Positions 1 through 64,000 of a stretch of 64,000 nt of DNA are shown piece by piece (within the stretch, counting starts at the first letter, position 1; every line of letters starts with the position of its first letter). Source of the stretch: Sulfobacillus thermosulfidooxidans (lineage in GTDB: Bacteria > Bacillota > Sulfobacillia > Sulfobacillales > Sulfobacillaceae); assembly GCF_001280565.1 (NCBI RefSeq), contig NZ_LGRO01000001.1, positions 1,054,001 to 1,118,000 of the forward strand. The letters are read 5' to 3'. A program made the translations under genes and the position numbers. The notes under the pieces were generated by a model that was given only the letters and a program-made list of their open reading frames with translations, was not told the origin of the DNA and searched no databases.

Positions 1-1065
1 ATCATTCGCATCATGGTGCGGCTGTTTCTTCAGCCCATTGCCGGCACCATCATCGACCGCTCCCCATCATTACGGGCGGTGTGGATGGCTTATTTTTTGT
101 CCGGATGGTTTGGGCTCACTGGTGCCATCTGGATCGGTGCAAGGGGTCCGTCAGTTTTCGCGCTGCTCGCCCTCGTGATGATTTTTCAGATATTCGAATT
201 GGTTAGTTCCCCCGGATTGCAAAAGCTTATTCAAGGGGAGCTTTCTCGGTCCGATCTTAATCACTTTCATGGACTACGTCTTGCTGTCACCCGAAGTGCT
301 GCGATTGCCGGTCCGGCACTCGGCGCGGGACTACTTACTAAGGCGGGAAGCATTGTTCCCTTAATCGTTGCCTTTTCGGCCGCCCAGTTTTTCTTAGGAT
401 GGGGTTCCCTTCGAAGTCGCGTGATCCTCCCATGTGTTTCCGCTCATCACCACACGGTGTACACGGTGCTCAAAGAAGGTTGGCAATATGCCCGGACGCG
501 AAAAGATCTGCTCGCGATCTTTGTATTGGCTGCGACCGCTTCCGGGGGGTGGCGCATGGTGGAAATTTTGGTTCCCGCTTTGTCTCACGCCACCGTCTTC
601 GGAACGGGTCTTACGGGTCCTGCCTACAGTGTAAGTGCCGTGGGTTCCATTGCGATGGGATTGGTGCTGTCTCACTATCGCCGTGATTATCCCCTTCGGT
701 GGATTTTATTATCGCAGCTCGTCAATCTGATCCCCTTTGCCCTGTTTATATGGATTCCTAGCCCAACGGGCATTATTATCGCCGTCCTCATGACCGGCAT
801 GAATGCGGATTTTCATGATGTGGTTGTGAGCACGTATTTACAAAAAACGGTACCGCCCGAGTATTACGGCAGAACATCAAGCACCTATCGCACCGTGCTA
901 GCCATCGGAGCGTTACCAGTAGTCATGGCTACGTGGATACACATGATTTCTACGGTCGCTGTGGCTTCCTATGTGAGCCTTGTTTTATTAAGCCTTGGGG
1001 GTATTGTGGTATGGTGGATGCTCCGCTCAGTGGACCGGCATCATTCCCTAACTATACCGGAGTAG
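1..1065 (+). CDS. MFS transporter, 5' end outside the window
   Basis: The reading frame is open from base 1, so the protein starts upstream; the ATG at 13 lies inside the first visible membrane segment and is not a convincing start. The 350 visible residues are a run of hydrophobic segments separated by short basic loops, in the style of the MFS_3 (EntS/macrolide-efflux-like) branch of the major facilitator superfamily. A loop with several Arg residues near residues 135-165 would be the central cytoplasmic loop. The substrate cannot be read from the sequence. The protein is presumably a proton-driven exporter in the cytoplasmic membrane. The gene ends shortly before an 8-base inverted repeat at 1081-1108. 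Confidence 0.8.
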   Translation: MIRIMVRLFLQPIAGTIIDRSPSLRAVWMAYFLSGWFGLTGAIWIGARGPSVFALLALVMIFQIFELVSSPGLQKLIQGELSRSDLNHFHGLRLAVTRSAAIAGPALGAGLLTKAGSIVPLIVAFSAAQFFLGWGSLRSRVILPCVSAHHHTVYTVLKEGWQYARTRKDLLAIFVLAATASGGWRMVEILVPALSHATVFGTGLTGPAYSVSAVGSIAMGLVLSHYRRDYPLRWILLSQLVNLIPFALFIWIPSPTGIIIAVLMTGMNADFHDVVVSTYLQKTVPPEYYGRTSSTYRTVLAIGALPVVMATWIHMISTVAVASYVSLVLLSLGGIVVWWMLRSVDRHHSLTIPE

Positions 1066-1080
1066 CACATTGCCATTTTG

Positions 1081-1108
1081 TACCACAATCTCCACACAAT
1101 TTGTGGTA
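1081..1108. repeat. 8-bp inverted repeat after the first MFS gene
   Basis: TACCACAA (1081-1088) and TTGTGGTA (1101-1108) are perfect inverted copies with a 12-base spacer. No run of T follows on either strand, so it is at best a weak terminator; a regulator site is equally possible. Confidence 0.35.
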
Positions 1109-1199
1109 GATTCGAGGGGGAAAGTTTCGTAGACAGAATGAAGACATTATAACCACTCTGTTCTAGTCTTGGGTAACGATGGTGCTCGTCTTCATAGTG

Positions 1200-1391
1200 C
1201 TATACCGATTTACGCGTATTACGCTTGGCTTTGGTTCGTGATGGTTGATTTGATTGAGGAAAGATATCGATGGACACGATAAATTCGTTATCGGGATAGG
1301 TTTCTACGAAATCGGATAATCCACGTAAAAGATCCGCGGTTTCTTGACGAGTTAAACTTCTTTGCGAAATGGGCAATAAAGGCGCAGTCAT
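1200..1391 (-). CDS. small hypothetical protein, 63 aa
   Basis: The start at 1391 is chosen because AAGGAGG lies just upstream on the minus strand (about 1397-1403), whereas the longer frame to 1475 has no such site. The product begins MTAPLLPISQ, has a short helical stretch rich in Leu and acidic residues (about residues 14-35), then a beta-like stretch, and ends in a very basic tail (KAKRNTRKS). There is no membrane segment and no recognised domain. It stands alone between two MFS genes on the opposite strand. The strong ribosome binding site is the main argument that it is real. Confidence 0.55.
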   Translation of the reverse strand: MTAPLLPISQRSLTRQETADLLRGLSDFVETYPDNEFIVSIDIFPQSNQPSRTKAKRNTRKSV

Positions 1392-1694
1392 GATAGCCTC
1401 CTTAGAGCTATGATAAAAATTTTTCGATTCATTGTAGTGTAGCACACTTTGATTACCGGTTATGCGCTTCATCATCGTGGATTAGGCATTTCAGTCCGGT
1501 ATGAGGATCTGTGAGAGACAATGAGGAACATAGGCTTTATCGTAGTCATGAGCTTGGTGTATTCTGGTTTCTCTTAGACTGTCTTAAAAGCTCCATATCT
1601 CTCCCAATGATTATAATGAATGGGAAAGGACGAGGTGAGGTACCACTTGAAGGTGCCGTAAGCGAGAGCGGGTAAGAAGGAGGATTGCGCTTTC
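1392..1694. other. intergenic region with the divergent control region of the small protein and the DHA2 exporter
   Basis: These 303 bases separate the minus-strand small gene from the plus-strand exporter. They hold the near-palindrome with a TATAAT element described at 1603-1624 and the exporter's ribosome binding site AGAAGGAGGA (about 1675-1684). I see no further gene. Confidence 0.5.
1603..1624 (+). promoter_or_regulatory. near-palindromic operator candidate overlapping a -10 box
   Basis: The 22 bases from CCCA (1603) to TGGG (1624) form an imperfect palindrome: 9 of 11 position pairs match around a central ATTATAAT. The centre contains a perfect TATAAT (1612-1617) pointing at the DHA2 exporter that starts 78 bases later. 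No good -35 is visible. A repressor covering the -10 would fit the usual control of EmrB-type pumps by MarR or TetR proteins, but no such regulator gene is adjacent. Confidence 0.45.
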
Positions 1695-3293
1695 ATGGCA
1701 AGTCGCATGAACGAAACTGAACTCACTGCTAATTGGGGACCAGCCCTATTTGTGTTAGTTATTGGGGGATTTATGGCGATTTTGGATACATCGATTGTCA
1801 ATATTGCCATTCCCAAATTGGAAAGCGTCTTCTCCGTCAATACGCAACAAGTGCAATGGGTTGTGACAATTTATCTTCTGACATTGGGAGCGGTCGTTCC
1901 GCTTGCCGGATGGTTAGGCGAACGATTTGGATATCGCCGAATCTATATGACATCCTTAGCGGTTTTCACAGTGGGCTCAGCGCTTTCCGGATTGTCATGG
2001 AATTTGGGCAGTCTCATGGTCTTTCGTGTCCTACAAGCAACTGGTGGGGGATTGATTATGCCCATTACCATGGCCATGCTCTACCGCATGGTTCCTCGCA
2101 ATCGTATCGGAACGGCAATGGGTATTTGGGGTTTAACTGCAATTGTTGCGCCGGCTATTGGGCCTACACTCGGGGGATATCTGGTTGAATATGTGAATTG
2201 GCGCCTGATTTTTTATATCAACGTGCCGATAGGTATCATGGGTCTGTTTCTAAGTTTGGCCTATGTCCCCCCGTTTATGCCGACCTCGAAAGTTCCATTG
2301 GATACGGTGGGATTTATTTTAGCCGCTGGCGGACTTTTCGGCCTCTTGCTCGGATTATCTGAGGGAGAAACTTGGGGATGGACCTCTGAACCGATTGTTC
2401 TTATTTTAGGCGGGTCCAGTCTATTATTGATACTGTTTGTGTTATGGGAACTGACCACGACCCATCCTCTACTGGATTTGCGTGTGTTTGCCCATGGGTC
2501 GTTTGCCGTAGCCAATATTATCACCGTCATTGTCACCATGGGCATGTTTGCTGGCATTTTTTATGTGCCGTTATTTTTACAAACAGTGGTGGGTTATGGA
2601 GCTCTCGAAACGGGGCTTATGTTAATGCCCAGTGCGCTGGCCACTGCGCTAACCATGGGCTTATCCGGGCGTCTTTATGACAAAATTGGCGCCAAGCCCT
2701 TAGTTATTCCGGGCTTGCTAATTTTAGCGTATACCACTTACCTGTTACATAATCTCAGCGTGAATACTCCCGTCAGCGATGTGGTGTTATGGTTGAGTTT
2801 GCGTGGACTAGGCATTGGGTTAACCATGATGCCAGCAATAACCGCTGGGATGTCCCGCGTTCCCACGGCCTTGGTCGGAACGGGTTCAGCTATTAATAAC
2901 ATTGTGCAACGCGTCGCTGGTTCCTTTGGATTAGCGGTGTTGACAGCGGTTCTTACCCATCAAGAAGCGGTCCATGAAGTCTACTTGTCCTCGGCGTATA
3001 CGCCCATTTCACCGGCTGCCGAAAATTTTTTACATACTTTGGCCCAATATTTTGCGTCGTTGGGCGTGCCATTGAATCAAGTAAACCCACTGGCCTTAAC
3101 TCTGCTGCATGAAAATGTTCTGGAACAGGCTTTTGTCATGGCCATGGATGACGTTTTTGTCTTGGCGTCATGGATTACTTTAACCGGATTAATTTTCGCG
3201 ATTATGTTGAAGAGTTATCATGCCGTTCAAGAATCAGCTCAAAGCTCCTTTCAACCCTCTAGTTCCCCAACTCGGCAGCAAATGGAAGTGTAG
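1695..3293 (+). CDS. DHA2-family (EmrB/QacA-like) multidrug MFS exporter
   Basis: The 532-residue protein has the length and about 14 hydrophobic segments expected of DHA2 drug/proton antiporters. The first segment carries the family motif around LDTSIVNIAIP (about residues 30-41), followed by GWLGERFGYRR, the motif A loop between helices 2 and 3, and an R-V-L-Q-A-T-G-G-G stretch typical of motif B. It should export hydrophobic or toxic compounds using the proton gradient. The ATG start has AAGGAGG about 11 bases upstream. It appears to be a single-gene unit with the operator-like palindrome at 1603-1624 upstream. There is no EmrA-like partner in the window. The substrate is unknown. Confidence 0.9.
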   Translation: MASRMNETELTANWGPALFVLVIGGFMAILDTSIVNIAIPKLESVFSVNTQQVQWVVTIYLLTLGAVVPLAGWLGERFGYRRIYMTSLAVFTVGSALSGLSWNLGSLMVFRVLQATGGGLIMPITMAMLYRMVPRNRIGTAMGIWGLTAIVAPAIGPTLGGYLVEYVNWRLIFYINVPIGIMGLFLSLAYVPPFMPTSKVPLDTVGFILAAGGLFGLLLGLSEGETWGWTSEPIVLILGGSSLLLILFVLWELTTTHPLLDLRVFAHGSFAVANIITVIVTMGMFAGIFYVPLFLQTVVGYGALETGLMLMPSALATALTMGLSGRLYDKIGAKPLVIPGLLILAYTTYLLHNLSVNTPVSDVVLWLSLRGLGIGLTMMPAITAGMSRVPTALVGTGSAINNIVQRVAGSFGLAVLTAVLTHQEAVHEVYLSSAYTPISPAAENFLHTLAQYFASLGVPLNQVNPLALTLLHENVLEQAFVMAMDDVFVLASWITLTGLIFAIMLKSYHAVQESAQSSFQPSSSPTRQQMEV

Positions 3294-3421
3294 GCAGTTT
3301 GATAACGACGAAATAAAGGACGGTAATTGGCATGAATTATTAATCACTGTTAAAACATGCTTTTTATTGGGTAATCCTTTACACTATTAATCAGATAACC
3401 TTATCGGGAGCGTGAACCGGT

Positions 3422-3724
3422 GTGATCGGAGTCATGATAATTACGGGGTTAGGATTGTTCTTAATGGTCGCCTGGTTGCATTATCGGCTGAAACAATTGG
3501 AACGGCAGCAACACCAATTGTTAGGCATGTTTGGCATGGATCCGGAATTAGGGGATTTCGATTTTGATATTCGGATGCTTTTAGCTCAAAATCGACGCGT
3601 CGAAGCGATCCGGTTACTGCGCGAACGACGACAATGCAGTTTGTTAGAGGCCAAGGAAATGGTTGATACCATGGTGCCGTTGCATAAAACGACCTCATTG
3701 GCCGATTTTCGCAAACGGCTTTAA
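3422..3724 (+). CDS. small membrane-anchored protein with an L7/L12-like C-terminal segment
   Basis: This 100-residue product starts at GTG with GGGAG 12 bases upstream. Residues 4-19 form one membrane helix, followed by a charged helix (about 20-38). Residues 58-80 (EAIRLLRER...SLLEAKEMVD) closely resemble the helical part of the ribosomal protein L7/L12 C-terminal domain, a pattern also found in small Firmicute proteins annotated as L7/L12-like. The function is unknown; the fold suggests a protein-protein interaction module facing the cytoplasm. It has its own terminator at 3752-3776, so it is probably transcribed alone. Confidence 0.65.
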   Translation: MIGVMIITGLGLFLMVAWLHYRLKQLERQQHQLLGMFGMDPELGDFDFDIRMLLAQNRRVEAIRLLRERRQCSLLEAKEMVDTMVPLHKTTSLADFRKRL

Positions 3725-3751
3725 CCCTATATATTTCTCACCGATCTATTC

Positions 3752-3776
3752 CCGCCATGGATATGGCGGATTTTTT
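3752..3776 (+). terminator. rho-independent terminator of the L7/L12-like gene
   Basis: CCGCCAT (3752-3758) pairs with ATGGCGG (3763-3769) across a GGAT loop, followed by A and six T residues (3771-3776). Confidence 0.85.
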
Positions 3777-3902
3777 ATGGCTCTTTTTTGTGAGAATCGA
3801 CTGCACGGGCCAATGATTAGAATTTTTGTTGTCACTCTGTTAAGATAATCTGCATTGAGTTCGGGTCTTTTTGTGCGTCCTGGTCTTAAGGTGGTGAATG
3901 CT

Positions 3903-5951
3903 ATGGAATATCGTTTTAAAAAATCGTCAAGAGTGTTTTTAGCAGAAAAGACCACATTATCCTACGTCTTAAGGACCATTGACGAAGGATTGGAGCGTCT
4001 ATTAACCGCCGATCGTCAGCCGGTTACGGGAGCCAATGACATTGCTGTCTACGAGGCGGTGGCGCGGGGAGAACAAAAATGGTTTGAAGAATGGAATCGG
4101 CATCGCGCTAGCCCTTATTATGGACGATTGGAATATATTGATCACGATGCAAACGATATGATCGAAGTGGTTTATATCAGTAAATCCCAGCGTTCTTTAT
4201 CGTTTCGTGATGATACGGGACGCATTATCACTGTGATACCATGGAACGTGCCTGTGGCCAAAATGTATATCACGCACCGGTCTGTGTCGGATCTATGGGA
4301 TTTGAAACGGGTTACACGTCTTGTTATTCAGGCGGCAACGCTTGATGAAGTGACAGATCTTTATCGCGATGCCAGCCTTCCCGATTTGGAGGATACAGGA
4401 GAATTTATTGAGTCCCATATGTTTGAGAAAAGTTCTGGAGGCAAACTGGCTGATATTGTAGCGACGTTGCAAGAAGAGCAATATGACTTAATTGTTCAAC
4501 CCATGCTGGAAAGCCTTGTGATTAATGGGGGCCCTGGCAGCGGCAAGACCGAAATAGCGCTCCATCGTGTTGTTCATTTATTGCATTCCCAATCCCTAAC
4601 GGCTAAGCAAATTTTGTATTTAGGTCCGTCTGCGCCCTTTTTGCGCTATGTTTCTGATATTTTGCCGTCGCTGGATGCAACAGATATTGTTTTACATGAT
4701 GTGGCGACGTGGGTATCGTCCTATGCTGGCATGCCTGTTCGCACTCAGATGATGTATCAAGAGGAAAGCAAATTATATGACCCCGCATTTGTAGATTTTT
4801 TGGACCGGTGGTTTCCAGGGTATCTTGAAGAAGTTGCTGAGCAATTAGGTCCTTTACAGATGGAATTTGTCGTGGACAGTTTGAGTGGTAAACAAACTCG
4901 GATAGCCAGTTTGTCGTCCCGAGATCTGACTCGTATACTTGCTTCGGCAAAATCGTTGTCTCACGGTGTGGAATTGCTTCGCGAGCGGTGGACATCGGTT
5001 GTGGAAACCGCACTGATTGGCTCGGAATCTCACGAATTTCAAGCAACCATGAGTCAAGCCGGTCAACGGTTCACCGCGTGGCTGGCTAGTGCTCACGTGC
5101 CTGGGGACATGAATGAGATCAAACCTCTTTATAGCGTAGTCCGTAAACAATTTGGGATATCATCACCATTGTCGTTACAGGGAACATGGGGATTAGCCGA
5201 TGCTCTGGGGCTATTATATTTGTCTACGAAGATTTTTTCTCCGCAGCAGCACTATGCCCTCATTGTTCTGGATGAAGCTCAAGATTTACCTGCCGTAGGA
5301 TTCGCGCTGGTGCGTCAACTCTTAACAGCGAATGGATCCCTTACCGTGGTTGGAGATCCCTATCAGCATTTAACAGATTTTTCTCAACCGCTATCGTGGG
5401 AAACTTTAGCTCAGCAATTACACGCTCGGTACATTGTTCTCAAAGACAATTATCGTTCCCGTGCTAAAGTCGTCCAACTAGCTAATGCGGCCCATCCTGC
5501 TGGAATCGAACAGCGTGCCCGGCGAGCTGGGGGGATTATTCACCCTCCATATTCTTTGCGACACCACGCAGCAGAAAAATTGATGCACGAAATTGAGCGT
5601 CTCGGGAATCGATATTCCGGCCAAATTGCTTTAATTTTTGCCAATAAGATTCCTCATTATTTGCGAGAAGAGCTGTTTGCCTTGCAACCCGAACCCCTTA
5701 AAATGGCGGTAGAACCTGCAGATCCAGAAGGATACCAAGTGATTATCAGCACCGTAAAATATGCCAAAGGATTAGAATTTGATGCGGCTATATTGGTTGC
5801 CGAGAGTGCGACAGCTTTTGAACCCGTATTAGGTGGAGCATATCAATTGTACACGGCCATTTCTCGGGCGCGCGAAGAAGTTATGATGTATGGGTTAGGG
5901 CATACGCCTTTACACTATCAAACCATATATGAGTCCTTATGCCATGAGTGA
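3903..5951 (+). CDS. helD: HelD-like superfamily 1 helicase (RNA polymerase recycling factor family)
   Basis: The start at ATG 3903 is preceded at 5 bases by AAGGTGGTGA, a very strong ribosome binding site; an upstream TTG at 3855 has none. The 682-residue protein has an N-terminal region with the HelD-type motif PYYGRLEY (about residue 69), Walker A GGPGSGKT at 209-216, Walker B LDEAQD with D457 and E458, and a C-terminal motif near TAISRARE. HelD proteins are UvrD-like ATPases that enter the channels of stalled RNA polymerase and release it from nucleic acid; this is family knowledge. The sequence is more divergent than B. subtilis HelD, so a general UvrD-like DNA helicase is the alternative. 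It stands alone and is followed by a weak inverted repeat. Confidence 0.8.
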   Translation: MEYRFKKSSRVFLAEKTTLSYVLRTIDEGLERLLTADRQPVTGANDIAVYEAVARGEQKWFEEWNRHRASPYYGRLEYIDHDANDMIEVVYISKSQRSLSFRDDTGRIITVIPWNVPVAKMYITHRSVSDLWDLKRVTRLVIQAATLDEVTDLYRDASLPDLEDTGEFIESHMFEKSSGGKLADIVATLQEEQYDLIVQPMLESLVINGGPGSGKTEIALHRVVHLLHSQSLTAKQILYLGPSAPFLRYVSDILPSLDATDIVLHDVATWVSSYAGMPVRTQMMYQEESKLYDPAFVDFLDRWFPGYLEEVAEQLGPLQMEFVVDSLSGKQTRIASLSSRDLTRILASAKSLSHGVELLRERWTSVVETALIGSESHEFQATMSQAGQRFTAWLASAHVPGDMNEIKPLYSVVRKQFGISSPLSLQGTWGLADALGLLYLSTKIFSPQQHYALIVLDEAQDLPAVGFALVRQLLTANGSLTVVGDPYQHLTDFSQPLSWETLAQQLHARYIVLKDNYRSRAKVVQLANAAHPAGIEQRARRAGGIIHPPYSLRHHAAEKLMHEIERLGNRYSGQIALIFANKIPHYLREELFALQPEPLKMAVEPADPEGYQVIISTVKYAKGLEFDAAILVAESATAFEPVLGGAYQLYTAISRAREEVMMYGLGHTPLHYQTIYESLCHE

Positions 5952-5957
5952 GCGTAA

Positions 5958-5982
5958 CGGAGGACTAATTAAAAGGCCTCCG
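5958..5982 (+). terminator. weak stem-loop after the HelD-like gene
   Basis: CGGAGG (5958-5963) and CCTCCG (5977-5982) are inverted copies 13 bases apart. There is no T-run after it, so termination is uncertain. Confidence 0.3.
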
Positions 5983-6072
5983 ACACTCAAACCATAAAGC
6001 AGTATAATACAAATTAGTAAGCAGTACGAATTTTTGAGATGAAAAACAAGACGATAAAGGGAGGAAATACTT

Positions 6073-6282
6073 ATGTGGTTTCGACGACGTCCTCGTGTGC
6101 CCCTATGGGTTTGGTTTTTAGTCTTATTCGGTCTTAAGAGTTGGGTCCGACGTGGGTTGTGGAGTAACATGTCCGACGAGCGGCGCGAAAACTACCGGCG
6201 TAAACGGCATGAGTTTTTACGTAAATTAGATGAAGCCTATGCGGTTTGGGATGAGCCTGAGGATATCAATCCGGAATCATAA
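6073..6282 (+). CDS. small basic membrane protein, 69 aa
   Basis: AAGGGAGG lies about 10 bases before the ATG. The product opens with a basic stretch (WFRRRPR), then one hydrophobic helix (about residues 9-22), then a strongly charged helix (about 30-55) and an acidic tail. This is the layout of a small single-span protein with its C-terminal helix in the cytoplasm. I do not recognise a family. It lies 48 bases upstream of the UbiB-like kinase gene on the same strand and probably shares its transcript, so a membrane role linked to that kinase is possible but unproven. Confidence 0.6.
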   Translation: MWFRRRPRVPLWVWFLVLFGLKSWVRRGLWSNMSDERRENYRRKRHEFLRKLDEAYAVWDEPEDINPES

Positions 6283-6330
6283 GGTTACAAAAACGAAGAT
6301 TGATGAACAAGATCAATAAAAGGATGGACT

Positions 6331-8049
6331 GTGACGTTGCCCTCACAACTGAAACGGACGTTAGCGATTTTTCGTTTGGCCTTGTCCTATTGGCGGGATT
6401 ACCGGAAAATTGAACGCGTCGAGCGACAAAAGCCGCCGGATGCCGAACAAGTCATTCAAGACATTTACCGACAAGGTGGAGTTCGATTTCGCCAGGAGGC
6501 CTTGCATTTACAAGGCCTCATTATTAAAGTGGGACAATTTTTAAGTGCCCGGACGGATGTGTTACCGTTAGCCTTCACCAAGGAATTACAACAGTTGCAG
6601 GACCAAGTGCCTGCTGCACCTTTTGAAGATATTCGCGAATTGATTGAAAACACCTTTCACAAACCCTTGCGAGAAATTTTTACGGACTTCGAGCCGGTAC
6701 CGGTTGCTGCCGCTTCATTGGGACAAGTTCATAAGGCGCGTCTCGTCGGGACGAATGACCGAGTCGCAGTCAAAGTGCAGCGTCCCAATATACGGGAGTT
6801 AGCCAAGACAGATCTCAAAGCCCTGGCACGCGTCATGGCTTTCTTACGGCGGTGGACCAAGGTAGGCCGACGCATTGATACGGTTAAACTTTTTGAGGAA
6901 TTTCGGCAATCCGTCTACCGAGAACTTGATTACATTCAAGAACAAGAACATTTGTTACGATTTAAGAAGAATTTTTCAGATTGGCCAATGATTAAAGTGC
7001 CTAATGTTTACCCGGATTATGTCCATTCTACTGTTCTAGTGATGGAATATGTTGAGGGGATCAAACTCACCGACATCGAGGAATTACGTCAACATGAATT
7101 AAATCCTCATCAATTGGCTTCGGTACTCATTGAAGCTTATTTAAAACAAATTGTCGTGGATGGCTTTGTGCAGATTGATCCACATCCTGGAAACTTTCTG
7201 GCAGGATTTGATGGACGACTGATATTCCTAGATTTTGGCATGATGAGTGACATTGTGCCCGAACACATCGATGTGTTCGGGCGATTGGTGGAATATGCGT
7301 TGGCACAAAATGCCCATGGCGTTGTCGATTGCATGATCGACCTGGGCTTTGTGCGTCCGTCGGCCAATTTAGAAGTATTGACGCGAGCTGTTTCCGTGAT
7401 GTTAGCCCGTATTGCAGGTGTTCCGCTTCAAGAAGGTCCTGCCTTAACAGCTCTAGTGCACGATTTTCAAGATTTTCTTTATGAAGAACCGTTACAATTT
7501 CCTGCGCATTATATGTTTTTAGGTCGAGCCATCGGCATGTTATTTGGTCTGGTTTCGACGTTAGATCCCGATTTAGATTGGATGGCATTGTTAAAAGATA
7601 AGGCATTGCCCATGATTAACGAACGACGTGTGTTATGGGATAATCGCTATTATCAATTGTTACGGGAACAGGTGGAACGATTGTTTGGTCCTACCGGAAA
7701 ACTTTTATGGGATCGTAGTGCCCAAAAAGTTGTGCAATGGGGACAAATCGGTTTGCGTTTACCCGAAACCCTCGACAAAAGTCTATCACGCGTTGCCTAT
7801 GGGGCGATCGAAACCCGTCCGGATGTCACGGCCATCCTTCGACGACTGGATTACTTATCACAGCAACTTACTTTGGCAACCTTATTAGGGTCAGCCGGAG
7901 TCATGGCAGTTTTAGCGGCCTTATGGCATGGTCACCATTTATGGGGATTCTCTGGAATCTTTTATGTGGCTAGTGGATTGCTCGCCATCATAGGCCTGGG
8001 TAAAATATTTAAATTGAGACGTTTTCATTCCCGAAGACGGCAACAGTAA
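6331..8049 (+). CDS. AarF/UbiB (ABC1) family atypical kinase
   Basis: The 572-residue protein shows the family signatures: the KxGQ segment (IKVGQFLSARTDVLP, about residues 65-79), the Ala-rich loop AAASLGQVHKA (about 128-138), the lysine strand VAVKVQRP, the catalytic-loop motif DPHPGNF (about 283-289), and the LDFGMM metal-binding Asp. Two hydrophobic segments close the C-terminus (about residues 515-560), as in bacterial UbiB. Family members bind ATP at the membrane and support isoprenoid quinone or other lipid metabolism. The start is GTG with AAAGGATGG upstream. It follows the 69-residue membrane protein and is the last gene on this strand before a hairpin. Confidence 0.88.
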   Translation: MTLPSQLKRTLAIFRLALSYWRDYRKIERVERQKPPDAEQVIQDIYRQGGVRFRQEALHLQGLIIKVGQFLSARTDVLPLAFTKELQQLQDQVPAAPFEDIRELIENTFHKPLREIFTDFEPVPVAAASLGQVHKARLVGTNDRVAVKVQRPNIRELAKTDLKALARVMAFLRRWTKVGRRIDTVKLFEEFRQSVYRELDYIQEQEHLLRFKKNFSDWPMIKVPNVYPDYVHSTVLVMEYVEGIKLTDIEELRQHELNPHQLASVLIEAYLKQIVVDGFVQIDPHPGNFLAGFDGRLIFLDFGMMSDIVPEHIDVFGRLVEYALAQNAHGVVDCMIDLGFVRPSANLEVLTRAVSVMLARIAGVPLQEGPALTALVHDFQDFLYEEPLQFPAHYMFLGRAIGMLFGLVSTLDPDLDWMALLKDKALPMINERRVLWDNRYYQLLREQVERLFGPTGKLLWDRSAQKVVQWGQIGLRLPETLDKSLSRVAYGAIETRPDVTAILRRLDYLSQQLTLATLLGSAGVMAVLAALWHGHHLWGFSGIFYVASGLLAIIGLGKIFKLRRFHSRRRQQ

Positions 8050-8074
8050 GTTGTGTCTTTGAGAAGAAAAAGAA

Positions 8075-8112
8075 GGGCTATAGATGGTTGATTTGTTCCC
8101 ATAGCATAGCCC
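8075..8112 (-). terminator. terminator of the UPF0145 gene (minus strand), possibly bidirectional
   Basis: GGGCTAT (8075-8081) and ATAGCCC (8106-8112) are inverted. Reading on the minus strand, the stem is followed by TTCTTTTTCTTC, a good U-rich tract for the gene ending at 8128. On the plus strand A residues follow first, so the UbiB transcript may be stopped less well. Confidence 0.7.
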
Positions 8113-8127
8113 CAAAAATTTCTTAAC

Positions 8128-8580
8128 TTATTTCACTTGCAAGGTGATTTGGCGACCGGAGAGTTCACTCACCTTTTTGACTGCGGTTCCTGTTGCAACA
8201 ACTTCCATGATTTCTTCGGACCGATGAATAATTTCCACCTGGACATTAATGATGCTGTCAGCCCCTAATGCGTCGGCTTCGGCTTTCATGCGTTGCAAGG
8301 ATAGTTCGCGGGCCGCATACATGAGTTGTGTCAACTGCTTAAGTTCACCACGTTGAAGCCCTTTGAAAGCGGTGGCAATTCCACCTGACACGCCCATGCT
8401 CATGACCGAATTGCCTAAAACGAATCCTAAGGGTTGATATCCGGCATCAACGAGCAACCAGAAATCCATAGCACTTAAATTACTGGTTGCGGCACCGGGA
8501 TGGCTTTGCAGTTGTTTTAATTCTTCTTCAATTTCACCCATTCCCGTTAATTGATTGTTATTACCACCCAGAAAAGCCAT
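8128..8580 (-). CDS. YbjQ/UPF0145 family protein
   Basis: The 150-residue protein has the family's conserved features: VLGNSVMSMGVSG (about 55-67), a helix with ARELSLQRMKAEADALGADSIINVQ (about 88-112), and a closing strand with EVVATGTAVK. UPF0145/DUF74 proteins form pentameric rings and are annotated as putative heavy-metal-binding domains; their true role is unknown. The N-terminus carries an extra segment of about 30 residues before the domain. AAGGAGG precedes the ATG by about 9 bases on the minus strand. It is a single-gene unit with its own terminator at 8075-8112, convergent with the UbiB gene. Confidence 0.8.
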   Translation of the reverse strand: MAFLGGNNNQLTGMGEIEEELKQLQSHPGAATSNLSAMDFWLLVDAGYQPLGFVLGNSVMSMGVSGGIATAFKGLQRGELKQLTQLMYAARELSLQRMKAEADALGADSIINVQVEIIHRSEEIMEVVATGTAVKKVSELSGRQITLQVK

Positions 8581-8712
8581 TTGCGGATCCTCCTTATTTC
8601 AGATTCCTGATATATGTTAACAAATTTTTCCGGTCAGGTCCTGCTGGAAGTGTGTTCGAGATCATCTTGAAATTCGTACGGGGCCGGTATGCGGTATTAG
8701 ACGGCATCACGC

Positions 8713-8718
8713 TATAAT
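8713..8718 (+). promoter_or_regulatory. -10 box for dinB
   Basis: A perfect TATAAT lies 64 bases before the dinB start. No convincing -35 and no LexA-type box were seen in the 200 bases upstream. Confidence 0.5.
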
Positions 8719-8781
8719 AGACAGGGGTGTACAGGGAAAAGCTTTAACCTGGGCCAATGGTAAAGGTTCCTTAGAGCGGAA

Positions 8782-9891
8782 GTGAACAATGTGTCGCGAC
8801 ATTTTGATCCTTTTCGACAGCCAGCATCTGGGTGGATATTGCACTGCGATGCTGATGCGTTTTATGCATCCTGTCACATGGCGGAGCAACCCGAATTACG
8901 TGAATATCCCGTGGTTGTAGCAGGAGAGGTTAGAACCCGTCATGGAATTATTGTCACGGCCAATTATCGTGCACGCCAAATGGGTATAGAAACAGGGATG
9001 AATCTTAACCAAGCTCGTCAATTATGTTCGGAAATTGTAGCGATTACTCCTGATAAATCCCTTTATCGTCGGTATTCAGAACATCTGCATCACATATTTC
9101 AACAATACACTCAGATTATTGAACCTCTCGCTTTGGATGAGGCGTGGCTGGACATTAGTGATCAGGTGAGCTTTGCTGAGAATCCGGAACCGGTAGCAGC
9201 ATCGTTGCAGGCGCAAGTTCGAGAACGTTTAGGCATCACCATTAGTATAGGGATTTCCGTGAATAAGATGTTGGCCAAACAAGTTAGCGATTGGAATAAA
9301 CCCGAAGGCATTACGATACTAAGGAAAGAAGAGTTGCCCGAAAGATTATGGCCGCGTCCTGTTACGGAGTTGTTTGGATGTGGACCTGCGACAGCCAAGA
9401 AAATGGCGCGCTTAGGAATAGAAACCATTGGCGATCTTGCGCAGCAACCTTTATCGGCAATTCTCCATCAATTTGGCCAGCATGGTCTAGCATTGTATCT
9501 GAGAGCCCAAGGCGATGATTACACACCGGTGGTAAATCCGCGCTTCACTGACCGGCGGTCGGTCAGTGCCGAACACACGACAGCGCAGGATTTATCGGGA
9601 CTTGCCGACATCCTTGATTTGTTTCAGCAATGTTCACAAGAGATCGGCGTCCGCTTGTTGCAGTTGGGATTGGTGGGCTACCGGATTGGCATTAAATGGC
9701 GAACCACGGATTTCAGGTTACATAGTAAACAGCTGTCATCGTCTTCGCCGTTGCAAAGTGCTGATAGCATTTACCGTCTTGCCAGGCAATTGTGGTTACA
9801 CGTTGCAGAAAATCGTCCTGTTCGGTTAATTGGTGTTACGGTATCTTTACTGGAAACACCTTCGCCACAATTGCGCTTTTGGGATGGGTAA
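8782..9891 (+). CDS. dinB: DNA polymerase IV (Y family)
   Basis: The 369-residue protein is a full Y-family polymerase. The palm carries D23 and D25 in CDADAFYAS and D119-E120 in LDEAWLDIS, the expected metal-binding acids. Tyr28 occupies the steric-gate position (as in Dpo4; Phe in E. coli DinB). NKMLAKQVSDWNKP and the helix-hairpin-helix GCGPATAKKMARLGIETIGDL (positions about 197-217) follow, then the little-finger domain. The last residues QLRFWDG resemble a beta-clamp binding motif of the QLxLF type. It performs error-prone translesion synthesis. The start is GTG at 8782 or the in-frame GTG at 8791; neither has a strong ribosome binding site. Confidence 0.93.
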   Translation: MNNVSRHFDPFRQPASGWILHCDADAFYASCHMAEQPELREYPVVVAGEVRTRHGIIVTANYRARQMGIETGMNLNQARQLCSEIVAITPDKSLYRRYSEHLHHIFQQYTQIIEPLALDEAWLDISDQVSFAENPEPVAASLQAQVRERLGITISIGISVNKMLAKQVSDWNKPEGITILRKEELPERLWPRPVTELFGCGPATAKKMARLGIETIGDLAQQPLSAILHQFGQHGLALYLRAQGDDYTPVVNPRFTDRRSVSAEHTTAQDLSGLADILDLFQQCSQEIGVRLLQLGLVGYRIGIKWRTTDFRLHSKQLSSSSPLQSADSIYRLARQLWLHVAENRPVRLIGVTVSLLETPSPQLRFWDG

Positions 9892-10213
9892 GTCAAATTG
9901 TCAACGTGGGATTCTTATCGTGGCGAGGACATCCATGGCGCCGAAAAGAATGACGTTATGACAACGCTAGGTTCTCAAAATGTGGTTGACTTCTTCAAGA
10001 CACTGTAGGGAGAAAACTCATGGGGCATGGGATACGAGGTGTTCCCCGCGAAGGCATTTCCTGAAAATTGGATGACATGTAGATCCGTAGTCTATTGATT
10101 GCCATCGTTACGGAAAAAATGGAAAAACTCCTCGCGATTTTGTCAATACCGTGGGGAGAAAGAGAGGGGAGAAGGCGTCTTTGCTGAGCCATAGAGCAAG
10201 GCATTAACGCCAA
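9892..10213. other. 322-base intergenic region, no supported gene
   Basis: It contains short frames in all directions but none with a ribosome binding site and a recognisable product. A frame ending at the TAG at 10006-10008 (with VVDFFKTL at its C-terminus) could be a decayed gene, but I cannot name it. No terminator-like hairpin was found after dinB. Confidence 0.4.
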
Positions 10214-11149
10214 ATGATGATGAAATCTGTTTATCTGGATATGGATCCGGGTCATGATGATATTCTCGCGCTATTGGTTGCATTAACGGCATTTCACGTT
10301 AAAGGAGTGACGACTGTCGCCGGGAATCAGACGGTGGACAAAACATACCGTAATGCGCGCCGAGTCCTGGACTTAGCCCATTATGAGTCCATTACCGTGC
10401 ATCAGGGATATGCGCATCCTCTGTTCAGACCGTTAGTGACCGCCAGTCATGTGCACGGATCTAGTGGACTCGATGGATATCGTTTTCATCCCCGCAGTCG
10501 GGAAGACGAGATTCTGGATGACGCCCAAATGTGGTTAACATCTGAATTCTTACGCGATCCAGATCCCATCACGTGGATTGCCACAGGCCCGTTGACTAAT
10601 GTTGCAGCGTTTCTCATGGGCAATACCCATTTCATTCCCCTTATTGAACGATTGGCCATCATGGGAGGGTCATTGAATGAGGGGAACATTACCCCATATG
10701 CTGAATTCAATTTTTATGTGGATCCCGATGCGGCCGACTGGTTGATGGTATCGGGCATTCCTATTCGTCTCGTCGGATTAGATGTCACCCATAAGGCGTT
10801 ACTGTCCAAAGAAGCGCTTGAGCGGTTTTTGGCATGGGGATCAGAAGTGGGGACGATGTTACATGATATTTTCACCTTTTATTTTGACCACGAGCCCCAT
10901 GCTGGGCCCGGTGGTGCCCCAGTCCACGATGTGTTAGCTGTGGCAGCCGTGGCTCATCCTGAATTTTTTAGTTGGCAATCTATGAATATCAGGGTGGAAC
11001 GATGTCATGACGTTCACCGCGGACAAGTGATTGTTTTGCCGGGTTCCGGGGAAGCCGATGGCGGAGTAGATGTCGCAATTGATATCGATGTTGACGGATT
11101 CTTTGCATGGATGTGGGAAATGTTGGAACCTTATGCGCGGTCATCTTGA
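10214..11149 (+). CDS. inosine-uridine-type nucleoside hydrolase
   Basis: The 311-residue protein opens with the hallmark calcium-binding signature D9-M-D11-P-G-H-D15-D16, and carries ATGPLTNVA (about 116-124), a GGS stretch, a Y-A-E-F-N segment contributing the nucleoside-binding Asn, and the C-terminal VHDVLAVAA with the fourth metal-ligand Asp. These enzymes cleave the N-glycosidic bond of ribonucleosides to free base and ribose in the cytoplasm for salvage. Three ATG codons lie in frame at 10214, 10217 and 10220, with only a weak AAGG upstream. A 594-base region without a gene follows. Substrate preference (purine or pyrimidine) cannot be told. Confidence 0.88.
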   Translation: MMMKSVYLDMDPGHDDILALLVALTAFHVKGVTTVAGNQTVDKTYRNARRVLDLAHYESITVHQGYAHPLFRPLVTASHVHGSSGLDGYRFHPRSREDEILDDAQMWLTSEFLRDPDPITWIATGPLTNVAAFLMGNTHFIPLIERLAIMGGSLNEGNITPYAEFNFYVDPDAADWLMVSGIPIRLVGLDVTHKALLSKEALERFLAWGSEVGTMLHDIFTFYFDHEPHAGPGGAPVHDVLAVAAVAHPEFFSWQSMNIRVERCHDVHRGQVIVLPGSGEADGGVDVAIDIDVDGFFAWMWEMLEPYARSS

Positions 11150-11743
11150 CGTGAGTCAGCAAGACGCTATGCAGAGCCCTTTTTGTTGGGGTCAGGTTAT
11201 TTTCCAACTTCAGCGAAATCCATGGAAAAAGCCCAACATCCCTGTATGGGCGAGAGTGACAGGGTTTTGACGCCATATCAGAGTGGCCTTGGTTCATCGA
11301 AACGCTTTTGCAGCAGATTCTAATCCCTAAACGATTGGTCCGTGATTCTATGGATTGGCCCTTGCATGTGGTAACGTCTGCCTTTAAAGGCGGTTACGGA
11401 GTCTGAATATAGCAAAAAGAATGTGGAGAACAATCATTCCCAACAGGATATTATTGTTCCCTGGTCTTTTCCAACGGGAATGCCTCAACAAGCGTTTAAC
11501 TGAGTATTTTGTCGCATGGCTTTGAGTCCATGTGTTGCGTGATTCTAGGACCAGATTATTGTAACACGACTTAATCTGGAACCCCCTGTGTCTACCCGTG
11601 GTTGACCAAAATGGAACGTGCAGGCGAGAGACCTCGCGGGATGCGATTTTCGCAAAGGGGTGTTGACAGAGTTAGCACTTGCGATTAGTTTATTGATGTA
11701 GAACGGTCAACTAAAATTGAATGTTAAAGAAAGGATAAACATA
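11150..11743. other. 594-base gene-free region with several inverted repeats
   Basis: No frame here has both a ribosome binding site and a recognisable product. Visible structure includes GTAAC (11371-11375) and GTTAC (11393-11397) flanking the perfect palindrome GCCTTTAAAGGC (11380-11391); CCAGATTA (11551-11558) with TAATCTGG (11572-11579); and CATTCCC (11435-11441) with GGGAATG (11476-11482). A consensus TTGACA at 11663-11668 with only a poor -10 about 17 bases on may drive the ArsR-MFS pair. The AT-rich 3' part acts as its leader. Confidence 0.45.
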
Positions 11744-12436
11744 TTGAAACATTATTTTGTGATAAAAGATTACGAGACACTACGGATCTTAAGTGATCCT
11801 CTACGCATGCAGATTCTTGGATATTTAATTGCCCATGAGTATACAGGCAAGCAAATCGCTGACTTGATGAAGTTGGCCCCACCCAAAATTCACTACCATT
11901 TGAAGGAACTGGAAGATAAAGGGTTAGTAAAGGTTGTGCGGACGGAAGAAAAAAATGGCATTGTCCAAAAATTTTATCGTGCCGTGGCTTTCGATTATGT
12001 CATTGATGAAGAATTACTTCCTATCATTCATTCACAACCGACATTATTGCAAGAAGTCTTAATCACCCAGCTCCATATGGTTATTGGCCGCATTCGAGAA
12101 ACTCCGGCTGACTCATTTCCTAGCATTGTGGAACATGTCGAAGGTGCGTCGCTAGAGCCGCCATTCATAGGAGATGCATATGAATTTAAGGTGGAACGCA
12201 AAGATTTGCAGCAATGGATCATCAAATATCGTTCTTTATTGAAGGAACTCGAAGAGTTGGACCGGTCTTTTCGTGAAACAATCGACAGGAATCCCCGGAA
12301 GGATCCAGGAGAGGTTTTCTTTCTTCAAAACGTTGGCTTTGTTACTCCCACGCAATATTTTGTGACGGAGGATCATGATTTGCCTCCCGGCTACCAATGG
12401 GCGGGTAGAGGTTTGGTACGGAGGATCGGCTCATGA
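11744..12436 (+). CDS. ArsR-like winged-helix transcriptional regulator
   Basis: The TTG at 11744 is chosen over the TTG at 11717 because GAAAGGAT lies 8-9 bases before it. The 230-residue product has an N-terminal winged helix of the ArsR/HTH_20 type (about residues 5-75: LRILSDPLRMQILGYL, a recognition helix near APPKIHYHLKELEDKGLV, and a wing). The remaining 150 residues form an unassigned, mostly helical ligand domain. The stop codon overlaps the start of the MFS gene by 4 bases (ATGA), so the two are translationally coupled. The simplest reading is local control of that exporter in response to its substrate. Confidence 0.85.
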   Translation: MKHYFVIKDYETLRILSDPLRMQILGYLIAHEYTGKQIADLMKLAPPKIHYHLKELEDKGLVKVVRTEEKNGIVQKFYRAVAFDYVIDEELLPIIHSQPTLLQEVLITQLHMVIGRIRETPADSFPSIVEHVEGASLEPPFIGDAYEFKVERKDLQQWIIKYRSLLKELEELDRSFRETIDRNPRKDPGEVFFLQNVGFVTPTQYFVTEDHDLPPGYQWAGRGLVRRIGS

Positions 12437-13716
12437 ATGGATCGGTGCGGTTGCGGTCTGTTCTTTTCTTTCGTTCTTTTGTTTCCCTATGGATAGGATC
12501 GTTTTTCGCATCGTTAGCAGATAGCGCATATTATGTAGTCTTGGCGTGGTTTGTCTTACAATTGTCACATTCCGCCGCGGATTTGGGCACCACGTTGTTA
12601 TTGGCGTCTCTGCCTCGATTGGTTTTCATGGCAGTGGGAGGAGTGATAATCGACCGGTTCAATCCTAAAATTATTCTCATGGTGTCGTTACTCTTACGAG
12701 CTGGAATTCTTTTGGTGGTGAGTCAGCTTCCCATAGACACTTCCTCCTCCATAGTACCCTTGTACATGATCGCCTTTTTGTTTGGTGTCATCGATGCATT
12801 TTATTGGCCAACACAAAATGCCATGGTACCTTTTGTTGTGGATGCTTTGAATCTGGGCCGTGCGAACGCCTTGATTCAAACCAGTCAACAATTCAGTATC
12901 GTTGTGGGACCCCTGGTTGCAGGCCTGTTATTGCGGATGACACATTTTTCAATGATCTTCATGATTATTGCTGGCTTGTATGGCATAAGTTTCGCGATTA
13001 TTACGATGGTGCATTTGACATATTCTCGACTTTCCCAGCCTAAAAAACATCCCGGTATCAAAGGACTATTGGTCAATCTTGTCGAGGGCATTCGCTATGT
13101 GCTTCGAATTCGTGTGATCTTATTTCTTATGTTAGCGTCCATGCTGATTAATCTGTTTTTTATGGGCCCGGCCAATATTGGCTTGCCCAGTTTCGTTCAA
13201 GATCACGGGTGGTCAGGAACGATTTACGGTGATTTTGAGTCTGCTTTAGGACTAGGAGCCGTCCTTGGAGGTATTGTCGTGGGGCTGTTTAATGGGCTTC
13301 GTGGGCATTTTCGGTGGTTGGCTATCACCGCCTCGGGAATTGGCGTGGGTCTTGCGGCCACATCTCTCGTTCATCATTGGTTCTTGGGCATCGTATTTAT
13401 GGGAATGTCAGGCGTTGCTATTAGTGTAACGGATATTCCTATCATCACATATGTTCAAACTATTGTCGATCAGGCCATGTTGGGACGGGTGATGTCCCTC
13501 TTCAGTTTGATGTCAGTGGGATTGACGCCACTTAGTTATGCACTTTCAGCTCTCGTCCTGCACTCCCATCTTTTGCGGCCAGCTAACTTGATGCTTCTTG
13601 GAGGAATGATTGTCGCGATATTTTGTGCTGCCTTGATTTTTCAGCGTGATTTTCGTTCGATGGAACAGCATCCTCGTTGGCAACAACCGATAAAATCCGC
13701 GGAACCGACCCTATAA
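12433..13716 (+). CDS. MFS_3-type exporter coupled to the ArsR regulator
   Basis: The 427-residue protein has about 12 membrane segments. Early on it carries the MFS_3 pattern FVSLWIGSFFASLADSAYYV (about 12-31), VIIDRFNPK as a motif-A-like loop, and NAMVPFVVDALNLGRANALIQ in the middle, typical of EntS/macrolide-efflux-like exporters. It overlaps the regulator's stop codon by 4 bases and has no ribosome binding site beyond GGTACGGAGG just upstream. It probably expels a small toxic compound sensed by the ArsR-like partner. It converges with the TrkA-type gene, 16 bases separating the two stop codons. Confidence 0.85.
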   Translation: MNGSVRLRSVLFFRSFVSLWIGSFFASLADSAYYVVLAWFVLQLSHSAADLGTTLLLASLPRLVFMAVGGVIIDRFNPKIILMVSLLLRAGILLVVSQLPIDTSSSIVPLYMIAFLFGVIDAFYWPTQNAMVPFVVDALNLGRANALIQTSQQFSIVVGPLVAGLLLRMTHFSMIFMIIAGLYGISFAIITMVHLTYSRLSQPKKHPGIKGLLVNLVEGIRYVLRIRVILFLMLASMLINLFFMGPANIGLPSFVQDHGWSGTIYGDFESALGLGAVLGGIVVGLFNGLRGHFRWLAITASGIGVGLAATSLVHHWFLGIVFMGMSGVAISVTDIPIITYVQTIVDQAMLGRVMSLFSLMSVGLTPLSYALSALVLHSHLLRPANLMLLGGMIVAIFCAALIFQRDFRSMEQHPRWQQPIKSAEPTL

Positions 13717-13732
13717 AGACGGTTTTGAGAGT

Positions 13733-14692
13733 TCAGGTTTCATCTACTTGGACGAGTATGACGGTGTCGCCGGGCACGATAATATCCTGAGCCCGCGGTG
13801 CCATGTGCAATTTTCCTTCATGCCAGTAGCCGATTAATGTAACCGCTTCGCCATAGATGTCACGAATATTTTGCACCGGTTGATTGGCGATGGGATCATA
13901 ATCATTGACATAAATTTCTTGAACATGCACGCCTTCTTCATTGAGAAGGGCCATCAACAAATCCTGAGCCACCGGTTTGGCAAGCATTCTAGCCAGGCGC
14001 CTACCCGTAATGAGATCGGGCAGAATGATCCGGTCAACACCCAAATTTTTTAAATAATGTGCGGATTCCTGAGTCTGGGCTCGAGCCACAACTTGAAGAT
14101 GGGGATTGATGTCGCGTGCCGTTAAATAGGCATATAAATTTTGGGCGTCATCCGGCAAGGCGAGGGCAATGCCTCTCGCTTTTACCAAATGTGCCAAGTT
14201 TAATGCATCCGCATTAAACCCGTTAATGGTTAGAGCAGGCAGTCCACTACTCCGAATTCGTTCGATGCGCGTGGGATCAGGGTCCAAGATGACGACGGTC
14301 TCTCCAAGATCAACCAACTCGCGCGCAATACTTTCTCCCACACGACCCGCTCCGATGATAACAAAGTGATTAATCATGCGTTCGATTTCACGCATTGTGC
14401 GTCGCTCCTTAAAATGACCCAAATCAGATTCCAAAAAATATGAAACAATCAGGGATAAACCAAAAATCCACACGCCCGTCCCGATAATAATAATGATGGC
14501 ATTAAAGACCAACTGAAGTGTTCCATGAGGGGTAATTCGGGAGTCACTGACAGTCGACATGATGGCAATAATAAAATAAAAAGCCAGAAGCCAGTTCACA
14601 TGGTAAATCTGATGAAATCCTACCGTGCCAAGAGTCAACACGGCTGTAATCAAGCCCAATGCCCACTTAACTCGCGTCGAAAACGTTTGCAT
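13733..14692 (-). CDS. two-helix potassium-channel-like protein with TrkA-N/RCK domains and an altered filter
   Basis: The 319-residue protein has two membrane segments (about 11-30 and 58-90) around a pore loop, then a Rossmann RCK (TrkA-N) domain starting at FVIIGAGRVGES (about 110-121) and a C-terminal TrkA-C domain (about 235-319). This is the MthK-type architecture of ligand-gated K+ channels. However, the filter position reads T47-V-S-D-S-R-I-T-P instead of the canonical T-V-G-Y-G-D-x-T-P, so the glycines of the selectivity filter are gone. It may be non-selective, non-conducting, or a sensor. A GGAAGAG-type site precedes the ATG. Confidence 0.8.
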   Translation of the reverse strand: MQTFSTRVKWALGLITAVLTLGTVGFHQIYHVNWLLAFYFIIAIMSTVSDSRITPHGTLQLVFNAIIIIIGTGVWIFGLSLIVSYFLESDLGHFKERRTMREIERMINHFVIIGAGRVGESIARELVDLGETVVILDPDPTRIERIRSSGLPALTINGFNADALNLAHLVKARGIALALPDDAQNLYAYLTARDINPHLQVVARAQTQESAHYLKNLGVDRIILPDLITGRRLARMLAKPVAQDLLMALLNEEGVHVQEIYVNDYDPIANQPVQNIRDIYGEAVTLIGYWHEGKLHMAPRAQDIIVPGDTVILVQVDET

Positions 14693-14755
14693 CCTCTTCT
14701 CTTCCGCTACAACATTTCCATTATTGTAGCTTAGAATGGATGTCTGTGCACAGGC

Positions 14756-15727
14756 TTACTCGGTCTTGTAATGATGCTGAAAGACCTCAGTGCGAAGGGA
14801 CCCGTTGATTGGCAACAGGTACCATGATTGAGCCCAAATCACGGCGTCTTGGCGGTTATGTACATGGGCTTTTTGCATGATGTTGCTAGCGTGTGCACGG
14901 ATTGTGCCTTCACTGACATGAAGTTTGTGGGCAATAGCCCGGTACGACAAATTTTGTGCCATCAAACTCAAGATTTCTCGCTCACGCTCGGTCAAAAGAT
15001 TTAAAGCCTGCTGACGTTGCTGTAATGTTTGAGAAATGGTATGACTCAACTTATCACAGTCTCCAGTATTGTCATCTCCCTCACATACGGCCTGAATAAG
15101 GCGATTTAAACGAATACGTTCTTCTTCTCCTAATACGATTTTGTTGATTGTTAATATTCTGTCAATAATGGCAGAAAGAATCTTTTGACTTTGTCCATAA
15201 GTCGATTCTAGGCGTTGTTGCGTTTCTTGATGCTGAGTCATTAACCAGCCCATAGCAATGGCCATGATTAATGCCGTAATCAAGAAAAATAGCCAGCTAA
15301 TATGGATCATCGGTAAACCCACCGAGGCAAAAATGATCCGACGAATTATAATGAGTCCTCCGAATAACGACAGCATCCCGATGAGTTGGGATGAAGCTGC
15401 GAAAAACATTCCTTCGGCTACAGCGACTGGACTGAGCGACAATGCGGGAATCTGCGGATAGCGAAAATAGATGCCATATATGGTTAAGGCATAAGCCAAG
15501 TCCCGAATCCACGATCCTTTGAAGGCTATGAGGAAATGTGAATCCATAACTCCCTTATGATGAAAATAAGAGACAAATTGAACGGCAATATCTATAAGCG
15601 CAATCACTGCAATGATACTAAATACCAGGGGATGTGTGGGAACACATAAGAAAGCGGTTAAGCAAATGACAGGAATTACAGATCGGACAAATAATATGGG
15701 AGCAATCTGAGCCGGGAGCTTCACCAC
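14756..15727 (-). CDS. membrane-anchored LuxR-family transcriptional regulator
   Basis: The GTG at 15727 is preferred because AAGGAAGGG lies 4-5 bases upstream; a second GTG follows directly at 15724, and the longer frame to 15778 has no such site. The roughly 323-residue product has about five to six hydrophobic segments in its first 180 residues, a helical linker, and a C-terminal LuxR/GerE helix-turn-helix (LTEREREILSLMAQNLSYRAIAHKLH, positions about 250-275). The membrane part is unlike a histidine kinase or PAS domain. It may sense a membrane signal directly and act as a one-component regulator. An ACTAGT-T-ACTAGT palindrome sits in its leader. Confidence 0.78.
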   Translation of the reverse strand: MVKLPAQIAPILFVRSVIPVICLTAFLCVPTHPLVFSIIAVIALIDIAVQFVSYFHHKGVMDSHFLIAFKGSWIRDLAYALTIYGIYFRYPQIPALSLSPVAVAEGMFFAASSQLIGMLSLFGGLIIIRRIIFASVGLPMIHISWLFFLITALIMAIAMGWLMTQHQETQQRLESTYGQSQKILSAIIDRILTINKIVLGEEERIRLNRLIQAVCEGDDNTGDCDKLSHTISQTLQQRQQALNLLTEREREILSLMAQNLSYRAIAHKLHVSEGTIRAHASNIMQKAHVHNRQDAVIWAQSWYLLPINGSLRTEVFQHHYKTE

Positions 15728-15757
15728 TAGACCCTTCCTTTTCCGTAGGCAGATTGT

Positions 15758-15770
15758 ACTAGTTACTAGT
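15758..15770. repeat. palindrome ACTAGTTACTAGT in the LuxR-gene leader
   Basis: Two self-palindromic ACTAGT hexamers flank a single T, giving a 13-base palindrome about 30 bases upstream of the LuxR-type start. It is a plausible autoregulatory operator; no experimental consensus is known to me. Confidence 0.4.
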
Positions 15771-16002
15771 ATAAACAAAACAACGGGACAAGGAAGAAAT
15801 TTTTTTACTAAACTAGCGGTCTTAGATTACATAAGACACGTTGAAATTAAATCAGAAGAGGACCCTATAGTTTTTCAGAATTCTTCCATCATAAAATGAA
15901 CCCGCCTTAGGCTAGACGACAATCCACGAAATGACTTGTGGCTCCGTGTGTTGTTGACATTGTGTTATTCTTTGTGTTTTGTGAAGGAAGGATGATAACC
16001 GG

Positions 16003-17538
16003 ATGATAACAAAACGGCAAAAATTCACGTCTTTGGTATTAGGGGTCATGATGATCGCTGCCAGTGGATGTGGACAGCAAAGTGTTAGTGCGCCACATTT
16101 AGGGAAAGCTTCTGATAAGCAAGCTCTCGTGACTTTGAACCGTCTATTAGCCAGTCCTTTTGCACGCGTAGTGTTGCCCCAAGATATGCCTTCAGCCCGG
16201 ATCGCACAGTACTATCCAGCCACGTGGACGCATGCTTATGCCAACGCGCAACACAATGCGGCTTTCGAAGTTTCCCGAGCGGCACCGGCATGGATGAAAA
16301 ATGGCGTCTCGTGGTTTTTTCCTGAAGCGAGAGCATGGCCTTTGTCTAACCCCAATGCTTATGACACCAGTGTTTATGGGGCACGCAGTGCTTTACCGAC
16401 CATTACGCAATTTTATGGCAATGCTACGGGTGTGACGGTAGTTAAAGGGATAGTATACGCGGAAAGTGATGATGATTTTGCCTACGCAATTAATGCCAAA
16501 ACGGGTCAACTCATATGGCGTAGCAGTCCTGTCGGCAATCATTTAATGGGCGATCCTGTGGTATTGGGCAATATCGTTTATATTTCTGCAGGCAGTGTGG
16601 GCTTTAATTTTTCCGCAGTTCAAAAGTATGCGGCTCATCAACCGGCCATTCGGGGAGAACATGTCAGTTTTAATGGCGTTTATGCTCTTAATGCCCAAAC
16701 CGGCAAGTTGTTGTGGCGGTATGGAACGGTCGGTGAAGCCATGGCCACTCCCGTCGTCAAAGATGGCTATATTTATTTTGCTACGGGCAGTGGGCATATT
16801 CATTGCGTTAATGCTTCCACTGGTCAATCGGTCTGGGATACTTTTGTTGGTGGTATCGACAATATGTCGAGCTTAAGTGTGGTGAATGGCAAGGTTTATG
16901 TATCGCTTTCCGTTCCGGGATGGCTGTATTGTCTTGATGCCAAAACCGGTCAGGTGATCTGGAAAGTGACTCAGCCCGGTGTCGTCAATACGGGCATGGG
17001 TGACGTGTCCCCTGCAGTGGCCGATCATATTGTTGTGATGGATGCCGTGGCTGATCCCAAGGTTATTGCAGGTCAAAAAACCGTAAATACCATACTTTTT
17101 GCTGTCAATGCCTTAAATGGTCATGTTTTATGGACGACGAAGATGGGACGGGGCCCATTGCCGCCGGCGTTTAAGGGGGGTGTCCCTATGATTCATGATC
17201 ATGTCATTTACGTTGGCAGTCCGGTAAATAGTGTATATCAAGCGTACAATTTGATGAACGGGCGGTTACTTTGGACGTGGCATGTTCCCCATGCCGGACC
17301 GGCTGGAGCTGGGCGGGGAGCTCCTACATATTATCAAGGGGCTCTCTATGTTTCGACAGGTCCCAGTATTTATGCCTTAAATCCGCGAACTGGACAGGTT
17401 TTAGGCCATGAAACCTTAGGCGGACGTTTTGGCATTGTTAATCCCGTCATAGTGGGGGGAACGATTTATTTGGGAAATTCGTGGGACTGGGTACTCGCCA
17501 CCCCCGTGTCGCGTGTATCATGCCTAATCCGAATTTGA
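16003..17538 (+). CDS. PQQ-type beta-propeller lipoprotein
   Basis: The 511-residue protein has a lipoprotein signal: basic start, hydrophobic stretch and lipobox A-S-G-C with Cys23 as the lipid-modified residue. From about residue 150 it contains seven repeats of the PQQ/quinoprotein type, each ending in a variant of [AC]-[LIV]-N-A-x-[TN]-G-x-[LV]-[LIV]-W, consistent with an eight- or seven-bladed propeller. Such proteins are either quinoprotein dehydrogenases or BamB-like scaffolds; no cytochrome CxxCH is present, so the redox role is unproven. It would sit on the outer face of the cytoplasmic membrane. GGAAGGATGA precedes the start, and a consensus TTGACA lies at 15954-15959. Confidence 0.8.
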   Translation: MITKRQKFTSLVLGVMMIAASGCGQQSVSAPHLGKASDKQALVTLNRLLASPFARVVLPQDMPSARIAQYYPATWTHAYANAQHNAAFEVSRAAPAWMKNGVSWFFPEARAWPLSNPNAYDTSVYGARSALPTITQFYGNATGVTVVKGIVYAESDDDFAYAINAKTGQLIWRSSPVGNHLMGDPVVLGNIVYISAGSVGFNFSAVQKYAAHQPAIRGEHVSFNGVYALNAQTGKLLWRYGTVGEAMATPVVKDGYIYFATGSGHIHCVNASTGQSVWDTFVGGIDNMSSLSVVNGKVYVSLSVPGWLYCLDAKTGQVIWKVTQPGVVNTGMGDVSPAVADHIVVMDAVADPKVIAGQKTVNTILFAVNALNGHVLWTTKMGRGPLPPAFKGGVPMIHDHVIYVGSPVNSVYQAYNLMNGRLLWTWHVPHAGPAGAGRGAPTYYQGALYVSTGPSIYALNPRTGQVLGHETLGGRFGIVNPVIVGGTIYLGNSWDWVLATPVSRVSCLIRI

Positions 17539-17585
17539 TCATAAACTGATGCAGATGAACCTTTAGAATTGAATGAGTGTTATGG

Positions 17586-17634
17586 GATGCCGCAGGGTCG
17601 ATCGTCTGAATCGAGCACGAAGCCCTGTGGCGTC
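17586..17634 (+). terminator. stem-loop after the PQQ lipoprotein gene
   Basis: GATGCCGCAGGG (17586-17597) can pair with CCCTGTGGCGTC (17623-17634) through 12 positions, two of them G-U. The 25-base loop contains a further small stem. Only a short T stretch follows, so it may be a weak terminator. Confidence 0.4.
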
Positions 17635-17770
17635 GCTTTATCATGCCTAGACATGGGTGAGCGCTCTCTTGTTGTCGTCATCACGCCGCGTAAAGGGAGG
17701 GGATGGATAAGTTGGATAAACTAGGGATTTCCCCAAAACGAATGAGAATGCGTCATGGTTTAGAAAAGAG

Positions 17771-17779
17771 TGCTATATT
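17771..17779 (+). promoter_or_regulatory. extended -10 promoter for the third MFS gene
   Basis: TG-C-TATATT has the TGn extension of an extended -10 box, 37 bases before the chosen start. No clear -35 is visible. Confidence 0.45.
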
Positions 17780-17815
17780 TAACCATGAAAATTGCAGGGT
17801 ACGGAGGAAATGTCA

Positions 17816-19072
17816 GTGTCTCAAAATCTTAAGTGGTTATATGCCAATCGCGCCTTACGAAGTTTTGCAACCGCATTTTTAACAGTAATCTTCCCTCTCT
17901 ATTTGGCGGTTTCGGGATATTCTGCAGCGCGTATTGGGATGGTATTAACCTTATCAGGAATTATCAGCGTGTTATTGTTGGCGGGAGTTGGCATCTTTGG
18001 TGATAAAGTCGGGAGAAAACGCGCTATCATTATTTTGAGTCTATTATCGTTTTTGGGTAGTCTCGTGATGGCCACGTCGCGAGACTTTTGGCTTATTGTC
18101 TTGGCATCGGGTTTAGGGGGTGTCGGCAAAGGCGGAGGAGCTGGCAGTGGCGGATCGTGGGGACCGTTATTTCCCGCTGAACAACCCTTATTAGCGGAAG
18201 CGGTGACCCCAGAAAACCGGACGAAAGTGTTTGGTCGCATTTCGTTTGTGGGAGTATTGGCAGGCGCGTTAGGCTCATTGGTCGCGGCTGTTCCCGAATT
18301 ATTGCATGATCAAGGCATTTCTTGGGGAACGAGCTATCAATTGTTATTTGCCTTCAGTGCCGTATTGTCGATTTTCATGATGATTGTGGCCTGGCCCATC
18401 CGTGAATCTCGAACTGGTCACGGGGATGTGGCCCCTGAGACTAATGAATCTGCACCGATTAATGTTAAACAGCTGACGGGCCGTCTAGGGTTAACTAATG
18501 CGTTAAATGGTCTGGGCTTTGGCTTTTTGGGTCCACTTCTTACATATTGGTTCTATCGCCGTTATGGCGCAGGACCGGCGGAATTAGGCACACTTTATAC
18601 CATCATTAATTTAGCCACCGCCATACCATACCTGTTATCCTCGAAAATCAGCCAATACTTGGGTGCGGTACGTGCCGTAACCTATACCCGAATTATTAGC
18701 ATTGTTTGGTTAGCCCTAATGCCTTTTATGCCAACGTTTTGGTTAGCAGGATTCAGCTACCTTCTACGGATGGTCTTTAATTCCTTGGGAATGCCCGCGA
18801 GGCAGTCTTACGCAATGGGCGTGGCGGACAAACGCTACCGGAGCCGTGTAGCTGCTTTTAGTAATTTGCCGTCGCAATTGACGGCGATGGTCTCTCCCGT
18901 TATCGGCGGAAGCGAAATGGAATCGTTTTTAGATTTTCCTATCTATGGCGCGGTTTTCTTTATGAGCCTGAATGTTTTAGCATATTATTTGGCTTTTCGG
19001 CATATCGTTCCTCCTGAGGAGAAAAATGGGCCTCATCCGACCCGTCGCCTCACGCATCCTGTCGTGAAATAA
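17816..19072 (+). CDS. MFS transporter
   Basis: The GTG at 17816 is chosen because GGAGG (17803-17807) lies 8 bases before it; the ATG at 17810 is too close to that site. The 418-residue product has about 12 membrane segments, with a motif-A-like loop GDKVGRKRA between helices 2 and 3 and a conspicuous glycine-rich stretch (about residues 96-112, GLGGVGKGGGAGSGGS). The central cytoplasmic loop is short. The family is MFS_1, with resemblance to sugar or drug transporters; the substrate cannot be deduced. It is followed after about 75 bases by murI with its own promoter. Confidence 0.82.
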   Translation: MSQNLKWLYANRALRSFATAFLTVIFPLYLAVSGYSAARIGMVLTLSGIISVLLLAGVGIFGDKVGRKRAIIILSLLSFLGSLVMATSRDFWLIVLASGLGGVGKGGGAGSGGSWGPLFPAEQPLLAEAVTPENRTKVFGRISFVGVLAGALGSLVAAVPELLHDQGISWGTSYQLLFAFSAVLSIFMMIVAWPIRESRTGHGDVAPETNESAPINVKQLTGRLGLTNALNGLGFGFLGPLLTYWFYRRYGAGPAELGTLYTIINLATAIPYLLSSKISQYLGAVRAVTYTRIISIVWLALMPFMPTFWLAGFSYLLRMVFNSLGMPARQSYAMGVADKRYRSRVAAFSNLPSQLTAMVSPVIGGSEMESFLDFPIYGAVFFMSLNVLAYYLAFRHIVPPEEKNGPHPTRRLTHPVVK

Positions 19073-19107
19073 TTCACGATAGTGATTGCGTCCCCAGCGC
19101 TCTTGGG

Positions 19108-19113
19108 TATAAT
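19108..19113 (+). promoter_or_regulatory. -10 box of murI
   Basis: A perfect TATAAT lies 35 bases before the murI start; TTGCGT (19086-19091) 16 bases upstream is a partial -35. Confidence 0.55.
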
Positions 19114-19148
19114 AGGGCCAATGTGTCTTGAACCGTAGGAGGATGTCT

Positions 19149-19988
19149 GTGGCCAACCGACCCATTGCCATTTTCGATTCCGGAGAGGGTGGATTAACAG
19201 TTTTACGGCGCGCTTGGGCGCTCTATCCCGGAGAACACTTTATTTATGGTGCGGACTCCGATCATTTTCCTTATGGGTCACGCTCTTTAGATGAAGTGCG
19301 TGACTTATTTCTTCGATTCTTAGAATTCTTTATTAAGCAAGAGGTGAAGGCCGTCGTTATTGCATGTAATACGGCGACGGCCGCAGCATTAGACATTGCC
19401 CGGGCACAATCTCCTGTCCCTGTAATTGGTGTGGTGCAGCCTGGGGCAGAAAAAGCGGTGCATACAAGTGTTACGGGGCGCATTGGGATATTGTCGACGT
19501 ATGCGACCTATAAATCTGAAGTGTACCGCAAGGCTATTGAACAATGTAATCATCAGGCGCATGTCGTGCAGTGGCCATGCCCCGTATTGGTGACCATGGC
19601 CGAATCTGGACAAACCGAAACCGAACAGGCTCGGATGGCTGTGCGAGAATGTCTACATACCGTGTTTATGCATCAGGTGGATACCGTAGTTTTAGGTTGT
19701 ACTCATTTTCCGCATATGGAGCGGATTTTTTATGAGGAAGTGGGAAACCGGGCTGTGATTATTGATCCAGGTTATGAAACAGCCAAACATTTACAAGAAG
19801 TATTGGGGCCGCTACGCGTCTCGCCGGGGGGATCGTTAACGTTTTATACCACTGGCTCGACAACAGAGTTTAACCGGATTTCCACGGTTTTATGGCCACA
19901 CATGGATATACAAGCACAAAAGCTGGTTTGGACCCCAAAAGGCTATGAAGTTCAACCGATCTCACGGCGCGGAAACCTCGGCGTTTAG
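19149..19988 (+). CDS. murI: glutamate racemase
   Basis: The GTG at 19149 is chosen because AGGAGG (19137-19142) lies 6 bases before it, while the ATG at 19143 directly abuts the site. The 279-residue protein begins with the family motif FDSGEGG (residues 9-15) and has the two catalytic cysteines, C73 in ACNTATA and C184 in GCTHFP. Their 111-residue spacing is that of Bacillus racemases. It converts L- to D-glutamate for peptidoglycan synthesis in the cytoplasm. In many Firmicutes murI lies by rph or gerM; here it stands alone with its own -10 box and is followed by a TnpB remnant. Confidence 0.95.
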   Translation: MANRPIAIFDSGEGGLTVLRRAWALYPGEHFIYGADSDHFPYGSRSLDEVRDLFLRFLEFFIKQEVKAVVIACNTATAAALDIARAQSPVPVIGVVQPGAEKAVHTSVTGRIGILSTYATYKSEVYRKAIEQCNHQAHVVQWPCPVLVTMAESGQTETEQARMAVRECLHTVFMHQVDTVVLGCTHFPHMERIFYEEVGNRAVIIDPGYETAKHLQEVLGPLRVSPGGSLTFYTTGSTTEFNRISTVLWPHMDIQAQKLVWTPKGYEVQPISRRGNLGV

Positions 19989-20053
19989 GCCGATGAAGAA
20001 GCCGTTCACCGCTCTTGCTGTTGAATTCTCAGGATTTTTTGTAGAACGATTCT

Positions 20054-20221
20054 GTGAAGACAATACTGACCGCCGAGCTCAAACTGGATACGACGTCCGA
20101 GAGTGATCGACGCCTGTTGGATATGGCTAAGGCGTATCAAAGTGCCCTCAACTATCCCAGCCGAGTGGCTTTTGAGAATGGCAAGATGTTCAAGCAAGTT
20201 AGGCTCCGCGGACGAGTCTAA
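20054..20221 (+). pseudogene. N-terminal remnant of a TnpB (IS605 OrfB-like) protein
   Basis: From the GTG at 20054 a 55-codon frame ends at TAA 20219-20221. Its product starts VKTILTAELKLDTT and contains ALNYPSRVAFENGKM, which matches the conserved N-terminal pattern of TnpB/OrfB proteins (T-x-K-L-K-L, then A-x-NY-x-S-x-x-AF-x-x-GK). A full TnpB has about 350-420 residues with a RuvC domain and a Cys4 zinc finger; none of that follows, so this is a truncated, inactive copy. It lies between murI and the acyl-CoA ligase gene and ends 22 bases before an 11-bp inverted repeat that could belong to the old element. Confidence 0.7.
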
Positions 20222-20243
20222 TTGACCGTGTTGATTAAGGACA

Positions 20244-20280
20244 CTGCCTTGGCCCATAGTCTATTACCAGGCCAAGGCAG
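20244..20280 (-). terminator. 11-bp perfect inverted repeat between the TnpB remnant and the ligase gene
   Basis: CTGCCTTGGCC (20244-20254) and GGCCAAGGCAG (20270-20280) are perfect inverted copies with a 15-base loop. It lies 13 bases beyond the ligase stop on that gene's strand, so it may end its transcript although no T-run follows. It could instead be a leftover end structure of the insertion element. Confidence 0.55.
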
Positions 20281-20293
20281 CTTATCGCCATTA

Positions 20294-21871
20294 CTATCGT
20301 GATGGGGACCGGAACTTCTCCCGTAAGACATGCTTCATGATTTTGCCTGTGCCTGTTTTGGGTAAGCTTTCTGCGATTTCCCATGACTTGGGGACTTCAA
20401 ATCCTCCTAAGCGTTCGCGGCAAAACGCTTGCAATTGATCCAGGGATATGTTGTGGCCTGCTTTAGGCACGATAATAGCATGGGGAATTTCTCCCCATTT
20501 GGGATCGGGAATGCCAATTACCGCGGCTTCTAAGATATCAGGATGTGCATATAAAACATCTTCGACATGCAAACTGGAGATATTTTCACCGCCCGAAATG
20601 ACAATATCTTTTTTGCGGTCAACAATATTGATGTAGCCTTCCGCATCAATAACGGCGACGTCGCCTGTCAAAAACCATCCATTTCGAAATGCTTTGGCGG
20701 TATCCTCAGGTCGATTCCAATAGCCCTTCATCACACTATCCGCACGCACCCCGAGTTCGCCTGGATGTTGACCGTCGTGGGGTAACGGCTGTCCCAAAGA
20801 ATCAAAAATTTCGACGTCAATACCTACGGCCGGTAAACCGGTTAGGGATTGCAATCGGTTTTGTTCTGCGCGCGGCAAGGTCCTCAGCGATGACTTAACA
20901 TAGGCAATGGAAACAATAGGGCACGTTTCGGTTAAGCCATAGCCCACAATGCATTCACATGCGAGACGATTGCGCGCTTCTTCGATAAGGGAATAGGCAG
21001 TGGCTGCTCCCCCTAAAAGAATTTGCTGTAGCGAAGAGAAATCGTAATGGTCCAGAGCCGGTGAATTTAACAAGCTATTGAGCATTGTAGGGACCAGTAA
21101 GGCATGCGTAGCCCGGGTTCGTTGGACAGCCTCACCAAATAGTTCAGGGTCAAATCGGGGAACCACAACTTGGGTCGCTCCGACTGCGACTAAATAATGG
21201 GGAGAACCCCATCCATTGACGTGAAAAAGAGGGACTGTGCCGACGATTTGGATAACCTCATCATTAAAATTGACGGTGGCCAACGTGCTAAGAGCATGAG
21301 CATACAAATTTCTATAGGTCATCATCACGCCTTTGGGGGATCCGGTCGTTCCTGATGTGTAAAAAAGCTCAGCGACATCATTTTCATCAATGACAGGGAC
21401 ATTAGGGGGCTCGGGAGATTCATAAGCCAGCATGTCGTCATAGGTTGGCAAGAGACTAGGAGATACACTGGGCTCCATGAGCCAGACATGTTGTACACTC
21501 GGGCATTTGTCTGCGATTTCCGTCCATAACGGGAGCAATTGAGGCGAGACGATAAGGACCTTGGGCTTAGCATCATTGATAATGAATGCAATTTCTTCAG
21601 GATGCAAGCGAATATTAAGGCATAACAATATGGCGCCAATTTGAGGAACACCATAATAGCCCTCAATCATTCGGTGACAATTTAGTGCCAAATAGGCTAC
21701 GCGGTCTCCTTGCTTTACCCCAACACGGTGAAGTGCCTGGGATAATTGATTCACGCGACGGGAAAAATCTTCATAGGTTTCTTCTACTTGATGACAAATT
21801 ATTGCTGTTTTCTGGGGATAGAGAGACCGGGCGCGATGTAAAAAGCGCATAGGCAACATAGGGACTTCCAT
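20294..21871 (-). CDS. AMP-forming acyl-CoA synthetase (fatty-acid-CoA ligase)
   Basis: The 525-residue protein has the adenylate-forming motifs in order: the P-loop YTSGTTGSPKGV (about 170-181), GYGLTETCP (about 310-318), the hinge region TGDVAVID...DRKKD (about 403-422), and the C-terminal PKTGTGKIMKHVLR with the catalytic lysine. It activates a carboxylic acid to acyl-AMP and then acyl-CoA. It resembles medium/long-chain FadD-type ligases of Firmicutes (LcfB-like). AAAGGAGG lies 8 bases before the ATG. A TATAAT on the minus strand (21935-21930) may be its -10 box. No beta-oxidation partner is adjacent; an acyl-CoA dehydrogenase lies at 39 kb. Confidence 0.9.
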   Translation of the reverse strand: MEVPMLPMRFLHRARSLYPQKTAIICHQVEETYEDFSRRVNQLSQALHRVGVKQGDRVAYLALNCHRMIEGYYGVPQIGAILLCLNIRLHPEEIAFIINDAKPKVLIVSPQLLPLWTEIADKCPSVQHVWLMEPSVSPSLLPTYDDMLAYESPEPPNVPVIDENDVAELFYTSGTTGSPKGVMMTYRNLYAHALSTLATVNFNDEVIQIVGTVPLFHVNGWGSPHYLVAVGATQVVVPRFDPELFGEAVQRTRATHALLVPTMLNSLLNSPALDHYDFSSLQQILLGGAATAYSLIEEARNRLACECIVGYGLTETCPIVSIAYVKSSLRTLPRAEQNRLQSLTGLPAVGIDVEIFDSLGQPLPHDGQHPGELGVRADSVMKGYWNRPEDTAKAFRNGWFLTGDVAVIDAEGYINIVDRKKDIVISGGENISSLHVEDVLYAHPDILEAAVIGIPDPKWGEIPHAIIVPKAGHNISLDQLQAFCRERLGGFEVPKSWEIAESLPKTGTGKIMKHVLREKFRSPSR

Positions 21872-22143
21872 TACTGCAGCCTCCTTTCAGAAGCAACTTC
21901 ATAAAAGCCAAAAAAGATTCAACAGTTTCATTATACAGATAATTAGAAACGCTGAAGAAAACTCTTCCTAATCGAGAAGTTTTTTGACTTCAGCAAAAAA
22001 TCATGAGCTTTGAAGACATGATATGAGCAAACAAGCATACCCATACAACATAACAATATTGGACAACGGTGCCAGGGATTAATCATTTTCGGTCCCTAGA
22101 ACATCCAGGATTACGCCAAACTGTTGTCAAAGAGGTGGCATCA

Positions 22144-24570
22144 ATGGCACAACAAGCCTCGCGCGGTAAATCCCATCATCAAATTAGTCTAGATATTGGC
22201 GGAATGACTTGTGCCAGTTGCTCCTTGCGTGTCGAAAAAGAATTGAATCACTTACCGGGAGTCGGACGGGCAGAAGTCAATTTAGCATTAGAAAAGGCCA
22301 ATATTGTTTTCGATCCGCAACAGGTGAATCCCCGCCAATTTGTCGACGCATTAAACGCGATCGGCTATCATGTCCGCCTTGAAAACTACCAATTAACTGT
22401 GGGGGGATTAGAGGAGACACCCCTACGGATGAAATTTGAAACAACGTGCATGGCAATTCATGGCGTATATAAGGTGGTTGTGAATGTCGCCGATTCTACA
22501 GCTACGATATCCTTATTGCAAGGAGTTACATCGATAGATGATGTGGTGAATATATTACAGGATCACGGATTTAGTGTCTCATTGCGGAGCTCACACGGCA
22601 AAGATTCTAAGGAACAGGAACGTACGCGAGCGTTGAATCGCCTGATATTGTCTTTGAGTCTGACCGTGCCGCTATGGCTTATTATGCTGAATATGATTGT
22701 TCCCGTGGGACCCAGGTGGTTGGCGAATACCACCTGGCAATTTGTTTTAGCTACGATTATTCAGTGGGGCCCGGGATTAACTTTTATCCGACGAGCTTAT
22801 CAAAATCTACGTCATGGCAATGCCAATATGGATGTATTAGTAGCGATGGGAACATTGTCTGCGTGGGGATTCTCGACAGTAAATTGGATCACACATGGGC
22901 CTTTGTTTTTCGATTCTTCGGCCACATTAATTACATTGATTTTATTGGGAAAGTATTTGGAAAGTGTCGCAAAGGGGCGAACTAGCCAAGCCATTGCCGA
23001 TTTATTGGCTTTACGGCCGGAACAAGCGCCTGTCAGATCTCCGGGACAGAATACATTTGTCCTGCGGGATATTGATCAAATTCAAATTGGGGATGATATT
23101 CAGATCCGACCTGGGGATAAAATTCCCGTCGACGGCATGATTCGAGAAGGTCAAGGGCTCATTGATGAGTCGTTATTAACGGGTGAACCCGAGTGGCAGG
23201 TCCGGGATCCTGGACAATATGTTATGGCAGGAACTATTCACCAAGGTGAACGGGCATTTGTTATGACGGCACAGAAGATTGGCCAAGACACTGTCTTGGC
23301 CCAAATTGTGCGGACGGTGGAAGACGCTCAGGCAGGCAAGGCCCCGATTCAGCGATTTGCCGACCGTATTAGTAATGTCTTTGTGCCAACAGTGATGGCT
23401 CTGGCGATGGTAACGTTTTTGATTACAGGAGCCTTAACCCGGGACTGGACAGACGCCTTGCTTCATGGGGTTGCGGTGTTAGTGGTCGCGTGCCCCTGTG
23501 CATTAGGATTAGCCACGCCGACCGCCGTTATGGTGGGGTCTGGAGTCGGAGCACGTCACGGTATCTTATACCGGAATGGTGAAGCCTTGGAACGACTTAG
23601 CCAGGTTGACTATGTGGCAGTGGATAAAACAGGGACTCTTACTGTTGGACATCCCCAGGTGATTGCAATCTTTCCAGTGGAGGGTATGAACGCAGAGGAT
23701 ATTCTGAACTGGGCTGCGTGTGTCGAAAAAGAGTCCAATCATCCGTTGAGTCGGGCGATAGTACAACGGGCAAGAGAAGTGGCCGGTTCATTAGAGCATG
23801 TTCCCGCCGTAGATAATGTTTTTACGGAGCCAGGCAAAGGAATGGTAGCCGAGTCCTTAGACGGTCAAGGAACGGTCCTGGTTGGGAACATGTCCCTGCT
23901 AACCGAGTACGGGGTATTTCTGCCTCGGCAATGGGATCAGACGCCGATGGAATCGCTGATGAAACGCGGTGCCACGATCGTTTTTGTAGCAGTGGGTGGG
24001 ATAGTATATGGCGCTCTCGCCATTGCTGATCCGATTCGGGACGATGCGCGAAGAACTATACAACGATTGTTCACTGATGGCTACCGCGTCAGTATGTTGA
24101 CAGGTGACCGAAAAATGTCAGCACGATCCGTGGCCAGGTCTCTTGGCATTCGTGATGTCCATGCGGAGTTGTCCCCGGTAGACAAAGCGCGTCTTGTCGA
24201 ACTTTGGCAAAAATTTGGTGCCCGTGTGGCCATGGTCGGAGACGGGATTAATGATGCTCCTGCAATAGCCCAAGCTTTTGTAGGAATAGCTGTGGCCTAT
24301 GGAAATGACGTAATCATACATACGGCCGACGTGACCCTGGTTAAACCGCATATGATCACGATCTGGCAAGCGTTAACCATCGGCCGCCGGACGATGAGAA
24401 AAATTCGTCAAAATCTGTTTTGGGCGTTAGGTTATAATATTATTGGTATTCCCTTAGCGGCCTTTGGCTTTATTTCACCAGCCCTGGCCGGAGCTGCCAT
24501 GGCTTTCAGCTCGGTCTTGGTTGTGACGAATTCTTTAATGCTCCGTCAGATGGCTATTGATGAGGCATGA
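22144..24570 (+). CDS. copA: copper-exporting P1B-type ATPase
   Basis: The ATG at 22144 has AGAGGTGG 5 bases upstream; the GTG at 22069 has no site. The 808-residue protein has an N-terminal metal-binding domain with GMTCASCS (C23, C26), a second HMA-like domain (about residues 80-145) that has lost its CxxC, eight expected membrane helices, the CPC motif (C450-P-C452), the phosphorylation motif with D494 in DKTGTLT, SNHP, and the GDGINDAP hinge (D700). The last helices carry YN and MAFSS, the Cu+-type signature. It exports Cu+ from the cytoplasm. It is followed by copZ and a terminator. Confidence 0.94.
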   Translation: MAQQASRGKSHHQISLDIGGMTCASCSLRVEKELNHLPGVGRAEVNLALEKANIVFDPQQVNPRQFVDALNAIGYHVRLENYQLTVGGLEETPLRMKFETTCMAIHGVYKVVVNVADSTATISLLQGVTSIDDVVNILQDHGFSVSLRSSHGKDSKEQERTRALNRLILSLSLTVPLWLIMLNMIVPVGPRWLANTTWQFVLATIIQWGPGLTFIRRAYQNLRHGNANMDVLVAMGTLSAWGFSTVNWITHGPLFFDSSATLITLILLGKYLESVAKGRTSQAIADLLALRPEQAPVRSPGQNTFVLRDIDQIQIGDDIQIRPGDKIPVDGMIREGQGLIDESLLTGEPEWQVRDPGQYVMAGTIHQGERAFVMTAQKIGQDTVLAQIVRTVEDAQAGKAPIQRFADRISNVFVPTVMALAMVTFLITGALTRDWTDALLHGVAVLVVACPCALGLATPTAVMVGSGVGARHGILYRNGEALERLSQVDYVAVDKTGTLTVGHPQVIAIFPVEGMNAEDILNWAACVEKESNHPLSRAIVQRAREVAGSLEHVPAVDNVFTEPGKGMVAESLDGQGTVLVGNMSLLTEYGVFLPRQWDQTPMESLMKRGATIVFVAVGGIVYGALAIADPIRDDARRTIQRLFTDGYRVSMLTGDRKMSARSVARSLGIRDVHAELSPVDKARLVELWQKFGARVAMVGDGINDAPAIAQAFVGIAVAYGNDVIIHTADVTLVKPHMITIWQALTIGRRTMRKIRQNLFWALGYNIIGIPLAAFGFISPALAGAAMAFSSVLVVTNSLMLRQMAIDEA

Positions 24571-24637
24571 GGTGGCGGGCAACAATCTTTCCCACGGATT
24601 CGACAATAGATGAAGATGAGAAAAGGAGAGGATCTTT

Positions 24638-24844
24638 ATGGAACGAGTTAGCCTCGGAGTTAAAGGTATGACCTGCAACCATTGTGTTATGACGGTCACG
24701 AATGCTTTAAAAAGCGTAGACGGAGTCAAAACGGCGTCCGTGAGTCTCGATCAAGAATTAGCAAAAATTACATATGACGAAAGCAAAACATCGTTGGAAC
24801 AACTAAAACAAGCCGTGATTGCAGCGGGGTATCAAGTAGAGTAA
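24638..24844 (+). CDS. copZ: copper chaperone
   Basis: The 68-residue protein is a single HMA domain with the motif GMTCNHC (Cys at about residues 13 and 16) and the usual beta-alpha-beta-beta-alpha-beta pattern. AAAGGAGAGG precedes the ATG. It carries Cu+ in the cytoplasm and passes it to CopA, whose gene is 67 bases upstream on the same strand. No CsoR or CopY repressor gene is present in the window, so control must come from elsewhere. A strong hairpin follows. Confidence 0.93.
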   Translation: MERVSLGVKGMTCNHCVMTVTNALKSVDGVKTASVSLDQELAKITYDESKTSLEQLKQAVIAAGYQVE

Positions 24845-24846
24845 CC

Positions 24847-24891
24847 CTTATAACGCGGCGCGCCCCCCACCCGGCGTTGCCGCGTTATAAG
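24847..24891 (+). terminator. terminator of copA-copZ
   Basis: CTTATAACGCGGC (24847-24859) and GCCGCGTTATAAG (24879-24891) form a perfect 13-bp stem with a 19-base C-rich loop. A T-run comes 8 bases later (24900-24905). Confidence 0.8.
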
Positions 24892-25012
24892 GTCTGTCAA
24901 TTTTTTCCGGGTTGAACCATATTGAAGAGAACAGCTTGCAGCTGTGGCGATCCTACGTCCATGACGGCTATGTGCGCGTGATAGTTTATTGAACCGGTGC
25001 TAATCGGAATGA

Positions 25013-25516
25013 TTAGGTCAAGGACGCTGGCGTTGTGGTGAGCGATGTGCGAACCGCGTCCACTGTTAACACTCTTTCCATGGCAATTTCGTCACAATGC
25101 GTTAACATGGGACATCCGACGCAATCAATAAAATATTTTCCGGGAACGCTTTCGCGCGGCACAGCATGAAAACCACAGTGTTCAAAAAAGATCACTTGCC
25201 GGGTGAAGGCGATAACTTTATGATAACCTTCTTCTTCAGCTTGATGGACAGCATAAAGAACAAGTTTTTGTCCGATGCCCTGCTTGTGAAACGCCGGATC
25301 TACAGCGAGTGAGCGCACTTCACTGACTGTCGGTTCTAACCGATGAAGGGCTACAACTCCGGCCAATTGGTTGTTCTGATAGGCTACAGTCAGGTGAGGC
25401 AAATGGGCCGTCAACGATTCGCGTGTGCGGGGAAGCAACGCACCTTGATTAGCGTAGTATGTGACGAGCCGGTAAATATCTTCTAAATCTTCGGGACGGG
25501 CTGCTCTAATGAGCAC
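25013..25516 (-). CDS. stand-alone ArgA-like N-acetyltransferase (GNAT)
   Basis: The 167-residue protein starts at GTG with AAGGAG 8 bases upstream on the minus strand. It shows the GNAT core, with SEVRSLAVDPAFHKQGIGQKL (positions about 64-84) holding the acetyl-CoA loop, and the features of single-domain N-acetylglutamate synthases: NQGALLPR near residue 23, FFEHCGF, and the C-terminal D-C-x-x-C-P...C-D-E-x-A-M cysteine set. The family makes N-acetylglutamate for arginine synthesis. No other arg gene is nearby, so a different amine substrate is possible. Confidence 0.8.
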   Translation of the reverse strand: MLIRAARPEDLEDIYRLVTYYANQGALLPRTRESLTAHLPHLTVAYQNNQLAGVVALHRLEPTVSEVRSLAVDPAFHKQGIGQKLVLYAVHQAEEEGYHKVIAFTRQVIFFEHCGFHAVPRESVPGKYFIDCVGCPMLTHCDEIAMERVLTVDAVRTSLTTTPASLT

Positions 25517-25679
25517 ACAAATCGCTCCTTAAAAATTTTCTATCAGTGTACGGCAATATGCATTTTTATGCAATATCATAAAGAATTTATGCTTGGAAAT
25601 TTTCATCTCGTTCTCACTTGATGTCGGCATTATGGGAAGGGAAGTTATATCAGACGTCAAGTTGATGACCGGAGGCATT

Positions 25680-26336
25680 ATGCATCATACTGTTGCTCTG
25701 CCGGGGTTCATCCGGGCTGTTGAACCCTTTTTGCACCACTATGGATATTTCGCCATTTTCCTTGGGGTCTTGTTAGAAGACTTTGGGTTACCTCTACCTG
25801 GAGAAACTATTGTTCTAACGGCCAGTATCTTGGCAGGTCAGCGAGTCTTTAATATTGTCGATGTCATCGTGATTGCATCTCTTGGCGGGATTACCGGGGA
25901 TACTCTAGGATACTTTTTGGGATTACGATTCGGCCACCGCTTGCTTATCCGTTTTGCCCAGTATATTGGATTACGTCAAGAATGGCTCAGACGATTCAAT
26001 CATTGGATTTTACACCGGGGCGTGTGGTTGGTCGTCATTGCCCGATTTATTGACGGTCTTCGCCAGTTAAATGGATGGATTGCTGGAGCTAATGGCATCA
26101 TTTGGACGCGATTTATTCCTTTAAACGTGTTGGGTGCAGTACTGTGGGTGAGTGCATGGGCATTATCTGGGTATTTTTTTAGCGGAAAAATTCTGGCGGT
26201 GATGGAGCGATTTAACCAGGTTGATGTCTTTTTTGTAATTCTTGGCGGACTAGGAATTCTTACGCCGGTGGCTTTACATTATTTTCGGCGCGTTAGGGGG
26301 CGATCACGTCCTAGTACCCTGAAAGACAATTCTTAA
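25680..26336 (+). CDS. DedA-family membrane protein
   Basis: The ATG at 25680 has GGAGG 4 bases before it and gives 218 residues, the usual DedA length; longer in-frame starts back to 25593 lack a site. The protein has about five hydrophobic segments with the family motifs LEDFGLPLPGE (about 32-42), GDTLGYFLG, and the basic F-x-x-x-H / ARFIDGLRQ region. DedA proteins are involved in membrane potential, envelope integrity and, in recent work, lipid-carrier or phospholipid flipping. Its stop overlaps that of the PfkB gene on the other strand by 4 bases. A second DedA protein is encoded at 59456-60052. Confidence 0.88.
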   Translation: MHHTVALPGFIRAVEPFLHHYGYFAIFLGVLLEDFGLPLPGETIVLTASILAGQRVFNIVDVIVIASLGGITGDTLGYFLGLRFGHRLLIRFAQYIGLRQEWLRRFNHWILHRGVWLVVIARFIDGLRQLNGWIAGANGIIWTRFIPLNVLGAVLWVSAWALSGYFFSGKILAVMERFNQVDVFFVILGGLGILTPVALHYFRRVRGRSRPSTLKDNS

Positions 26337-27256
26337 TTTCGCTGAGAAGACAAGGTTTTCAGGTCGTTCCAAGACGGCAAAGAGGTGACGGCCCCCAAAT
26401 GAGAAGCAGCGTAGGCTCCTACTGTGTTAGCTAACACACAAGCATTATACAATGAATCCCCTTGACTCAAGGCATAAGCGCAGGCGCCATTAAAAGCGTC
26501 GCCTGCCGCAGTAGGATCTTTTTCTTCAACAGGAAGTGCTGAAATATGCTCAATATTATCTCTCGTCACCAACAATGTTCCCTGACGGCCTTGAGTTGCC
26601 ACCACAGCGTGTAGGTTAGAAAATCTGACCAGTAACTGTCTGCAAATCCATTCGGGATTTTGGGATGTCCACCCATAGCGTGACGCGAGTTGTCTTAACT
26701 CTTCTTGATTGGGAGTTAAAATGTGACTATATTGGATTAATGCATCGCTGATGTGTTCAACTGGCGATGGGTCTAGCAAAATAAGGGGATTCATATGCCG
26801 CATGAGGGCAATTGCTGTCATATTGGCGGCTTCGGTTAGTTCGCCTTGGAGAAGTAAGATGCGACTTGTAGGCCATGAGTTCTCAAATGTTAAGAGATCT
26901 TCCGCTGTAATGTGCTGATTGGCTCCTGGTACATGAATGATGTAATGGGAATCCGGTGCAATCACCGGAATTGCATAGCTAGTTATTGCATCAGTCGTCA
27001 GAAGAATACGATCCTTGAGTCCGATATCATCTAAGGCGTGTTGCATAAACTCCCCGAGGGGATCACGGCCAATAGGTCCCACAAAAAACACTCGGGCTCC
27101 TAATTTTAGGGCTTGAACGGCTTGGTTGACTCCTTTCCCACCGGGAAAGACATGAGAGTCTTTGGCCACTACGGTTTCCCCTAAGTGTGGGCTGTGACTT
27201 AAATAAACCGGAAGATCAACGACTAAACTACCTACCACTACAATATCATAACTCAC
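26333..27256 (-). CDS. PfkB-family sugar/nucleoside kinase (ribokinase-like)
   Basis: The 307-residue protein has the N-terminal family signature around GGKGVNQA (about 39-46) and the C-terminal signature DPTAAGDAFNG (about 248-258) with the catalytic Asp. The length and the VVVGSLVVDLPVY start fit the ribokinase branch. It should phosphorylate a sugar (ribose or similar) or a nucleoside with ATP in the cytoplasm. No ribose transporter is adjacent, but a nucleoside hydrolase that would release ribose is encoded at 10 kb, so salvage is a reasonable inference. It converges on DedA with overlapping stop codons. Confidence 0.87.
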   Translation of the reverse strand: MSYDIVVVGSLVVDLPVYLSHSPHLGETVVAKDSHVFPGGKGVNQAVQALKLGARVFFVGPIGRDPLGEFMQHALDDIGLKDRILLTTDAITSYAIPVIAPDSHYIIHVPGANQHITAEDLLTFENSWPTSRILLLQGELTEAANMTAIALMRHMNPLILLDPSPVEHISDALIQYSHILTPNQEELRQLASRYGWTSQNPEWICRQLLVRFSNLHAVVATQGRQGTLLVTRDNIEHISALPVEEKDPTAAGDAFNGACAYALSQGDSLYNACVLANTVGAYAASHLGAVTSLPSWNDLKTLSSQRN

Positions 27257-27479
27257 AATTATTATACCTGCCTCTTAAAAGTATTTATTTACCCATAAGG
27301 TCAAGGGATTAATTATGGGGCACGCCTGATCTGTGCTATTTTGGCTATTGTCCTGAAAAACTAGGAGAATTTCAACTCCTATGCCGAGGAGTAACGAATT
27401 TCTTGTCGCAAAGAAATGTTTGCCGGCTCACAAAACTTTTAAAATAGAAGAGAAGAGCTTAGAAGGGAGGGAGAACGAT

Positions 27480-27860
27480 ATGAAAGGAATCGCCTCTTTC
27501 GTCATGGTGTTGAGTGCTTTACTTATTTTAACGGGGTGTGGTGCGGTATTGGCCCCCAGAATCGGAGCCAGTGGATACCCACGCGCCGTGGCTTGGATCG
27601 ACCACCGTCTCAAGCCTAAAGACTATATTTTATTAATTGGGTTAAGCCAATCTCCGCATCATCATCCGATGACAGTATATATTATGCGTCGACGTGTTAG
27701 CCTTATGGGATTATCTTTACCCCGTAATACACTTGTCGGGATTGTGGTTAATCCGAAACGGCCTGATTGGATGGGACGTGTCTATTATCAACTCCCTCAT
27801 GAGCGGCATTGGATTCCTTTAGTGAAGGGCTCGAACACTTCTGCTGCGTCATCATCCTAG
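27480..27860 (+). CDS. small lipoprotein
   Basis: The ATG at 27480 follows GGGAGGGAG by about 7 bases; an upstream frame to 27381 has no ribosome binding site. The 126-residue product begins with a lipoprotein signal (hydrophobic stretch then L-T-G-C, Cys20). The mature part is basic, beta-rich, with two Pro/Arg segments, and I do not recognise a domain. It would be anchored on the outer face of the membrane. The gene is 32 bases upstream of the TPR gene and probably heads the lipoprotein-TPR-esterase unit. The leader contains two small inverted repeats (27362-27381 and 27398-27417). Confidence 0.65.
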   Translation: MKGIASFVMVLSALLILTGCGAVLAPRIGASGYPRAVAWIDHRLKPKDYILLIGLSQSPHHHPMTVYIMRRRVSLMGLSLPRNTLVGIVVNPKRPDWMGRVYYQLPHERHWIPLVKGSNTSAASSS

Positions 27861-27892
27861 CGGTGCTACAATAACGGCAGGAGGGAGATATT

Positions 27893-28348
27893 GTGGCGAC
27901 AAAATTCTCTGATAAAGCGGAACCGCACTATCTACGCGCCGTTCATTATGAAGATTTGGGCCGGATCGAAGATGCTATTCGCGAATATCGAATGGCCAAT
28001 CGTATAAAAAAAGACTTAATACCAGCCCGAAAACGGTTGGGAGATTTATTTATGCGACTCGGTCGGATTGAAGAAGCCGTTCAGCAGTATCAGAAGGCAA
28101 CAGAGATTACCTCCCAAAAACGGAAATGGAAACGCATTCTTGTTCCGGATGAGGATAAGTATTCGTTACCTCAAGTACTGCAATCTTTGGCTGAAGCTTA
28201 CGAAAAATTAGGGCAGCATGATCAAGTTGTTGTCACCTGGCAACGCATTATCCAAAGTCCGCCCATTCATCCTGGGGATGATGCCATTATTGCGTGGGCC
28301 CATCAGCAATTGGAACGAGAAGGAATTCATGAGAATTATGAAAAGTGA
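27893..28348 (+). CDS. TPR-repeat protein
   Basis: The start is GTG with GGAGGGAGA a few bases upstream. The 151-residue protein is almost wholly helical, with at least three tetratricopeptide repeats (about residues 10-43, 44-77 and 94-130; characteristic patterns AVHYEDLGRIEDAIREYR and LGDLFMRLGRIEEAVQQYQ). TPR proteins are scaffolds for protein-protein contacts. It has no signal peptide, so it acts in the cytoplasm. Its last codons overlap the esterase gene by 20 bases, implying co-translation. The partner is not known. Confidence 0.8.
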   Translation: MATKFSDKAEPHYLRAVHYEDLGRIEDAIREYRMANRIKKDLIPARKRLGDLFMRLGRIEEAVQQYQKATEITSQKRKWKRILVPDEDKYSLPQVLQSLAEAYEKLGQHDQVVVTWQRIIQSPPIHPGDDAIIAWAHQQLEREGIHENYEK

Positions 28349-29342
28349 TATATATGAGGCGCATTTTGTTACACTAGATAGTGTTTCTTTAAAAGATAAT
28401 TTGTTAGGAGATCCCACGCAAAGAACAACGGTAGTTTTGTCCCCCCAGGATATTCCTCCTGATGAGCCACTCCCCATGATATGGGTCTTGACAGGATATA
28501 CGGGACGGGGAATCGCGTATTTAAACCACAATCCCTGGCAAGAAAATTTTTTGGACCGTCTGACTCGGTTGACTCATCAAGGAATGCGTCCTATCCGGGC
28601 GGTTCTGCCAGATTGCTTTACAAAACTTGGGGGAAGCCAGTATTTAGATTCTCCCGTGACCGGTCCTTATGCCACTTATTTGTGGGATGAATTGCGTCCC
28701 CAAATTGAATCCCGTTTTGCCGTTTCTGCACGAGCAGTGGTCGGAAAATCGTCAGGAGGATTTGGGGCTTTGATTTCTGTCATTATGCGTCCCAAGTTAT
28801 TTCAAGCTCTGGCGTCGCATTCAGGGGACATGTTTTTTGAATGGTCTTATCTACCCGATTTTCCTAAAGCCTACCAAATAATAGACAGCCAAGGAGGAAT
28901 TGGGCCCTTTATCGAAGCGTTTTTGAAGCGGGACGATAAACCATCTTCATGGATTAGTGCGATGAATATCATTTGTTTAGCAGCCGTGTATAGTCCCAAT
29001 TTGTCGAAGCGAGATTTTCCCGCTGACTTTCCATTGCGGTTTGACACGCTGGAAATGGATAAAGAAGTGTGGCAGAAGTGGATAGCGTGGGATCCCCTTC
29101 GGCTCGTTGACCAAGTCCCGGTTCAGAATACGTTATCCTCGCTCCAGGTGTTATATTTTGATGCCGGACGCTTTGATGAATTTCAATTGCAATATGGTGC
29201 GACTCAATTGCATCAAAAGTTAGTGACCTATCAAATTTCCCATCAATATGAACTCTACGATGGGAATCATTTTCGTACCAATCATCGTTTTGACCATTCC
29301 TTGCCTCTTATTGCCAACGCGTTATGGACATTACGCACATGA
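28329..29342 (+). CDS. alpha/beta-hydrolase esterase (esterase D-like)
   Basis: The ATG at 28329 has AGAAGGA 4 bases before it and lies inside the TPR gene; an in-frame ATG at 28338 is the alternative. The 338-residue protein has the nucleophile elbow GKSSGGFGAL (Ser in G-K-S-S-G), followed by an Asp region and a late His in NHFRTNHRFD, consistent with the esterase D/feruloyl-esterase fold of alpha/beta hydrolases. No signal peptide is seen, so it is probably cytoplasmic. The natural substrate is unknown; S-formylglutathione hydrolase-type or carbohydrate esterase roles are only analogies. Confidence 0.78.
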   Translation: MRIMKSDIYEAHFVTLDSVSLKDNLLGDPTQRTTVVLSPQDIPPDEPLPMIWVLTGYTGRGIAYLNHNPWQENFLDRLTRLTHQGMRPIRAVLPDCFTKLGGSQYLDSPVTGPYATYLWDELRPQIESRFAVSARAVVGKSSGGFGALISVIMRPKLFQALASHSGDMFFEWSYLPDFPKAYQIIDSQGGIGPFIEAFLKRDDKPSSWISAMNIICLAAVYSPNLSKRDFPADFPLRFDTLEMDKEVWQKWIAWDPLRLVDQVPVQNTLSSLQVLYFDAGRFDEFQLQYGATQLHQKLVTYQISHQYELYDGNHFRTNHRFDHSLPLIANALWTLRT

Positions 29343-29452
29343 ATTTCAGCCAACCCTCAGCAAAATGTCGCGTTTGTTAACAGTTTTGCAACGATTAGGC
29401 GTTTAGATAGACATAACGAACGAGGGCGATTTGGACGAAGGAGGTTGGTCAG

Positions 29453-30454
29453 ATGAATACACGTATCGTGAAAGAAATCGTCGCCGGTGGCGTATTAGTC
29501 GGAATCGAAGCATTCTTACTATACGGACACGGTCATCTTTTGAGTCGTAATGTCATGCCGTCGTCTGTTTCACCGACGGCCAATACCGTGAGCTATGCGC
29601 CTGTGACCAAGTTAGCATCGGTGCAAAGCTCTCAAAATTGGGCTGGATATGAGGTGAATTCTGGGACATACCAAAGTGTTTCGGCTTCTTGGCAAGTGCC
29701 GGAATTGACCAGTGCTCGTGGAGTTGCGGCCCAATGGATTGGGCTTGGTGGGGTAAATAGTCACGATTTGTTGCAGACCGGAACGATTGAGCAACAAACC
29801 CCTAATGGCCCAACAGCCGACGTGTTTGTCGAGAAACTTCCCGATCATGCTCAAAATATTATGACAGTGCCCATTGGGTCGAGCATCACGGCTTCGATTG
29901 CCCCAGCTGGTACCAATCAATGGAATTTGAGTATTACTGCCAATTATCAGGGACAGTCCCGGACTAAAACGGTCACTATGAATGTTTCCCCTCAATATGC
30001 CCAAGGGATGGAAACCTCTGCGGAATGGATCTTTGAGGATCCGGCGAATACGCAAGGGTCCCTTTATCATTTAGCCCGAACACAACCTGTGACCTTTTCA
30101 CATGTCGAAGCAAATGGTCAAGCCATTACGAGTGCCAATGCGCTCATTATGACGGGTCCAGCGGGGCAAGCGAGGGTCGAACCGACGTTGATGAAGCAAG
30201 GGGCGTTTACGACTCAAGATGTTCGGGGAGCGATGCGCCAGCGTTACCTGGTCCATCAGTGGCAACCAGGTTCAGGAGTCATTTGGCAAGGACCCGGAGC
30301 CAGTTTTAGCATTAGTGGCCCAGGATTTTCGATAACGGAATCAGGTTACGGACCGGGATTCCAAAATTGGGGAGGATTTGGATCCTGGCCCGTACCGATT
30401 CAACCCGTCATAATCCAAAGTCCTTGGACGCCTTGGCAAAATATTAATCTTTAA
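29453..30454 (+). CDS. family G1 glutamic peptidase (eqolisin-like), secreted or membrane-anchored
   Basis: The 333-residue protein has an N-terminal hydrophobic segment (about 8-25) serving as signal or anchor, then the G1 pattern: SQNWAGYEV (about 60-68), ASWQVPEL, AQWIGLGG (about 93-100), LLQTGT with Gln108, and TSAEWIFEDP with Glu191. The Gln-Glu pair are the catalytic residues of eqolisins, and their spacing of 83 equals that of Q53/E136 in scytalidoglutamic peptidase. These enzymes work at acid pH, fitting an acidophile. The C-terminal 60 residues are rich in Gly, Trp and Pro. GAAGGAGG precedes the ATG. Its end overlaps the TrmB gene by 4 bases. Confidence 0.85.
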   Translation: MNTRIVKEIVAGGVLVGIEAFLLYGHGHLLSRNVMPSSVSPTANTVSYAPVTKLASVQSSQNWAGYEVNSGTYQSVSASWQVPELTSARGVAAQWIGLGGVNSHDLLQTGTIEQQTPNGPTADVFVEKLPDHAQNIMTVPIGSSITASIAPAGTNQWNLSITANYQGQSRTKTVTMNVSPQYAQGMETSAEWIFEDPANTQGSLYHLARTQPVTFSHVEANGQAITSANALIMTGPAGQARVEPTLMKQGAFTTQDVRGAMRQRYLVHQWQPGSGVIWQGPGASFSISGPGFSITESGYGPGFQNWGGFGSWPVPIQPVIIQSPWTPWQNINL

Positions 30455-31275
30455 TGCGGTGTTTTCGATACGGATATCAGAGATTCTCGCAAGTTAATCA
30501 GCATATTGAGACTGAAAATCACAGGTTCCATCGTTGTGAGAAGAACCTGAGGACGCGCAGGATAGCCAGTAACAATTAAGGCTTCTTGTTTATCACGGAT
30601 CATGGTTAGCCATCCGGTTTGGCGAAAATTTTCTAATGTGATGGGAAGCGGGGCGACACATAATCCGCATCCAGGCACCGGGCAATTATCAAAACATAAA
30701 TAGCGCTGATGGACTCCCCGTTCACGGGCTTTAGCCAAGTCATTGACAAACAGGGTAATCAACCCCACGGATGAGCCGACATCGAGATGGGTTGTGGCAC
30801 GTTCAATGAGCCGGCGCCCATGAACGAGAAGAGCTTCGGTTCCCTCGACTCGTGTGACCATATTTTCCTCGGAAGGCTCAGGAATCATTTGAGCTAATTG
30901 TTCGACTTGCATTTGCAGGTTCTTGACGTGACTCTGGCCCACGACGGTAAAGGGGACCGCCATATAACGAATCGAGGAGCCTTCCGGTTGTTCAACGCAG
31001 GCTCCCCGGCGGACCAACCGCTTGAGGGCCGGATAAACGTTGGGACGGGGTAGATTAGCCATTTTCGCAATCTGATAACCGGTTAGTGCGCTCTTCTCAC
31101 TTGCGAGTGTCAAATAAACCCGGGCTTCAATTGGGGAAAAACCAAACGATTGTAGTTGTTCAATAATCTGCTCATTGCTCATGGCATTCTTGTCCCATCG
31201 GTTTTGTGGTGTTGGCGTGCTACAGCGGGCCTCACCGCTATTCTCAGACATGCGGGATGGCTCATCATTCATCAT
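30451..31275 (-). CDS. TrmB-family transcriptional regulator with a four-cysteine cluster
   Basis: The ATG at 31275 overlaps the end of the 2OG-oxygenase gene, indicating coupling; a later ATG at 31182 is the alternative start and would remove a 31-residue disordered head. From about residue 33 there is a TrmB winged helix (FGFSPIEARVYLTL... GYQIAKMANLPRPNVYPALKRL). A coiled segment and an effector domain follow. The latter contains C194-x3-C198-x4-C203-x2-C206, a possible metal or Fe-S site. It probably controls its own operon in response to redox or metal state; this is inference. Confidence 0.78.
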   Translation of the reverse strand: MMNDEPSRMSENSGEARCSTPTPQNRWDKNAMSNEQIIEQLQSFGFSPIEARVYLTLASEKSALTGYQIAKMANLPRPNVYPALKRLVRRGACVEQPEGSSIRYMAVPFTVVGQSHVKNLQMQVEQLAQMIPEPSEENMVTRVEGTEALLVHGRRLIERATTHLDVGSSVGLITLFVNDLAKARERGVHQRYLCFDNCPVPGCGLCVAPLPITLENFRQTGWLTMIRDKQEALIVTGYPARPQVLLTTMEPVIFSLNMLINLRESLISVSKTPH

Positions 31276-31966
31276 GAAACAGACAGCTCAGGGAATAACG
31301 CTCACCTGCTGTAACTTTAGAGACCCCGTGATAAAATTCTGATTTTTTAGGACCGTGGCCGTGTTTTGGACGGCTAGCTGTACAGAGGACAACAACATCT
31401 CCAATATTCCCACCAATAATATGACGCTCTGGGGGTTTATGGGCATATTCTTCTTGCACCAGGAGTTTTCCTCCTTCAAAATCATGCCCAGATTCACTAA
31501 GCACTAATATGATTTGTAAAGGAAAAAGCAGGGAACCGTGGCGATCTTGATGCCACAAATTGTATCCGCCAGTGGGATAATGCAGCATCATGACTCCTGC
31601 TTGGTTCTGGCCTGCGTTATGACAGCGATCCAAAAATTCATCTAGCGTTTCTGGATAATGATAGCTCTTGGGTGTATCCCACAAATGGTGAGCCATATCA
31701 CGCAAGTAGGGATACATTTTTTCACGAAGTTGCCGCAGAAATTCGGGTAAGGGATAATGAAAATATCGGTATTGTCCATAACCAAAATGATGGTGTTCCA
31801 TTTCTACAGGGGGGCAAAAACAATCGGGTGTTTGCCATAAATCTCTTAACGTGTAACATTCAGCTTTTGTTAGCCATTTCGGTATAATTGAATACCCTTT
31901 TTGTCGAATATCCCATTCAACACTGGACCAATTGACACGCTCAAATCTTTGAGATGCCACTAACAT
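31265..31966 (-). CDS. 2-oxoglutarate/Fe(II)-dependent oxygenase (prolyl-4-hydroxylase-like fold)
   Basis: The ATG at 31966 is chosen for its upstream TAGGTGAAACG and because the 233-residue product matches the family length; the frame stays open to 32101. The jelly-roll core shows the iron triad H139-x-D141 (in LWHQDRHG) and H213 (YHGV), with R223 ten residues later to hold 2-oxoglutarate. It belongs with bacterial proteins described as containing a prolyl 4-hydroxylase domain (COG3826-like), of unknown substrate. It oxidises a substrate using O2, Fe(II) and 2-oxoglutarate in the cytoplasm. It is followed by the coupled TrmB regulator and is divergent from the DUF3050 gene. Confidence 0.82.
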   Translation of the reverse strand: MLVASQRFERVNWSSVEWDIRQKGYSIIPKWLTKAECYTLRDLWQTPDCFCPPVEMEHHHFGYGQYRYFHYPLPEFLRQLREKMYPYLRDMAHHLWDTPKSYHYPETLDEFLDRCHNAGQNQAGVMMLHYPTGGYNLWHQDRHGSLLFPLQIILVLSESGHDFEGGKLLVQEEYAHKPPERHIIGGNIGDVVVLCTASRPKHGHGPKKSEFYHGVSKVTAGERYSLSCLFHDE

Positions 31967-31997
31967 CGTTTCACCTACTAGCACAGCATTTGTCATT

Positions 31998-32025
31998 AGT
32001 ATACACTGCTCAAGAGATGGCACAA
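31998..32025 (-). promoter_or_regulatory. promoter of the 2OG-oxygenase/TrmB operon
   Basis: On the minus strand TTGTGC (32025-32020) and TATACT (32003-31998) are separated by 16 bases. On the plus strand TATGAT (32029-32034) could serve DUF3050, so the two promoters would lie back to back within 40 bases. Confidence 0.5.
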
Positions 32026-32065
32026 GACTATGATAAGATGTAAACGCTAAGGAGACGATAGATAA

Positions 32066-32830
32066 GTGGTTAATAATCACATCGACGATGACCTGAAACA
32101 ACTGCGCACGAGCTTATTGACACATCCTGTCTATAGTCATATTCGGCATATGGAGGATTTACGCCGGTATATGCAGTACCACGTGTTTGCCGTCTGGGAT
32201 TTTATGAGTCTTTTAAAAAGGCTTCAGCAAGAATTGACGACGGTTACAATACCTTGGATCCCCCGGGAGAACGAACTATACACCCGTTTTGTCAATGAAA
32301 TTGTTTTAGGGGAAGAATCTGATGAAGATGGACTGGGCGGTTACGGCAGTCATTTCAGCCTGTATCTTGAAGCGATGAAAGCTGTCCATGCGGACATTCG
32401 TCCGATTATGACATGGATTTCTCGCCTGGAACACCAAAAAGACTGGGAAGCGGCCTTAAGGTCGATGAACATTGATGAACGGGTTAAGACATTTGTGCAC
32501 TGGGATTTATCCCTCGCCACGGCTGGAGAACTCTATGAAGTAGCGGCAGCCTTCTTTTTTGGTCGTGAAGATATCATTCCCCAAATGTTTCTAAAAATCG
32601 TTGACCAATTAGGAAACGAACAGGAACTGGAGCGTTTTCGCTATTATTTGGTCAGACATATAGCGGTAGACAGCGATAGTCACGGACCCTTGGCGAAAAA
32701 ACTGGTCGATCATTTGTGCCATCACGACTCCGTAAAAATCCAACGCGCCTGGGAGGTTGCACGGATTGCCTTGACACAGCGTATCGCCCTATTTGATGCG
32801 ATCGTGGATAGTATTACCGCTCGTCCATAG
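32066..32830 (+). CDS. DUF3050 family protein (heme-oxygenase-like helical fold, putative diiron oxidase)
   Basis: The 254-residue protein starts at GTG with AAGGAG 11 bases upstream. It matches the DUF3050 pattern well: HVFAVWDFMSLLK (39-51), NEIVLGEESDEDG (77-89), GSHFSLYLEAM (94-104), FFFGREDIIP (163-172) and RHIAVDSDSHG (197-207). DUF3050 belongs to the heme-oxygenase-like superfamily; the H198-x3-D202-x3-H206 motif with E84/H96 and E158 resembles the ligand set of heme-oxygenase-like diiron oxidases. Its reaction is unknown. It is divergent from the 2OG oxygenase and its 3' end overlaps the winged-helix gene by 17 bases. Confidence 0.85.
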   Translation: MVNNHIDDDLKQLRTSLLTHPVYSHIRHMEDLRRYMQYHVFAVWDFMSLLKRLQQELTTVTIPWIPRENELYTRFVNEIVLGEESDEDGLGGYGSHFSLYLEAMKAVHADIRPIMTWISRLEHQKDWEAALRSMNIDERVKTFVHWDLSLATAGELYEVAAAFFFGREDIIPQMFLKIVDQLGNEQELERFRYYLVRHIAVDSDSHGPLAKKLVDHLCHHDSVKIQRAWEVARIALTQRIALFDAIVDSITARP

Positions 32831-33209
32831 AATCAGGGATATTGCGTTGGATCAGGTTTCGGATGACAAGTTCTCCCTTGCGGGATAATTGATAATAGGT
32901 ATGGGTTTTTCGGGGCGTGTGATATTTTTGGCGTCGTTTTAGGGTTTTCTTTATTGAAGACGTCAAATGATTACGGTCTAATTCTTTGCCAGATGTTTTT
33001 TCCATCAGGCCGAATTCTAATAAAAGTTGGTAGTTATCGCGAATTTCTTCAATGCTCAAACCGCTTCGCTGTCCTAATAATCTCTTGTGAACAATCATGG
33101 GAGTATCGGGTCCATATAATTTGGTATGGACCATTAATTGATAAGCAATAGGATGCTGGGTAAAAAAGTTTTTCCATAAATCTAGTTCTTTTTGATCAAC
33201 ATCCGCCAT
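32814..33209 (-). CDS. small winged-helix protein (DUF2250-like)
   Basis: The ATG at 33209 is preceded by AGAGGTGA at about 5 bases; the GTG at 33218 lies inside that site. The 131-residue product has a winged-helix pattern: LYGPDTPMIVHKRL, GLSIEEIRDNYQLLLEFGLMEK as recognition helix region, a basic linker (KKTLKRRQK) and KTHTYYQLSRKGE as wing and last helix. This resembles DUF2250, a DNA-binding-like family. It could regulate the DUF3050 gene, whose 3' end it overlaps on the opposite strand, or the fetAB pair 174 bases away, which is divergent from it. Confidence 0.7.
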   Translation of the reverse strand: MADVDQKELDLWKNFFTQHPIAYQLMVHTKLYGPDTPMIVHKRLLGQRSGLSIEEIRDNYQLLLEFGLMEKTSGKELDRNHLTSSIKKTLKRRQKYHTPRKTHTYYQLSRKGELVIRNLIQRNIPDSMDER

Positions 33210-33354
33210 ATGGGTCACCTCTTGCGTCTATATTATCCGATGGCGTCAATAATTTCAGCGTTCCCATGGACTTTCTCTGACAGGTATGTTTTTGTGTGTG
33301 TGGCGATTTTGGATGGGTTGAGATTGAGACATGATCTGGCAAGGGGGATAAGCA

Positions 33355-33376
33355 CTCGATTTCCCTATAAATCGAG
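33355..33376 (+). promoter_or_regulatory. stem-loop in the fetA translation initiation region
   Basis: CTCGATTT (33355-33362) and AAATCGAG (33369-33376) form a perfect 8-bp stem with a CCCTAT loop. It sits between AAGGGGG (33341-33347) and the ATG at 33383. The linear gap of 35 bases shrinks to 13 if the 22-base hairpin is folded out. An in-frame TAA at 33368-33370 rules out a start further upstream. Confidence 0.55.
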
Positions 33377-33382
33377 AACATC

Positions 33383-34105
33383 ATGAGTATTATTATGTGC
33401 GAACATTTAGCGTTTCGGCCTTCAAATGCGCCAAAAGATATTCTTCGTGATATTTCCTTTCAACTCGAACGGTCCCAACTGCTGATGATTGTTGGTCCAT
33501 CGGGATCAGGAAAAAGTACGTTGCTCAGGCTCTTAAACCGGTTAGACGATCCGAACCACGGGCAAAGATGGTTTATGGATAAACCCTACGAACAATGGCC
33601 TATTCCTCTCTTACGTAAACGCGTGGGTCTGGCGTTGCAGGGTGCCGTTATGCTAGAAGGCAGCGTATTGGATAATATTCTGGCCGGTCCCCGGATTTGG
33701 AAAGAAACAGTCAATCCCGAAGACTATCTGGATATGGTATCTCTACCCAAAAGTTATTTACAGCGCTCTGCTCGTGAACTCAGCGGAGGCGAGCGTCACC
33801 GGGTTGCACTAGCCCGAATTTTGGCCAACCGTCCCGATGTGATTTTACTCGATGAACCCACTGCGGCATTGGATCCGAAAAGTCGCATTGAAATTGGGGA
33901 TTTGATTCAAAATTTGTTTCGACAATGGCAGGGTCGCTTAGCAGTTATCTGGGTGAGTCATTTTTTGGATGAAGTCGAGCGATACGCGGATGACATTTTA
34001 TATTTAGAATCCGGGACGGTTGCTTTACACGGGCAATGGCATGAAATTGGTCAGGACATTACTGAGCGGTTCTTTGGGACCTCTCAGCAAGGAGTGTTGT
34101 CGTAA
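33383..34105 (+). CDS. fetA: ABC transporter ATPase (FetA/YbbL-like)
   Basis: The 240-residue protein has Walker A GPSGSGKST (about 38-46), a Q-loop, the signature LSGGERHRVALARIL (about 132-146), Walker B ILLDEPTAALDP (about 154-165) and the H-loop VSH. The following gene is an UPF0014 permease, which identifies the pair as FetAB-like. E. coli FetAB exports iron and lowers oxidative stress. The start ATG has no ribosome binding site directly before it; a stem-loop at 33355-33376 stands where one is expected. An in-frame ATG at 33395 is an alternative start. It is close to two iron-type oxygenase genes. Confidence 0.85.
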   Translation: MSIIMCEHLAFRPSNAPKDILRDISFQLERSQLLMIVGPSGSGKSTLLRLLNRLDDPNHGQRWFMDKPYEQWPIPLLRKRVGLALQGAVMLEGSVLDNILAGPRIWKETVNPEDYLDMVSLPKSYLQRSARELSGGERHRVALARILANRPDVILLDEPTAALDPKSRIEIGDLIQNLFRQWQGRLAVIWVSHFLDEVERYADDILYLESGTVALHGQWHEIGQDITERFFGTSQQGVLS

Positions 34106-34879
34106 ATGCATTTAGCTTTGGCGCCAGGCAAACTGATTTTGTTGCTGGTTCTTATTGCCATGGGCATGATCATTTCTCGCATACGGCGGTATGGTCTGGA
34201 ACGGGATCTGCTTGAAGGAACGGTACGCACCTTTGGGCAACTGTTTCTTGTCGGGTTAGTGCTTAATGTCATTTTTCAAGCTAACCAGTGGTATTGGACC
34301 TTACTAATGTTATTGCTCATGATATTGATTGCCAGTCAAAATGCCAGTCGACGAGGTCGGGGAATTCCTAGAATTTTTTGGTGGACGACTTTAGCGATTG
34401 CCTCCGGGACCATTTTAACATTAGCCCTTTTATTAGCTCTGACCATTATCCAATCGACTCCTCGCTATGTTATTCCAGTGGGCGGGATGATTATTGGCAA
34501 CTCCATGATTGCTAGTGGATTGGTTTTGAGCCGGTTTCTTGAAGACCTAAAAATTAAGCGGGACTGGGTCGAGACCTATTTAAGCCTTGGGGCCACACCC
34601 GAAACGGCCATTCAACAAGTCCTGTCTCCGTCCATAAAAAGCGGAATGATTCCGACTCTCGATTCTATGAAAACGGTAGGTCTGGTTACCTTGCCGGGTA
34701 TGATGACAGGAGCTATTTTGGCTGGAGATAATCCTATCTCCGCCGTGGAATTACAGATTATGGTGATGTTAGTACTCGCTACGGCTGTCATGATTACCAG
34801 TACATTGCTAGGATTCACTTTATCCCGTGTGGCGTTTACGCCATCCCAACAACTGATTGACACGGAGCGAGGAGCCTAG
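34106..34879 (+). CDS. fetB: UPF0014 family permease (FetB/YbbM-like iron exporter)
   Basis: The ATG directly follows the TAA stop of the ATPase gene, with AAGGAG (34089-34094) inside it, so the two are co-translated. The 257-residue protein has about seven hydrophobic segments and the UPF0014 signatures RTFGQLFLVGLVL (about 41-53), MIIGNSMIASGLVLSRF (about 130-146), SLGATPETA and DSMKTVGLVTLPGMMTGAILAG (positions 190-211). It is the membrane half of a FetAB-type exporter, probably of iron, which fits a life with high soluble iron. It converges with the peptidoglycan-binding gene across a short palindrome. Confidence 0.88.
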   Translation: MHLALAPGKLILLLVLIAMGMIISRIRRYGLERDLLEGTVRTFGQLFLVGLVLNVIFQANQWYWTLLMLLLMILIASQNASRRGRGIPRIFWWTTLAIASGTILTLALLLALTIIQSTPRYVIPVGGMIIGNSMIASGLVLSRFLEDLKIKRDWVETYLSLGATPETAIQQVLSPSIKSGMIPTLDSMKTVGLVTLPGMMTGAILAGDNPISAVELQIMVMLVLATAVMITSTLLGFTLSRVAFTPSQQLIDTERGA

Positions 34880-34880
34880 A

Positions 34881-34892
34881 GAGGGGCCCCTC
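34881..34892. repeat. 12-bp palindrome between convergent genes
   Basis: GAGGGGCCCCTC is perfectly self-complementary and lies in the 20-base gap between the fetB stop and the stop of the minus-strand gene. It might help terminate either transcript but has no T-run. Confidence 0.35.
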
Positions 34893-34899
34893 GATGCGC

Positions 34900-36693
34900 T
34901 TAGCGTTTGAGTAAGTTGAGCGTATTGGTATTATCATCCGTATAATAGACTAATAAGTCGCCACTATCATCTACAGCAATAGCAATGCCAAATAAGGCGG
35001 ATCCTTGACCCGTCACCGGATTTACCGGTGTAGGGTCCAAGGTTTTTCGTGACATGACGCGTCCTGTTCGTGGATTTAGTTCGATGGCTTCGTTGTTGCC
35101 TTGGTTTACCGCGACAAGATGCCCATTTTCCGGATTTAATGCCAGTCCGGCCGGTTTATTTAACGGAGCGCCATGATAAACGGTTAACCCATTGTTCAGA
35201 TCAGATGAGGTCGTCGTGGCGGGTGACAAAGCGCTAATACGGCTATCCGCTCCATTGGCCACGTACAGGACGTCACCCATGGGAAGCCACACGAGTCCTT
35301 GAGGGCCGAAAACCGTTGAAATGGTTGTGCCAACATGGGCAAATCCTGACCCGATTTGCCGAACCACGGTATCTCCATTAAAATTGGACGGGTGAAAGTG
35401 CGTCATTCTATCAATGGTACCCGTAAGCACATTGGTTGAAAAGAAGGCGGGAGCGAGGCCGTAAAATTCCCCAAAATTGAACTGCATGCCCCAGGGTCCA
35501 GCAAACAGCGGGCGCCGGATATTCCCTCCACTAAACAAGGTCCCGTTGGGGGTAATGACCTGGACCACTCCGTCGGAACCGTTAGGATTCAAGCCGTAAT
35601 CGGCAATCCAGGGTGGACCTAAATTGCTGATAGCGACAGCAATAGGGGATTTCGCCTCCCCGAAAAATCGTTGAGGTTGGCCATTCACGATACGTTCTAT
35701 CGTCGTTCCTAATCCCATAACTCCAGACGCATTGTTAATGTTTGAAACCACCAAGTCGCCGTGTTTTAGAACGGTATTCGTGTCATCGAAGGTGTATGGC
35801 GCAATGGTAATTGCGTAAGGATTATTGTCGTGGTTAATGGGATCAATGGTGGAAGAAATTTCGACAATGGTATTCAATGTACTGATGAGAGAGCGGGGAC
35901 GCTCATCAGATGAATACCAAAAAACCCGGTTGGTTATACCTAATGCATGAAAGGTTTGGGGACCAGCAATCCCGTCGACCGTAATTCCGGCAACCTTTTG
36001 GAAGGATTTGACAGCGTCTTGGGTTTTTTGACCATAATATCCGTCAATGCGTCCGCGATAAAACGCCAGATTTTTCAGAATAACTTGTAATCCAGCGGTA
36101 TCAAATCCATTCCTTCCCTCAAGCAAATTGCGACCGCCAGTGAACGCCGAAATCCATAGAATATTGAAAGTCGAGGCATCGACTGTTCCATCAAAGGGTA
36201 ATGTCCAATGACGATAGGTGAGATTATCGCCTTGAAAAGCCAGGACACCTTGTTGTGTATGATTGCCAAATAGCCCATCAGCCGGCGCAGATAATTTCTC
36301 CGCGTACCACAGACAATTTAGACGGTTTTGCAGAACCGTCACATCACCGCCTTGGTCACCAAGACCAAGAGGGCGACTGCCAAATGCCGGGCCGCCATAA
36401 GCTTTGGTGTCTTGGCCTAACACGTTATAAGTTTGTGGACCGATAATGCCGTCTTGGCCAATGCCAAAATAGCTTTGAACATTTAACACGGCTTGGTGAG
36501 TTTCTGGACCAAAGATTCCGTCAATGAGAATTCGTGAACCCATAGGGCCCAGGGGCGGATTCATCAGTTCTAACATGGTGTCGTAAATCCGTTGAAAAAC
36601 TTTCACATCGGTGCCCCGAATATTGGGCACTTCGAACCGGAGCGTCCGCGATCCGAACGCATACTCCGGCAAATTGCCTTGAAAATTTGCCAT
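34900..36693 (-). CDS. triple peptidoglycan-binding-domain protein with a C-terminal beta-propeller
   Basis: The ATG at 36693 has TAGGAGGG about 6 bases upstream on the minus strand; the frame stays open to 36864 without another site. The 597-residue product holds three PG_binding_1 domains (about residues 24-95, 105-190 and 195-260), each with a G-x-[FY]-G-x-x-T-x-x-[AG]-[VL] core such as DGIFGPETHQAV and DGYYGQKTQDAV. About 330 residues follow with NHL/SMP-30-like propeller repeats (GPQGLVWLP, KPAGLALNP). No signal peptide is visible, which is odd for a wall-binding protein. It might act in the spore or be exported by a non-Sec route. Confidence 0.75.
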   Translation of the reverse strand: MANFQGNLPEYAFGSRTLRFEVPNIRGTDVKVFQRIYDTMLELMNPPLGPMGSRILIDGIFGPETHQAVLNVQSYFGIGQDGIIGPQTYNVLGQDTKAYGGPAFGSRPLGLGDQGGDVTVLQNRLNCLWYAEKLSAPADGLFGNHTQQGVLAFQGDNLTYRHWTLPFDGTVDASTFNILWISAFTGGRNLLEGRNGFDTAGLQVILKNLAFYRGRIDGYYGQKTQDAVKSFQKVAGITVDGIAGPQTFHALGITNRVFWYSSDERPRSLISTLNTIVEISSTIDPINHDNNPYAITIAPYTFDDTNTVLKHGDLVVSNINNASGVMGLGTTIERIVNGQPQRFFGEAKSPIAVAISNLGPPWIADYGLNPNGSDGVVQVITPNGTLFSGGNIRRPLFAGPWGMQFNFGEFYGLAPAFFSTNVLTGTIDRMTHFHPSNFNGDTVVRQIGSGFAHVGTTISTVFGPQGLVWLPMGDVLYVANGADSRISALSPATTTSSDLNNGLTVYHGAPLNKPAGLALNPENGHLVAVNQGNNEAIELNPRTGRVMSRKTLDPTPVNPVTGQGSALFGIAIAVDDSGDLLVYYTDDNTNTLNLLKR

Positions 36694-36786
36694 CTTTTTC
36701 CCTCCTACTGGAAACATATGCACGATTCGCCAAAAGGTGACTACGACACGTGATGAATAGATCCGGCGAAGAAACGGGCACGACTT

Positions 36787-36820
36787 TGATATACTGGTCA
36801 TAACGTCATAACGGTCATAG
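36787..36820 (+). promoter_or_regulatory. extended -10 promoter followed by three tandem GTCATA repeats
   Basis: TG-A-TATACT (36787-36795) is an extended -10 box. Directly after it come GTCATAAC (36797-36804), GTCATAAC (36805-36812) and GTCATAG (36814-36820), covering the expected transcript start and leader of the Trp-rich protein gene. Tandem copies suggest a regulator site. Confidence 0.5.
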
Positions 36821-36832
36821 GTGGGAGATTCC

Positions 36833-38197
36833 TTGCAATTAATTGCGCAGTTCTCGCCGAACATCTCAACGATTACGCGAGGATTTTGGACAGATGTTCA
36901 GCAAACGGAAGAATGGCTCAGGGGCCTTCAAAAAGATATCACAGCGCGGACCTTACTATTAAAGGGAAAAACCCTGACACAATTGGAGCCATGGCTTCCA
37001 TGGTCTCAGTCCCCCCTCGAGCTGGAGGGTTGGCTGAATCCCATGGAGGTTCAATTAACTTGGCGTTATTTGTTACATTTTTTGGTAGCATCAGGTCCTG
37101 ATAGTCTATTTATCCCGTGCGGGGGCGATGCTTGGATTGCCTGGAATCCACGGACTGTGATTGTCCGGGCTCCCCACAATTCATGGATTTGGTCGCATGT
37201 TATTGATAGTTGGGATCCGGCCGGATGGCGGACACTCGATCAGATTGAATGGTGGGAGCAAGGGCGCCTACAACAAGCGGCTCGGACGGATTTTGGTGTG
37301 TTTGAACAATGGCAGCATCCCTATGGCATGGAGGAATGGCGTATTAATGCGGCAGACAACCATGAACCCATATTACAACTATGGTGGCAACAACTCGCCA
37401 ATCGGTTAGGCACGCGTCCTGTGAAAGTCAGTTGGCGCCAAGAGCAGCTTCATAATCCCAATACTATCTTAGGTCTGCCCGTTCGACTCAGCTGGTTAGG
37501 CCTGAAAATTTCTGGTGATCAATCGCAATTTTGGGACGGAGTCTCTCATTGGCCTGAACCCCGAGGACTACGGGCTACAATGCAGTGGTCGAGTCCCCGT
37601 TGGAATCCATGGTGGTCCACTCAGGTGTCTTTGAAACGGTGGAAACAAGGTACCAGGCTCGAAGCGCATTACACATTAAATTCCAGGCCTCTCACTCGCC
37701 ATGCTGTGAAAATCATGCGCCAAGAAATGCATCATTTTCCAATCTTTCATTTACAGTCCGTAATGACCCCTGATGTTTATGGCGAACGGCATACATGGAT
37801 GTCACTCATGGAACGGGCACGGGCAAGCCGTTGGAAAGAAATGGCCACAGAAAATTTGAAAGGATATTCTTGGCCGCGGTTGTCCGCAATGCGTATTCCT
37901 CGCCGGATACGTTTGGGCTCTTCCTGGATGATTGATAAGCTGAGCTCACATACAGGCGTGTGGACCATTCGCCACCGTACTCTTCCGTTGGCGGTCCAAA
38001 TTCATTGGCCTAGAAAAAATCATGCCGGAAATCTTACGGTGACTTTTCTGAACCAGATTTCGGCAAGCCTTTATGACCTCGATCCTCGCTCAGACATTGA
38101 TCGGTTTTCGTTGAATCGCCGGTATTGGGCATCGGTGATTGTTCACCATATTTTACCGGTGCTTGAGAGGATTTTTAGTTCCGATGATTATCGTTAA
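36833..38197 (+). CDS. tryptophan-rich protein of unknown function
   Basis: The TTG at 36833 has GGTGGGAG (36820-36827) 5 bases upstream and is preferred to the GTG at 36821, which lies within that site. I count 34 tryptophans in about 454 residues, over 7 percent, spread along the whole chain and often paired or next to Pro, His or Glu (W-x-x-W, WW). There is no signal peptide, no membrane helix and no domain I recognise. The pattern suggests many beta strands with Trp-lined surfaces, as in carbohydrate- or lipid-binding folds, but this is a guess. It is divergent from the peptidoglycan-binding protein and converges on the Lon-domain gene. Confidence 0.7.
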   Translation: MQLIAQFSPNISTITRGFWTDVQQTEEWLRGLQKDITARTLLLKGKTLTQLEPWLPWSQSPLELEGWLNPMEVQLTWRYLLHFLVASGPDSLFIPCGGDAWIAWNPRTVIVRAPHNSWIWSHVIDSWDPAGWRTLDQIEWWEQGRLQQAARTDFGVFEQWQHPYGMEEWRINAADNHEPILQLWWQQLANRLGTRPVKVSWRQEQLHNPNTILGLPVRLSWLGLKISGDQSQFWDGVSHWPEPRGLRATMQWSSPRWNPWWSTQVSLKRWKQGTRLEAHYTLNSRPLTRHAVKIMRQEMHHFPIFHLQSVMTPDVYGERHTWMSLMERARASRWKEMATENLKGYSWPRLSAMRIPRRIRLGSSWMIDKLSSHTGVWTIRHRTLPLAVQIHWPRKNHAGNLTVTFLNQISASLYDLDPRSDIDRFSLNRRYWASVIVHHILPVLERIFSSDDYR

Positions 38198-38210
38198 GAC
38201 ATTATCGTGA

Positions 38211-38828
38211 CTAACTGGTTTGTTCCGTTCGCATATGATCCATGAGTGATCGTAAAATCGAAACCTCTTTTGCCAATCGCGTTCGGGTTGTACGCAACTC
38301 CAACAATTCTTGTTGGGCTTCTACGGTCAAGGGTACATGGGCAGCAATCCAATAGGATAGTGCCTCTGGTTCAGTCGGTAATTGCGGTCGAGTTCTTTCG
38401 GTGGTGACAAAACTCCAAATTTCAGAACTTAATGCAATGGCTTCGTCAATTAACAACGTGGGTACAGAATCATCTAGGTCGGGAAGATATTTGAATTGAC
38501 CAACCATATACTTATTGCCATGTCGGTATGACAAGAGGCTAATGCGGCTAATCCCTGTGAGTTCGAGGTCTATTGAACCATCTTCGATGTCTTGGGCCTG
38601 TAAAATGCGCGCAGATGTGCCGATGTTAGATGGTTCTATGTCTTGTGACCGATTATCATCGCCCACTCGTTCTTTACAAACGCACAGCGCGGTATCTTGT
38701 TGAATGCAGTAGTTCACCATCAGTTTGTGCGCAGGATCCTGGATCCGCAGCCGGGTTTTCGCGCCCGGAAAAAGAATACCTTTGATTGGTAATATCGGCA
38801 TGCTAATGGTTTCTCGGCTTGCAGGCAT
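38211..38828 (-). CDS. Lon N-terminal-domain (substrate-binding) protein
   Basis: The ATG at 38828 has AGGGGGTGG 4 bases upstream. The 205-residue protein opens with the LON domain pattern MPILPIKGILFPGAKTRLRI (residues 10-29) and VGTSARI-like and DLELTGISRISLLSY strands, ending with a helical bundle and coiled stretch (about 165-205). It has neither ATPase nor protease domain. Stand-alone LON-domain proteins are common and are presumed to bind unfolded protein segments. The gene is single on its strand. A palindrome at 38912-38923 may control it or the neighbouring dehydrogenase. Confidence 0.8.
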   Translation of the reverse strand: MPASRETISMPILPIKGILFPGAKTRLRIQDPAHKLMVNYCIQQDTALCVCKERVGDDNRSQDIEPSNIGTSARILQAQDIEDGSIDLELTGISRISLLSYRHGNKYMVGQFKYLPDLDDSVPTLLIDEAIALSSEIWSFVTTERTRPQLPTEPEALSYWIAAHVPLTVEAQQELLELRTTRTRLAKEVSILRSLMDHMRTEQTS

Positions 38829-38911
38829 GACGCCACCCCCTATAGACCTACCTAATGGACTGGCCACAATCATTTTCCGTATTCCTACGGGTTTACCCAC
38901 TATTTTACCGA

Positions 38912-38923
38912 ATTTCGCGAAAT
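38912..38923. repeat. 12-bp palindrome ATTTCGCGAAAT in a divergent intergenic region
   Basis: The site is perfectly palindromic and lies between the divergent Lon-domain gene (start 38828) and acyl-CoA dehydrogenase gene (start 39092). Its length and position suit a dimeric repressor. A TAAAAT (39051-39056) is the probable -10 of the dehydrogenase gene. Confidence 0.45.
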
Positions 38924-39091
38924 CACACAAAGAAAATCCAGGGGCGTATGATGAAAAACATTCTTACACCGGTGAATGGGTCGAAGACCAAGTAACCCGG
39001 TGACCGCCGGAGATAGCGGGGGCGTTGCCCTTGTAACAGCGAAAACATGCTAAAATAAACTGGAATATTTGGCGGACAGGGGGAGACACCC

Positions 39092-40270
39092 GTGGCGAAT
39101 CTTACGAATGTTGGATTAAGTGACGAACAGCAACTATTTCGGGAAACAGTTAGACGGCTGGCCGAAGATAAGGTCAAACCCCGAGCTCAAGAGATCGACG
39201 AATCGGGCGAATTTCCATGGGATATTGTTGAGGTGTTTCGAGAATATGGATTGCTTGGCGTGGCGATGCCGGAAGAATATGGCGGGGGTGGGGCTGACTT
39301 ACTGACATTTTGTATTGCAGTGGAAGAAATCGCCAGGGTCTGTGCAACATCCGCGCTCATCATTGCTGCACAACACCTGGGAGCTATGCCCATTCTTATT
39401 GCCGGAAACGCGGACCAAAAACGCCGTTATCTTCCGGCCATAGCGCAGGGTGAAAGACTTTCTGCGTTTGCGTTAACAGAACCCGAAGCGGGGTCCGATG
39501 CGGGGAGCACAAAAACACGTGCCATTCGTGAGGGCGATCACTATCGTCTAACCGGCAGTAAAGTCTTTATCACCAACGGGGGACTCGCTAAGACGATGGT
39601 CGTTTTCGCCTCCACTGATCCGTCGCAAGGAACTCGCGGGATTTCAGCGTTTATTGTGGAACTCGATCAGCCAGGTGTCTTTGTAGGCCGCATCGAAAAG
39701 AAAATGGGAATTAAAGGATCCCAAACCGCACAATTAATATTTGATAATGTGTTGGTTGATGCTAGCAATCGCTTAGGACAAGAAGGCGAAGGGTTTAAAA
39801 TAGCCATGCGCACTTTGGACCGCACACGGCCAGGTATTGCTGCGCAGGCTCTAGGTATCGCACAAGGAGCTCTTGATGTAGCTTTAGATTACTTATATCA
39901 ACGGCAGCAGTTTGGTACAAGTTTAAGCCAATTTGAAGGCTTGCAATTTATGGTGGCCGATATGCAAACCCAAATTGAAGCCAGCCGGCAATTGTTGTAT
40001 CGTGCAGCGGAAATCATTGAAACAGCGGGATTTGAGAGTCACGCTAGTAAGGAAGTTACCCGGTATTCGGCGATGGCCAAACTGATGTGTTCGGATACGG
40101 CGATGCGCGTGACGACTGATGCGGTGCAATTATTAGGTGGTTATGGATACATTCGCGACTATCCAGTAGAGCGCATGATGCGTGATGCCAAAATCACACA
40201 AATATATGAAGGAACCAATCAAATTCAACGGCTTGTCATCTTTCGCAATATGGAACATGGGGGCTTTTAA
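39092..40270 (+). CDS. acyl-CoA dehydrogenase
   Basis: The 392-residue protein has the family signatures in order: LGVAMPEEYGGGGAD (about 51-65), AFALTEPEAGSDAGST (positions 126-141, PROSITE-type signature 1), RPGIAAQALGIAQGA (about 244-258), QFGTSLSQFEGLQFMVADM, and the C-terminal QLLGGYGYIRDYPVERMMRDAKI (positions 346-368), followed by IYEGTNQIQ where the catalytic Glu of short/medium-chain enzymes lies. It is FAD-dependent and introduces a 2,3-double bond in acyl-CoA. The start is GTG after GGGGGAGA. asnS begins 5 bases after its stop, so the two are one transcript, an unusual pairing. Confidence 0.93.
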   Translation: MANLTNVGLSDEQQLFRETVRRLAEDKVKPRAQEIDESGEFPWDIVEVFREYGLLGVAMPEEYGGGGADLLTFCIAVEEIARVCATSALIIAAQHLGAMPILIAGNADQKRRYLPAIAQGERLSAFALTEPEAGSDAGSTKTRAIREGDHYRLTGSKVFITNGGLAKTMVVFASTDPSQGTRGISAFIVELDQPGVFVGRIEKKMGIKGSQTAQLIFDNVLVDASNRLGQEGEGFKIAMRTLDRTRPGIAAQALGIAQGALDVALDYLYQRQQFGTSLSQFEGLQFMVADMQTQIEASRQLLYRAAEIIETAGFESHASKEVTRYSAMAKLMCSDTAMRVTTDAVQLLGGYGYIRDYPVERMMRDAKITQIYEGTNQIQRLVIFRNMEHGGF

Positions 40271-40275
40271 TAGGA

Positions 40276-41568
40276 ATGAACAAAGTTTACATCAATGCGA
40301 GCGCAGATTATGTCGGCCAGGATGTGACGATTGAAGGCTGGGTAACCCATTACAGATCTTCGGGTAAGATTCATTTTATTGTTGTGCGAGACGGTACAGG
40401 GGTGATTCAATGTGTGGTGAAGAGCCCCGACGCGGTTTTAGATGGGGTGAACAGTTGGTCTGAATTGAGCCAAGAGACCGCTGTACGGGTTCAAGGACAT
40501 CTTCATGCCGACAAAAGGGCTCCCATCGGAGTAGAATTGGAAGTTGAATCCCTGCGGGTAATTAGCCTTAGTGAGAATTATCCGATTGCTCCTAAAGAGC
40601 ACGGAGTGGATTTTTTGATGGATCATCGTCATCTGTGGATTAGAAGTCCACGGCAAGCCGCGATCTTGCGGATTCGGGCCGCCATAATTCATGCCACCCG
40701 CCAGTTTTTAGACGACAATGGTTTTATCGTGGCAGATCCTCCCGTCATTACACCGGCAGCTGCGGAGGGGAGCACGACGTTATTTCCCATTGATTATTTT
40801 GATGATCGAGCATATTTGTCGCAGTCCGGCCAGCTCTACATGGAAGCATTAGCCATGGCATTAGGCCGCGTCTATTCCTTTGGTCCGACCTTTCGCGCAG
40901 AAAAATCTAAAACGCGCAGGCATCTGATGGAATTTTGGATGGTTGAGCCGGAAATGGCCTTTTGCGAATTCGAAGAGAATTTGATGTGGCAAGAACAACT
41001 CGTCAGCTACATCGTGCAATTTGTTTTGCGAACCCGGGCCAATGAATTGCAAACCATCGAACGCGATATCACGCGTTTAGAGCAGGTGAAACCGCCTTTT
41101 CCGCGTATTACGTATAGTGAAGCACTTGACCGCTTACGATCCGTGGGATTTGATTTGCAATGGGGAGAAGACATGGGAGCGCCACATGAAACGGCTTTAG
41201 CAGAAATGTTTGATCGTCCAGTATTTGTCACTCATTTTCCGGTGTCATTAAAAGCCTTTTATATGCAACCTGATCCTCAAGATCCTGAGTTAGCCCTTGC
41301 AGCCGATATGCTTGCGCCCGAAGGATATGGCGAAATCATTGGGGGCAGCCAACGGATTCATGACTTGGCTCTTCTTGAAGACCGAATTCGTCAGCATCAC
41401 CTGGATCCCGCGGTGTATAGTTGGTATATTGACCTTAGACGTTATGGTTCTGTTCCACACAGTGGCTTTGGGATGGGTCTTGAACGAGTCGTGGCGTGGA
41501 TTTGCGGCTTGGATCATGTTCGCGAAACAATTCCCTTTGCGCGAACTCTCAATCGCTTGTGGCCTTAA
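40276..41568 (+). CDS. asnS: asparaginyl-tRNA synthetase
   Basis: The 430-residue protein has an N-terminal OB-fold anticodon-binding domain (about 1-100; VTIEGWVTHYRSSGKIHFIVVRDG) and a class II catalytic core: FGPTFRAEKSKTRRHL (about 197-212, motif 2) with EFWMVEPEMAF, and GFGMGLERVVAW (motif 3, about 395-406). The motif 2 segment is the AsnRS rather than AspRS type. It charges tRNA-Asn with asparagine in the cytoplasm. AATAGGA immediately precedes the ATG, and translation probably depends on coupling with the acyl-CoA dehydrogenase gene 5 bases upstream. No T-box leader is present. Confidence 0.95.
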   Translation: MNKVYINASADYVGQDVTIEGWVTHYRSSGKIHFIVVRDGTGVIQCVVKSPDAVLDGVNSWSELSQETAVRVQGHLHADKRAPIGVELEVESLRVISLSENYPIAPKEHGVDFLMDHRHLWIRSPRQAAILRIRAAIIHATRQFLDDNGFIVADPPVITPAAAEGSTTLFPIDYFDDRAYLSQSGQLYMEALAMALGRVYSFGPTFRAEKSKTRRHLMEFWMVEPEMAFCEFEENLMWQEQLVSYIVQFVLRTRANELQTIERDITRLEQVKPPFPRITYSEALDRLRSVGFDLQWGEDMGAPHETALAEMFDRPVFVTHFPVSLKAFYMQPDPQDPELALAADMLAPEGYGEIIGGSQRIHDLALLEDRIRQHHLDPAVYSWYIDLRRYGSVPHSGFGMGLERVVAWICGLDHVRETIPFARTLNRLWP

Positions 41569-41649
41569 CGCCTTGTTAGCGATTTTCAAGGTCGATCCCA
41601 CCTAGACTCTCAAAAGAACGTGAACGGGAATAAGAAGGGAGAGAACACT

Positions 41650-42543
41650 TTGGATACGTCAGCCAATAACGGACCGGTTAACATTGGCCAAGTTCTTAAT
41701 CAGGCCCGCATTAGGCGGCGTCTATCTATCGATCAAGTCAGTGAAGCCTTGCATATCCGTCGCGAATATATTCTCGCTCTGGAACAAAACCGGTGGGATG
41801 ATTTGCCTGGAGAAGTTTATGGGCAAGGATTTTTAAAGAATTATGGGCGACTTGTCGATCTCGATGGGGACGCACTTGTGGAAGAACGCCGACGTCAAAT
41901 TGGACAGCCCATCGATCATCCTCCCATTTTGCCGATGGAGCCTCTGGCCAGAACGGGATTATATACGCATAGTACGAGCCGATCACTGCGTTCAGAACCC
42001 CCTCCACGCAAACGCCGGTTTAGTCGCGAATCGGGAGAAGCCCCCGACTATTCCAGTCCGTCTATTTTAGTGTGGTTGTTAGTGGCATTGGCAGTACTGT
42101 TTGTGGGAGGACTCATTATGCTGCAGCATTCTGCTCGCCATACTCATGCGCATGTGGCAACAAAACCGGCGCAGCCTTCATCAACGCATCACGCGAAAAA
42201 GGTGACAACATCGGCATCGCACCATAGTACAAGCGCCAATTCTGTGAATATTAGCCTTCAGAGCACGAGTCAAAGTGGGAAACTTTTTTATGCGAATTAC
42301 ACGGTCAGTAAGACACCTATTTCAGTCAGTTTAAGCTTTACCAATGATTGCTGGGTTGAAGGCATCGTGAATGGGGTGCCCCAACCAGGGAAATTGTATT
42401 ATGGAGGACAACAGGTGACATTTCGTGGGTCACAGTCGGTCGGCGTGATTTTGGGTTCCCATGCGGTTAACGTGAGTGTGGATGGACAAAATGTTCCGCT
42501 GCCGAGTCCGAGTTATGTGCTCGATATGACTTTTCAAGGGTAA
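41650..42543 (+). CDS. rodZ: RodZ-like HTH/transmembrane protein (DUF4115 C-terminal domain)
   Basis: The TTG at 41650 has GAAGGGAGAG 6 bases upstream and is preferred to the GTG at 41620. The 297-residue protein has a cytoplasmic Xre-like helix-turn-helix of the HTH_25 type (about 12-75; IGQVLNQARIRRRLSIDQVSEAL, then DLPGEVYGQGFLKNY), a basic linker, one membrane helix (about 136-157), a Thr/Ser/His-rich extracytoplasmic linker and a beta-rich DUF4115 domain. RodZ links MreB to the wall-synthesis complex in rod-shaped cells. It lies at the head of the rodZ-pgsA-cinA-recA block usual in Firmicutes. Confidence 0.87.
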   Translation: MDTSANNGPVNIGQVLNQARIRRRLSIDQVSEALHIRREYILALEQNRWDDLPGEVYGQGFLKNYGRLVDLDGDALVEERRRQIGQPIDHPPILPMEPLARTGLYTHSTSRSLRSEPPPRKRRFSRESGEAPDYSSPSILVWLLVALAVLFVGGLIMLQHSARHTHAHVATKPAQPSSTHHAKKVTTSASHHSTSANSVNISLQSTSQSGKLFYANYTVSKTPISVSLSFTNDCWVEGIVNGVPQPGKLYYGGQQVTFRGSQSVGVILGSHAVNVSVDGQNVPLPSPSYVLDMTFQG

Positions 42544-42601
42544 TCGCATGCTTTTCATGAAGTCGGTCACAATAAGGAAAAACCGACAGTGAGGGAAGAG
42601 C

Positions 42602-43771
42602 ATGCTGAATTTTGTTTCCACACTTATAGCGGTTGGGTTGACAACAAGACCAGCCGCTTATCACCATTCCATTAAATCGGCGGTTTCTCGGTCCATTTCT
42701 CAGCCCCATGTCGTTTCGCAACAAGGCCCGCATATTACCGCGCGTGGGGCCATTCTTATGGATGCGCGAACGGGAGCTATCATGTATGAGAAAGATGCAT
42801 TTCGGCAACTGGATCCTGCTAGTGTCACCAAAATGATGACAGCCATTTTAGTTATTGAACATGGCCATCTATCTAAGACCGTGACGATATCGCGAAATGC
42901 AGCCTATACGGTGGGATCTGCACTGCATATTGCTCCAGGACAAAAATATACCATCAATGACCTGCTTTATGGACTGTTAATGAGATCAGGCAATGATGCC
43001 TCGGTGGCCTTGGCTGAAGCTGACGCTGGTTCGGTCTCAAAATTTGTTGCGCAAATGAACATGAAAGCGCAAGAATTAGGAGCATTTAATACCCAGTTCG
43101 AGAATCCTAATGGACTCACCAAGCCGGGGCATTTTTCGACGGCCTATGATTTAGCGTTGATTGCACGCTATGCGATGACCCTTCCCGTATTTCGTAAGAT
43201 TGTGGCCACCCGCGAAGGGCAGATCATGGAACTGCGTCACAAAACAAAACGAATCCTGCACAATACCAACCAGTTACTCTATACATTTCCCGATGCTACA
43301 GGCATCAAGACCGGAACCACGGATGCGGCCGGTAAATGCTTAGTCGCATCGGCCACGCGCAATGGTCAGGACTTGATTGCTGTGGTTTTACATAGTCAGG
43401 ATCGCTATGCGGATGCTAAAAATTTATTAGTGTGGGGATTTGAACACTGGTCAACAGCGGAAATTTTGCGTCCTGGCGAGGAAGTTGCACGGGTTTTGGT
43501 GCGAAAAGGCCAAAGCCCCACCGTGCCAGTGCAGGTAACGAAACCCGTATGGTTGTCGTTGCCTAATCAAGAAACCTATCAGATCTATGTGCGCCCCATT
43601 GCGCTGAATGCACCTGTTAAACGCCATCAACCAGCGGGTTTTGTCTCGGTGGTTGCCACCGGCCAGCCGGCTTACGTGACAAGTTTGGAAACAATGCAGG
43701 CTGATGGCGTGAAAACGGTGCGACAGTCATTTGGCCAATGGCTCCGTTCCCGGTTTAGCCGCGGTAAATAG
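42602..43771 (+). CDS. D-alanyl-D-alanine carboxypeptidase (S11, DacF-like)
   Basis: The 389-residue protein has a weak N-terminal hydrophobic segment that may be an export signal, then the full S11 active site: S74-V-T-K77, S129-G130-N131 and K236-T237-G238. A C-terminal beta domain (PBP5_C, about 290-370) and a short basic amphipathic end (GQWLRSRFSRGK) would tether it to the membrane. It trims the terminal D-Ala of peptidoglycan pentapeptides; sporulation-time DacF is the closest analogue by context. GGGAAGAG precedes the ATG. Its 3' end overlaps the convergent deacetylase gene by 17 bases. Confidence 0.9.
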   Translation: MLNFVSTLIAVGLTTRPAAYHHSIKSAVSRSISQPHVVSQQGPHITARGAILMDARTGAIMYEKDAFRQLDPASVTKMMTAILVIEHGHLSKTVTISRNAAYTVGSALHIAPGQKYTINDLLYGLLMRSGNDASVALAEADAGSVSKFVAQMNMKAQELGAFNTQFENPNGLTKPGHFSTAYDLALIARYAMTLPVFRKIVATREGQIMELRHKTKRILHNTNQLLYTFPDATGIKTGTTDAAGKCLVASATRNGQDLIAVVLHSQDRYADAKNLLVWGFEHWSTAEILRPGEEVARVLVRKGQSPTVPVQVTKPVWLSLPNQETYQIYVRPIALNAPVKRHQPAGFVSVVATGQPAYVTSLETMQADGVKTVRQSFGQWLRSRFSRGK

Positions 43772-44519
43772 GTTTGCCATAGGTCAATAATTGTTTGAGA
43801 GTCACTAATTTATAGCCTTTTTCACGTAATGATTGCAAGATCGTGGGAAGGGCTATATCGGTTTGTTTGCATGTGTCTGAAGCATGCATCAGGATAATAT
43901 CGCCGGGATGAATGCGGGTGGTCACCCGTCGAATAATGGTGGCAACGCCTGGGTTCATCCAATCTAGTGAGTCAGTTCCCCAGGTGACCGTGGTATAGCC
44001 AACTGACCGGGCTGCTAAAATCGAGCGGCTATTGAAATCGCCATTCGGTGGCCGAACAAAAGTGGGTTTTTGCCCAGTGATATGTTGGATAACCTGATCG
44101 GTTTTCATCAGGTTATCGACAATGCCTTGGTTGGATAGTCCCGAATAATTGACATGGGCCCAACCATGCGATTCGACTTCGATGCCCGCCTGTGCATAGG
44201 CTTTAACAATATCCGGATGCTGTTTGGCCCACGGCCCGGAGACGAAAATGGTGGCGGGTACGTGGTCGGTTTTTAAAATCGCAAGAACTTTGGGAGGCAT
44301 AACTGTTCCCCATGAAATATCGAAGGTCAGGGCTGCGACTTTTTGGTTGGTTTCAACATCTCGCAGCGAGTACCGATCTTGGGGGGGTAATGTCGCAGCT
44401 TGGGCTGAGGTCGTCATGTCGTAACCTGTAGCCCATAAGCCGACTGTCATCACGGTGGCCATGATTACGGCAACAATCAGGTAACGCAATGCCTTGCGAC
44501 TAACCGTGATAATGCGCAC
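43755..44519 (-). CDS. PdaB/YlxY-like polysaccharide deacetylase
   Basis: The GTG at 44519 has AAGGAGG 8 bases upstream; longer frames to 44573 place that site inside the gene. The 254-residue protein has an N-terminal membrane/signal segment (about 12-32) and a NodB domain with LTFDISWG, where the usual TFDDG is FDISWG as in the sporulation members PdaB and YlxY, then SHGWAH for the metal-binding histidines, RPPNGDFN, and IILMHAS. It deacetylates peptidoglycan or a related glycan at the cell surface, probably during sporulation. Loss of the first DD motif residue may alter activity. It overlaps dacF by 17 bases. Confidence 0.87.
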   Translation of the reverse strand: MRIITVSRKALRYLIVAVIMATVMTVGLWATGYDMTTSAQAATLPPQDRYSLRDVETNQKVAALTFDISWGTVMPPKVLAILKTDHVPATIFVSGPWAKQHPDIVKAYAQAGIEVESHGWAHVNYSGLSNQGIVDNLMKTDQVIQHITGQKPTFVRPPNGDFNSRSILAARSVGYTTVTWGTDSLDWMNPGVATIIRRVTTRIHPGDIILMHASDTCKQTDIALPTILQSLREKGYKLVTLKQLLTYGKPIYRG

Positions 44520-44675
44520 AATAAAAACCTCCTTCACGCTCATAGCAGGGGGAACGATCACAATGTCCTGCATAGTAGCATCATAGTTGGCAAACTTTGC
44601 AAATAGAACGTCGACAAGAGTTTGCCTCTTTATTTTCCCGCTTGGCTACGCTATGATACGTGCGAGGTGATTGTC

Positions 44676-45992
44676 GTGACGACAAAAGTTGGGATGGTGT
44701 CTTTAGGCTGTCCCAAGAACCGAGTAGACTCTGAAGTGATGCTCGGACTATTAGAAGAAGCTGGTTATCAATTAACTCCAGAAGCCCAGGAAGCGGATGT
44801 GTTAATTGTCAATACGTGCGGATTTATCAATTCCGCTAAACAAGAATCTATTGATACCATATTAGAAATGAATCAATATCGCGAAAAGGGACAACTTAAA
44901 GCACTCGTCATGGCGGGATGCCTTTCCCAGCGATACCAACAAACCCTGTGGGACGATTTGCCGGAGGTCGATGCCATGGTCGGCACTGGTGAGTTCCACC
45001 GGATCGTGGAAGCGGTGGAAGGGGCATTGCACGGTACACGACCCCATTTTTGGGGAGAAATGCCGGTGAGCGGCATGAAGACGTCCCGGAAACTTACCAC
45101 ACCCCATTACACGGCATACTTAAAAATTGCCGAAGGATGCGATCACAGCTGCAGTTTTTGTGCCATTCCTCAAATGCGTGGGGGATATCGAAGTCGCCCT
45201 CTTCAGGACATCATTGGCGAAGCACGGCAACTCGTTGCATCGGGCGTCCGCGAATTAATCCTGGTTGCGCAAGATTCTACCATTTGGGGTCATGATTTAT
45301 ATGGACATCCCGAGCTGCCACGTTTGTTGTATGCGTTGCAGGAAATTCCTGATTTGGTCTTTGTGCGTATTATGTATAGCTATCCAACGCAAATTACTCC
45401 GCAATTAGTGCACGCGATGCGCGATTTGCCGGTAGTAGCTCCTTATCTCGACATGCCCTTACAACATGCACATCCCGATTTACTTCAAAAAATGGGCCGG
45501 CCATTTCGTCGGGACAAGACAGAACGCGTTATTCACATGATTCGTGACGCAATTCCTGACATTACGCTTCGCACGACATTTATTGTCGGGTTTCCGGGTG
45601 AAACTGACGAACACTTTGAGACGTTGTTACAATTTATTCAAACGATGCAATTCGATCATGTTGGAGTCTTTACCTATTCGCATGAAGAAGGAACCCGCGC
45701 CGAAAAATTGGGTGACCCGGTTCCAGAATCGGTCAAACAACGACGCCGTCGCGAAGCCATGTTGGTGCAAAGAAAGTTGGTGGGATCAGTGCGGGGGCGT
45801 CATATCGGTCGCGTCATGCCGTTATTGATTGAAGAAACGGGTGATACCGTGAGCGTGGGACGGGGAGCTACGGATGCTCCGGGGATCGATGGCGTGACCT
45901 ATGTGAAGGGACGGTATGCTCCTGGACAGGTCATTCCCGTTCGAATTTCTGGAACGCGCGAATATGACTTGACAGCGGAGGCTTTGATGTGA
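44676..45992 (+). CDS. rimO: ribosomal protein S12 methylthiotransferase
   Basis: The GTG at 44676 has GAGGTGA 5 bases upstream, and the product then begins MTTKVGMVSLGCPKN, the usual RimO start. The 438-residue protein has an N-terminal UPF0004 domain with its three cysteines (LGCPKN, NTCGF, AGCLS), the radical-SAM motif C-x3-C-x2-C in GCDHSCSFCAIP (about 151-162) and a C-terminal TRAM domain. It adds a methylthio group to an aspartate of ribosomal protein S12 using SAM and Fe-S clusters. Its stop overlaps the pgsA start by 4 bases, and the pair rimO-pgsA is common in Firmicutes. Confidence 0.94.
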   Translation: MTTKVGMVSLGCPKNRVDSEVMLGLLEEAGYQLTPEAQEADVLIVNTCGFINSAKQESIDTILEMNQYREKGQLKALVMAGCLSQRYQQTLWDDLPEVDAMVGTGEFHRIVEAVEGALHGTRPHFWGEMPVSGMKTSRKLTTPHYTAYLKIAEGCDHSCSFCAIPQMRGGYRSRPLQDIIGEARQLVASGVRELILVAQDSTIWGHDLYGHPELPRLLYALQEIPDLVFVRIMYSYPTQITPQLVHAMRDLPVVAPYLDMPLQHAHPDLLQKMGRPFRRDKTERVIHMIRDAIPDITLRTTFIVGFPGETDEHFETLLQFIQTMQFDHVGVFTYSHEEGTRAEKLGDPVPESVKQRRRREAMLVQRKLVGSVRGRHIGRVMPLLIEETGDTVSVGRGATDAPGIDGVTYVKGRYAPGQVIPVRISGTREYDLTAEALM

Positions 45993-46495
45993 ACGTCGCC
46001 GATTATGTGACGTTATCCCGGGTTGTTTTGACGCCGGTAGTGATCGCCTGCTGGCTTGAGCCATCGGCCCAGTGGCATTGGTTTGGCTTGGCTATCTTTA
46101 TTGTGGCGGGATTGACAGATTTTATCGATGGCAGACTCGCCCGGCATCTTACGCATACGACGCGAGTTGGATCTTATCTGGATCCTCTGGCCGACAAGAT
46201 TTTAGTTCTGGGAGCCGGCTTAGCATTAATTGCCACGGGCCGGCTTTCCGCCTGGCTTCTTTTTATTGTGTTACTGCGCGAATTAGCCATCACGGGTCTG
46301 CGGTCGGTATTACCGCCGGGTACCACGATGGCGGCGAGCTATCCCGCAAAATGGAAAACTACTAGTCAGCTGTTTGCCTTAGGCGCTTCCGCTGTATTGG
46401 GGGGATGGGTGGCCGATGGATTTTGGGCTGTGGCTATCATTTTAACGATTTGGACCGGTTGGGAGTATTTTTACCACTATTGGCCTAAAAACTGA
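45989..46495 (+). CDS. pgsA: CDP-diacylglycerol-glycerol-3-phosphate 3-phosphatidyltransferase
   Basis: The 168-residue protein has the CDP-alcohol phosphotransferase signature D-G-x2-A-R-x8-G-x3-D-x3-D, seen as DGRLARHL...GSYLDPLADK (about 46-70), and about four to five membrane helices. It makes phosphatidylglycerol phosphate, the committed step to phosphatidylglycerol. The GTG start overlaps the rimO stop (GTGA), with AGCGGAGG upstream in rimO. Its place after rimO and before cinA-recA is the usual Firmicute order, here interrupted by the membrane protein/FtsH-like pair. Confidence 0.94.
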   Translation: MNVADYVTLSRVVLTPVVIACWLEPSAQWHWFGLAIFIVAGLTDFIDGRLARHLTHTTRVGSYLDPLADKILVLGAGLALIATGRLSAWLLFIVLLRELAITGLRSVLPPGTTMAASYPAKWKTTSQLFALGASAVLGGWVADGFWAVAIILTIWTGWEYFYHYWPKN

Positions 46496-46566
46496 TAACC
46501 TTGCCCAACTTTGTTGGATTCCTCCTATTTAGACAAGCATTGACGCAACCAAATAGAATAATGCTG

Positions 46567-46575
46567 TGATATACT
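46567..46575 (+). promoter_or_regulatory. extended -10 promoter of the membrane protein/FtsH-like pair
   Basis: TG-A-TATACT is an extended -10 box 59 bases before the start at 46635. A TTGACG at 46540-46545 is too far upstream (24 bases) to be its standard -35. Confidence 0.5.
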
Positions 46576-46634
46576 GCCCAGTGTTCAGCGTTTTATTCAG
46601 TTTCATAACTCAATCGTAAAGGAGGCGAGTCGGG

Positions 46635-47156
46635 ATGATGAAGTTTTCTGTCAAACAAGTTTTCATGATTTTTGTTGTATTTATTGCGGTTTTTGCTATC
46701 TTACGAGGTGTCCAATGGATTTATCTTCGCTCTGCCATCCGCTCGCCTCTGATGCAATCCATTAGTCGGATTCATGGAGTACGCCAGGTTCAGGTGTCCC
46801 CGCAAGATATCGTGACGGTCACTTTAACAAAAGATGCCAACCTTATGACAACCTATGAGGCGATTGACAATACGAGCTCCCAAATTACAGGACATAATCC
46901 CCGTCAGATTATTATCCGCGACCATGCCAGTCCTACGATGAATGCAATGGTCAATACGTTACGATTAATCATTGCGCAGGGAGAAGCGACAGGACAATAT
47001 GTCGCGATGAATAAAAGCATTCAAACTTTAGCTAAAGATCATCACATGACTGCTACGGTCGAGTTAGGCAACCATCATATTTTCGTGACCTTACAATCGC
47101 ATAATCATTGGCTGGATCAAGTTATGCCCTTAAGATTAGGGGGTGGGGGAGCATGA
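46635..47156 (+). CDS. single-span membrane protein coupled to the FtsH-like protease
   Basis: AAAGGAGG lies about 9 bases before the ATG. The 173-residue protein has one N-terminal membrane helix (about 8-26) and an extracytoplasmic domain of about 140 residues with alternating strands and helices; no known family is recognised. The C-terminus ends LRLGGGGA. The final ATGA overlaps the start of the FtsH-like gene, so the two are made together. Because the FtsH-like partner lacks the usual extracytoplasmic domain between its two helices, this protein may supply it in trans; this is inference. Confidence 0.65.
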   Translation: MMKFSVKQVFMIFVVFIAVFAILRGVQWIYLRSAIRSPLMQSISRIHGVRQVQVSPQDIVTVTLTKDANLMTTYEAIDNTSSQITGHNPRQIIIRDHASPTMNAMVNTLRLIIAQGEATGQYVAMNKSIQTLAKDHHMTATVELGNHHIFVTLQSHNHWLDQVMPLRLGGGGA

Positions 47157-48622
47157 TAAGGGAAATTATCGTCGGAACAGTGTTAGCTCTTCTAGTATTT
47201 TTAGGTCTTGATGGGGTCGATATTTGGCCATTGGTCTTATTGTTGGGTCTCGGCATTGCTGTCTATGCCACGGGCATTTTGAACAGGTTGGGAACGCGCA
47301 ATACTCGAAAAATTCAGGTCAGCCAAGTATCAACATCGTTTCAAGATATTGGGGGCCAGCAAACGGCCAAAAATGAATTAAAGGAAGCACTCGAGTTCAT
47401 TTTAAAACCGGAAGTCATCAATCGCCTTGGAATTCGTCCTTTGAAAGGAATCTTATTAACCGGTCCTCCAGGAACGGGAAAAACCTTATTGGCCAAGGCC
47501 GCAGCACAATATACCGAATCGGTATTTCTTTCGGCGTCGGGGTCGGAATTTGTTGAAATGTATGCAGGAGTTGGCGCGCAACGAGTGCGACAGTTGTTTC
47601 AAGATGCTCGCAACCTGGCGCGTAAAGAAGGCAAAACCAGTGCGATTATCTTTATCGACGAAATTGAAGTGATGGCGGGAAAACGGGGCAGTAATCAATC
47701 CCATTTAGAATATGATCAAACGCTCAATCAATTGCTTGTAGAAATGGATGGGATGCCAGTTCATGGCGATGATGTACGAATTTTGGTCATGGCTGCCACT
47801 AATCGCGTCGACTTATTGGACCAGGCTTTAATGCGGCCCGGACGGTTTGACCGGCTGGTTCGCGTCGACTTGCCTGATCGTGAAGGACGCCTGAGTATTT
47901 TGCGATTGCATACGCGTAACAAGCCCTTAGATGCGAATGCTGATCTTGAGACTATTGCCCGGGAGACATTTGGTTTTTCTGGGGCTCACCTTGAAAGTGT
48001 GTGTAATGAAGCGGCAATTTTGGCGATGCGTGACAACGCGGAATTCATTACTACCCATCATTTACGTCAAGCCGTAGACAAAGTGATGCTTGGTGAACGT
48101 ATGGACCGGACACTGCGGCATGAAGATCTCAAGCGTGTTGCAATCCATGAAAGTGGTCATGCGATTGTGGGAGAACTGGTTTCCCCCGGTTCCGTGTCAT
48201 CCATTACGATCGCTCCACGCGGAATGGCGCTGGGATTTGTACGTCATGCTCCCGAGGATGACCGGCTGCTTCAGACAGTATCGGAATTGAAAGCGGAGAT
48301 TCAAGTGCTGTTGGGCGGTTCAACGGCAGAACGTACCATTTTGGGAGAACAAAGTACTGGAGCAGCCAATGATTTTGAAAAAGCGTGGGATGTGGCTCGG
48401 CAGATGGTTCTATCAGGATTATCGCCGCTCGGTGTAATTCATGAGGAAGCTTTATCGGCTGATCTACTCTATCAGACGATTCGAGACATTATTGCCGAAC
48501 AACAGACCATTGTGGATGAACTGATTAGCCAGCACAAAGAAGAATTATTAACGCTAGCTGACAATCTTTTAGAACATGAAACATTACCGGGTGAGGCTGT
48601 TCGGTCCTTAGTAGCCTCATGA
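47153..48622 (+). CDS. short FtsH-like membrane AAA+ metalloprotease
   Basis: The 489-residue protein has two membrane helices within the first 45 residues joined by only a few residues, so the extracytoplasmic domain of about 70 residues found in classical FtsH is missing. The AAA domain has Walker A GPPGTGKT (104-111), Walker B IIFIDEIE (about 165-172) and the SRH with RPGRFDR. The M41 protease domain has H332-E-S-G-H336 and D407 as third zinc ligand. It should degrade membrane and cytoplasmic proteins. The ATG overlaps the upstream gene's stop (ATGA). A strong terminator follows. The domain layout is unlike standard FtsH of 600 or more residues. Confidence 0.87.
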   Translation: MIREIIVGTVLALLVFLGLDGVDIWPLVLLLGLGIAVYATGILNRLGTRNTRKIQVSQVSTSFQDIGGQQTAKNELKEALEFILKPEVINRLGIRPLKGILLTGPPGTGKTLLAKAAAQYTESVFLSASGSEFVEMYAGVGAQRVRQLFQDARNLARKEGKTSAIIFIDEIEVMAGKRGSNQSHLEYDQTLNQLLVEMDGMPVHGDDVRILVMAATNRVDLLDQALMRPGRFDRLVRVDLPDREGRLSILRLHTRNKPLDANADLETIARETFGFSGAHLESVCNEAAILAMRDNAEFITTHHLRQAVDKVMLGERMDRTLRHEDLKRVAIHESGHAIVGELVSPGSVSSITIAPRGMALGFVRHAPEDDRLLQTVSELKAEIQVLLGGSTAERTILGEQSTGAANDFEKAWDVARQMVLSGLSPLGVIHEEALSADLLYQTIRDIIAEQQTIVDELISQHKEELLTLADNLLEHETLPGEAVRSLVAS

Positions 48623-48629
48623 CAACTCG

Positions 48630-48661
48630 CGGGCGCGGGATGTTCGCGCCCGTTTTTCTTT
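48630..48661 (+). terminator. rho-independent terminator after the FtsH-like gene
   Basis: CGGGCGCG (48630-48637) and CGCGCCCG (48645-48652) form a perfect 8-bp stem with a GGATGTT loop, followed by TTTTTCTTT. Confidence 0.92.
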
Positions 48662-48755
48662 GACTCCCACCAAAAGCCACCGGATTTGTCAGACAGTTGT
48701 ATTTCTACCCTAAATATGGCATGATCATAATACCTGATAGTACGGAGGGACAGGC

Positions 48756-50027
48756 GTGTTTAATCTTGCCGGCCTCGTGGCGGTAGGCGATGAAGTTTTA
48801 AGCGGTGAAGTGATCAATTCCAATGCCGCGTGGCTGGCACAACAGCTGTTATCGGTCGGAATTCATACCAGATGGCACATGGTTGTCGGGGATGATGTCA
48901 CGGCCATATCGCAAGCATTAGAGTGGATGCATCAGCATGTGGATCTCGTGATTGTGATAGGAGGATTAGGCCCGACCGCCGACGATCTGACCAAAGACGC
49001 CGTAGCTCGCTATTATCACCGGGATCTCATCGTAGATTCGACCACGATAGATCATATAGCTGCCCATCATGGACGGAGTATAGGTTGGCAGGAATCTGTG
49101 TCGCGACAAGCACAAGTGATTACGGGAGCGACAATCTGGCAAAATCCCCATGGGCAAGCCCCGGGGCAACTCATTGAGGATGCGTCAGGCGTGACCGTTC
49201 TTCTGCCTGGTCCTCCCAGAGAACTTCAAGGGGTAGCTCATGATTTTTTGTTGCCGTGGTTGCGTCAAGGGCCGTTCAACCATCCGGTGATTCGGAGAAC
49301 CTTAACATCTTTTGATATGGATGAGTCGGTTATCGCACATCAATTGCTACCCTTGCTTTCAGGGCAACATCCCAAAACAGGCATTTATGCACGACCGGGC
49401 CATGTCGAAGTGCGGGTGGAGTCATCAACTTCGCCCCAGCAGTGGGTACTGAATGAACGGGCCGTGGCTTGGATTAGGGGACGGGTGACGAGCCGCTTGT
49501 ACGAGTTAACACATGTTGATCGTACCACGGTTCTGATTGAGACGCTCAGTCAACGACAAGAAACTATCAGTGCCATGGAATCTTTAACCGGTGGATTATT
49601 CATGGCCACATTGATTAACGTACCGGGAGCTTCTCTATGTGTGGCTGGAGGAGCGGTTGCATATACTGATCGCATCAAAGCATTATACGGTGTTCCCGTA
49701 AGTATTCTTGAACAATACGGAGCCGTAAGTGCTGAATGTGCTGTCGCGATGGCACAAAGTATTCGCCAAAAGTATGGCACTCATTGGGGTGTCAGTACGA
49801 CCGGTTATGCAGGACCAGGGGGCGGAGATTCGGATAATCCGGTGGGAACCTTTTATACGGCTGTCGCAGGCCCAAAAGGTAGTGAAGTGAGGCGTCGCGT
49901 CATTTCTGCTGACCGTGATGGCGTACGGGAAGCCGCTGTGGAAATGGCGCTGACTTTGTTATGGGACATGCTAGGTCTGTCCGAATCTTATGCTCGTCCC
50001 AATTTTGAGGTATTTAACACACGATAA
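48756..50027 (+). CDS. cinA: CinA (competence/damage-inducible protein; nicotinamide-nucleotide amidase domain)
   Basis: The 423-residue protein has the N-terminal MoaB/MogA-like domain with AVGDEVLSGEVINSN (about 8-22) and GGLGPTADDLTKD (about 69-81), and the C-terminal PncC-like domain with ESLTGGLF, where the usual ESCTGG carries Leu for Cys but keeps the catalytic Ser, and GYAGPGGG. Two-domain CinA proteins can hydrolyse nicotinamide mononucleotide and ADP-ribose in pyridine nucleotide recycling. GGAGGGACAGGC precedes the GTG start. The DEAD-box gene follows after 11 bases and recA after that, so it heads the recA operon. Confidence 0.92.
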   Translation: MFNLAGLVAVGDEVLSGEVINSNAAWLAQQLLSVGIHTRWHMVVGDDVTAISQALEWMHQHVDLVIVIGGLGPTADDLTKDAVARYYHRDLIVDSTTIDHIAAHHGRSIGWQESVSRQAQVITGATIWQNPHGQAPGQLIEDASGVTVLLPGPPRELQGVAHDFLLPWLRQGPFNHPVIRRTLTSFDMDESVIAHQLLPLLSGQHPKTGIYARPGHVEVRVESSTSPQQWVLNERAVAWIRGRVTSRLYELTHVDRTTVLIETLSQRQETISAMESLTGGLFMATLINVPGASLCVAGGAVAYTDRIKALYGVPVSILEQYGAVSAECAVAMAQSIRQKYGTHWGVSTTGYAGPGGGDSDNPVGTFYTAVAGPKGSEVRRRVISADRDGVREAAVEMALTLLWDMLGLSESYARPNFEVFNTR

Positions 50028-50038
50028 AGGAGTCGTCA

Positions 50039-51625
50039 ATGGAACAGGAATCCGTAAAACTCGAAACATTTAAGAGCATGGGGTTATCTTTGCCTGTGCT
50101 CAAAGCATTGGAGGAAATGGGATTTGAGGAGCCTTCCCCCATTCAGGTCAAAACTATTCCCTTAATTTTGGAAGGCCATGATTTGATTGGTCAGGCCCAA
50201 ACCGGAACAGGAAAAACGGCAGCCTTCGGCGTGCCAATTGTTGAACGATTAGATCACCGAAGCAAAAAGGTCCAGGCCTTGGTGATGGCACCAACTCGGG
50301 AGTTGGCGATTCAGGTCTCCGAAGAGATTACAAAAATTGGGCGGCATTCTGGGGTCAAGGTCGTACCCATTTATGGGGGACAATCTTATGATCGTCAAAT
50401 TAAGGCATTAGAACATGGCGCTCAAGTCGTGATTGGGACGCCGGGACGTGTCATGGATCATATCCGCCGCGGCACGTTGAAACTGGATTCGGTGCGCATG
50501 GTGGTCTTAGATGAAGCCGACGAAATGCTCGATATGGGATTTATCGAAGATGTTGAGTTTATTCTCCAAAATATTCCCACGGAACGGCAGACCATGTTAT
50601 TTTCGGCGACCGTTCCCGAAGCAATTTCGCGATTAGCACGGAAATATTTGAAAAACCCCGAGCATATTTCGATCAGTCCGGAACGGCTAACGGTTCCCAA
50701 AATCGAACAGGTGTACTATGAAGTGCGGGAGCACGAAAAGCTTGATGGGCTATCACGTATTTTGGATATGGAAAGCGCCGAAAGAACGATTATCTTTTGC
50801 CGAACTAAAAAACGCGTCGATGAATTGGCTGAAGGATTGCAAGCTCGGGGATATTCTGCTGAAGCTATTCATGGCGATTTGAACCAGGTTCAAAGAAATC
50901 GTGTGCTTAAACGGTTTAAAGAGGGTGCGAGCGAGATTCTCGTAGCGACCGACGTGGCAGCACGTGGTCTCGATATCGATAACGTCACGCATGTGATTAA
51001 TTATGACCTTCCCCAAGATACCGAAACCTATGTGCACCGTATAGGACGAACAGGCCGGGCAGGGCGAAGTGGTACCGCGATTACTCTCGTATTGCCCAAA
51101 GAATTTCGCCAATTTCGCCAGATGGAACGGATTTTGCGGGTGCGATTACAACGCCGTCCTTTGCCGACCCAAGAGGATGTTGCGGAGAAACAACGCGAAG
51201 CCTTGAAAAATCGATTGGCTGATGAAATTGAACGGGGCGTGTTGCCAGCCTACCAAGATATTGTCATGGAATTAGCTCAATCTTATGATAGCGTAGATAT
51301 TGCGGCAGCTGCATTACGATTAATGCTCGATAAAGGGCATGATCAGCCCGTTGAGGGAGAATTTGGCGAGACGGGTGCTGAGCCCGGCATGGTTCGGCTG
51401 TTTTTGAACCTTGGTCGAATGGACCGTGTCTCTCCAGCGGATATTGTTCGGGGATTAGCGGAAGGAGCTCATATTTCTGGCAGTGTCATCGGGCTCATCG
51501 ACATTTATGACCGCTTTACTTTCGTTGAAATGCCGAAGGATGCCGCTGCAAAAGTTCTCCAAAACATGGGCTCTATTGTTATTCGCGGAAAATCCGTTAA
51601 TATGGAGCCCGCCCGGCCGCGGTAA
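50039..51625 (+). CDS. DEAD-box RNA helicase with a DbpA-type RNA-binding domain
   Basis: The 528-residue protein has all helicase motifs: the Q motif (GFEEPSPIQ), AQTGTGKT (about 56-63), PTREL, TPGR, DEAD in VLDEADEMLD, SAT, ARGLDI and HRIGRTGRAG. The C-terminal 75 residues (RLFLNLGRMDRVSPADIVRGLA) form a DbpA RNA-binding domain. It resembles CshA/DeaD helicases, which unwind RNA in ribosome assembly, cold response and RNA decay. AAAGGAG precedes the ATG 11 bases after cinA. Its place between cinA and recA is unusual, because in most Firmicutes these two are adjacent. Confidence 0.93.
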   Translation: MEQESVKLETFKSMGLSLPVLKALEEMGFEEPSPIQVKTIPLILEGHDLIGQAQTGTGKTAAFGVPIVERLDHRSKKVQALVMAPTRELAIQVSEEITKIGRHSGVKVVPIYGGQSYDRQIKALEHGAQVVIGTPGRVMDHIRRGTLKLDSVRMVVLDEADEMLDMGFIEDVEFILQNIPTERQTMLFSATVPEAISRLARKYLKNPEHISISPERLTVPKIEQVYYEVREHEKLDGLSRILDMESAERTIIFCRTKKRVDELAEGLQARGYSAEAIHGDLNQVQRNRVLKRFKEGASEILVATDVAARGLDIDNVTHVINYDLPQDTETYVHRIGRTGRAGRSGTAITLVLPKEFRQFRQMERILRVRLQRRPLPTQEDVAEKQREALKNRLADEIERGVLPAYQDIVMELAQSYDSVDIAAAALRLMLDKGHDQPVEGEFGETGAEPGMVRLFLNLGRMDRVSPADIVRGLAEGAHISGSVIGLIDIYDRFTFVEMPKDAAAKVLQNMGSIVIRGKSVNMEPARPR

Positions 51626-51699
51626 AAAGATAGAGGAGATTATTGAGGTTCTAGCGAATAGTTTCCTGAGTTAGGTTAGCAAGGGGAGGAAAAGAAACT

Positions 51700-52737
51700 A
51701 TGGCGATGGACCGGAACAAGGCATTGGATCTGGCGCTCGCACAAATTGAAAAGCAATTTGGTAAGGGATCGATAATGCGATTAGGGGAGGCATCAGGGCA
51801 AACCGCGATCGATGTGATTTCGACCGGTTGTCTTCCCCTTGATATTGCGATGGGAGTAGGGGGATTGCCCCGCGGCAGAGTAGTGGAAATTTATGGACAA
51901 GAGTCCTCAGGAAAAACCACTATAGCATTGCATGCTATTGCTGAAGCGCAAAAAGCCGGGGGCGTAGCGGCGTTTATTGATGTGGAACACGCGTTAGATC
52001 CGCTATACGCGAGGAAACTTGGCGTGAATCTCAATGACTTGTTAATTTCTCAGCCAGATACTGGCGAACAAGCCCTGGAGATTGCTGAAGCACTTGTCCG
52101 GTCTGGCGCCGTAGATATTGTTGTGGTCGACTCGGTGGCGGCCCTTGTACCGCGGGCAGAAATTGAGGGCGAAATGGGTGACGCCCATGTGGGACTGCAG
52201 GCGCGGTTAATGTCTCAAGCGTTGCGGAAGTTAACGGGTGCGATTTCCAAGTCCAATACCGTGACCGTGTTTATTAACCAACTACGTGAAAAGGTTGGGG
52301 TCATGTTCGGCAACCCGGAAACAACGCCTGGGGGACGAGCCCTGAAATTTTATTCGTCCATTCGGCTAGAAGTCCGACGCATTGATAGCTTAAAACAAGG
52401 CACCGAGGTTGTAGGGAACCGAACGCGTGTGAAAGTGGTAAAAAACAAAGTGGCTCCACCCTTTAAACAGGCAGAATTTGATATCTTATATGGGGAAGGC
52501 GTCTCTCGTGAAGGCAGTATCTTAGATCTTGCGGTAGAAATTGGTCTCGTGCAAAAAAGTGGCGCCTGGTATGCCTATGGAGATTTGCGTTTAGGCCAAG
52601 GGCGAGAAAACACCCGGGAATTTCTCAAAAACAATCCCGAACTTGCGCAAGAATTGGACGCAAAGATCCGCCAGCATTTCCAAGCCAGTTCGTCTTTAGT
52701 GTCTTTAGGGACCCCTGATGAGCAGGACATCGAATAA
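51700..52737 (+). CDS. recA: recombinase A
   Basis: The 345-residue protein has Walker [10 protein letters not shown] (about 66-74), Walker B in VVVDSVAAL (about 140-148), the DNA-binding loops, and [26 protein letters not shown] (spans about 189-214). It forms filaments on single-stranded DNA for homologous recombination and SOS induction. GGGGAGGAAAAG precedes the ATG. I see no LexA-type box in the short gap upstream. recX overlaps its 3' end by 20 bases. The acidic C-terminal tail ends DEQDIE. Confidence 0.97.
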
Positions 52738-53191
52738 AGATCCCTATATTCAAGCACTGCGCTGGTTGGGATATCGCGACTATAGCAGTGCGTGCCTGGC
52801 AAAACGTCTGCAAGAACAGGGTTATGATTATCCTCTTGTAGAACAAACGGTAAGCCGACTCATCGATGAAGGGTGGTTAGATGATGTCCGGCTTGCCCGC
52901 CAGATTATTGAGCAATGTCTAGCGACACAAACGATGGGACCGGGTTTAATTCGCCACCGCCTGATGTCACGAGGATTATCTAGAGAAATTTGGGAAAATA
53001 TCCTTCATGAACGAATCCAGGCGATTGATTGGCTAAAGATTGCCGAAGCTCTTGAGGAGCGGTACGATATGAACGAACCGCGGGAACGACTTCGGTTTGG
53101 CCGCTACTTAATCCGTCGAGGATTCCCCACGGCAGTGGCATGGCAGTTAGCAGGCCCGGATAATGCGCCAGCAACAGAAAAGGAGTGTTAA
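52718..53191 (+). CDS. recX: RecX regulatory protein
   Basis: The 157-residue, highly charged helical protein has the RecX pattern: an N-terminal helical repeat with [20 protein letters not shown] (positions 17-36), [18 protein letters not shown] (about 45-62) and [15 protein letters not shown] (about 74-88). RecX binds RecA and limits filament growth. Its start lies 20 bases before the recA stop, so it is translationally coupled to recA. This is the standard recA-recX arrangement, with the ferredoxin gene following 2 bases after. Confidence 0.93.
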
Positions 53192-53193
53192 CT

Positions 53194-53484
53194 GTGGCTC
53201 TTAAAATCATTGAAGAATGCATCTCATGCGGGGCATGCGAACCCGAATGCCCTAATGGAGCCATTAGTGAGGCAGAAGATATTTATGTGATTGATCCCGG
53301 ACATTGTACGGAGTGTTACGGTTTTTATACAACCCAGCAATGTGCGGATGTGTGTCCGGTAGAAGCCTGTGTGAAAGACGACAAATATCCTGAAACAGCT
53401 GTCGAATTAAAAGAAAAATTTCTGTCGTTATATCCTGATGGTCATTTGGAAAATACCGATAAATGGAAACCTCCCACTTTATAA
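53194..53484 (+). CDS. YfhL-type 2[4Fe-4S] ferredoxin
   Basis: The GTG at 53194 has AAAGGAGTG about 8 bases upstream and is preferred over an upstream in-frame start at 53185. The 96-residue protein has CISCGACEPECP for one cluster and CTEC-x8-C-x3-CP for the second; the enlarged eight-residue gap in the second set and the extended C-terminus are typical of the Allochromatium/YfhL ferredoxin group, which has very negative potentials. The role here is electron transfer in the cytoplasm. It follows recX by 2 bases, and its redox partner is not evident; rimO upstream is one Fe-S enzyme that could use it. Confidence 0.9.
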   Translation: MALKIIEECISCGACEPECPNGAISEAEDIYVIDPGHCTECYGFYTTQQCADVCPVEACVKDDKYPETAVELKEKFLSLYPDGHLENTDKWKPPTL

Positions 53485-53594
53485 TATGTTGGAGGGAATA
53501 TCCATTACTCAAATACAGGAAAAACTGACTGATTCGTTGGATGATACGTATGATAGCATAAAGGCGTTTGACGGCCGGAAAGGGAGGGTGCCGA

Positions 53595-54107
53595 ATGAAC
53601 CTATCATCGTCAGGTTGGGGAAGCAGCACACGAGGACTGGGAGCTTTAATTACAGTAATGATGCGCTATCCGGAGATTAATAGTGTTCAGTTTAATCCGG
53701 ATGATCGAACATTGAATATGACATTTATTGTTCGAAAAACAATATGTGATGAAACGTGGTCTGCATTAACTGATCAGCTCGTTGATGTGTTGCAAACTTA
53801 CCGGTGGGTTACAGGTCGGCCTCTGTCGCTGATTGAATTAGATCGTTTAGATTGGGATACCGCCACCATTATTGAACTCCGCCGCGACATTGACACCGTA
53901 TCGGTGGAAGAAGTGGGCATGATGATTGAAGTACTCCATGACTGGTTTGAACAAGATGTGGTGACAGATACCCATGACTTATTGGAAGAAGAACTCATGC
54001 TCCAAGAAGAAACAATTCAAGCCAACTTGGAGGCCTTAAGTCAAGACGCGCACGGTCATCTTGTGGCGCTCCGCGATGAAGGTCGGGTGGTCGTGTTTAA
54101 CACATAG
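53595..54107 (+). CDS. hypothetical protein between ferredoxin and ymdB
   Basis: The ATG at 53595 has AAGGGAGGGTG about 4 bases upstream. The 170-residue product has an N-terminal alpha/beta stretch (about 15-50, with a strand pair around SVQFNPDDRTLNMTFIV), a middle segment, and a long acidic C-terminal helix (about 105-155) rich in Glu, Leu and Asp, with coiled-coil-like spacing. No domain is recognised. A TATGAT (53549-53554) upstream may be a -10 box. It occupies the place where rny is usually found in Firmicutes but bears no resemblance to RNase Y (no KH or HD motif). Confidence 0.65.
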   Translation: MNLSSSGWGSSTRGLGALITVMMRYPEINSVQFNPDDRTLNMTFIVRKTICDETWSALTDQLVDVLQTYRWVTGRPLSLIELDRLDWDTATIIELRRDIDTVSVEEVGMMIEVLHDWFEQDVVTDTHDLLEEELMLQEETIQANLEALSQDAHGHLVALRDEGRVVVFNT

Positions 54108-54148
54108 ACAACAAACAGATATCTGCTCACGGTGAAAGGCAGGATAGA

Positions 54149-54928
54149 ATGAAGGTTTTATTGGTAGGCGATGTCGTGGGAAAAGTAGGCCGGCGTATGT
54201 TGAAGTCGGCTATTCCCATTATTAAGGCAGAAAATGGCGTAACCCTGGTTGTGGCTAATGGGGAAAATGCAGCCGGCGGGAATGGATTGACCCACGAAAT
54301 CATGGATGATCTTCTCGCTTCGGGCGTGGACGTGTTATCATCGGGCAACCATATTTTTGACAAAAAAGAAGTTTTGGAGTTTCTCGATGATGTACCGGCT
54401 CTGTTGCGGCCTCTGAATTTGCCTGTGGGAACTCCAGGACATGGTTATGTGGTGACAGGCATTCACGGCATTCCTGTGGCGGTGATTAACCTCGCGGGGC
54501 GAGCATTTATGCCTTTTCAATATGATGATCCGTTTGCTGCCATGGATCGGGTTCTGGACAGTTTGGCTCCTGAAGTGCGCGTGATTTTAGTGGATTTCCA
54601 TGCTGAAACGACGTCAGAAAAGGCAGCCTTGGCCTGGTATTTAGATGGAAAAGTATCGGTTGTGGTAGGAACGCATACGCATGTGCAGACGGCGGATGAA
54701 CGTATTTTGCCTCAAGGTACGGCTTTCATCACGGATTTAGGTATGACAGGTCCCAGGGACTCTGTCATTGGCGTGAAAACCGAATTAGTGATTCAAAAAT
54801 TGAAAACGCAAATGCCCGTACGCTTTGATACGGCTACCGGTGCGGGGCAATTCGGTGGTCTTATTGTTGATATCGATGAACATTCCGGCCGAGCACGTGA
54901 GGTCAAAAGAATTTTTTATCGAGAATAA
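54149..54928 (+). CDS. ymdB: YmdB-type metallophosphoesterase (TIGR00282)
   Basis: The 259-residue protein matches the YmdB family throughout: GDVVGKVGRRML (about 7-18), NGENAAGGNGLT (about 37-48), SSGNHIFDKKE (about 64-74), VDFHAETTSEK (positions about 148-158) and GTHTHVQTADERIL. These supply the ligands of a two-metal site. B. subtilis YmdB is a cyclic-nucleotide (2',3'-cAMP) phosphodiesterase affecting biofilm and sporulation choices. AAAGGCAGGATAG precedes the ATG. The dipeptidase gene begins 14 bases after its stop. Confidence 0.94.
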   Translation: MKVLLVGDVVGKVGRRMLKSAIPIIKAENGVTLVVANGENAAGGNGLTHEIMDDLLASGVDVLSSGNHIFDKKEVLEFLDDVPALLRPLNLPVGTPGHGYVVTGIHGIPVAVINLAGRAFMPFQYDDPFAAMDRVLDSLAPEVRVILVDFHAETTSEKAALAWYLDGKVSVVVGTHTHVQTADERILPQGTAFITDLGMTGPRDSVIGVKTELVIQKLKTQMPVRFDTATGAGQFGGLIVDIDEHSGRAREVKRIFYRE

Positions 54929-54941
54929 GGAGGATGAGGCG

Positions 54942-55922
54942 GTGCTGTGGCACGGTCATGAAATGCCGGTCGTGGATACCCATGCGGATAGTCTATTAGC
55001 GGCTTTAAAAGGTCAGCGTCATTTGTTTGAAGCCAGTCAAGAGGGACAGCTTGATTTTCCCCGCATGAAACAAGCCGGTCATAAACTGCAATTTTTGTCT
55101 TGTTGGGTCGAACCGGAATTTAAGCCTGAGCGCGCTCTTCCCCGTTTATTGACATTCGTCGATCAATTTTACACCGAAGTCGAAGCGGCTCAACCCGACG
55201 TCGTTCACGTATTTGATAAAGCCTCTCTCGACCGGGTCCTGAGTTCTGATAAGATAGGAGTGGTAATGTCTATCGAGGGATCGGAAGCTGTTGGAACGGA
55301 TCCCAGGCTCGTTCGGGTATTATATCGTCTCGGCTTTCGTCTCATGAGTCTCACTTGGAACGAACGCAACGCGTTGGCGGATGGAGCCGGGGAAGATCCC
55401 GGAGGGGGTGGGGTTAGCCGTGCTGGGCGCCTGATTATCCAAGAAATTAACCGGATCGGAATGGTCTTAGATGTGTCGCACCTAAGCCATGCAGCGTTTT
55501 GGGATGTGATGGAGATTTCGGAACAGCCTGTGATAGCATCGCATTCCAATTGCCGCGCGTTGGCTGATCATCGTCGGAACCTGACTGATGCTCAAATTCT
55601 CGCTCTTGCCCGTCATGGCGGTATACAAGGCCTAACTTTTGTGCGCGAGTTTTTAGGCGGTGCGCAGGATGTGGACCGAGTGGTAGATCATGCCCAACAT
55701 CATTTAGATTTGGTTGGGGATGATCGGCATCTGGGTTTGGGGTCTGACTTTGACGGCGTCGAAAAACCAGTGACAGGACTCGAAGATGTTACCCATTTAT
55801 CTATATTGGCGGACCATATGAGTGATCGAGGAATTTCCGATGAGACTATTGAGCGTATTTTCGGGGGAAATTATCTCCGATTCTTTTTGGAACGGTGGTC
55901 TGACTTCAATTCAAACACATAG
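54942..55922 (+). CDS. membrane-dipeptidase-like peptidase, family M19
   Basis: The GTG at 54942 has AAGGAGG 8 bases upstream; the frame extends further into ymdB without a better site. The 326-residue protein has VVDTHADSLLA (about 10-20, the HxD pair), SIEGSEAVG (about 108-116), LTWNERNALADGA (about 138-150), LDVSHLS (about 179-185) and LGSDFDGV (about 268-275), all M19 signatures that build the dizinc site. It hydrolyses dipeptides, including D-amino acid or beta-lactam-like ones. It is transcribed with ymdB and pepA, and could feed products to that aminopeptidase. Confidence 0.92.
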   Translation: MLWHGHEMPVVDTHADSLLAALKGQRHLFEASQEGQLDFPRMKQAGHKLQFLSCWVEPEFKPERALPRLLTFVDQFYTEVEAAQPDVVHVFDKASLDRVLSSDKIGVVMSIEGSEAVGTDPRLVRVLYRLGFRLMSLTWNERNALADGAGEDPGGGGVSRAGRLIIQEINRIGMVLDVSHLSHAAFWDVMEISEQPVIASHSNCRALADHRRNLTDAQILALARHGGIQGLTFVREFLGGAQDVDRVVDHAQHHLDLVGDDRHLGLGSDFDGVEKPVTGLEDVTHLSILADHMSDRGISDETIERIFGGNYLRFFLERWSDFNSNT

Positions 55923-55933
55923 GAGGATACAAC

Positions 55934-57400
55934 GTGAAAGTGCAGTTAAAGGTCGATGACCGTTTTAAGGTTCCCGCTGAACTCGTGGCAGTAGGAGTCT
56001 ATGAAAATGAGAACGGGACCGACCGAGAACATATTCCTGAAGCCTACCAAACCCTTTTAACCGATGCCATGGCACGAGGGGAATTTGAGGGAAAATTGTT
56101 ACAGACCCTGACGGCATTGCCTATTCCCGGTGTACTGACCCGGCGCGTGGTATTTATCGGATTAGGAAAACAAAGTGAATTGACGACCAATGTTGTACGA
56201 AAAGTTTTTGGACAACTTGCCCAGATTAGCGAAAAAATGAAAGTGCAATCGGTGGCAGCAGGTTTACCGCAAGGAAATTTTTCAGAAAAAGATGCTGCAT
56301 TGGCTGCGACAGAGGGATGGGTCTTGGGATCATGGAAATTTGCAGGATATCATCAAGAACCTGTCGAGCGGCATGTTGCCGATCTCTATTTGTCCAATAT
56401 TGGCCATGTTGAATCGGCGCAAGATGGTGTCAACATGGGTTTAATTGTGGCCAATGCCCAGAACTATACACGGGATTTAGGATTTCGCCCGTCCAATAAA
56501 TTGTATCCAGAACTTCTTGCGGAAGAAGCTGTGGACGCAGGGCGCCGCCATGGGTTTAGTGTAGAAGTATTTGATGAAACCCGCCTTAGGGAATTGGGCA
56601 TGGAGGCCTTATTAGGGGTCGGACAAGGCAGTGTGTATCCACCGCGTCTCGTCGTGATGCGTTATGATGCCCATGCCGATAAGACTTTAGCCCTTGTCGG
56701 CAAGGGTATTACCTTCGATTCCGGCGGCATTAGTTTGAAACCATCTGCCGGAATGGAAGAAATGAAGTATGACATGTTAGGTGCCGCAGCTGTTTTAGGT
56801 GCGATGTGTGCGATTGCTGATACTAAACCGTCAGTGAACGTTATCGGTTTAATGGCCATTGCTCAAAATATGCCATCAGGCTCGGCTTACAAGCCCGGTG
56901 ACGTCGTTCGGGCCTTTAATGGGAAGACCATCGAGATTACCAATACAGATGCGGAAGGACGCGTCGCTTTGTCCGATGCCGTTAGTTATGCGGCATACTT
57001 GCGGCCCAATTGGATTGTGGAAACGTCGACCTTGACCGGGGCCGTTTTGGTCGTGTTGGGTCATGAGGCCACGGGACTTGTCGCGGACGATGATCACCTG
57101 GCGTCCCAGGTGATCGAAGCCGGGGACAGGGTAGGCGAACGCATTTGGCGCTTACCCATTTATCCCGAATACAAAGAGCTGTACAAATCAAAAGTGGCGG
57201 ATATTAAAAATTCGCCCGGACGGGACGCTGGCACAATTACCGGGGGCATGATTATTCGGGAATTTGCGGGCGGTATTCCCTTTGCCCACTTGGACATTGC
57301 CGGAACAGCATGGACGAAAGAAGGACCACTGAATGCCGTGGATGGTGCCACGGGCGTGATGGTCCGCACTTTTGTGGAATTAGCCCATACGCTCGCCTAA
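55934..57400 (+). CDS. pepA: leucyl aminopeptidase, family M17
   Basis: The 488-residue protein has a variable N-terminal domain and the M17 catalytic domain: GKGITFDSGGISLKP (about 257-271), the signature NTDAEGRVALSDA (about 337-349) and the nearby Lys and Asp residues that bind two metals. It removes N-terminal residues, especially Leu, from peptides in the cytoplasm. AGGAGGATACAAC precedes the GTG start, 11 bases after the dipeptidase stop. A terminator follows at 57421-57454, ending the ymdB-M19-pepA unit. The N-terminal domain is shorter in sequence similarity than that of E. coli PepA. Confidence 0.94.
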   Translation: MKVQLKVDDRFKVPAELVAVGVYENENGTDREHIPEAYQTLLTDAMARGEFEGKLLQTLTALPIPGVLTRRVVFIGLGKQSELTTNVVRKVFGQLAQISEKMKVQSVAAGLPQGNFSEKDAALAATEGWVLGSWKFAGYHQEPVERHVADLYLSNIGHVESAQDGVNMGLIVANAQNYTRDLGFRPSNKLYPELLAEEAVDAGRRHGFSVEVFDETRLRELGMEALLGVGQGSVYPPRLVVMRYDAHADKTLALVGKGITFDSGGISLKPSAGMEEMKYDMLGAAAVLGAMCAIADTKPSVNVIGLMAIAQNMPSGSAYKPGDVVRAFNGKTIEITNTDAEGRVALSDAVSYAAYLRPNWIVETSTLTGAVLVVLGHEATGLVADDDHLASQVIEAGDRVGERIWRLPIYPEYKELYKSKVADIKNSPGRDAGTITGGMIIREFAGGIPFAHLDIAGTAWTKEGPLNAVDGATGVMVRTFVELAHTLA

Positions 57401-57420
57401 GTGTCTTGCTGCCTCATACC

Positions 57421-57454
57421 AATCCCCTGGACCACTAAATGGTTCCAGGGGATT
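57421..57454 (+). terminator. terminator after pepA
   Basis: AATCCCCTGGA (57421-57431) and TCCAGGGGATT (57444-57454) form an 11-bp stem; the loop can add a CCA/TGG pairing. ATTTT follows within 5 bases. Confidence 0.8.
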
Positions 57455-57548
57455 AGCATTTTGCGCTCCCCAGGTCAGGAATATTTTCCCAGGCAAAACG
57501 GTATACTAGGTCAAGAACAACCATATGGCGGAAAGAAGGGACAAAGAG

Positions 57549-57767
57549 ATGTATCGCGATCCGAATGAAGAAATTATCCGGTTACAAGGAGAGATCGCGG
57601 CGTTGCAGGAAAAACTATTACGTCTTCGGTCTAGCCGCCGGATTCTCATGCATTTATTAACCGTACAAAGCCAAGAAAAACAATGGCGAATTCAGCGGCT
57701 TGAACACGAAAATCGTCTTCTGCGGACCCGTCTTCGCCAGTATCATGCACAGCACCCTAGTGGCTGA
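57549..57767 (+). CDS. small coiled-coil protein, 72 aa
   Basis: The ATG at 57549 has AAGGGA about 7 bases upstream and is preferred to the ATG at 57525. The product is almost entirely charged helix: IIRLQGEIAALQEKLLRLRSS (spans residues about 9-29) and a second stretch IQRLEHENRLLRTRLRQY show heptad-like Leu spacing broken by a short hydrophobic segment. It is probably a coiled-coil dimer; no family is recognised. It lies between the pepA terminator and the GH18 gene and may be transcribed with the latter from a promoter near the TATACT at 57502-57507. Confidence 0.6.
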   Translation: MYRDPNEEIIRLQGEIAALQEKLLRLRSSRRILMHLLTVQSQEKQWRIQRLEHENRLLRTRLRQYHAQHPSG

Positions 57768-57828
57768 ATGAACTGTCTGCTCCCGACCATACTACAAGAG
57801 AAAGATTATCAGGGACGGGGGAAGACAT

Positions 57829-58908
57829 ATGATGGACAAACCGTGGGAAATATGGTGGCGTGAATATAAACATTGGGTCGCGTGGGGACTCGGCGGTCTT
57901 TTGGTCATAATGTTGTTGATTGCCTTGACACGCCATCCATCACGCGTCAACCCGTCGTCATCTTCATCGCACTTTCAAGTAATTGGATTTTATCAAAACT
58001 ATTCGCCGGGTAGTGGACATCCCGGCTCGGAGACTTCTTTTCAAGCTCATATCAACCAACTTACTACAGTAAGCCCTCGCTGGTTTCAGGTTAATCCCAG
58101 TGGAACCGTTACGGATATCGGCTATGACAATTACGTTGTCCAACTCGCGCATCAGCATCATGTTGCAGTGGTCCCCCTGTTTACTAATGCGGGAGGCAGT
58201 TCGCAAGTCCTATTGACGGCCGCCTTGAGGCAACAAGCCATTACAAATATCTTATCGATCGTAAAAAACGATCACCTTGATGGCGTCAATATCGATTTTG
58301 AATTACTTAAGCCCAGCGCCCGAACAGGTTTGTCTTTATTTGTGACGGATTTGGCCAGCAAGTTGCATGCCTTGCATAAAACTCTTGGGGTCTCTGTGTT
58401 TCCGTTGGTGGGATTACCCTATGCTATCAATGGAGCCGATGATTATCCAGCTCTGGCGAAGGCGGCTAACTATTTGGTGGTAATGGTTTATGATCATCAC
58501 TATAGCGGGGGACCACCTGGTCCCGTAGCCCCTTTTGGGTGGGTTCAAGACAATATCAAGGCTGCATTGAAAAAGGTTCCTGCCAGTAAAATTGTTCTGG
58601 CAATCGGCATGTACGGTTATGACTGGGTTGATAACGGACGCGCAGGTCCCGCCAATACAGTACCTGATGAAGAGGTTCCCCAGTTGCTCCGAAAATATGG
58701 AGTCCATGCACACTATAATTATCTGGATTCTCAAAACTGGTTTACTTATACTGCCGCCGGGGGCGTCAAGCATATTGTATATTACATGGGGACACGTTCG
58801 GCACAGGCACGCATTAATTTGGCCCGCCACGATCATCTGGCAGGAATATCGTTATGGCGCTTGGGGTTCGAAGAGCCGAGTTTTTGGTCCGTAATTCCAC
58901 GAAAGTAG
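57829..58908 (+). CDS. membrane-anchored GH18 glycoside hydrolase (YaaH-like)
   Basis: The 359-residue protein has an N-terminal cytoplasmic stretch and one membrane helix (about 17-35), then a GH18 TIM barrel: a start strand VIGFYQNYS, the catalytic motif D151-G-V-N-I-D156-F-E158, MVYDHHYSGG (about 220-229) and a late ISLWRLGFEEP. E158 is the expected acid/base. The absence of LysM repeats separates it from classical YaaH/SleL, but the catalytic region is of the spore germination type that cuts muropeptide glycan strands. GGGGGAAG precedes the ATG. The next gene follows after 9 bases. Confidence 0.86.
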   Translation: MMDKPWEIWWREYKHWVAWGLGGLLVIMLLIALTRHPSRVNPSSSSSHFQVIGFYQNYSPGSGHPGSETSFQAHINQLTTVSPRWFQVNPSGTVTDIGYDNYVVQLAHQHHVAVVPLFTNAGGSSQVLLTAALRQQAITNILSIVKNDHLDGVNIDFELLKPSARTGLSLFVTDLASKLHALHKTLGVSVFPLVGLPYAINGADDYPALAKAANYLVVMVYDHHYSGGPPGPVAPFGWVQDNIKAALKKVPASKIVLAIGMYGYDWVDNGRAGPANTVPDEEVPQLLRKYGVHAHYNYLDSQNWFTYTAAGGVKHIVYYMGTRSAQARINLARHDHLAGISLWRLGFEEPSFWSVIPRK

Positions 58909-58917
58909 AGGAATAGC

Positions 58918-59517
58918 GTGAAGGAATTTTGGGTGTTGGGATTGGCATTGCTTGTCGGATTTCAAGGTGGCACGGCGCTATATCAACAAGGACGTATCGG
59001 GCATCATCTTTCTACCGTGATTGCTTGGATTCTCACGTTTATGCTGCTATTTGTCTTGTGGCATACTACAGCGAGTGTATCCCTACAAGGATGGTGGTTT
59101 GCTGCCGGTCTCATCCTGGTGACAAAGGCGGCCATGGACATCCATCAGCATCAAACAGCCAACCGGATCCTGACGGCCACGTGGATAGAACCACTAGAAG
59201 CCTTTGGCACCCTCTTCATGTTGATGGTTGGAACCAGTGATCTGGTGGGAATTTTCGCGGGTTTTCTGGCTGGGCTTGTTCTGCCCTTTGCACTGCAAGA
59301 TTGGTTAAATCCATTGGCCTGGTGGAGTGAAGTTCTTCGCATCGTTAGCTTAGGAGCGGTGGGGCTTGAAGACTTAAGCCGAGCTCTTTGGCCTTTATCA
59401 ATGCCCCCCATTCCCCATGTTTGGTGGATGATTCCCTGGCTCATTTGGTGGGAAATTAGTGATTGGCTTTGGCACGACTTTTCCACAGCATGGCCAGCCA
59501 GGCCACGAAGAGAATAA
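58918..59517 (+). CDS. hypothetical multi-span membrane protein
   Basis: The GTG start lies 9 bases after the GH18 stop with AGAGGAATAG upstream. The 199-residue product has about five hydrophobic segments (about 3-20, 30-52, 57-70, 93-128 and 160-185) and many Trp residues near the C-terminus (WWMIPWLIWW). No family is recognised. It is presumably co-transcribed with the GH18 enzyme. Its last 62 bases overlap the 3' end of the convergent DedA gene on the other strand, an unusually long antisense coding overlap. Confidence 0.62.
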   Translation: MKEFWVLGLALLVGFQGGTALYQQGRIGHHLSTVIAWILTFMLLFVLWHTTASVSLQGWWFAAGLILVTKAAMDIHQHQTANRILTATWIEPLEAFGTLFMLMVGTSDLVGIFAGFLAGLVLPFALQDWLNPLAWWSEVLRIVSLGAVGLEDLSRALWPLSMPPIPHVWWMIPWLIWWEISDWLWHDFSTAWPARPRRE

Positions 59518-60052
59518 GAACGAATCCTGCAAAATATTCACCGAGCTTGCCAATGTGCTGCCAATTATGACCAAGAACAAATCCAATATAGGTAAATAGC
59601 ACCGTCCATGGCAACGCACCTAATAGAGAGAAAAGCAAAAAGCGTCCAAATGGCATGGCTGCAACGCCAGCGGGTAAGGAAATGTAGGTGCGTATACCGG
59701 GTAATAGCCGCCCAAAAAAGACTGCGCCATCACCGTGCCGCCTGAACCAGGCATCTGCGCGATCAATTTGCTTGTGATGGATGAAGACGTAACGGCCATA
59801 ACGTTCAATGAGGGGACGCCCGCCGTAACGAGCTATCCAGTAGGCAAATACAGCACCAAAAATTCCCCCAAGGAGCCCGGCCAACATGGCTTCTAATAGT
59901 GTGGCACGATGTAAAAAGACGAGATAGCCTGCATAGGGTAAAATGATTTCCGAAGGCACTGGGATATAAGCGCTTTCTAAAAACATACCAATAAATACGC
60001 CCATCACACCCAGCGCTAAAAGTCCATTGGTAATACTATGCACTATCGCCAC
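59456..60052 (-). CDS. DedA-family membrane protein (second copy)
   Basis: The GTG at 60052 has AAAAGGAGA about 6 bases upstream; the frame is open to 60151 but without a site. The 198-residue product has the DedA/SNARE-associated pattern: FLESAYIPVPSEIILPYAG (about 23-41), GGIFGAVFAYWIARYGGR (about 61-78), FGRLLPGIRTYISLPAGVAAMPFGRF (positions 111-136) with the basic residues important for proton coupling, and GALPWTVLFTYIGFVLG. It is related to, but clearly different from, the DedA protein at 25680-26336. The function is membrane homeostasis, possibly lipid translocation. Confidence 0.88.
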   Translation of the reverse strand: MAIVHSITNGLLALGVMGVFIGMFLESAYIPVPSEIILPYAGYLVFLHRATLLEAMLAGLLGGIFGAVFAYWIARYGGRPLIERYGRYVFIHHKQIDRADAWFRRHGDGAVFFGRLLPGIRTYISLPAGVAAMPFGRFLLFSLLGALPWTVLFTYIGFVLGHNWQHIGKLGEYFAGFVLILFVAWLAMLWKSRAKANH

Positions 60053-60165
60053 GGTTAGTCTCCTTTTCGTTTGTCGGTTTTTAACCAGCACCACGCATTT
60101 CGCTCTGCGAGAATACCTTATGTTTATGAAAAAATGCTGAATATCGAACAACGCTGGGGCGATTT

Positions 60166-61401
60166 TTACCGCGAATCACTGCCTCGTAGATGCCATGGAT
60201 TTACCCTCAAGGTTTTCCTCCGGCGATAGCGATGGCGAGAGAGCAATTTTATTAAAATCATCACAGCTACAATCGATTCCACCCACTTCCAGCGCCAGAA
60301 GGGGGATTGGTGATATGGAGCCATGGAGGACAAACTGATGAGGGGTAACGAACCAACATCTTGTCCATTAATAGTGACTTGAACCGAGCCAACCATTTCA
60401 TTGCGCGTGATCGGTTTGGATACAAGGTGCGTGTCGGGGACAAAGTGAAGGACGGGATGGATCGATTCGCCCGGATAGGCCAAATAGTTTAAATTTGCCC
60501 CACTTTTCACCAATATCGGGCGATGGCCGATGTCAACCGTACCCAGAATTGCTCCAGCCTGGATGGGATGCACTAATGAAAAATGCTGAAATCCCCAGCT
60601 CAATAAGTTGGCGGCGTCGGGCCATAAGCCTGCTGGTGTATCTTTTAATAAGACTTCAATGAGGGTAATACCGTGACGCTTGGCTGCGCCGACAATGGTT
60701 TCATCAGCTTCGATGGTATATCCAATTTTGACCCCAATAGCGCCAGGGTAGGTATAGAGCAGACGATTTTGATTGTAATAAATTCGGGGAGCAGGATCAG
60801 GTGGTAATGACGCGACTTTGGTGGCCACGATTTGACGAAAGATGGGATTAGCCATAGCATGCTCGGTGATAATGGCCATGCCTAATGCGCTCACGACGTG
60901 ATGAGGATTGGGGAGACCACTGGGATTGGCAAAATGAATTCCCGGCGCGTGCCACCTGTGTGCCGTCTGGTTCATCATGTGTACAAAATGAGAAACGGTT
61001 CCCCCAACAGTCTGCGCAATGGCGTAGGCGGCATCATTACCCGAGACCATCATCATCGCGCTTACAACCCGGGGCATGGGGTACGCCTGTCCGGCGCGTA
61101 GATAGCAACTTGATCCTGGTTGGTTTTGGGCTTGAACCGACACCCGCACGGTTTTGTTCCAGCCGTGAGTAATGGCCAGGTAAGCTGTCATAATCTTGGT
61201 GATGGATGCTGGATAAAATTCTTGCCGGATATGGCGACCATAAAGTATCTGGCCCGTATTGGCATCCACCAAAATGGCTCCCTGGGCGGATAGTGACGGA
61301 GGACTTGGCGGCACAGTGGACGCCGCATACACAGATGTGGACAGAGCAAAAGTGCTCAGTATGGATGTAAGGGCTAATGCAATTCTCCGTCTTGTGTTCA
61401 A
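60166..61401 (-). CDS. D-alanyl-D-alanine carboxypeptidase-like protein (S11) with a KIG motif
   Basis: The 411-residue protein starts at TTG with AAGGAA about 10 bases upstream. It has a signal peptide (about 1-27 ending VYAAS), S66-I-T-K69 and S120-G-N122 as in active S11 enzymes, but the third motif reads K225-I226-G227 instead of KTG. A C-terminal beta domain and a C-terminal membrane helix (about 370-390) followed by a basic tail complete it. It probably trims peptidoglycan stem peptides; the K-I-G change may alter substrate or activity. It is distinct from the S11 protein at 42602. Confidence 0.86.
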   Translation of the reverse strand: MNTRRRIALALTSILSTFALSTSVYAASTVPPSPPSLSAQGAILVDANTGQILYGRHIRQEFYPASITKIMTAYLAITHGWNKTVRVSVQAQNQPGSSCYLRAGQAYPMPRVVSAMMMVSGNDAAYAIAQTVGGTVSHFVHMMNQTAHRWHAPGIHFANPSGLPNPHHVVSALGMAIITEHAMANPIFRQIVATKVASLPPDPAPRIYYNQNRLLYTYPGAIGVKIGYTIEADETIVGAAKRHGITLIEVLLKDTPAGLWPDAANLLSWGFQHFSLVHPIQAGAILGTVDIGHRPILVKSGANLNYLAYPGESIHPVLHFVPDTHLVSKPITRNEMVGSVQVTINGQDVGSLPLISLSSMAPYHQSPFWRWKWVESIVAVMILIKLLSRHRYRRRKTLRVNPWHLRGSDSR

Positions 61402-61451
61402 CCTATGACAGTTCCTTCCCGCGAAAATTCCATTTGTTTATTTTACCCGCG

Positions 61452-61979
61452 TTATGAAGTGGCTTGCAATAAAAATCCTTTATGCGCGAGAGCCCATTTT
61501 GCACGTTCAATTGTGTCGGGCGTCCCTTCGAGGGTGTGTAGGTGTACACCATCGGTGAGCTCCGATAGCAAGCTTGCGCCCATCTGTTGCATGTTTTGCA
61601 TAAAACGGTCGACGTCATCTAGAGTGCTTAAGTTTAAGTTGCCCACGAGTTCCCCATATAAAGGATGAGCCACAATGACATTAATTACCGTGACGCCGCT
61701 ATTCACCATGGTGGTTAATTCTTCGCGCACGACCACAGGGGATGAGGCATGTTTCACCGCAACGACCGTGCGGATGCTGCCCGTAGGTTTTTCCCAAAAT
61801 AAATATCCCCGGGGCGTGGAGATAATAGGATAGCCTTCCGCTCGTAACAGGGCAATATCTTGGACAATGACTTGGCGGCTCACGCCTAACAACGCCGATA
61901 ATTCATGACCTGCGATAGGCGTTGTGCCTTTGAGATGATCTTTAAGCCATGCTCGTCTTTCCTCTCCGGTCATACTCAT
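61452..61979 (-). CDS. NiaR-like transcriptional repressor (HTH_11 and 3H domain)
   Basis: The ATG at 61979 has TAGAGGCAGGC upstream on the minus strand; a second ATG two codons later is the alternative. The 175-residue protein has an N-terminal helix-turn-helix (about 5-60, HELSALLGVSRQVIVQDIALLRAEG) and a C-terminal 3H domain, named for three conserved His: VKHASSPVVVREEL, VIVAHPLYGEL and GVHLHTLEG. NiaR proteins repress NAD synthesis and niacin uptake genes when nicotinate is present. No NAD gene is adjacent, but the CinA amidase at 48 kb touches the same pathway. Confidence 0.87.
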   Translation of the reverse strand: MSMTGEERRAWLKDHLKGTTPIAGHELSALLGVSRQVIVQDIALLRAEGYPIISTPRGYLFWEKPTGSIRTVVAVKHASSPVVVREELTTMVNSGVTVINVIVAHPLYGELVGNLNLSTLDDVDRFMQNMQQMGASLLSELTDGVHLHTLEGTPDTIERAKWALAHKGFLLQATS

Positions 61980-62001
61980 GCCTGCCTCTAAACAAGAATT
62001 T

Positions 62002-62007
62002 GCTATA
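62002..62007 (+). promoter_or_regulatory. -10 box upstream of the Ppx-like gene
   Basis: TATAAT lies 53 bases before the Ppx/GppA-like start, in the gap with the divergent NiaR-like gene. No -35 consensus is seen. Confidence 0.4.
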
Positions 62008-62059
62008 ATACTGACACATTGAAGACAGCCGAGCAATCTATCACAGATAAGGAGATACC

Positions 62060-62815
62060 ATGAGTGCCATCGCAGTCTTAAAAATTGGATCGACGACGAC
62101 GGCTTTATTGATTGCCAAAAATCTCTCTACACCTTTAGTCTATGAGCAATCGGTGGTGAACCTATTTGCCGAGGATGCGTCCATCCAGTTGGAGCAAACC
62201 CTGGCACGATTTACGCAACTATCAGACCAGTGGCACTGTCCGAGACGATTGGCGGCGGGGGGAGAGGCGATTCGTCAGTTGCCTCATCTTGCGACATCTA
62301 TTCGTCACTGGGGATGGCCTCTGTGGCCTGTTGATGGACAGATGGAAGGGCATTTAACGTGGTTTGCTGTAAAAGCATTAGAACCGCAAATGGATTGGAT
62401 TATTGATATTGGGGGTGGGAGTACGGAATTTGCCTCCTCCCAGCATATTATCTCCCTGCCTATTGGGGCAGCTACTACCGTTCGTCAAATTCCATGGCCT
62501 CAAGATATCCACGCCGAAGAGCCATATGTTGTGGGAGGAACAGCCCACGCTCTGTCATTACTCACTGGGCAACGGGTCATGCGCTTGACGGACATTGAAA
62601 GCGTAGCGGAACAGATCGTGCACCACCCTGAACGCCTCAATTTTATGGATCCCGTGAGACGGACTATTTTTCCGAATGGCCTTAAGGTCATTCAGGAGAT
62701 TATGCGACATTATCATTGGTCTAAGGTCACCTATTCCCCTTATGGCTTTCTCCAAGGGATTTGGTTGGCCTGTGCGTTGGGCAAGGATCAGAAAACGGGG
62801 AACGGTGATTTATGA
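62060..62815 (+). CDS. short Ppx/GppA-like protein
   Basis: The 251-residue protein has the phosphate-2 motif IDIGGGSTEFA (about 114-124) and GVxxLPIGAA-like SLPIGAATTV of the Ppx/GppA (ASKHA) fold, plus a C-terminal helical part with YSPYGFLQGIWL. The phosphate-1 motif reads VLKIGSTTT where active enzymes have DIGSNS, so the catalytic Asp is a Lys here. It is also shorter than the usual 300 or more residues. It may have lost polyphosphate or pppGpp hydrolysis and work as a binding protein. AAGGAGATACC precedes the ATG. Its stop overlaps the mutS start by 4 bases. Confidence 0.75.
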   Translation: MSAIAVLKIGSTTTALLIAKNLSTPLVYEQSVVNLFAEDASIQLEQTLARFTQLSDQWHCPRRLAAGGEAIRQLPHLATSIRHWGWPLWPVDGQMEGHLTWFAVKALEPQMDWIIDIGGGSTEFASSQHIISLPIGAATTVRQIPWPQDIHAEEPYVVGGTAHALSLLTGQRVMRLTDIESVAEQIVHHPERLNFMDPVRRTIFPNGLKVIQEIMRHYHWSKVTYSPYGFLQGIWLACALGKDQKTGNGDL

Positions 62816-64000
62816 CCGCGAAACTGACGCCGATGCAAGAACAGTATCAGCGACTGAAACAACAACATCCGGAGGCTTTGTTGTTTTTCCGTTTGGGCGA
62901 TTTTTATGAATTATTTGGTGAGGATGCAGAAATTGCCGCACCGATTTTGGATGTGCAATTAACCACCCGGGATAAAGTGACGCCGATGTGTGGAGTTCCT
63001 TATCACGCAGTAGATCAATATTTGCGCAAATTGGTTGAGAAAGGTTTTACCATCGCCATTGCGGAACAAATGGAAGATCCTCGCTTTGCCAAAGGCTTGG
63101 TGGACCGCGAGATTATCCGGGTGGTCTCACCGGGGACCTTTGTTGATGAATCAGACGGACAGCCTACACGCTTTGCTGTTCTCTATGTGGCTAAGCGCGA
63201 ATGGGCCTTGGTCATCGCGGAATTAGCCACGGGATCGGTGTATTTTACGGAACAACGGATTAATTCCCGCATGACGACCTGGATACAAGAAGAGTGGGAA
63301 CGGTGGCATCCCCAAGAATATTTGACGAATTGGGAAACGGATGTTGTTTTAGCCGGTAAGGCTGTTGCGGATAGATCATGGTTTAATAAAATCTTGTCGC
63401 CTCGGGATTTAGAACAATACTTAGCGCAGAAGTTCGGAACCTCCGGTTTACGTACCTTTGGTCTGGTTGAACATCCTACAGCGCAGGCTGCGCTTTATGT
63501 GTTGTGGCGTTATTTAACCGACTTGGAACACCGCGAACCGGTGCACTTGACCAATATTTTGTGGTACCATCCTGGCCAACAAATGGCGGTGAGCGCGAGA
63601 ACCCTGCATCAATTACATGTGTTATCTAGTGATGGTCCCAGTCTTCTCTCCATTTTAGATAAGACGCTGACACCAATGGGTTCACGCTTGTTAGCATCGT
63701 GGTTAGAGCGACCGTTAACATGTAAAAGCCAAATTTTATTGCGCCAACAGGCGATCAAATGGTTTATGACGCAGCTTGCTATCCGTAAACAAGTCCGCGA
63801 ACGGTTACAAATCATAGGTGATCTTTCCAAAAAGATTTCCCGAGTGGCCCTAGGTATGGCTACACCCAAAGATCTCGTTGCGATTGCTAAAACGCTAGCC
63901 ACAACATTGGACATCTACCACACGGTACAGGACATGCCACACGATCTTTTACCGGTCTTCCCCTCTTTGGATGTGATTTCAGATATCTTGTTACATTTAC
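62812..64000 (+). CDS. mutS: DNA mismatch repair protein MutS, 3' end outside the window
   Basis: The ATG at 62812 overlaps the Ppx-like stop (ATGA), and the frame is open to the end of the window, giving about 396 residues. The N-terminal mismatch-recognition domain is clear: MTPMQEQY-like start, FRLGDFYELF with the Phe-x-Glu that contacts the mismatch (residues about 27-36), MCGVPYHA, EKGFTIAIAEQMEDP, and REIIRVVSPGT. The connector and core domains follow (SLLSILDKTLTPMGSRLLASWL near residue 280). The ATPase domain lies outside. MutS finds replication mismatches. The usual Firmicute neighbours ymdB and recA are found 8-11 kb upstream. Confidence 0.95.
   Translation, partial: MTAKLTPMQEQYQRLKQQHPEALLFFRLGDFYELFGEDAEIAAPILDVQLTTRDKVTPMCGVPYHAVDQYLRKLVEKGFTIAIAEQMEDPRFAKGLVDREIIRVVSPGTFVDESDGQPTRFAVLYVAKREWALVIAELATGSVYFTEQRINSRMTTWIQEEWERWHPQEYLTNWETDVVLAGKAVADRSWFNKILSPRDLEQYLAQKFGTSGLRTFGLVEHPTAQAALYVLWRYLTDLEHREPVHLTNILWYHPGQQMAVSARTLHQLHVLSSDGPSLLSILDKTLTPMGSRLLASWLERPLTCKSQILLRQQAIKWFMTQLAIRKQVRERLQIIGDLSKKISRVALGMATPKDLVAIAKTLATTLDIYHTVQDMPHDLLPVFPSLDVISDILLHL

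Follow-up and report, generated by a model that had tools for sequence, protein, structure and literature searches.

The Trp-rich gene and its product

The window, by which we mean the whole 64,000-nucleotide stretch of Sulfobacillus thermosulfidooxidans DNA analysed here, carries on its forward strand a gene for a tryptophan (Trp)-rich protein of 454 residues (36833..38197, +; TTG start), with homologues in 33 of the 154 genomes of the class. The longest open reading frame (ORF) at this place runs from GTG 36821 to 38197 (+) and would encode 458 residues; we take TTG 36833 as the likely start, because the Shine-Dalgarno sequence AGGTGGGAG (36819..36827, +) precedes it and homologues align from that residue. 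The region of this ribosome site is kept in the seven sequences from the window's genus. Farther upstream, TTTGATATACT (36785..36795, +) is a candidate extended -10 promoter element. The pattern TTTGnTATACT was invariant in all seven upstream sequences of the genus and occurred once in the window when both strands were scanned, and the candidate element is of the TGnTATAAT type, which we take to be vegetative. Three spaced GTCATAA/GTCATAG repeats (36797..36821, +), partly conserved in the genus, lie between the candidate element and the ribosome site, and this stretch is a possible operator. Downstream, a convergent gene encodes only a LON substrate-binding domain (38211..38930, -; PF02190, E = 1e-27), while a divergent gene on the other side encodes a peptidoglycan-binding protein of 597 residues (34900..36693, -; PF01471), whose start is probably ATG 36693.

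The preliminary description, made from the sequence alone, had counted 34 Trp in about 454 residues, more than 7% and several times the usual frequency. This count held: from TTG 36833 onwards, 34 of 454 residues are Trp (7.49%), against a mean of 1.90% in the 57 ORFs of the window with 150 or more residues, an excess for which a plain binomial at 1.9%, ignoring over-dispersion between proteins, gives 2.6e-11. The Trp residues had also been described as evenly spread and often arranged as WW or W-x-x-W, neither of which agrees with the counts. Residues 1–270 contain 27 of them and residues 271–454 only 7, and WW and W-x-x-W pairs occur three times each, compared with 2.49 and 2.45 expected under random placement, respectively. 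Only a spacing of 9 was raised among the 11 spacings tested (6 versus 2.4, p = 0.022). With both pair counts at chance level, Trp clustering was dropped as a signal. The absence of a membrane helix, also proposed at the outset, was borne out by hydropathy, the highest 19-residue Kyte-Doolittle mean being 1.48 in 29 full-length family members; hydropathy revealed no signal-like N-terminus either. Coding was confirmed against the genome G003 (97% identical), where dN and dS were 0.018 and 0.47, close to the values of the nearby acyl-CoA dehydrogenase gene (0.014 and 0.59, respectively).

Distribution and conservation of the family

The gene is single-copy in the window genome. A family profile of 30 sequences matched 32 of the 154 class genomes. 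The window's taxonomic family, represented by 34 genomes, accounts for 30 of these; the remaining two, G035 and G036, each come from a further family of that order. A 33rd genome (G037), from another family, came to light when a syntenic stretch was searched with a profile, and the Trp-rich family is confined to one order of the class (33 of 154 genomes). In a sample of the phylum, 3 of 398 genomes matched, all inside the window's taxonomic family. No member was found on plasmids, nor in viral contigs with the patterns used. Sulfobacillus thermotolerans Kr1 (L033) is a named relative that carries the protein.

The 29 full-length members have 441–469 residues and 5.5–8.3% Trp, a content kept at identities to the window protein as low as 24%, and a soluble family with this property is an unusual structural case. 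The proteins of G036 and G037 are shorter (416 residues; 6.2 and 6.5% Trp, respectively) and match the profile only partly (E of about 5e-10 and 6e-9). Among the full-length members, 20 Trp columns are at least 85% conserved; 25 columns of the alignment are invariant, including 9 Trp. In a control with eight neighbouring gene families, Trp was likewise better conserved than other residues. Since its conservation there is similar, the unusual feature of the family is the number of its Trp residues rather than their conservation. Overall, the protein represents a real, order-restricted, soluble orphan family.

Sequence searches and predicted structure

The initial reading had recognised no known domain, and the databases agreed with it. 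The window protein had no Pfam match up to E = 10. When 30 members were scanned, the best E values were 0.011 in Pfam, 0.012 in NCBIfam and 0.01 in PHROGs, none of them beyond the cut-off or usable, and PADLOC gave no match; a profile search of PDB sequences reached 0.1 at best, again without a usable match. The weak scores for DUF1045 (0.011) and TIGR03223 (0.012) were taken as chance. Profile comparison of parts of the protein showed no internal repeats.

A structure-based search, proposed earlier as a check, was run and gave no significant fold match. The full-length AlphaFold2 model from five sequences was poor (pLDDT 57.2, pTM 0.39), with best scores of E = 9.2e-3 in Foldseek and Z = 5.8 in VIA. 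Residues 58–205, also modelled from five sequences, gave a fair model (pLDDT 71.3, pTM 0.67) with the order a-bbb-a-bbbb-a and no significant fold match (best Foldseek E = 6.6e-3, best VIA Z = 4.8). Weak rows for PsbP, DcrB, Mog1, SciW/EagT6 and BamC recurred in these searches; rows for spermine synthase, TBP and Mediator were treated as noise. The likeness of the modelled residues 58–205 to PsbP/Mog1/DcrB-type domains may be a hint and gives no assignment. Although weak fold matches to PsbP/Mog1/DcrB/EagR-type domains recur for this part, neither a significant fold match nor a sequence match to them was obtained, and these domains are not known for a high Trp content. The EagT6 and SciW structures are, by their entry titles, bound to effector membrane segments.

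Gene neighbourhood and linkage to PrkA

The downstream gene order is conserved. In the 16 loci read, the LON-only gene adjoins the Trp-rich gene in 15 (the exception being G013), an AsnRS gene lies downstream in 15, and genes for acyl-CoA dehydrogenase, a RodZ-like protein and D-Ala carboxypeptidase follow in most. The divergent peptidoglycan-binding gene, from which a role of both proteins in the envelope or spore had been suggested, is indeed present in the window but stands outside this conserved setting: it adjoins the family gene in only 2 of the 30 loci with flanks, those of the window genome (G000) and G003. The envelope inference falls for this reason, while the spore side of the suggestion gains some support, with clear exceptions, from a linkage to PrkA in 18 of 22 loci.

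The PrkA-SpoVR-DUF444 module includes PrkA and SpoVR in Bacillus subtilis and YeaG, YcgB and YeaH in Escherichia coli. In the literature, the genes for PrkA, SpoVR and DUF444 are described as co-occurring in many microbes (PMC3102087), prkA of Rhizobium etli as the first gene of a three-gene operon, followed by von Willebrand-type and SpoVR-like genes (PMC3188799), and the YcgB, YeaH and YeaG triplet as co-conserved across enterobacteria and Pseudomonas (PMC2375023). Normal sporulation and osmotic stress survival of Bacillus anthracis need PrkA, the biochemistry of which is disputed: B. subtilis PrkA has been reported to act weakly as a protease, and no such activity was detected with purified PrkA of B. 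anthracis (PMC13001217). Our literature search found no paper on a Trp-rich protein in Sulfobacillus, nor one on Sulfobacillus sporulation with PrkA.

Outside the window's genus, 18 of the 22 loci of the taxonomic family have PrkA upstream of the Trp-rich gene, on the same strand and within 1.5 kb. The gaps range from 81 to 1435 bp, with ten of them between 81 and 210 bp; PrkA is a fragment in one of these loci (G031), and in another the contig starts inside it (G012). As for the other four loci, two contigs end within 0.6 kb upstream of the Trp-rich gene (G009 and G030), a third ends after 1.1 kb without PrkA (G033), and in the fourth (G011) PrkA is about 2 kb away, with two opposite-strand genes in between. 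Nine linked loci were read further: SpoVR precedes PrkA in eight, DUF444 in seven, and both in seven. The same order, DUF444-SpoVR-PrkA-Trp-rich, with a 623-bp gap, was found in G037, from another family. In the 18 linked loci the Trp-rich gene lies 3' of PrkA on the same strand, but its product is none of the three proteins and matches none of their families, and the module is much more widely spread (PrkA in 77 of the 154 class genomes versus 33 with the Trp-rich protein).

The window's genus departs from this arrangement, all seven loci, the window included, lacking PrkA upstream. In the window genome, the PrkA of the linked-copy clade sits at a distant chromosomal site, together with a SpoVR and a DUF444 gene of its own. 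By a PrkA tree (a single FastTree run, midpoint-rooted, with copies from 15 genomes), G004 has PrkA paralogues only, and the linked PrkA type appears to be missing from five genomes of the genus (G004 by tree; G001, G002, G005 and G006 by score only), all of which keep the Trp-rich protein. We also observed that the window genome has three separate clusters of PrkA with SpoVR and DUF444 (C1 861728, 1361628 and 2692429; L102, L101 and L103, respectively), which fall into distinct PrkA clades.

Across the class, the Trp-rich protein and PrkA do not consistently co-occur. PrkA and the Trp-rich gene are about 138 kb apart in G035. G036, at 97% completeness, has the Trp-rich protein and Spo0A and no match to PrkA or SpoVA; this genome has perhaps stopped making spores. 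In the other direction, at least 44 class genomes have PrkA without the Trp-rich protein. These include the genera g9, g12 and g15, where PrkA is present and the Trp-rich protein was not detected: in g9, which has PrkA, Spo0A and SpoVA, an unrelated membrane-like ORF fills the slot; three g12 genomes carry PrkA and LON on a single contig, with no family match in the interval; and G039 (g12) and G041 (g15) gave no family match. Spo0A or SpoVA was matched in all 42 genomes of the order.

Possible roles of the Trp-rich protein

Tentatively, we propose that the Trp-rich protein is a cytoplasmic, Trp-cored, lineage-specific partner of the PrkA-SpoVR-DUF444 starvation/sporulation module. This is the best specific hypothesis, and an ordinary housekeeping role is about as likely. 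Most likely, the many conserved Trp residues would form the fold core and perhaps also a partner-binding groove, and the protein would serve as a partner or adaptor that binds PrkA, SpoVR or a client protein. The old arrangement would have had the Trp-rich gene directly 3' of a DUF444-SpoVR-PrkA operon, from which it would have been split in the window's genus and placed under its own promoter. The protein may be an unrecognised helper of a widespread starvation/sporulation system, and a dedicated PrkA partner in one lineage would, if true, offer a handle on the module. The vegetative type of the candidate promoter counts against the partnership, as do the separation of the two genes in the window's genus, the lack of a PrkA match in G036 and the genera with PrkA in which the Trp-rich protein was not detected. 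We consider it unlikely that the protein goes as far as being a fourth component of the module, that is, a soluble adaptor with a new fold and an aromatic groove that would present hydrophobic segments of clients to the PrkA AAA+ ATPase.

The housekeeping role, which also falls short of being probable, would make the protein an ordinary cytoplasmic enzyme or factor with structural Trp, its gene order inherited without functional meaning. Because the downstream order is conserved too, the adjacency to PrkA is possibly plain inheritance; the LON-only, acyl-CoA dehydrogenase and AsnRS genes are equally conserved neighbours with no evident tie to PrkA. The persistence of the protein without an adjacent PrkA in the seven genus loci, G035 and G036, the vegetative-type extended -10 element invariant in the genus, and a Trp conservation similar to that of neighbouring gene families point the same way. 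However, the PrkA linkage extends over two families of the order, and no obvious catalytic set is found among the 25 invariant columns, 9 of which are Trp. It is rather improbable that the protein instead acts independently of PrkA and uses an aromatic groove to bind hydrophobic ligands, peptides or lipids, as its high Trp content and the weak matches of residues 58–205 to PsbP, DcrB, Mog1, BamC and EagT6/SciW entries might suggest, none of these matches being significant (Foldseek E = 6.6e-3 and VIA Z = 4.8 at best). Nucleic-acid binding is more doubtful still: an isoelectric point above 8.5 in 24 of the 29 full-length members and the invariant Arg 195, 275 and 360 would suit it, but the isoelectric point is 7.0–7.9 in the other five, and no nucleic-acid-binding family was matched. 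Least probable is an envelope or spore-coat protein, which the peptidoglycan-binding neighbour in the window genome would favour; that neighbour recurs in only 2 of 30 loci, and the protein has neither a signal-like N-terminus nor a membrane segment by hydropathy.

Other Trp-rich proteins

The tryptophan-rich sensory protein TspO, an integral membrane protein, has a Pfam family to itself. It shares the richness in Trp, but the window protein has no membrane segment (highest hydropathy mean 1.48) and no Pfam match, and a Trp-rich membrane protein of the TspO type was rejected on these grounds. The wider literature on Trp-rich proteins held nothing relevant among the matches listed. Two Trp-rich ORFs in the same slot in genus g9 (L088 and L089) were rejected as homologues because they look like membrane proteins and have no match to the family. 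The window itself contains a second Trp-rich ORF (58918-59517, +; 199 residues, 9.05% Trp), directly 3' of a GH18 gene and without a Pfam match. It was rejected as a relative of the 34-Trp protein, being membrane-like and unrelated; it is a conserved window ORF richer in Trp than that protein, with matches in 9 of the 10 relatives searched.
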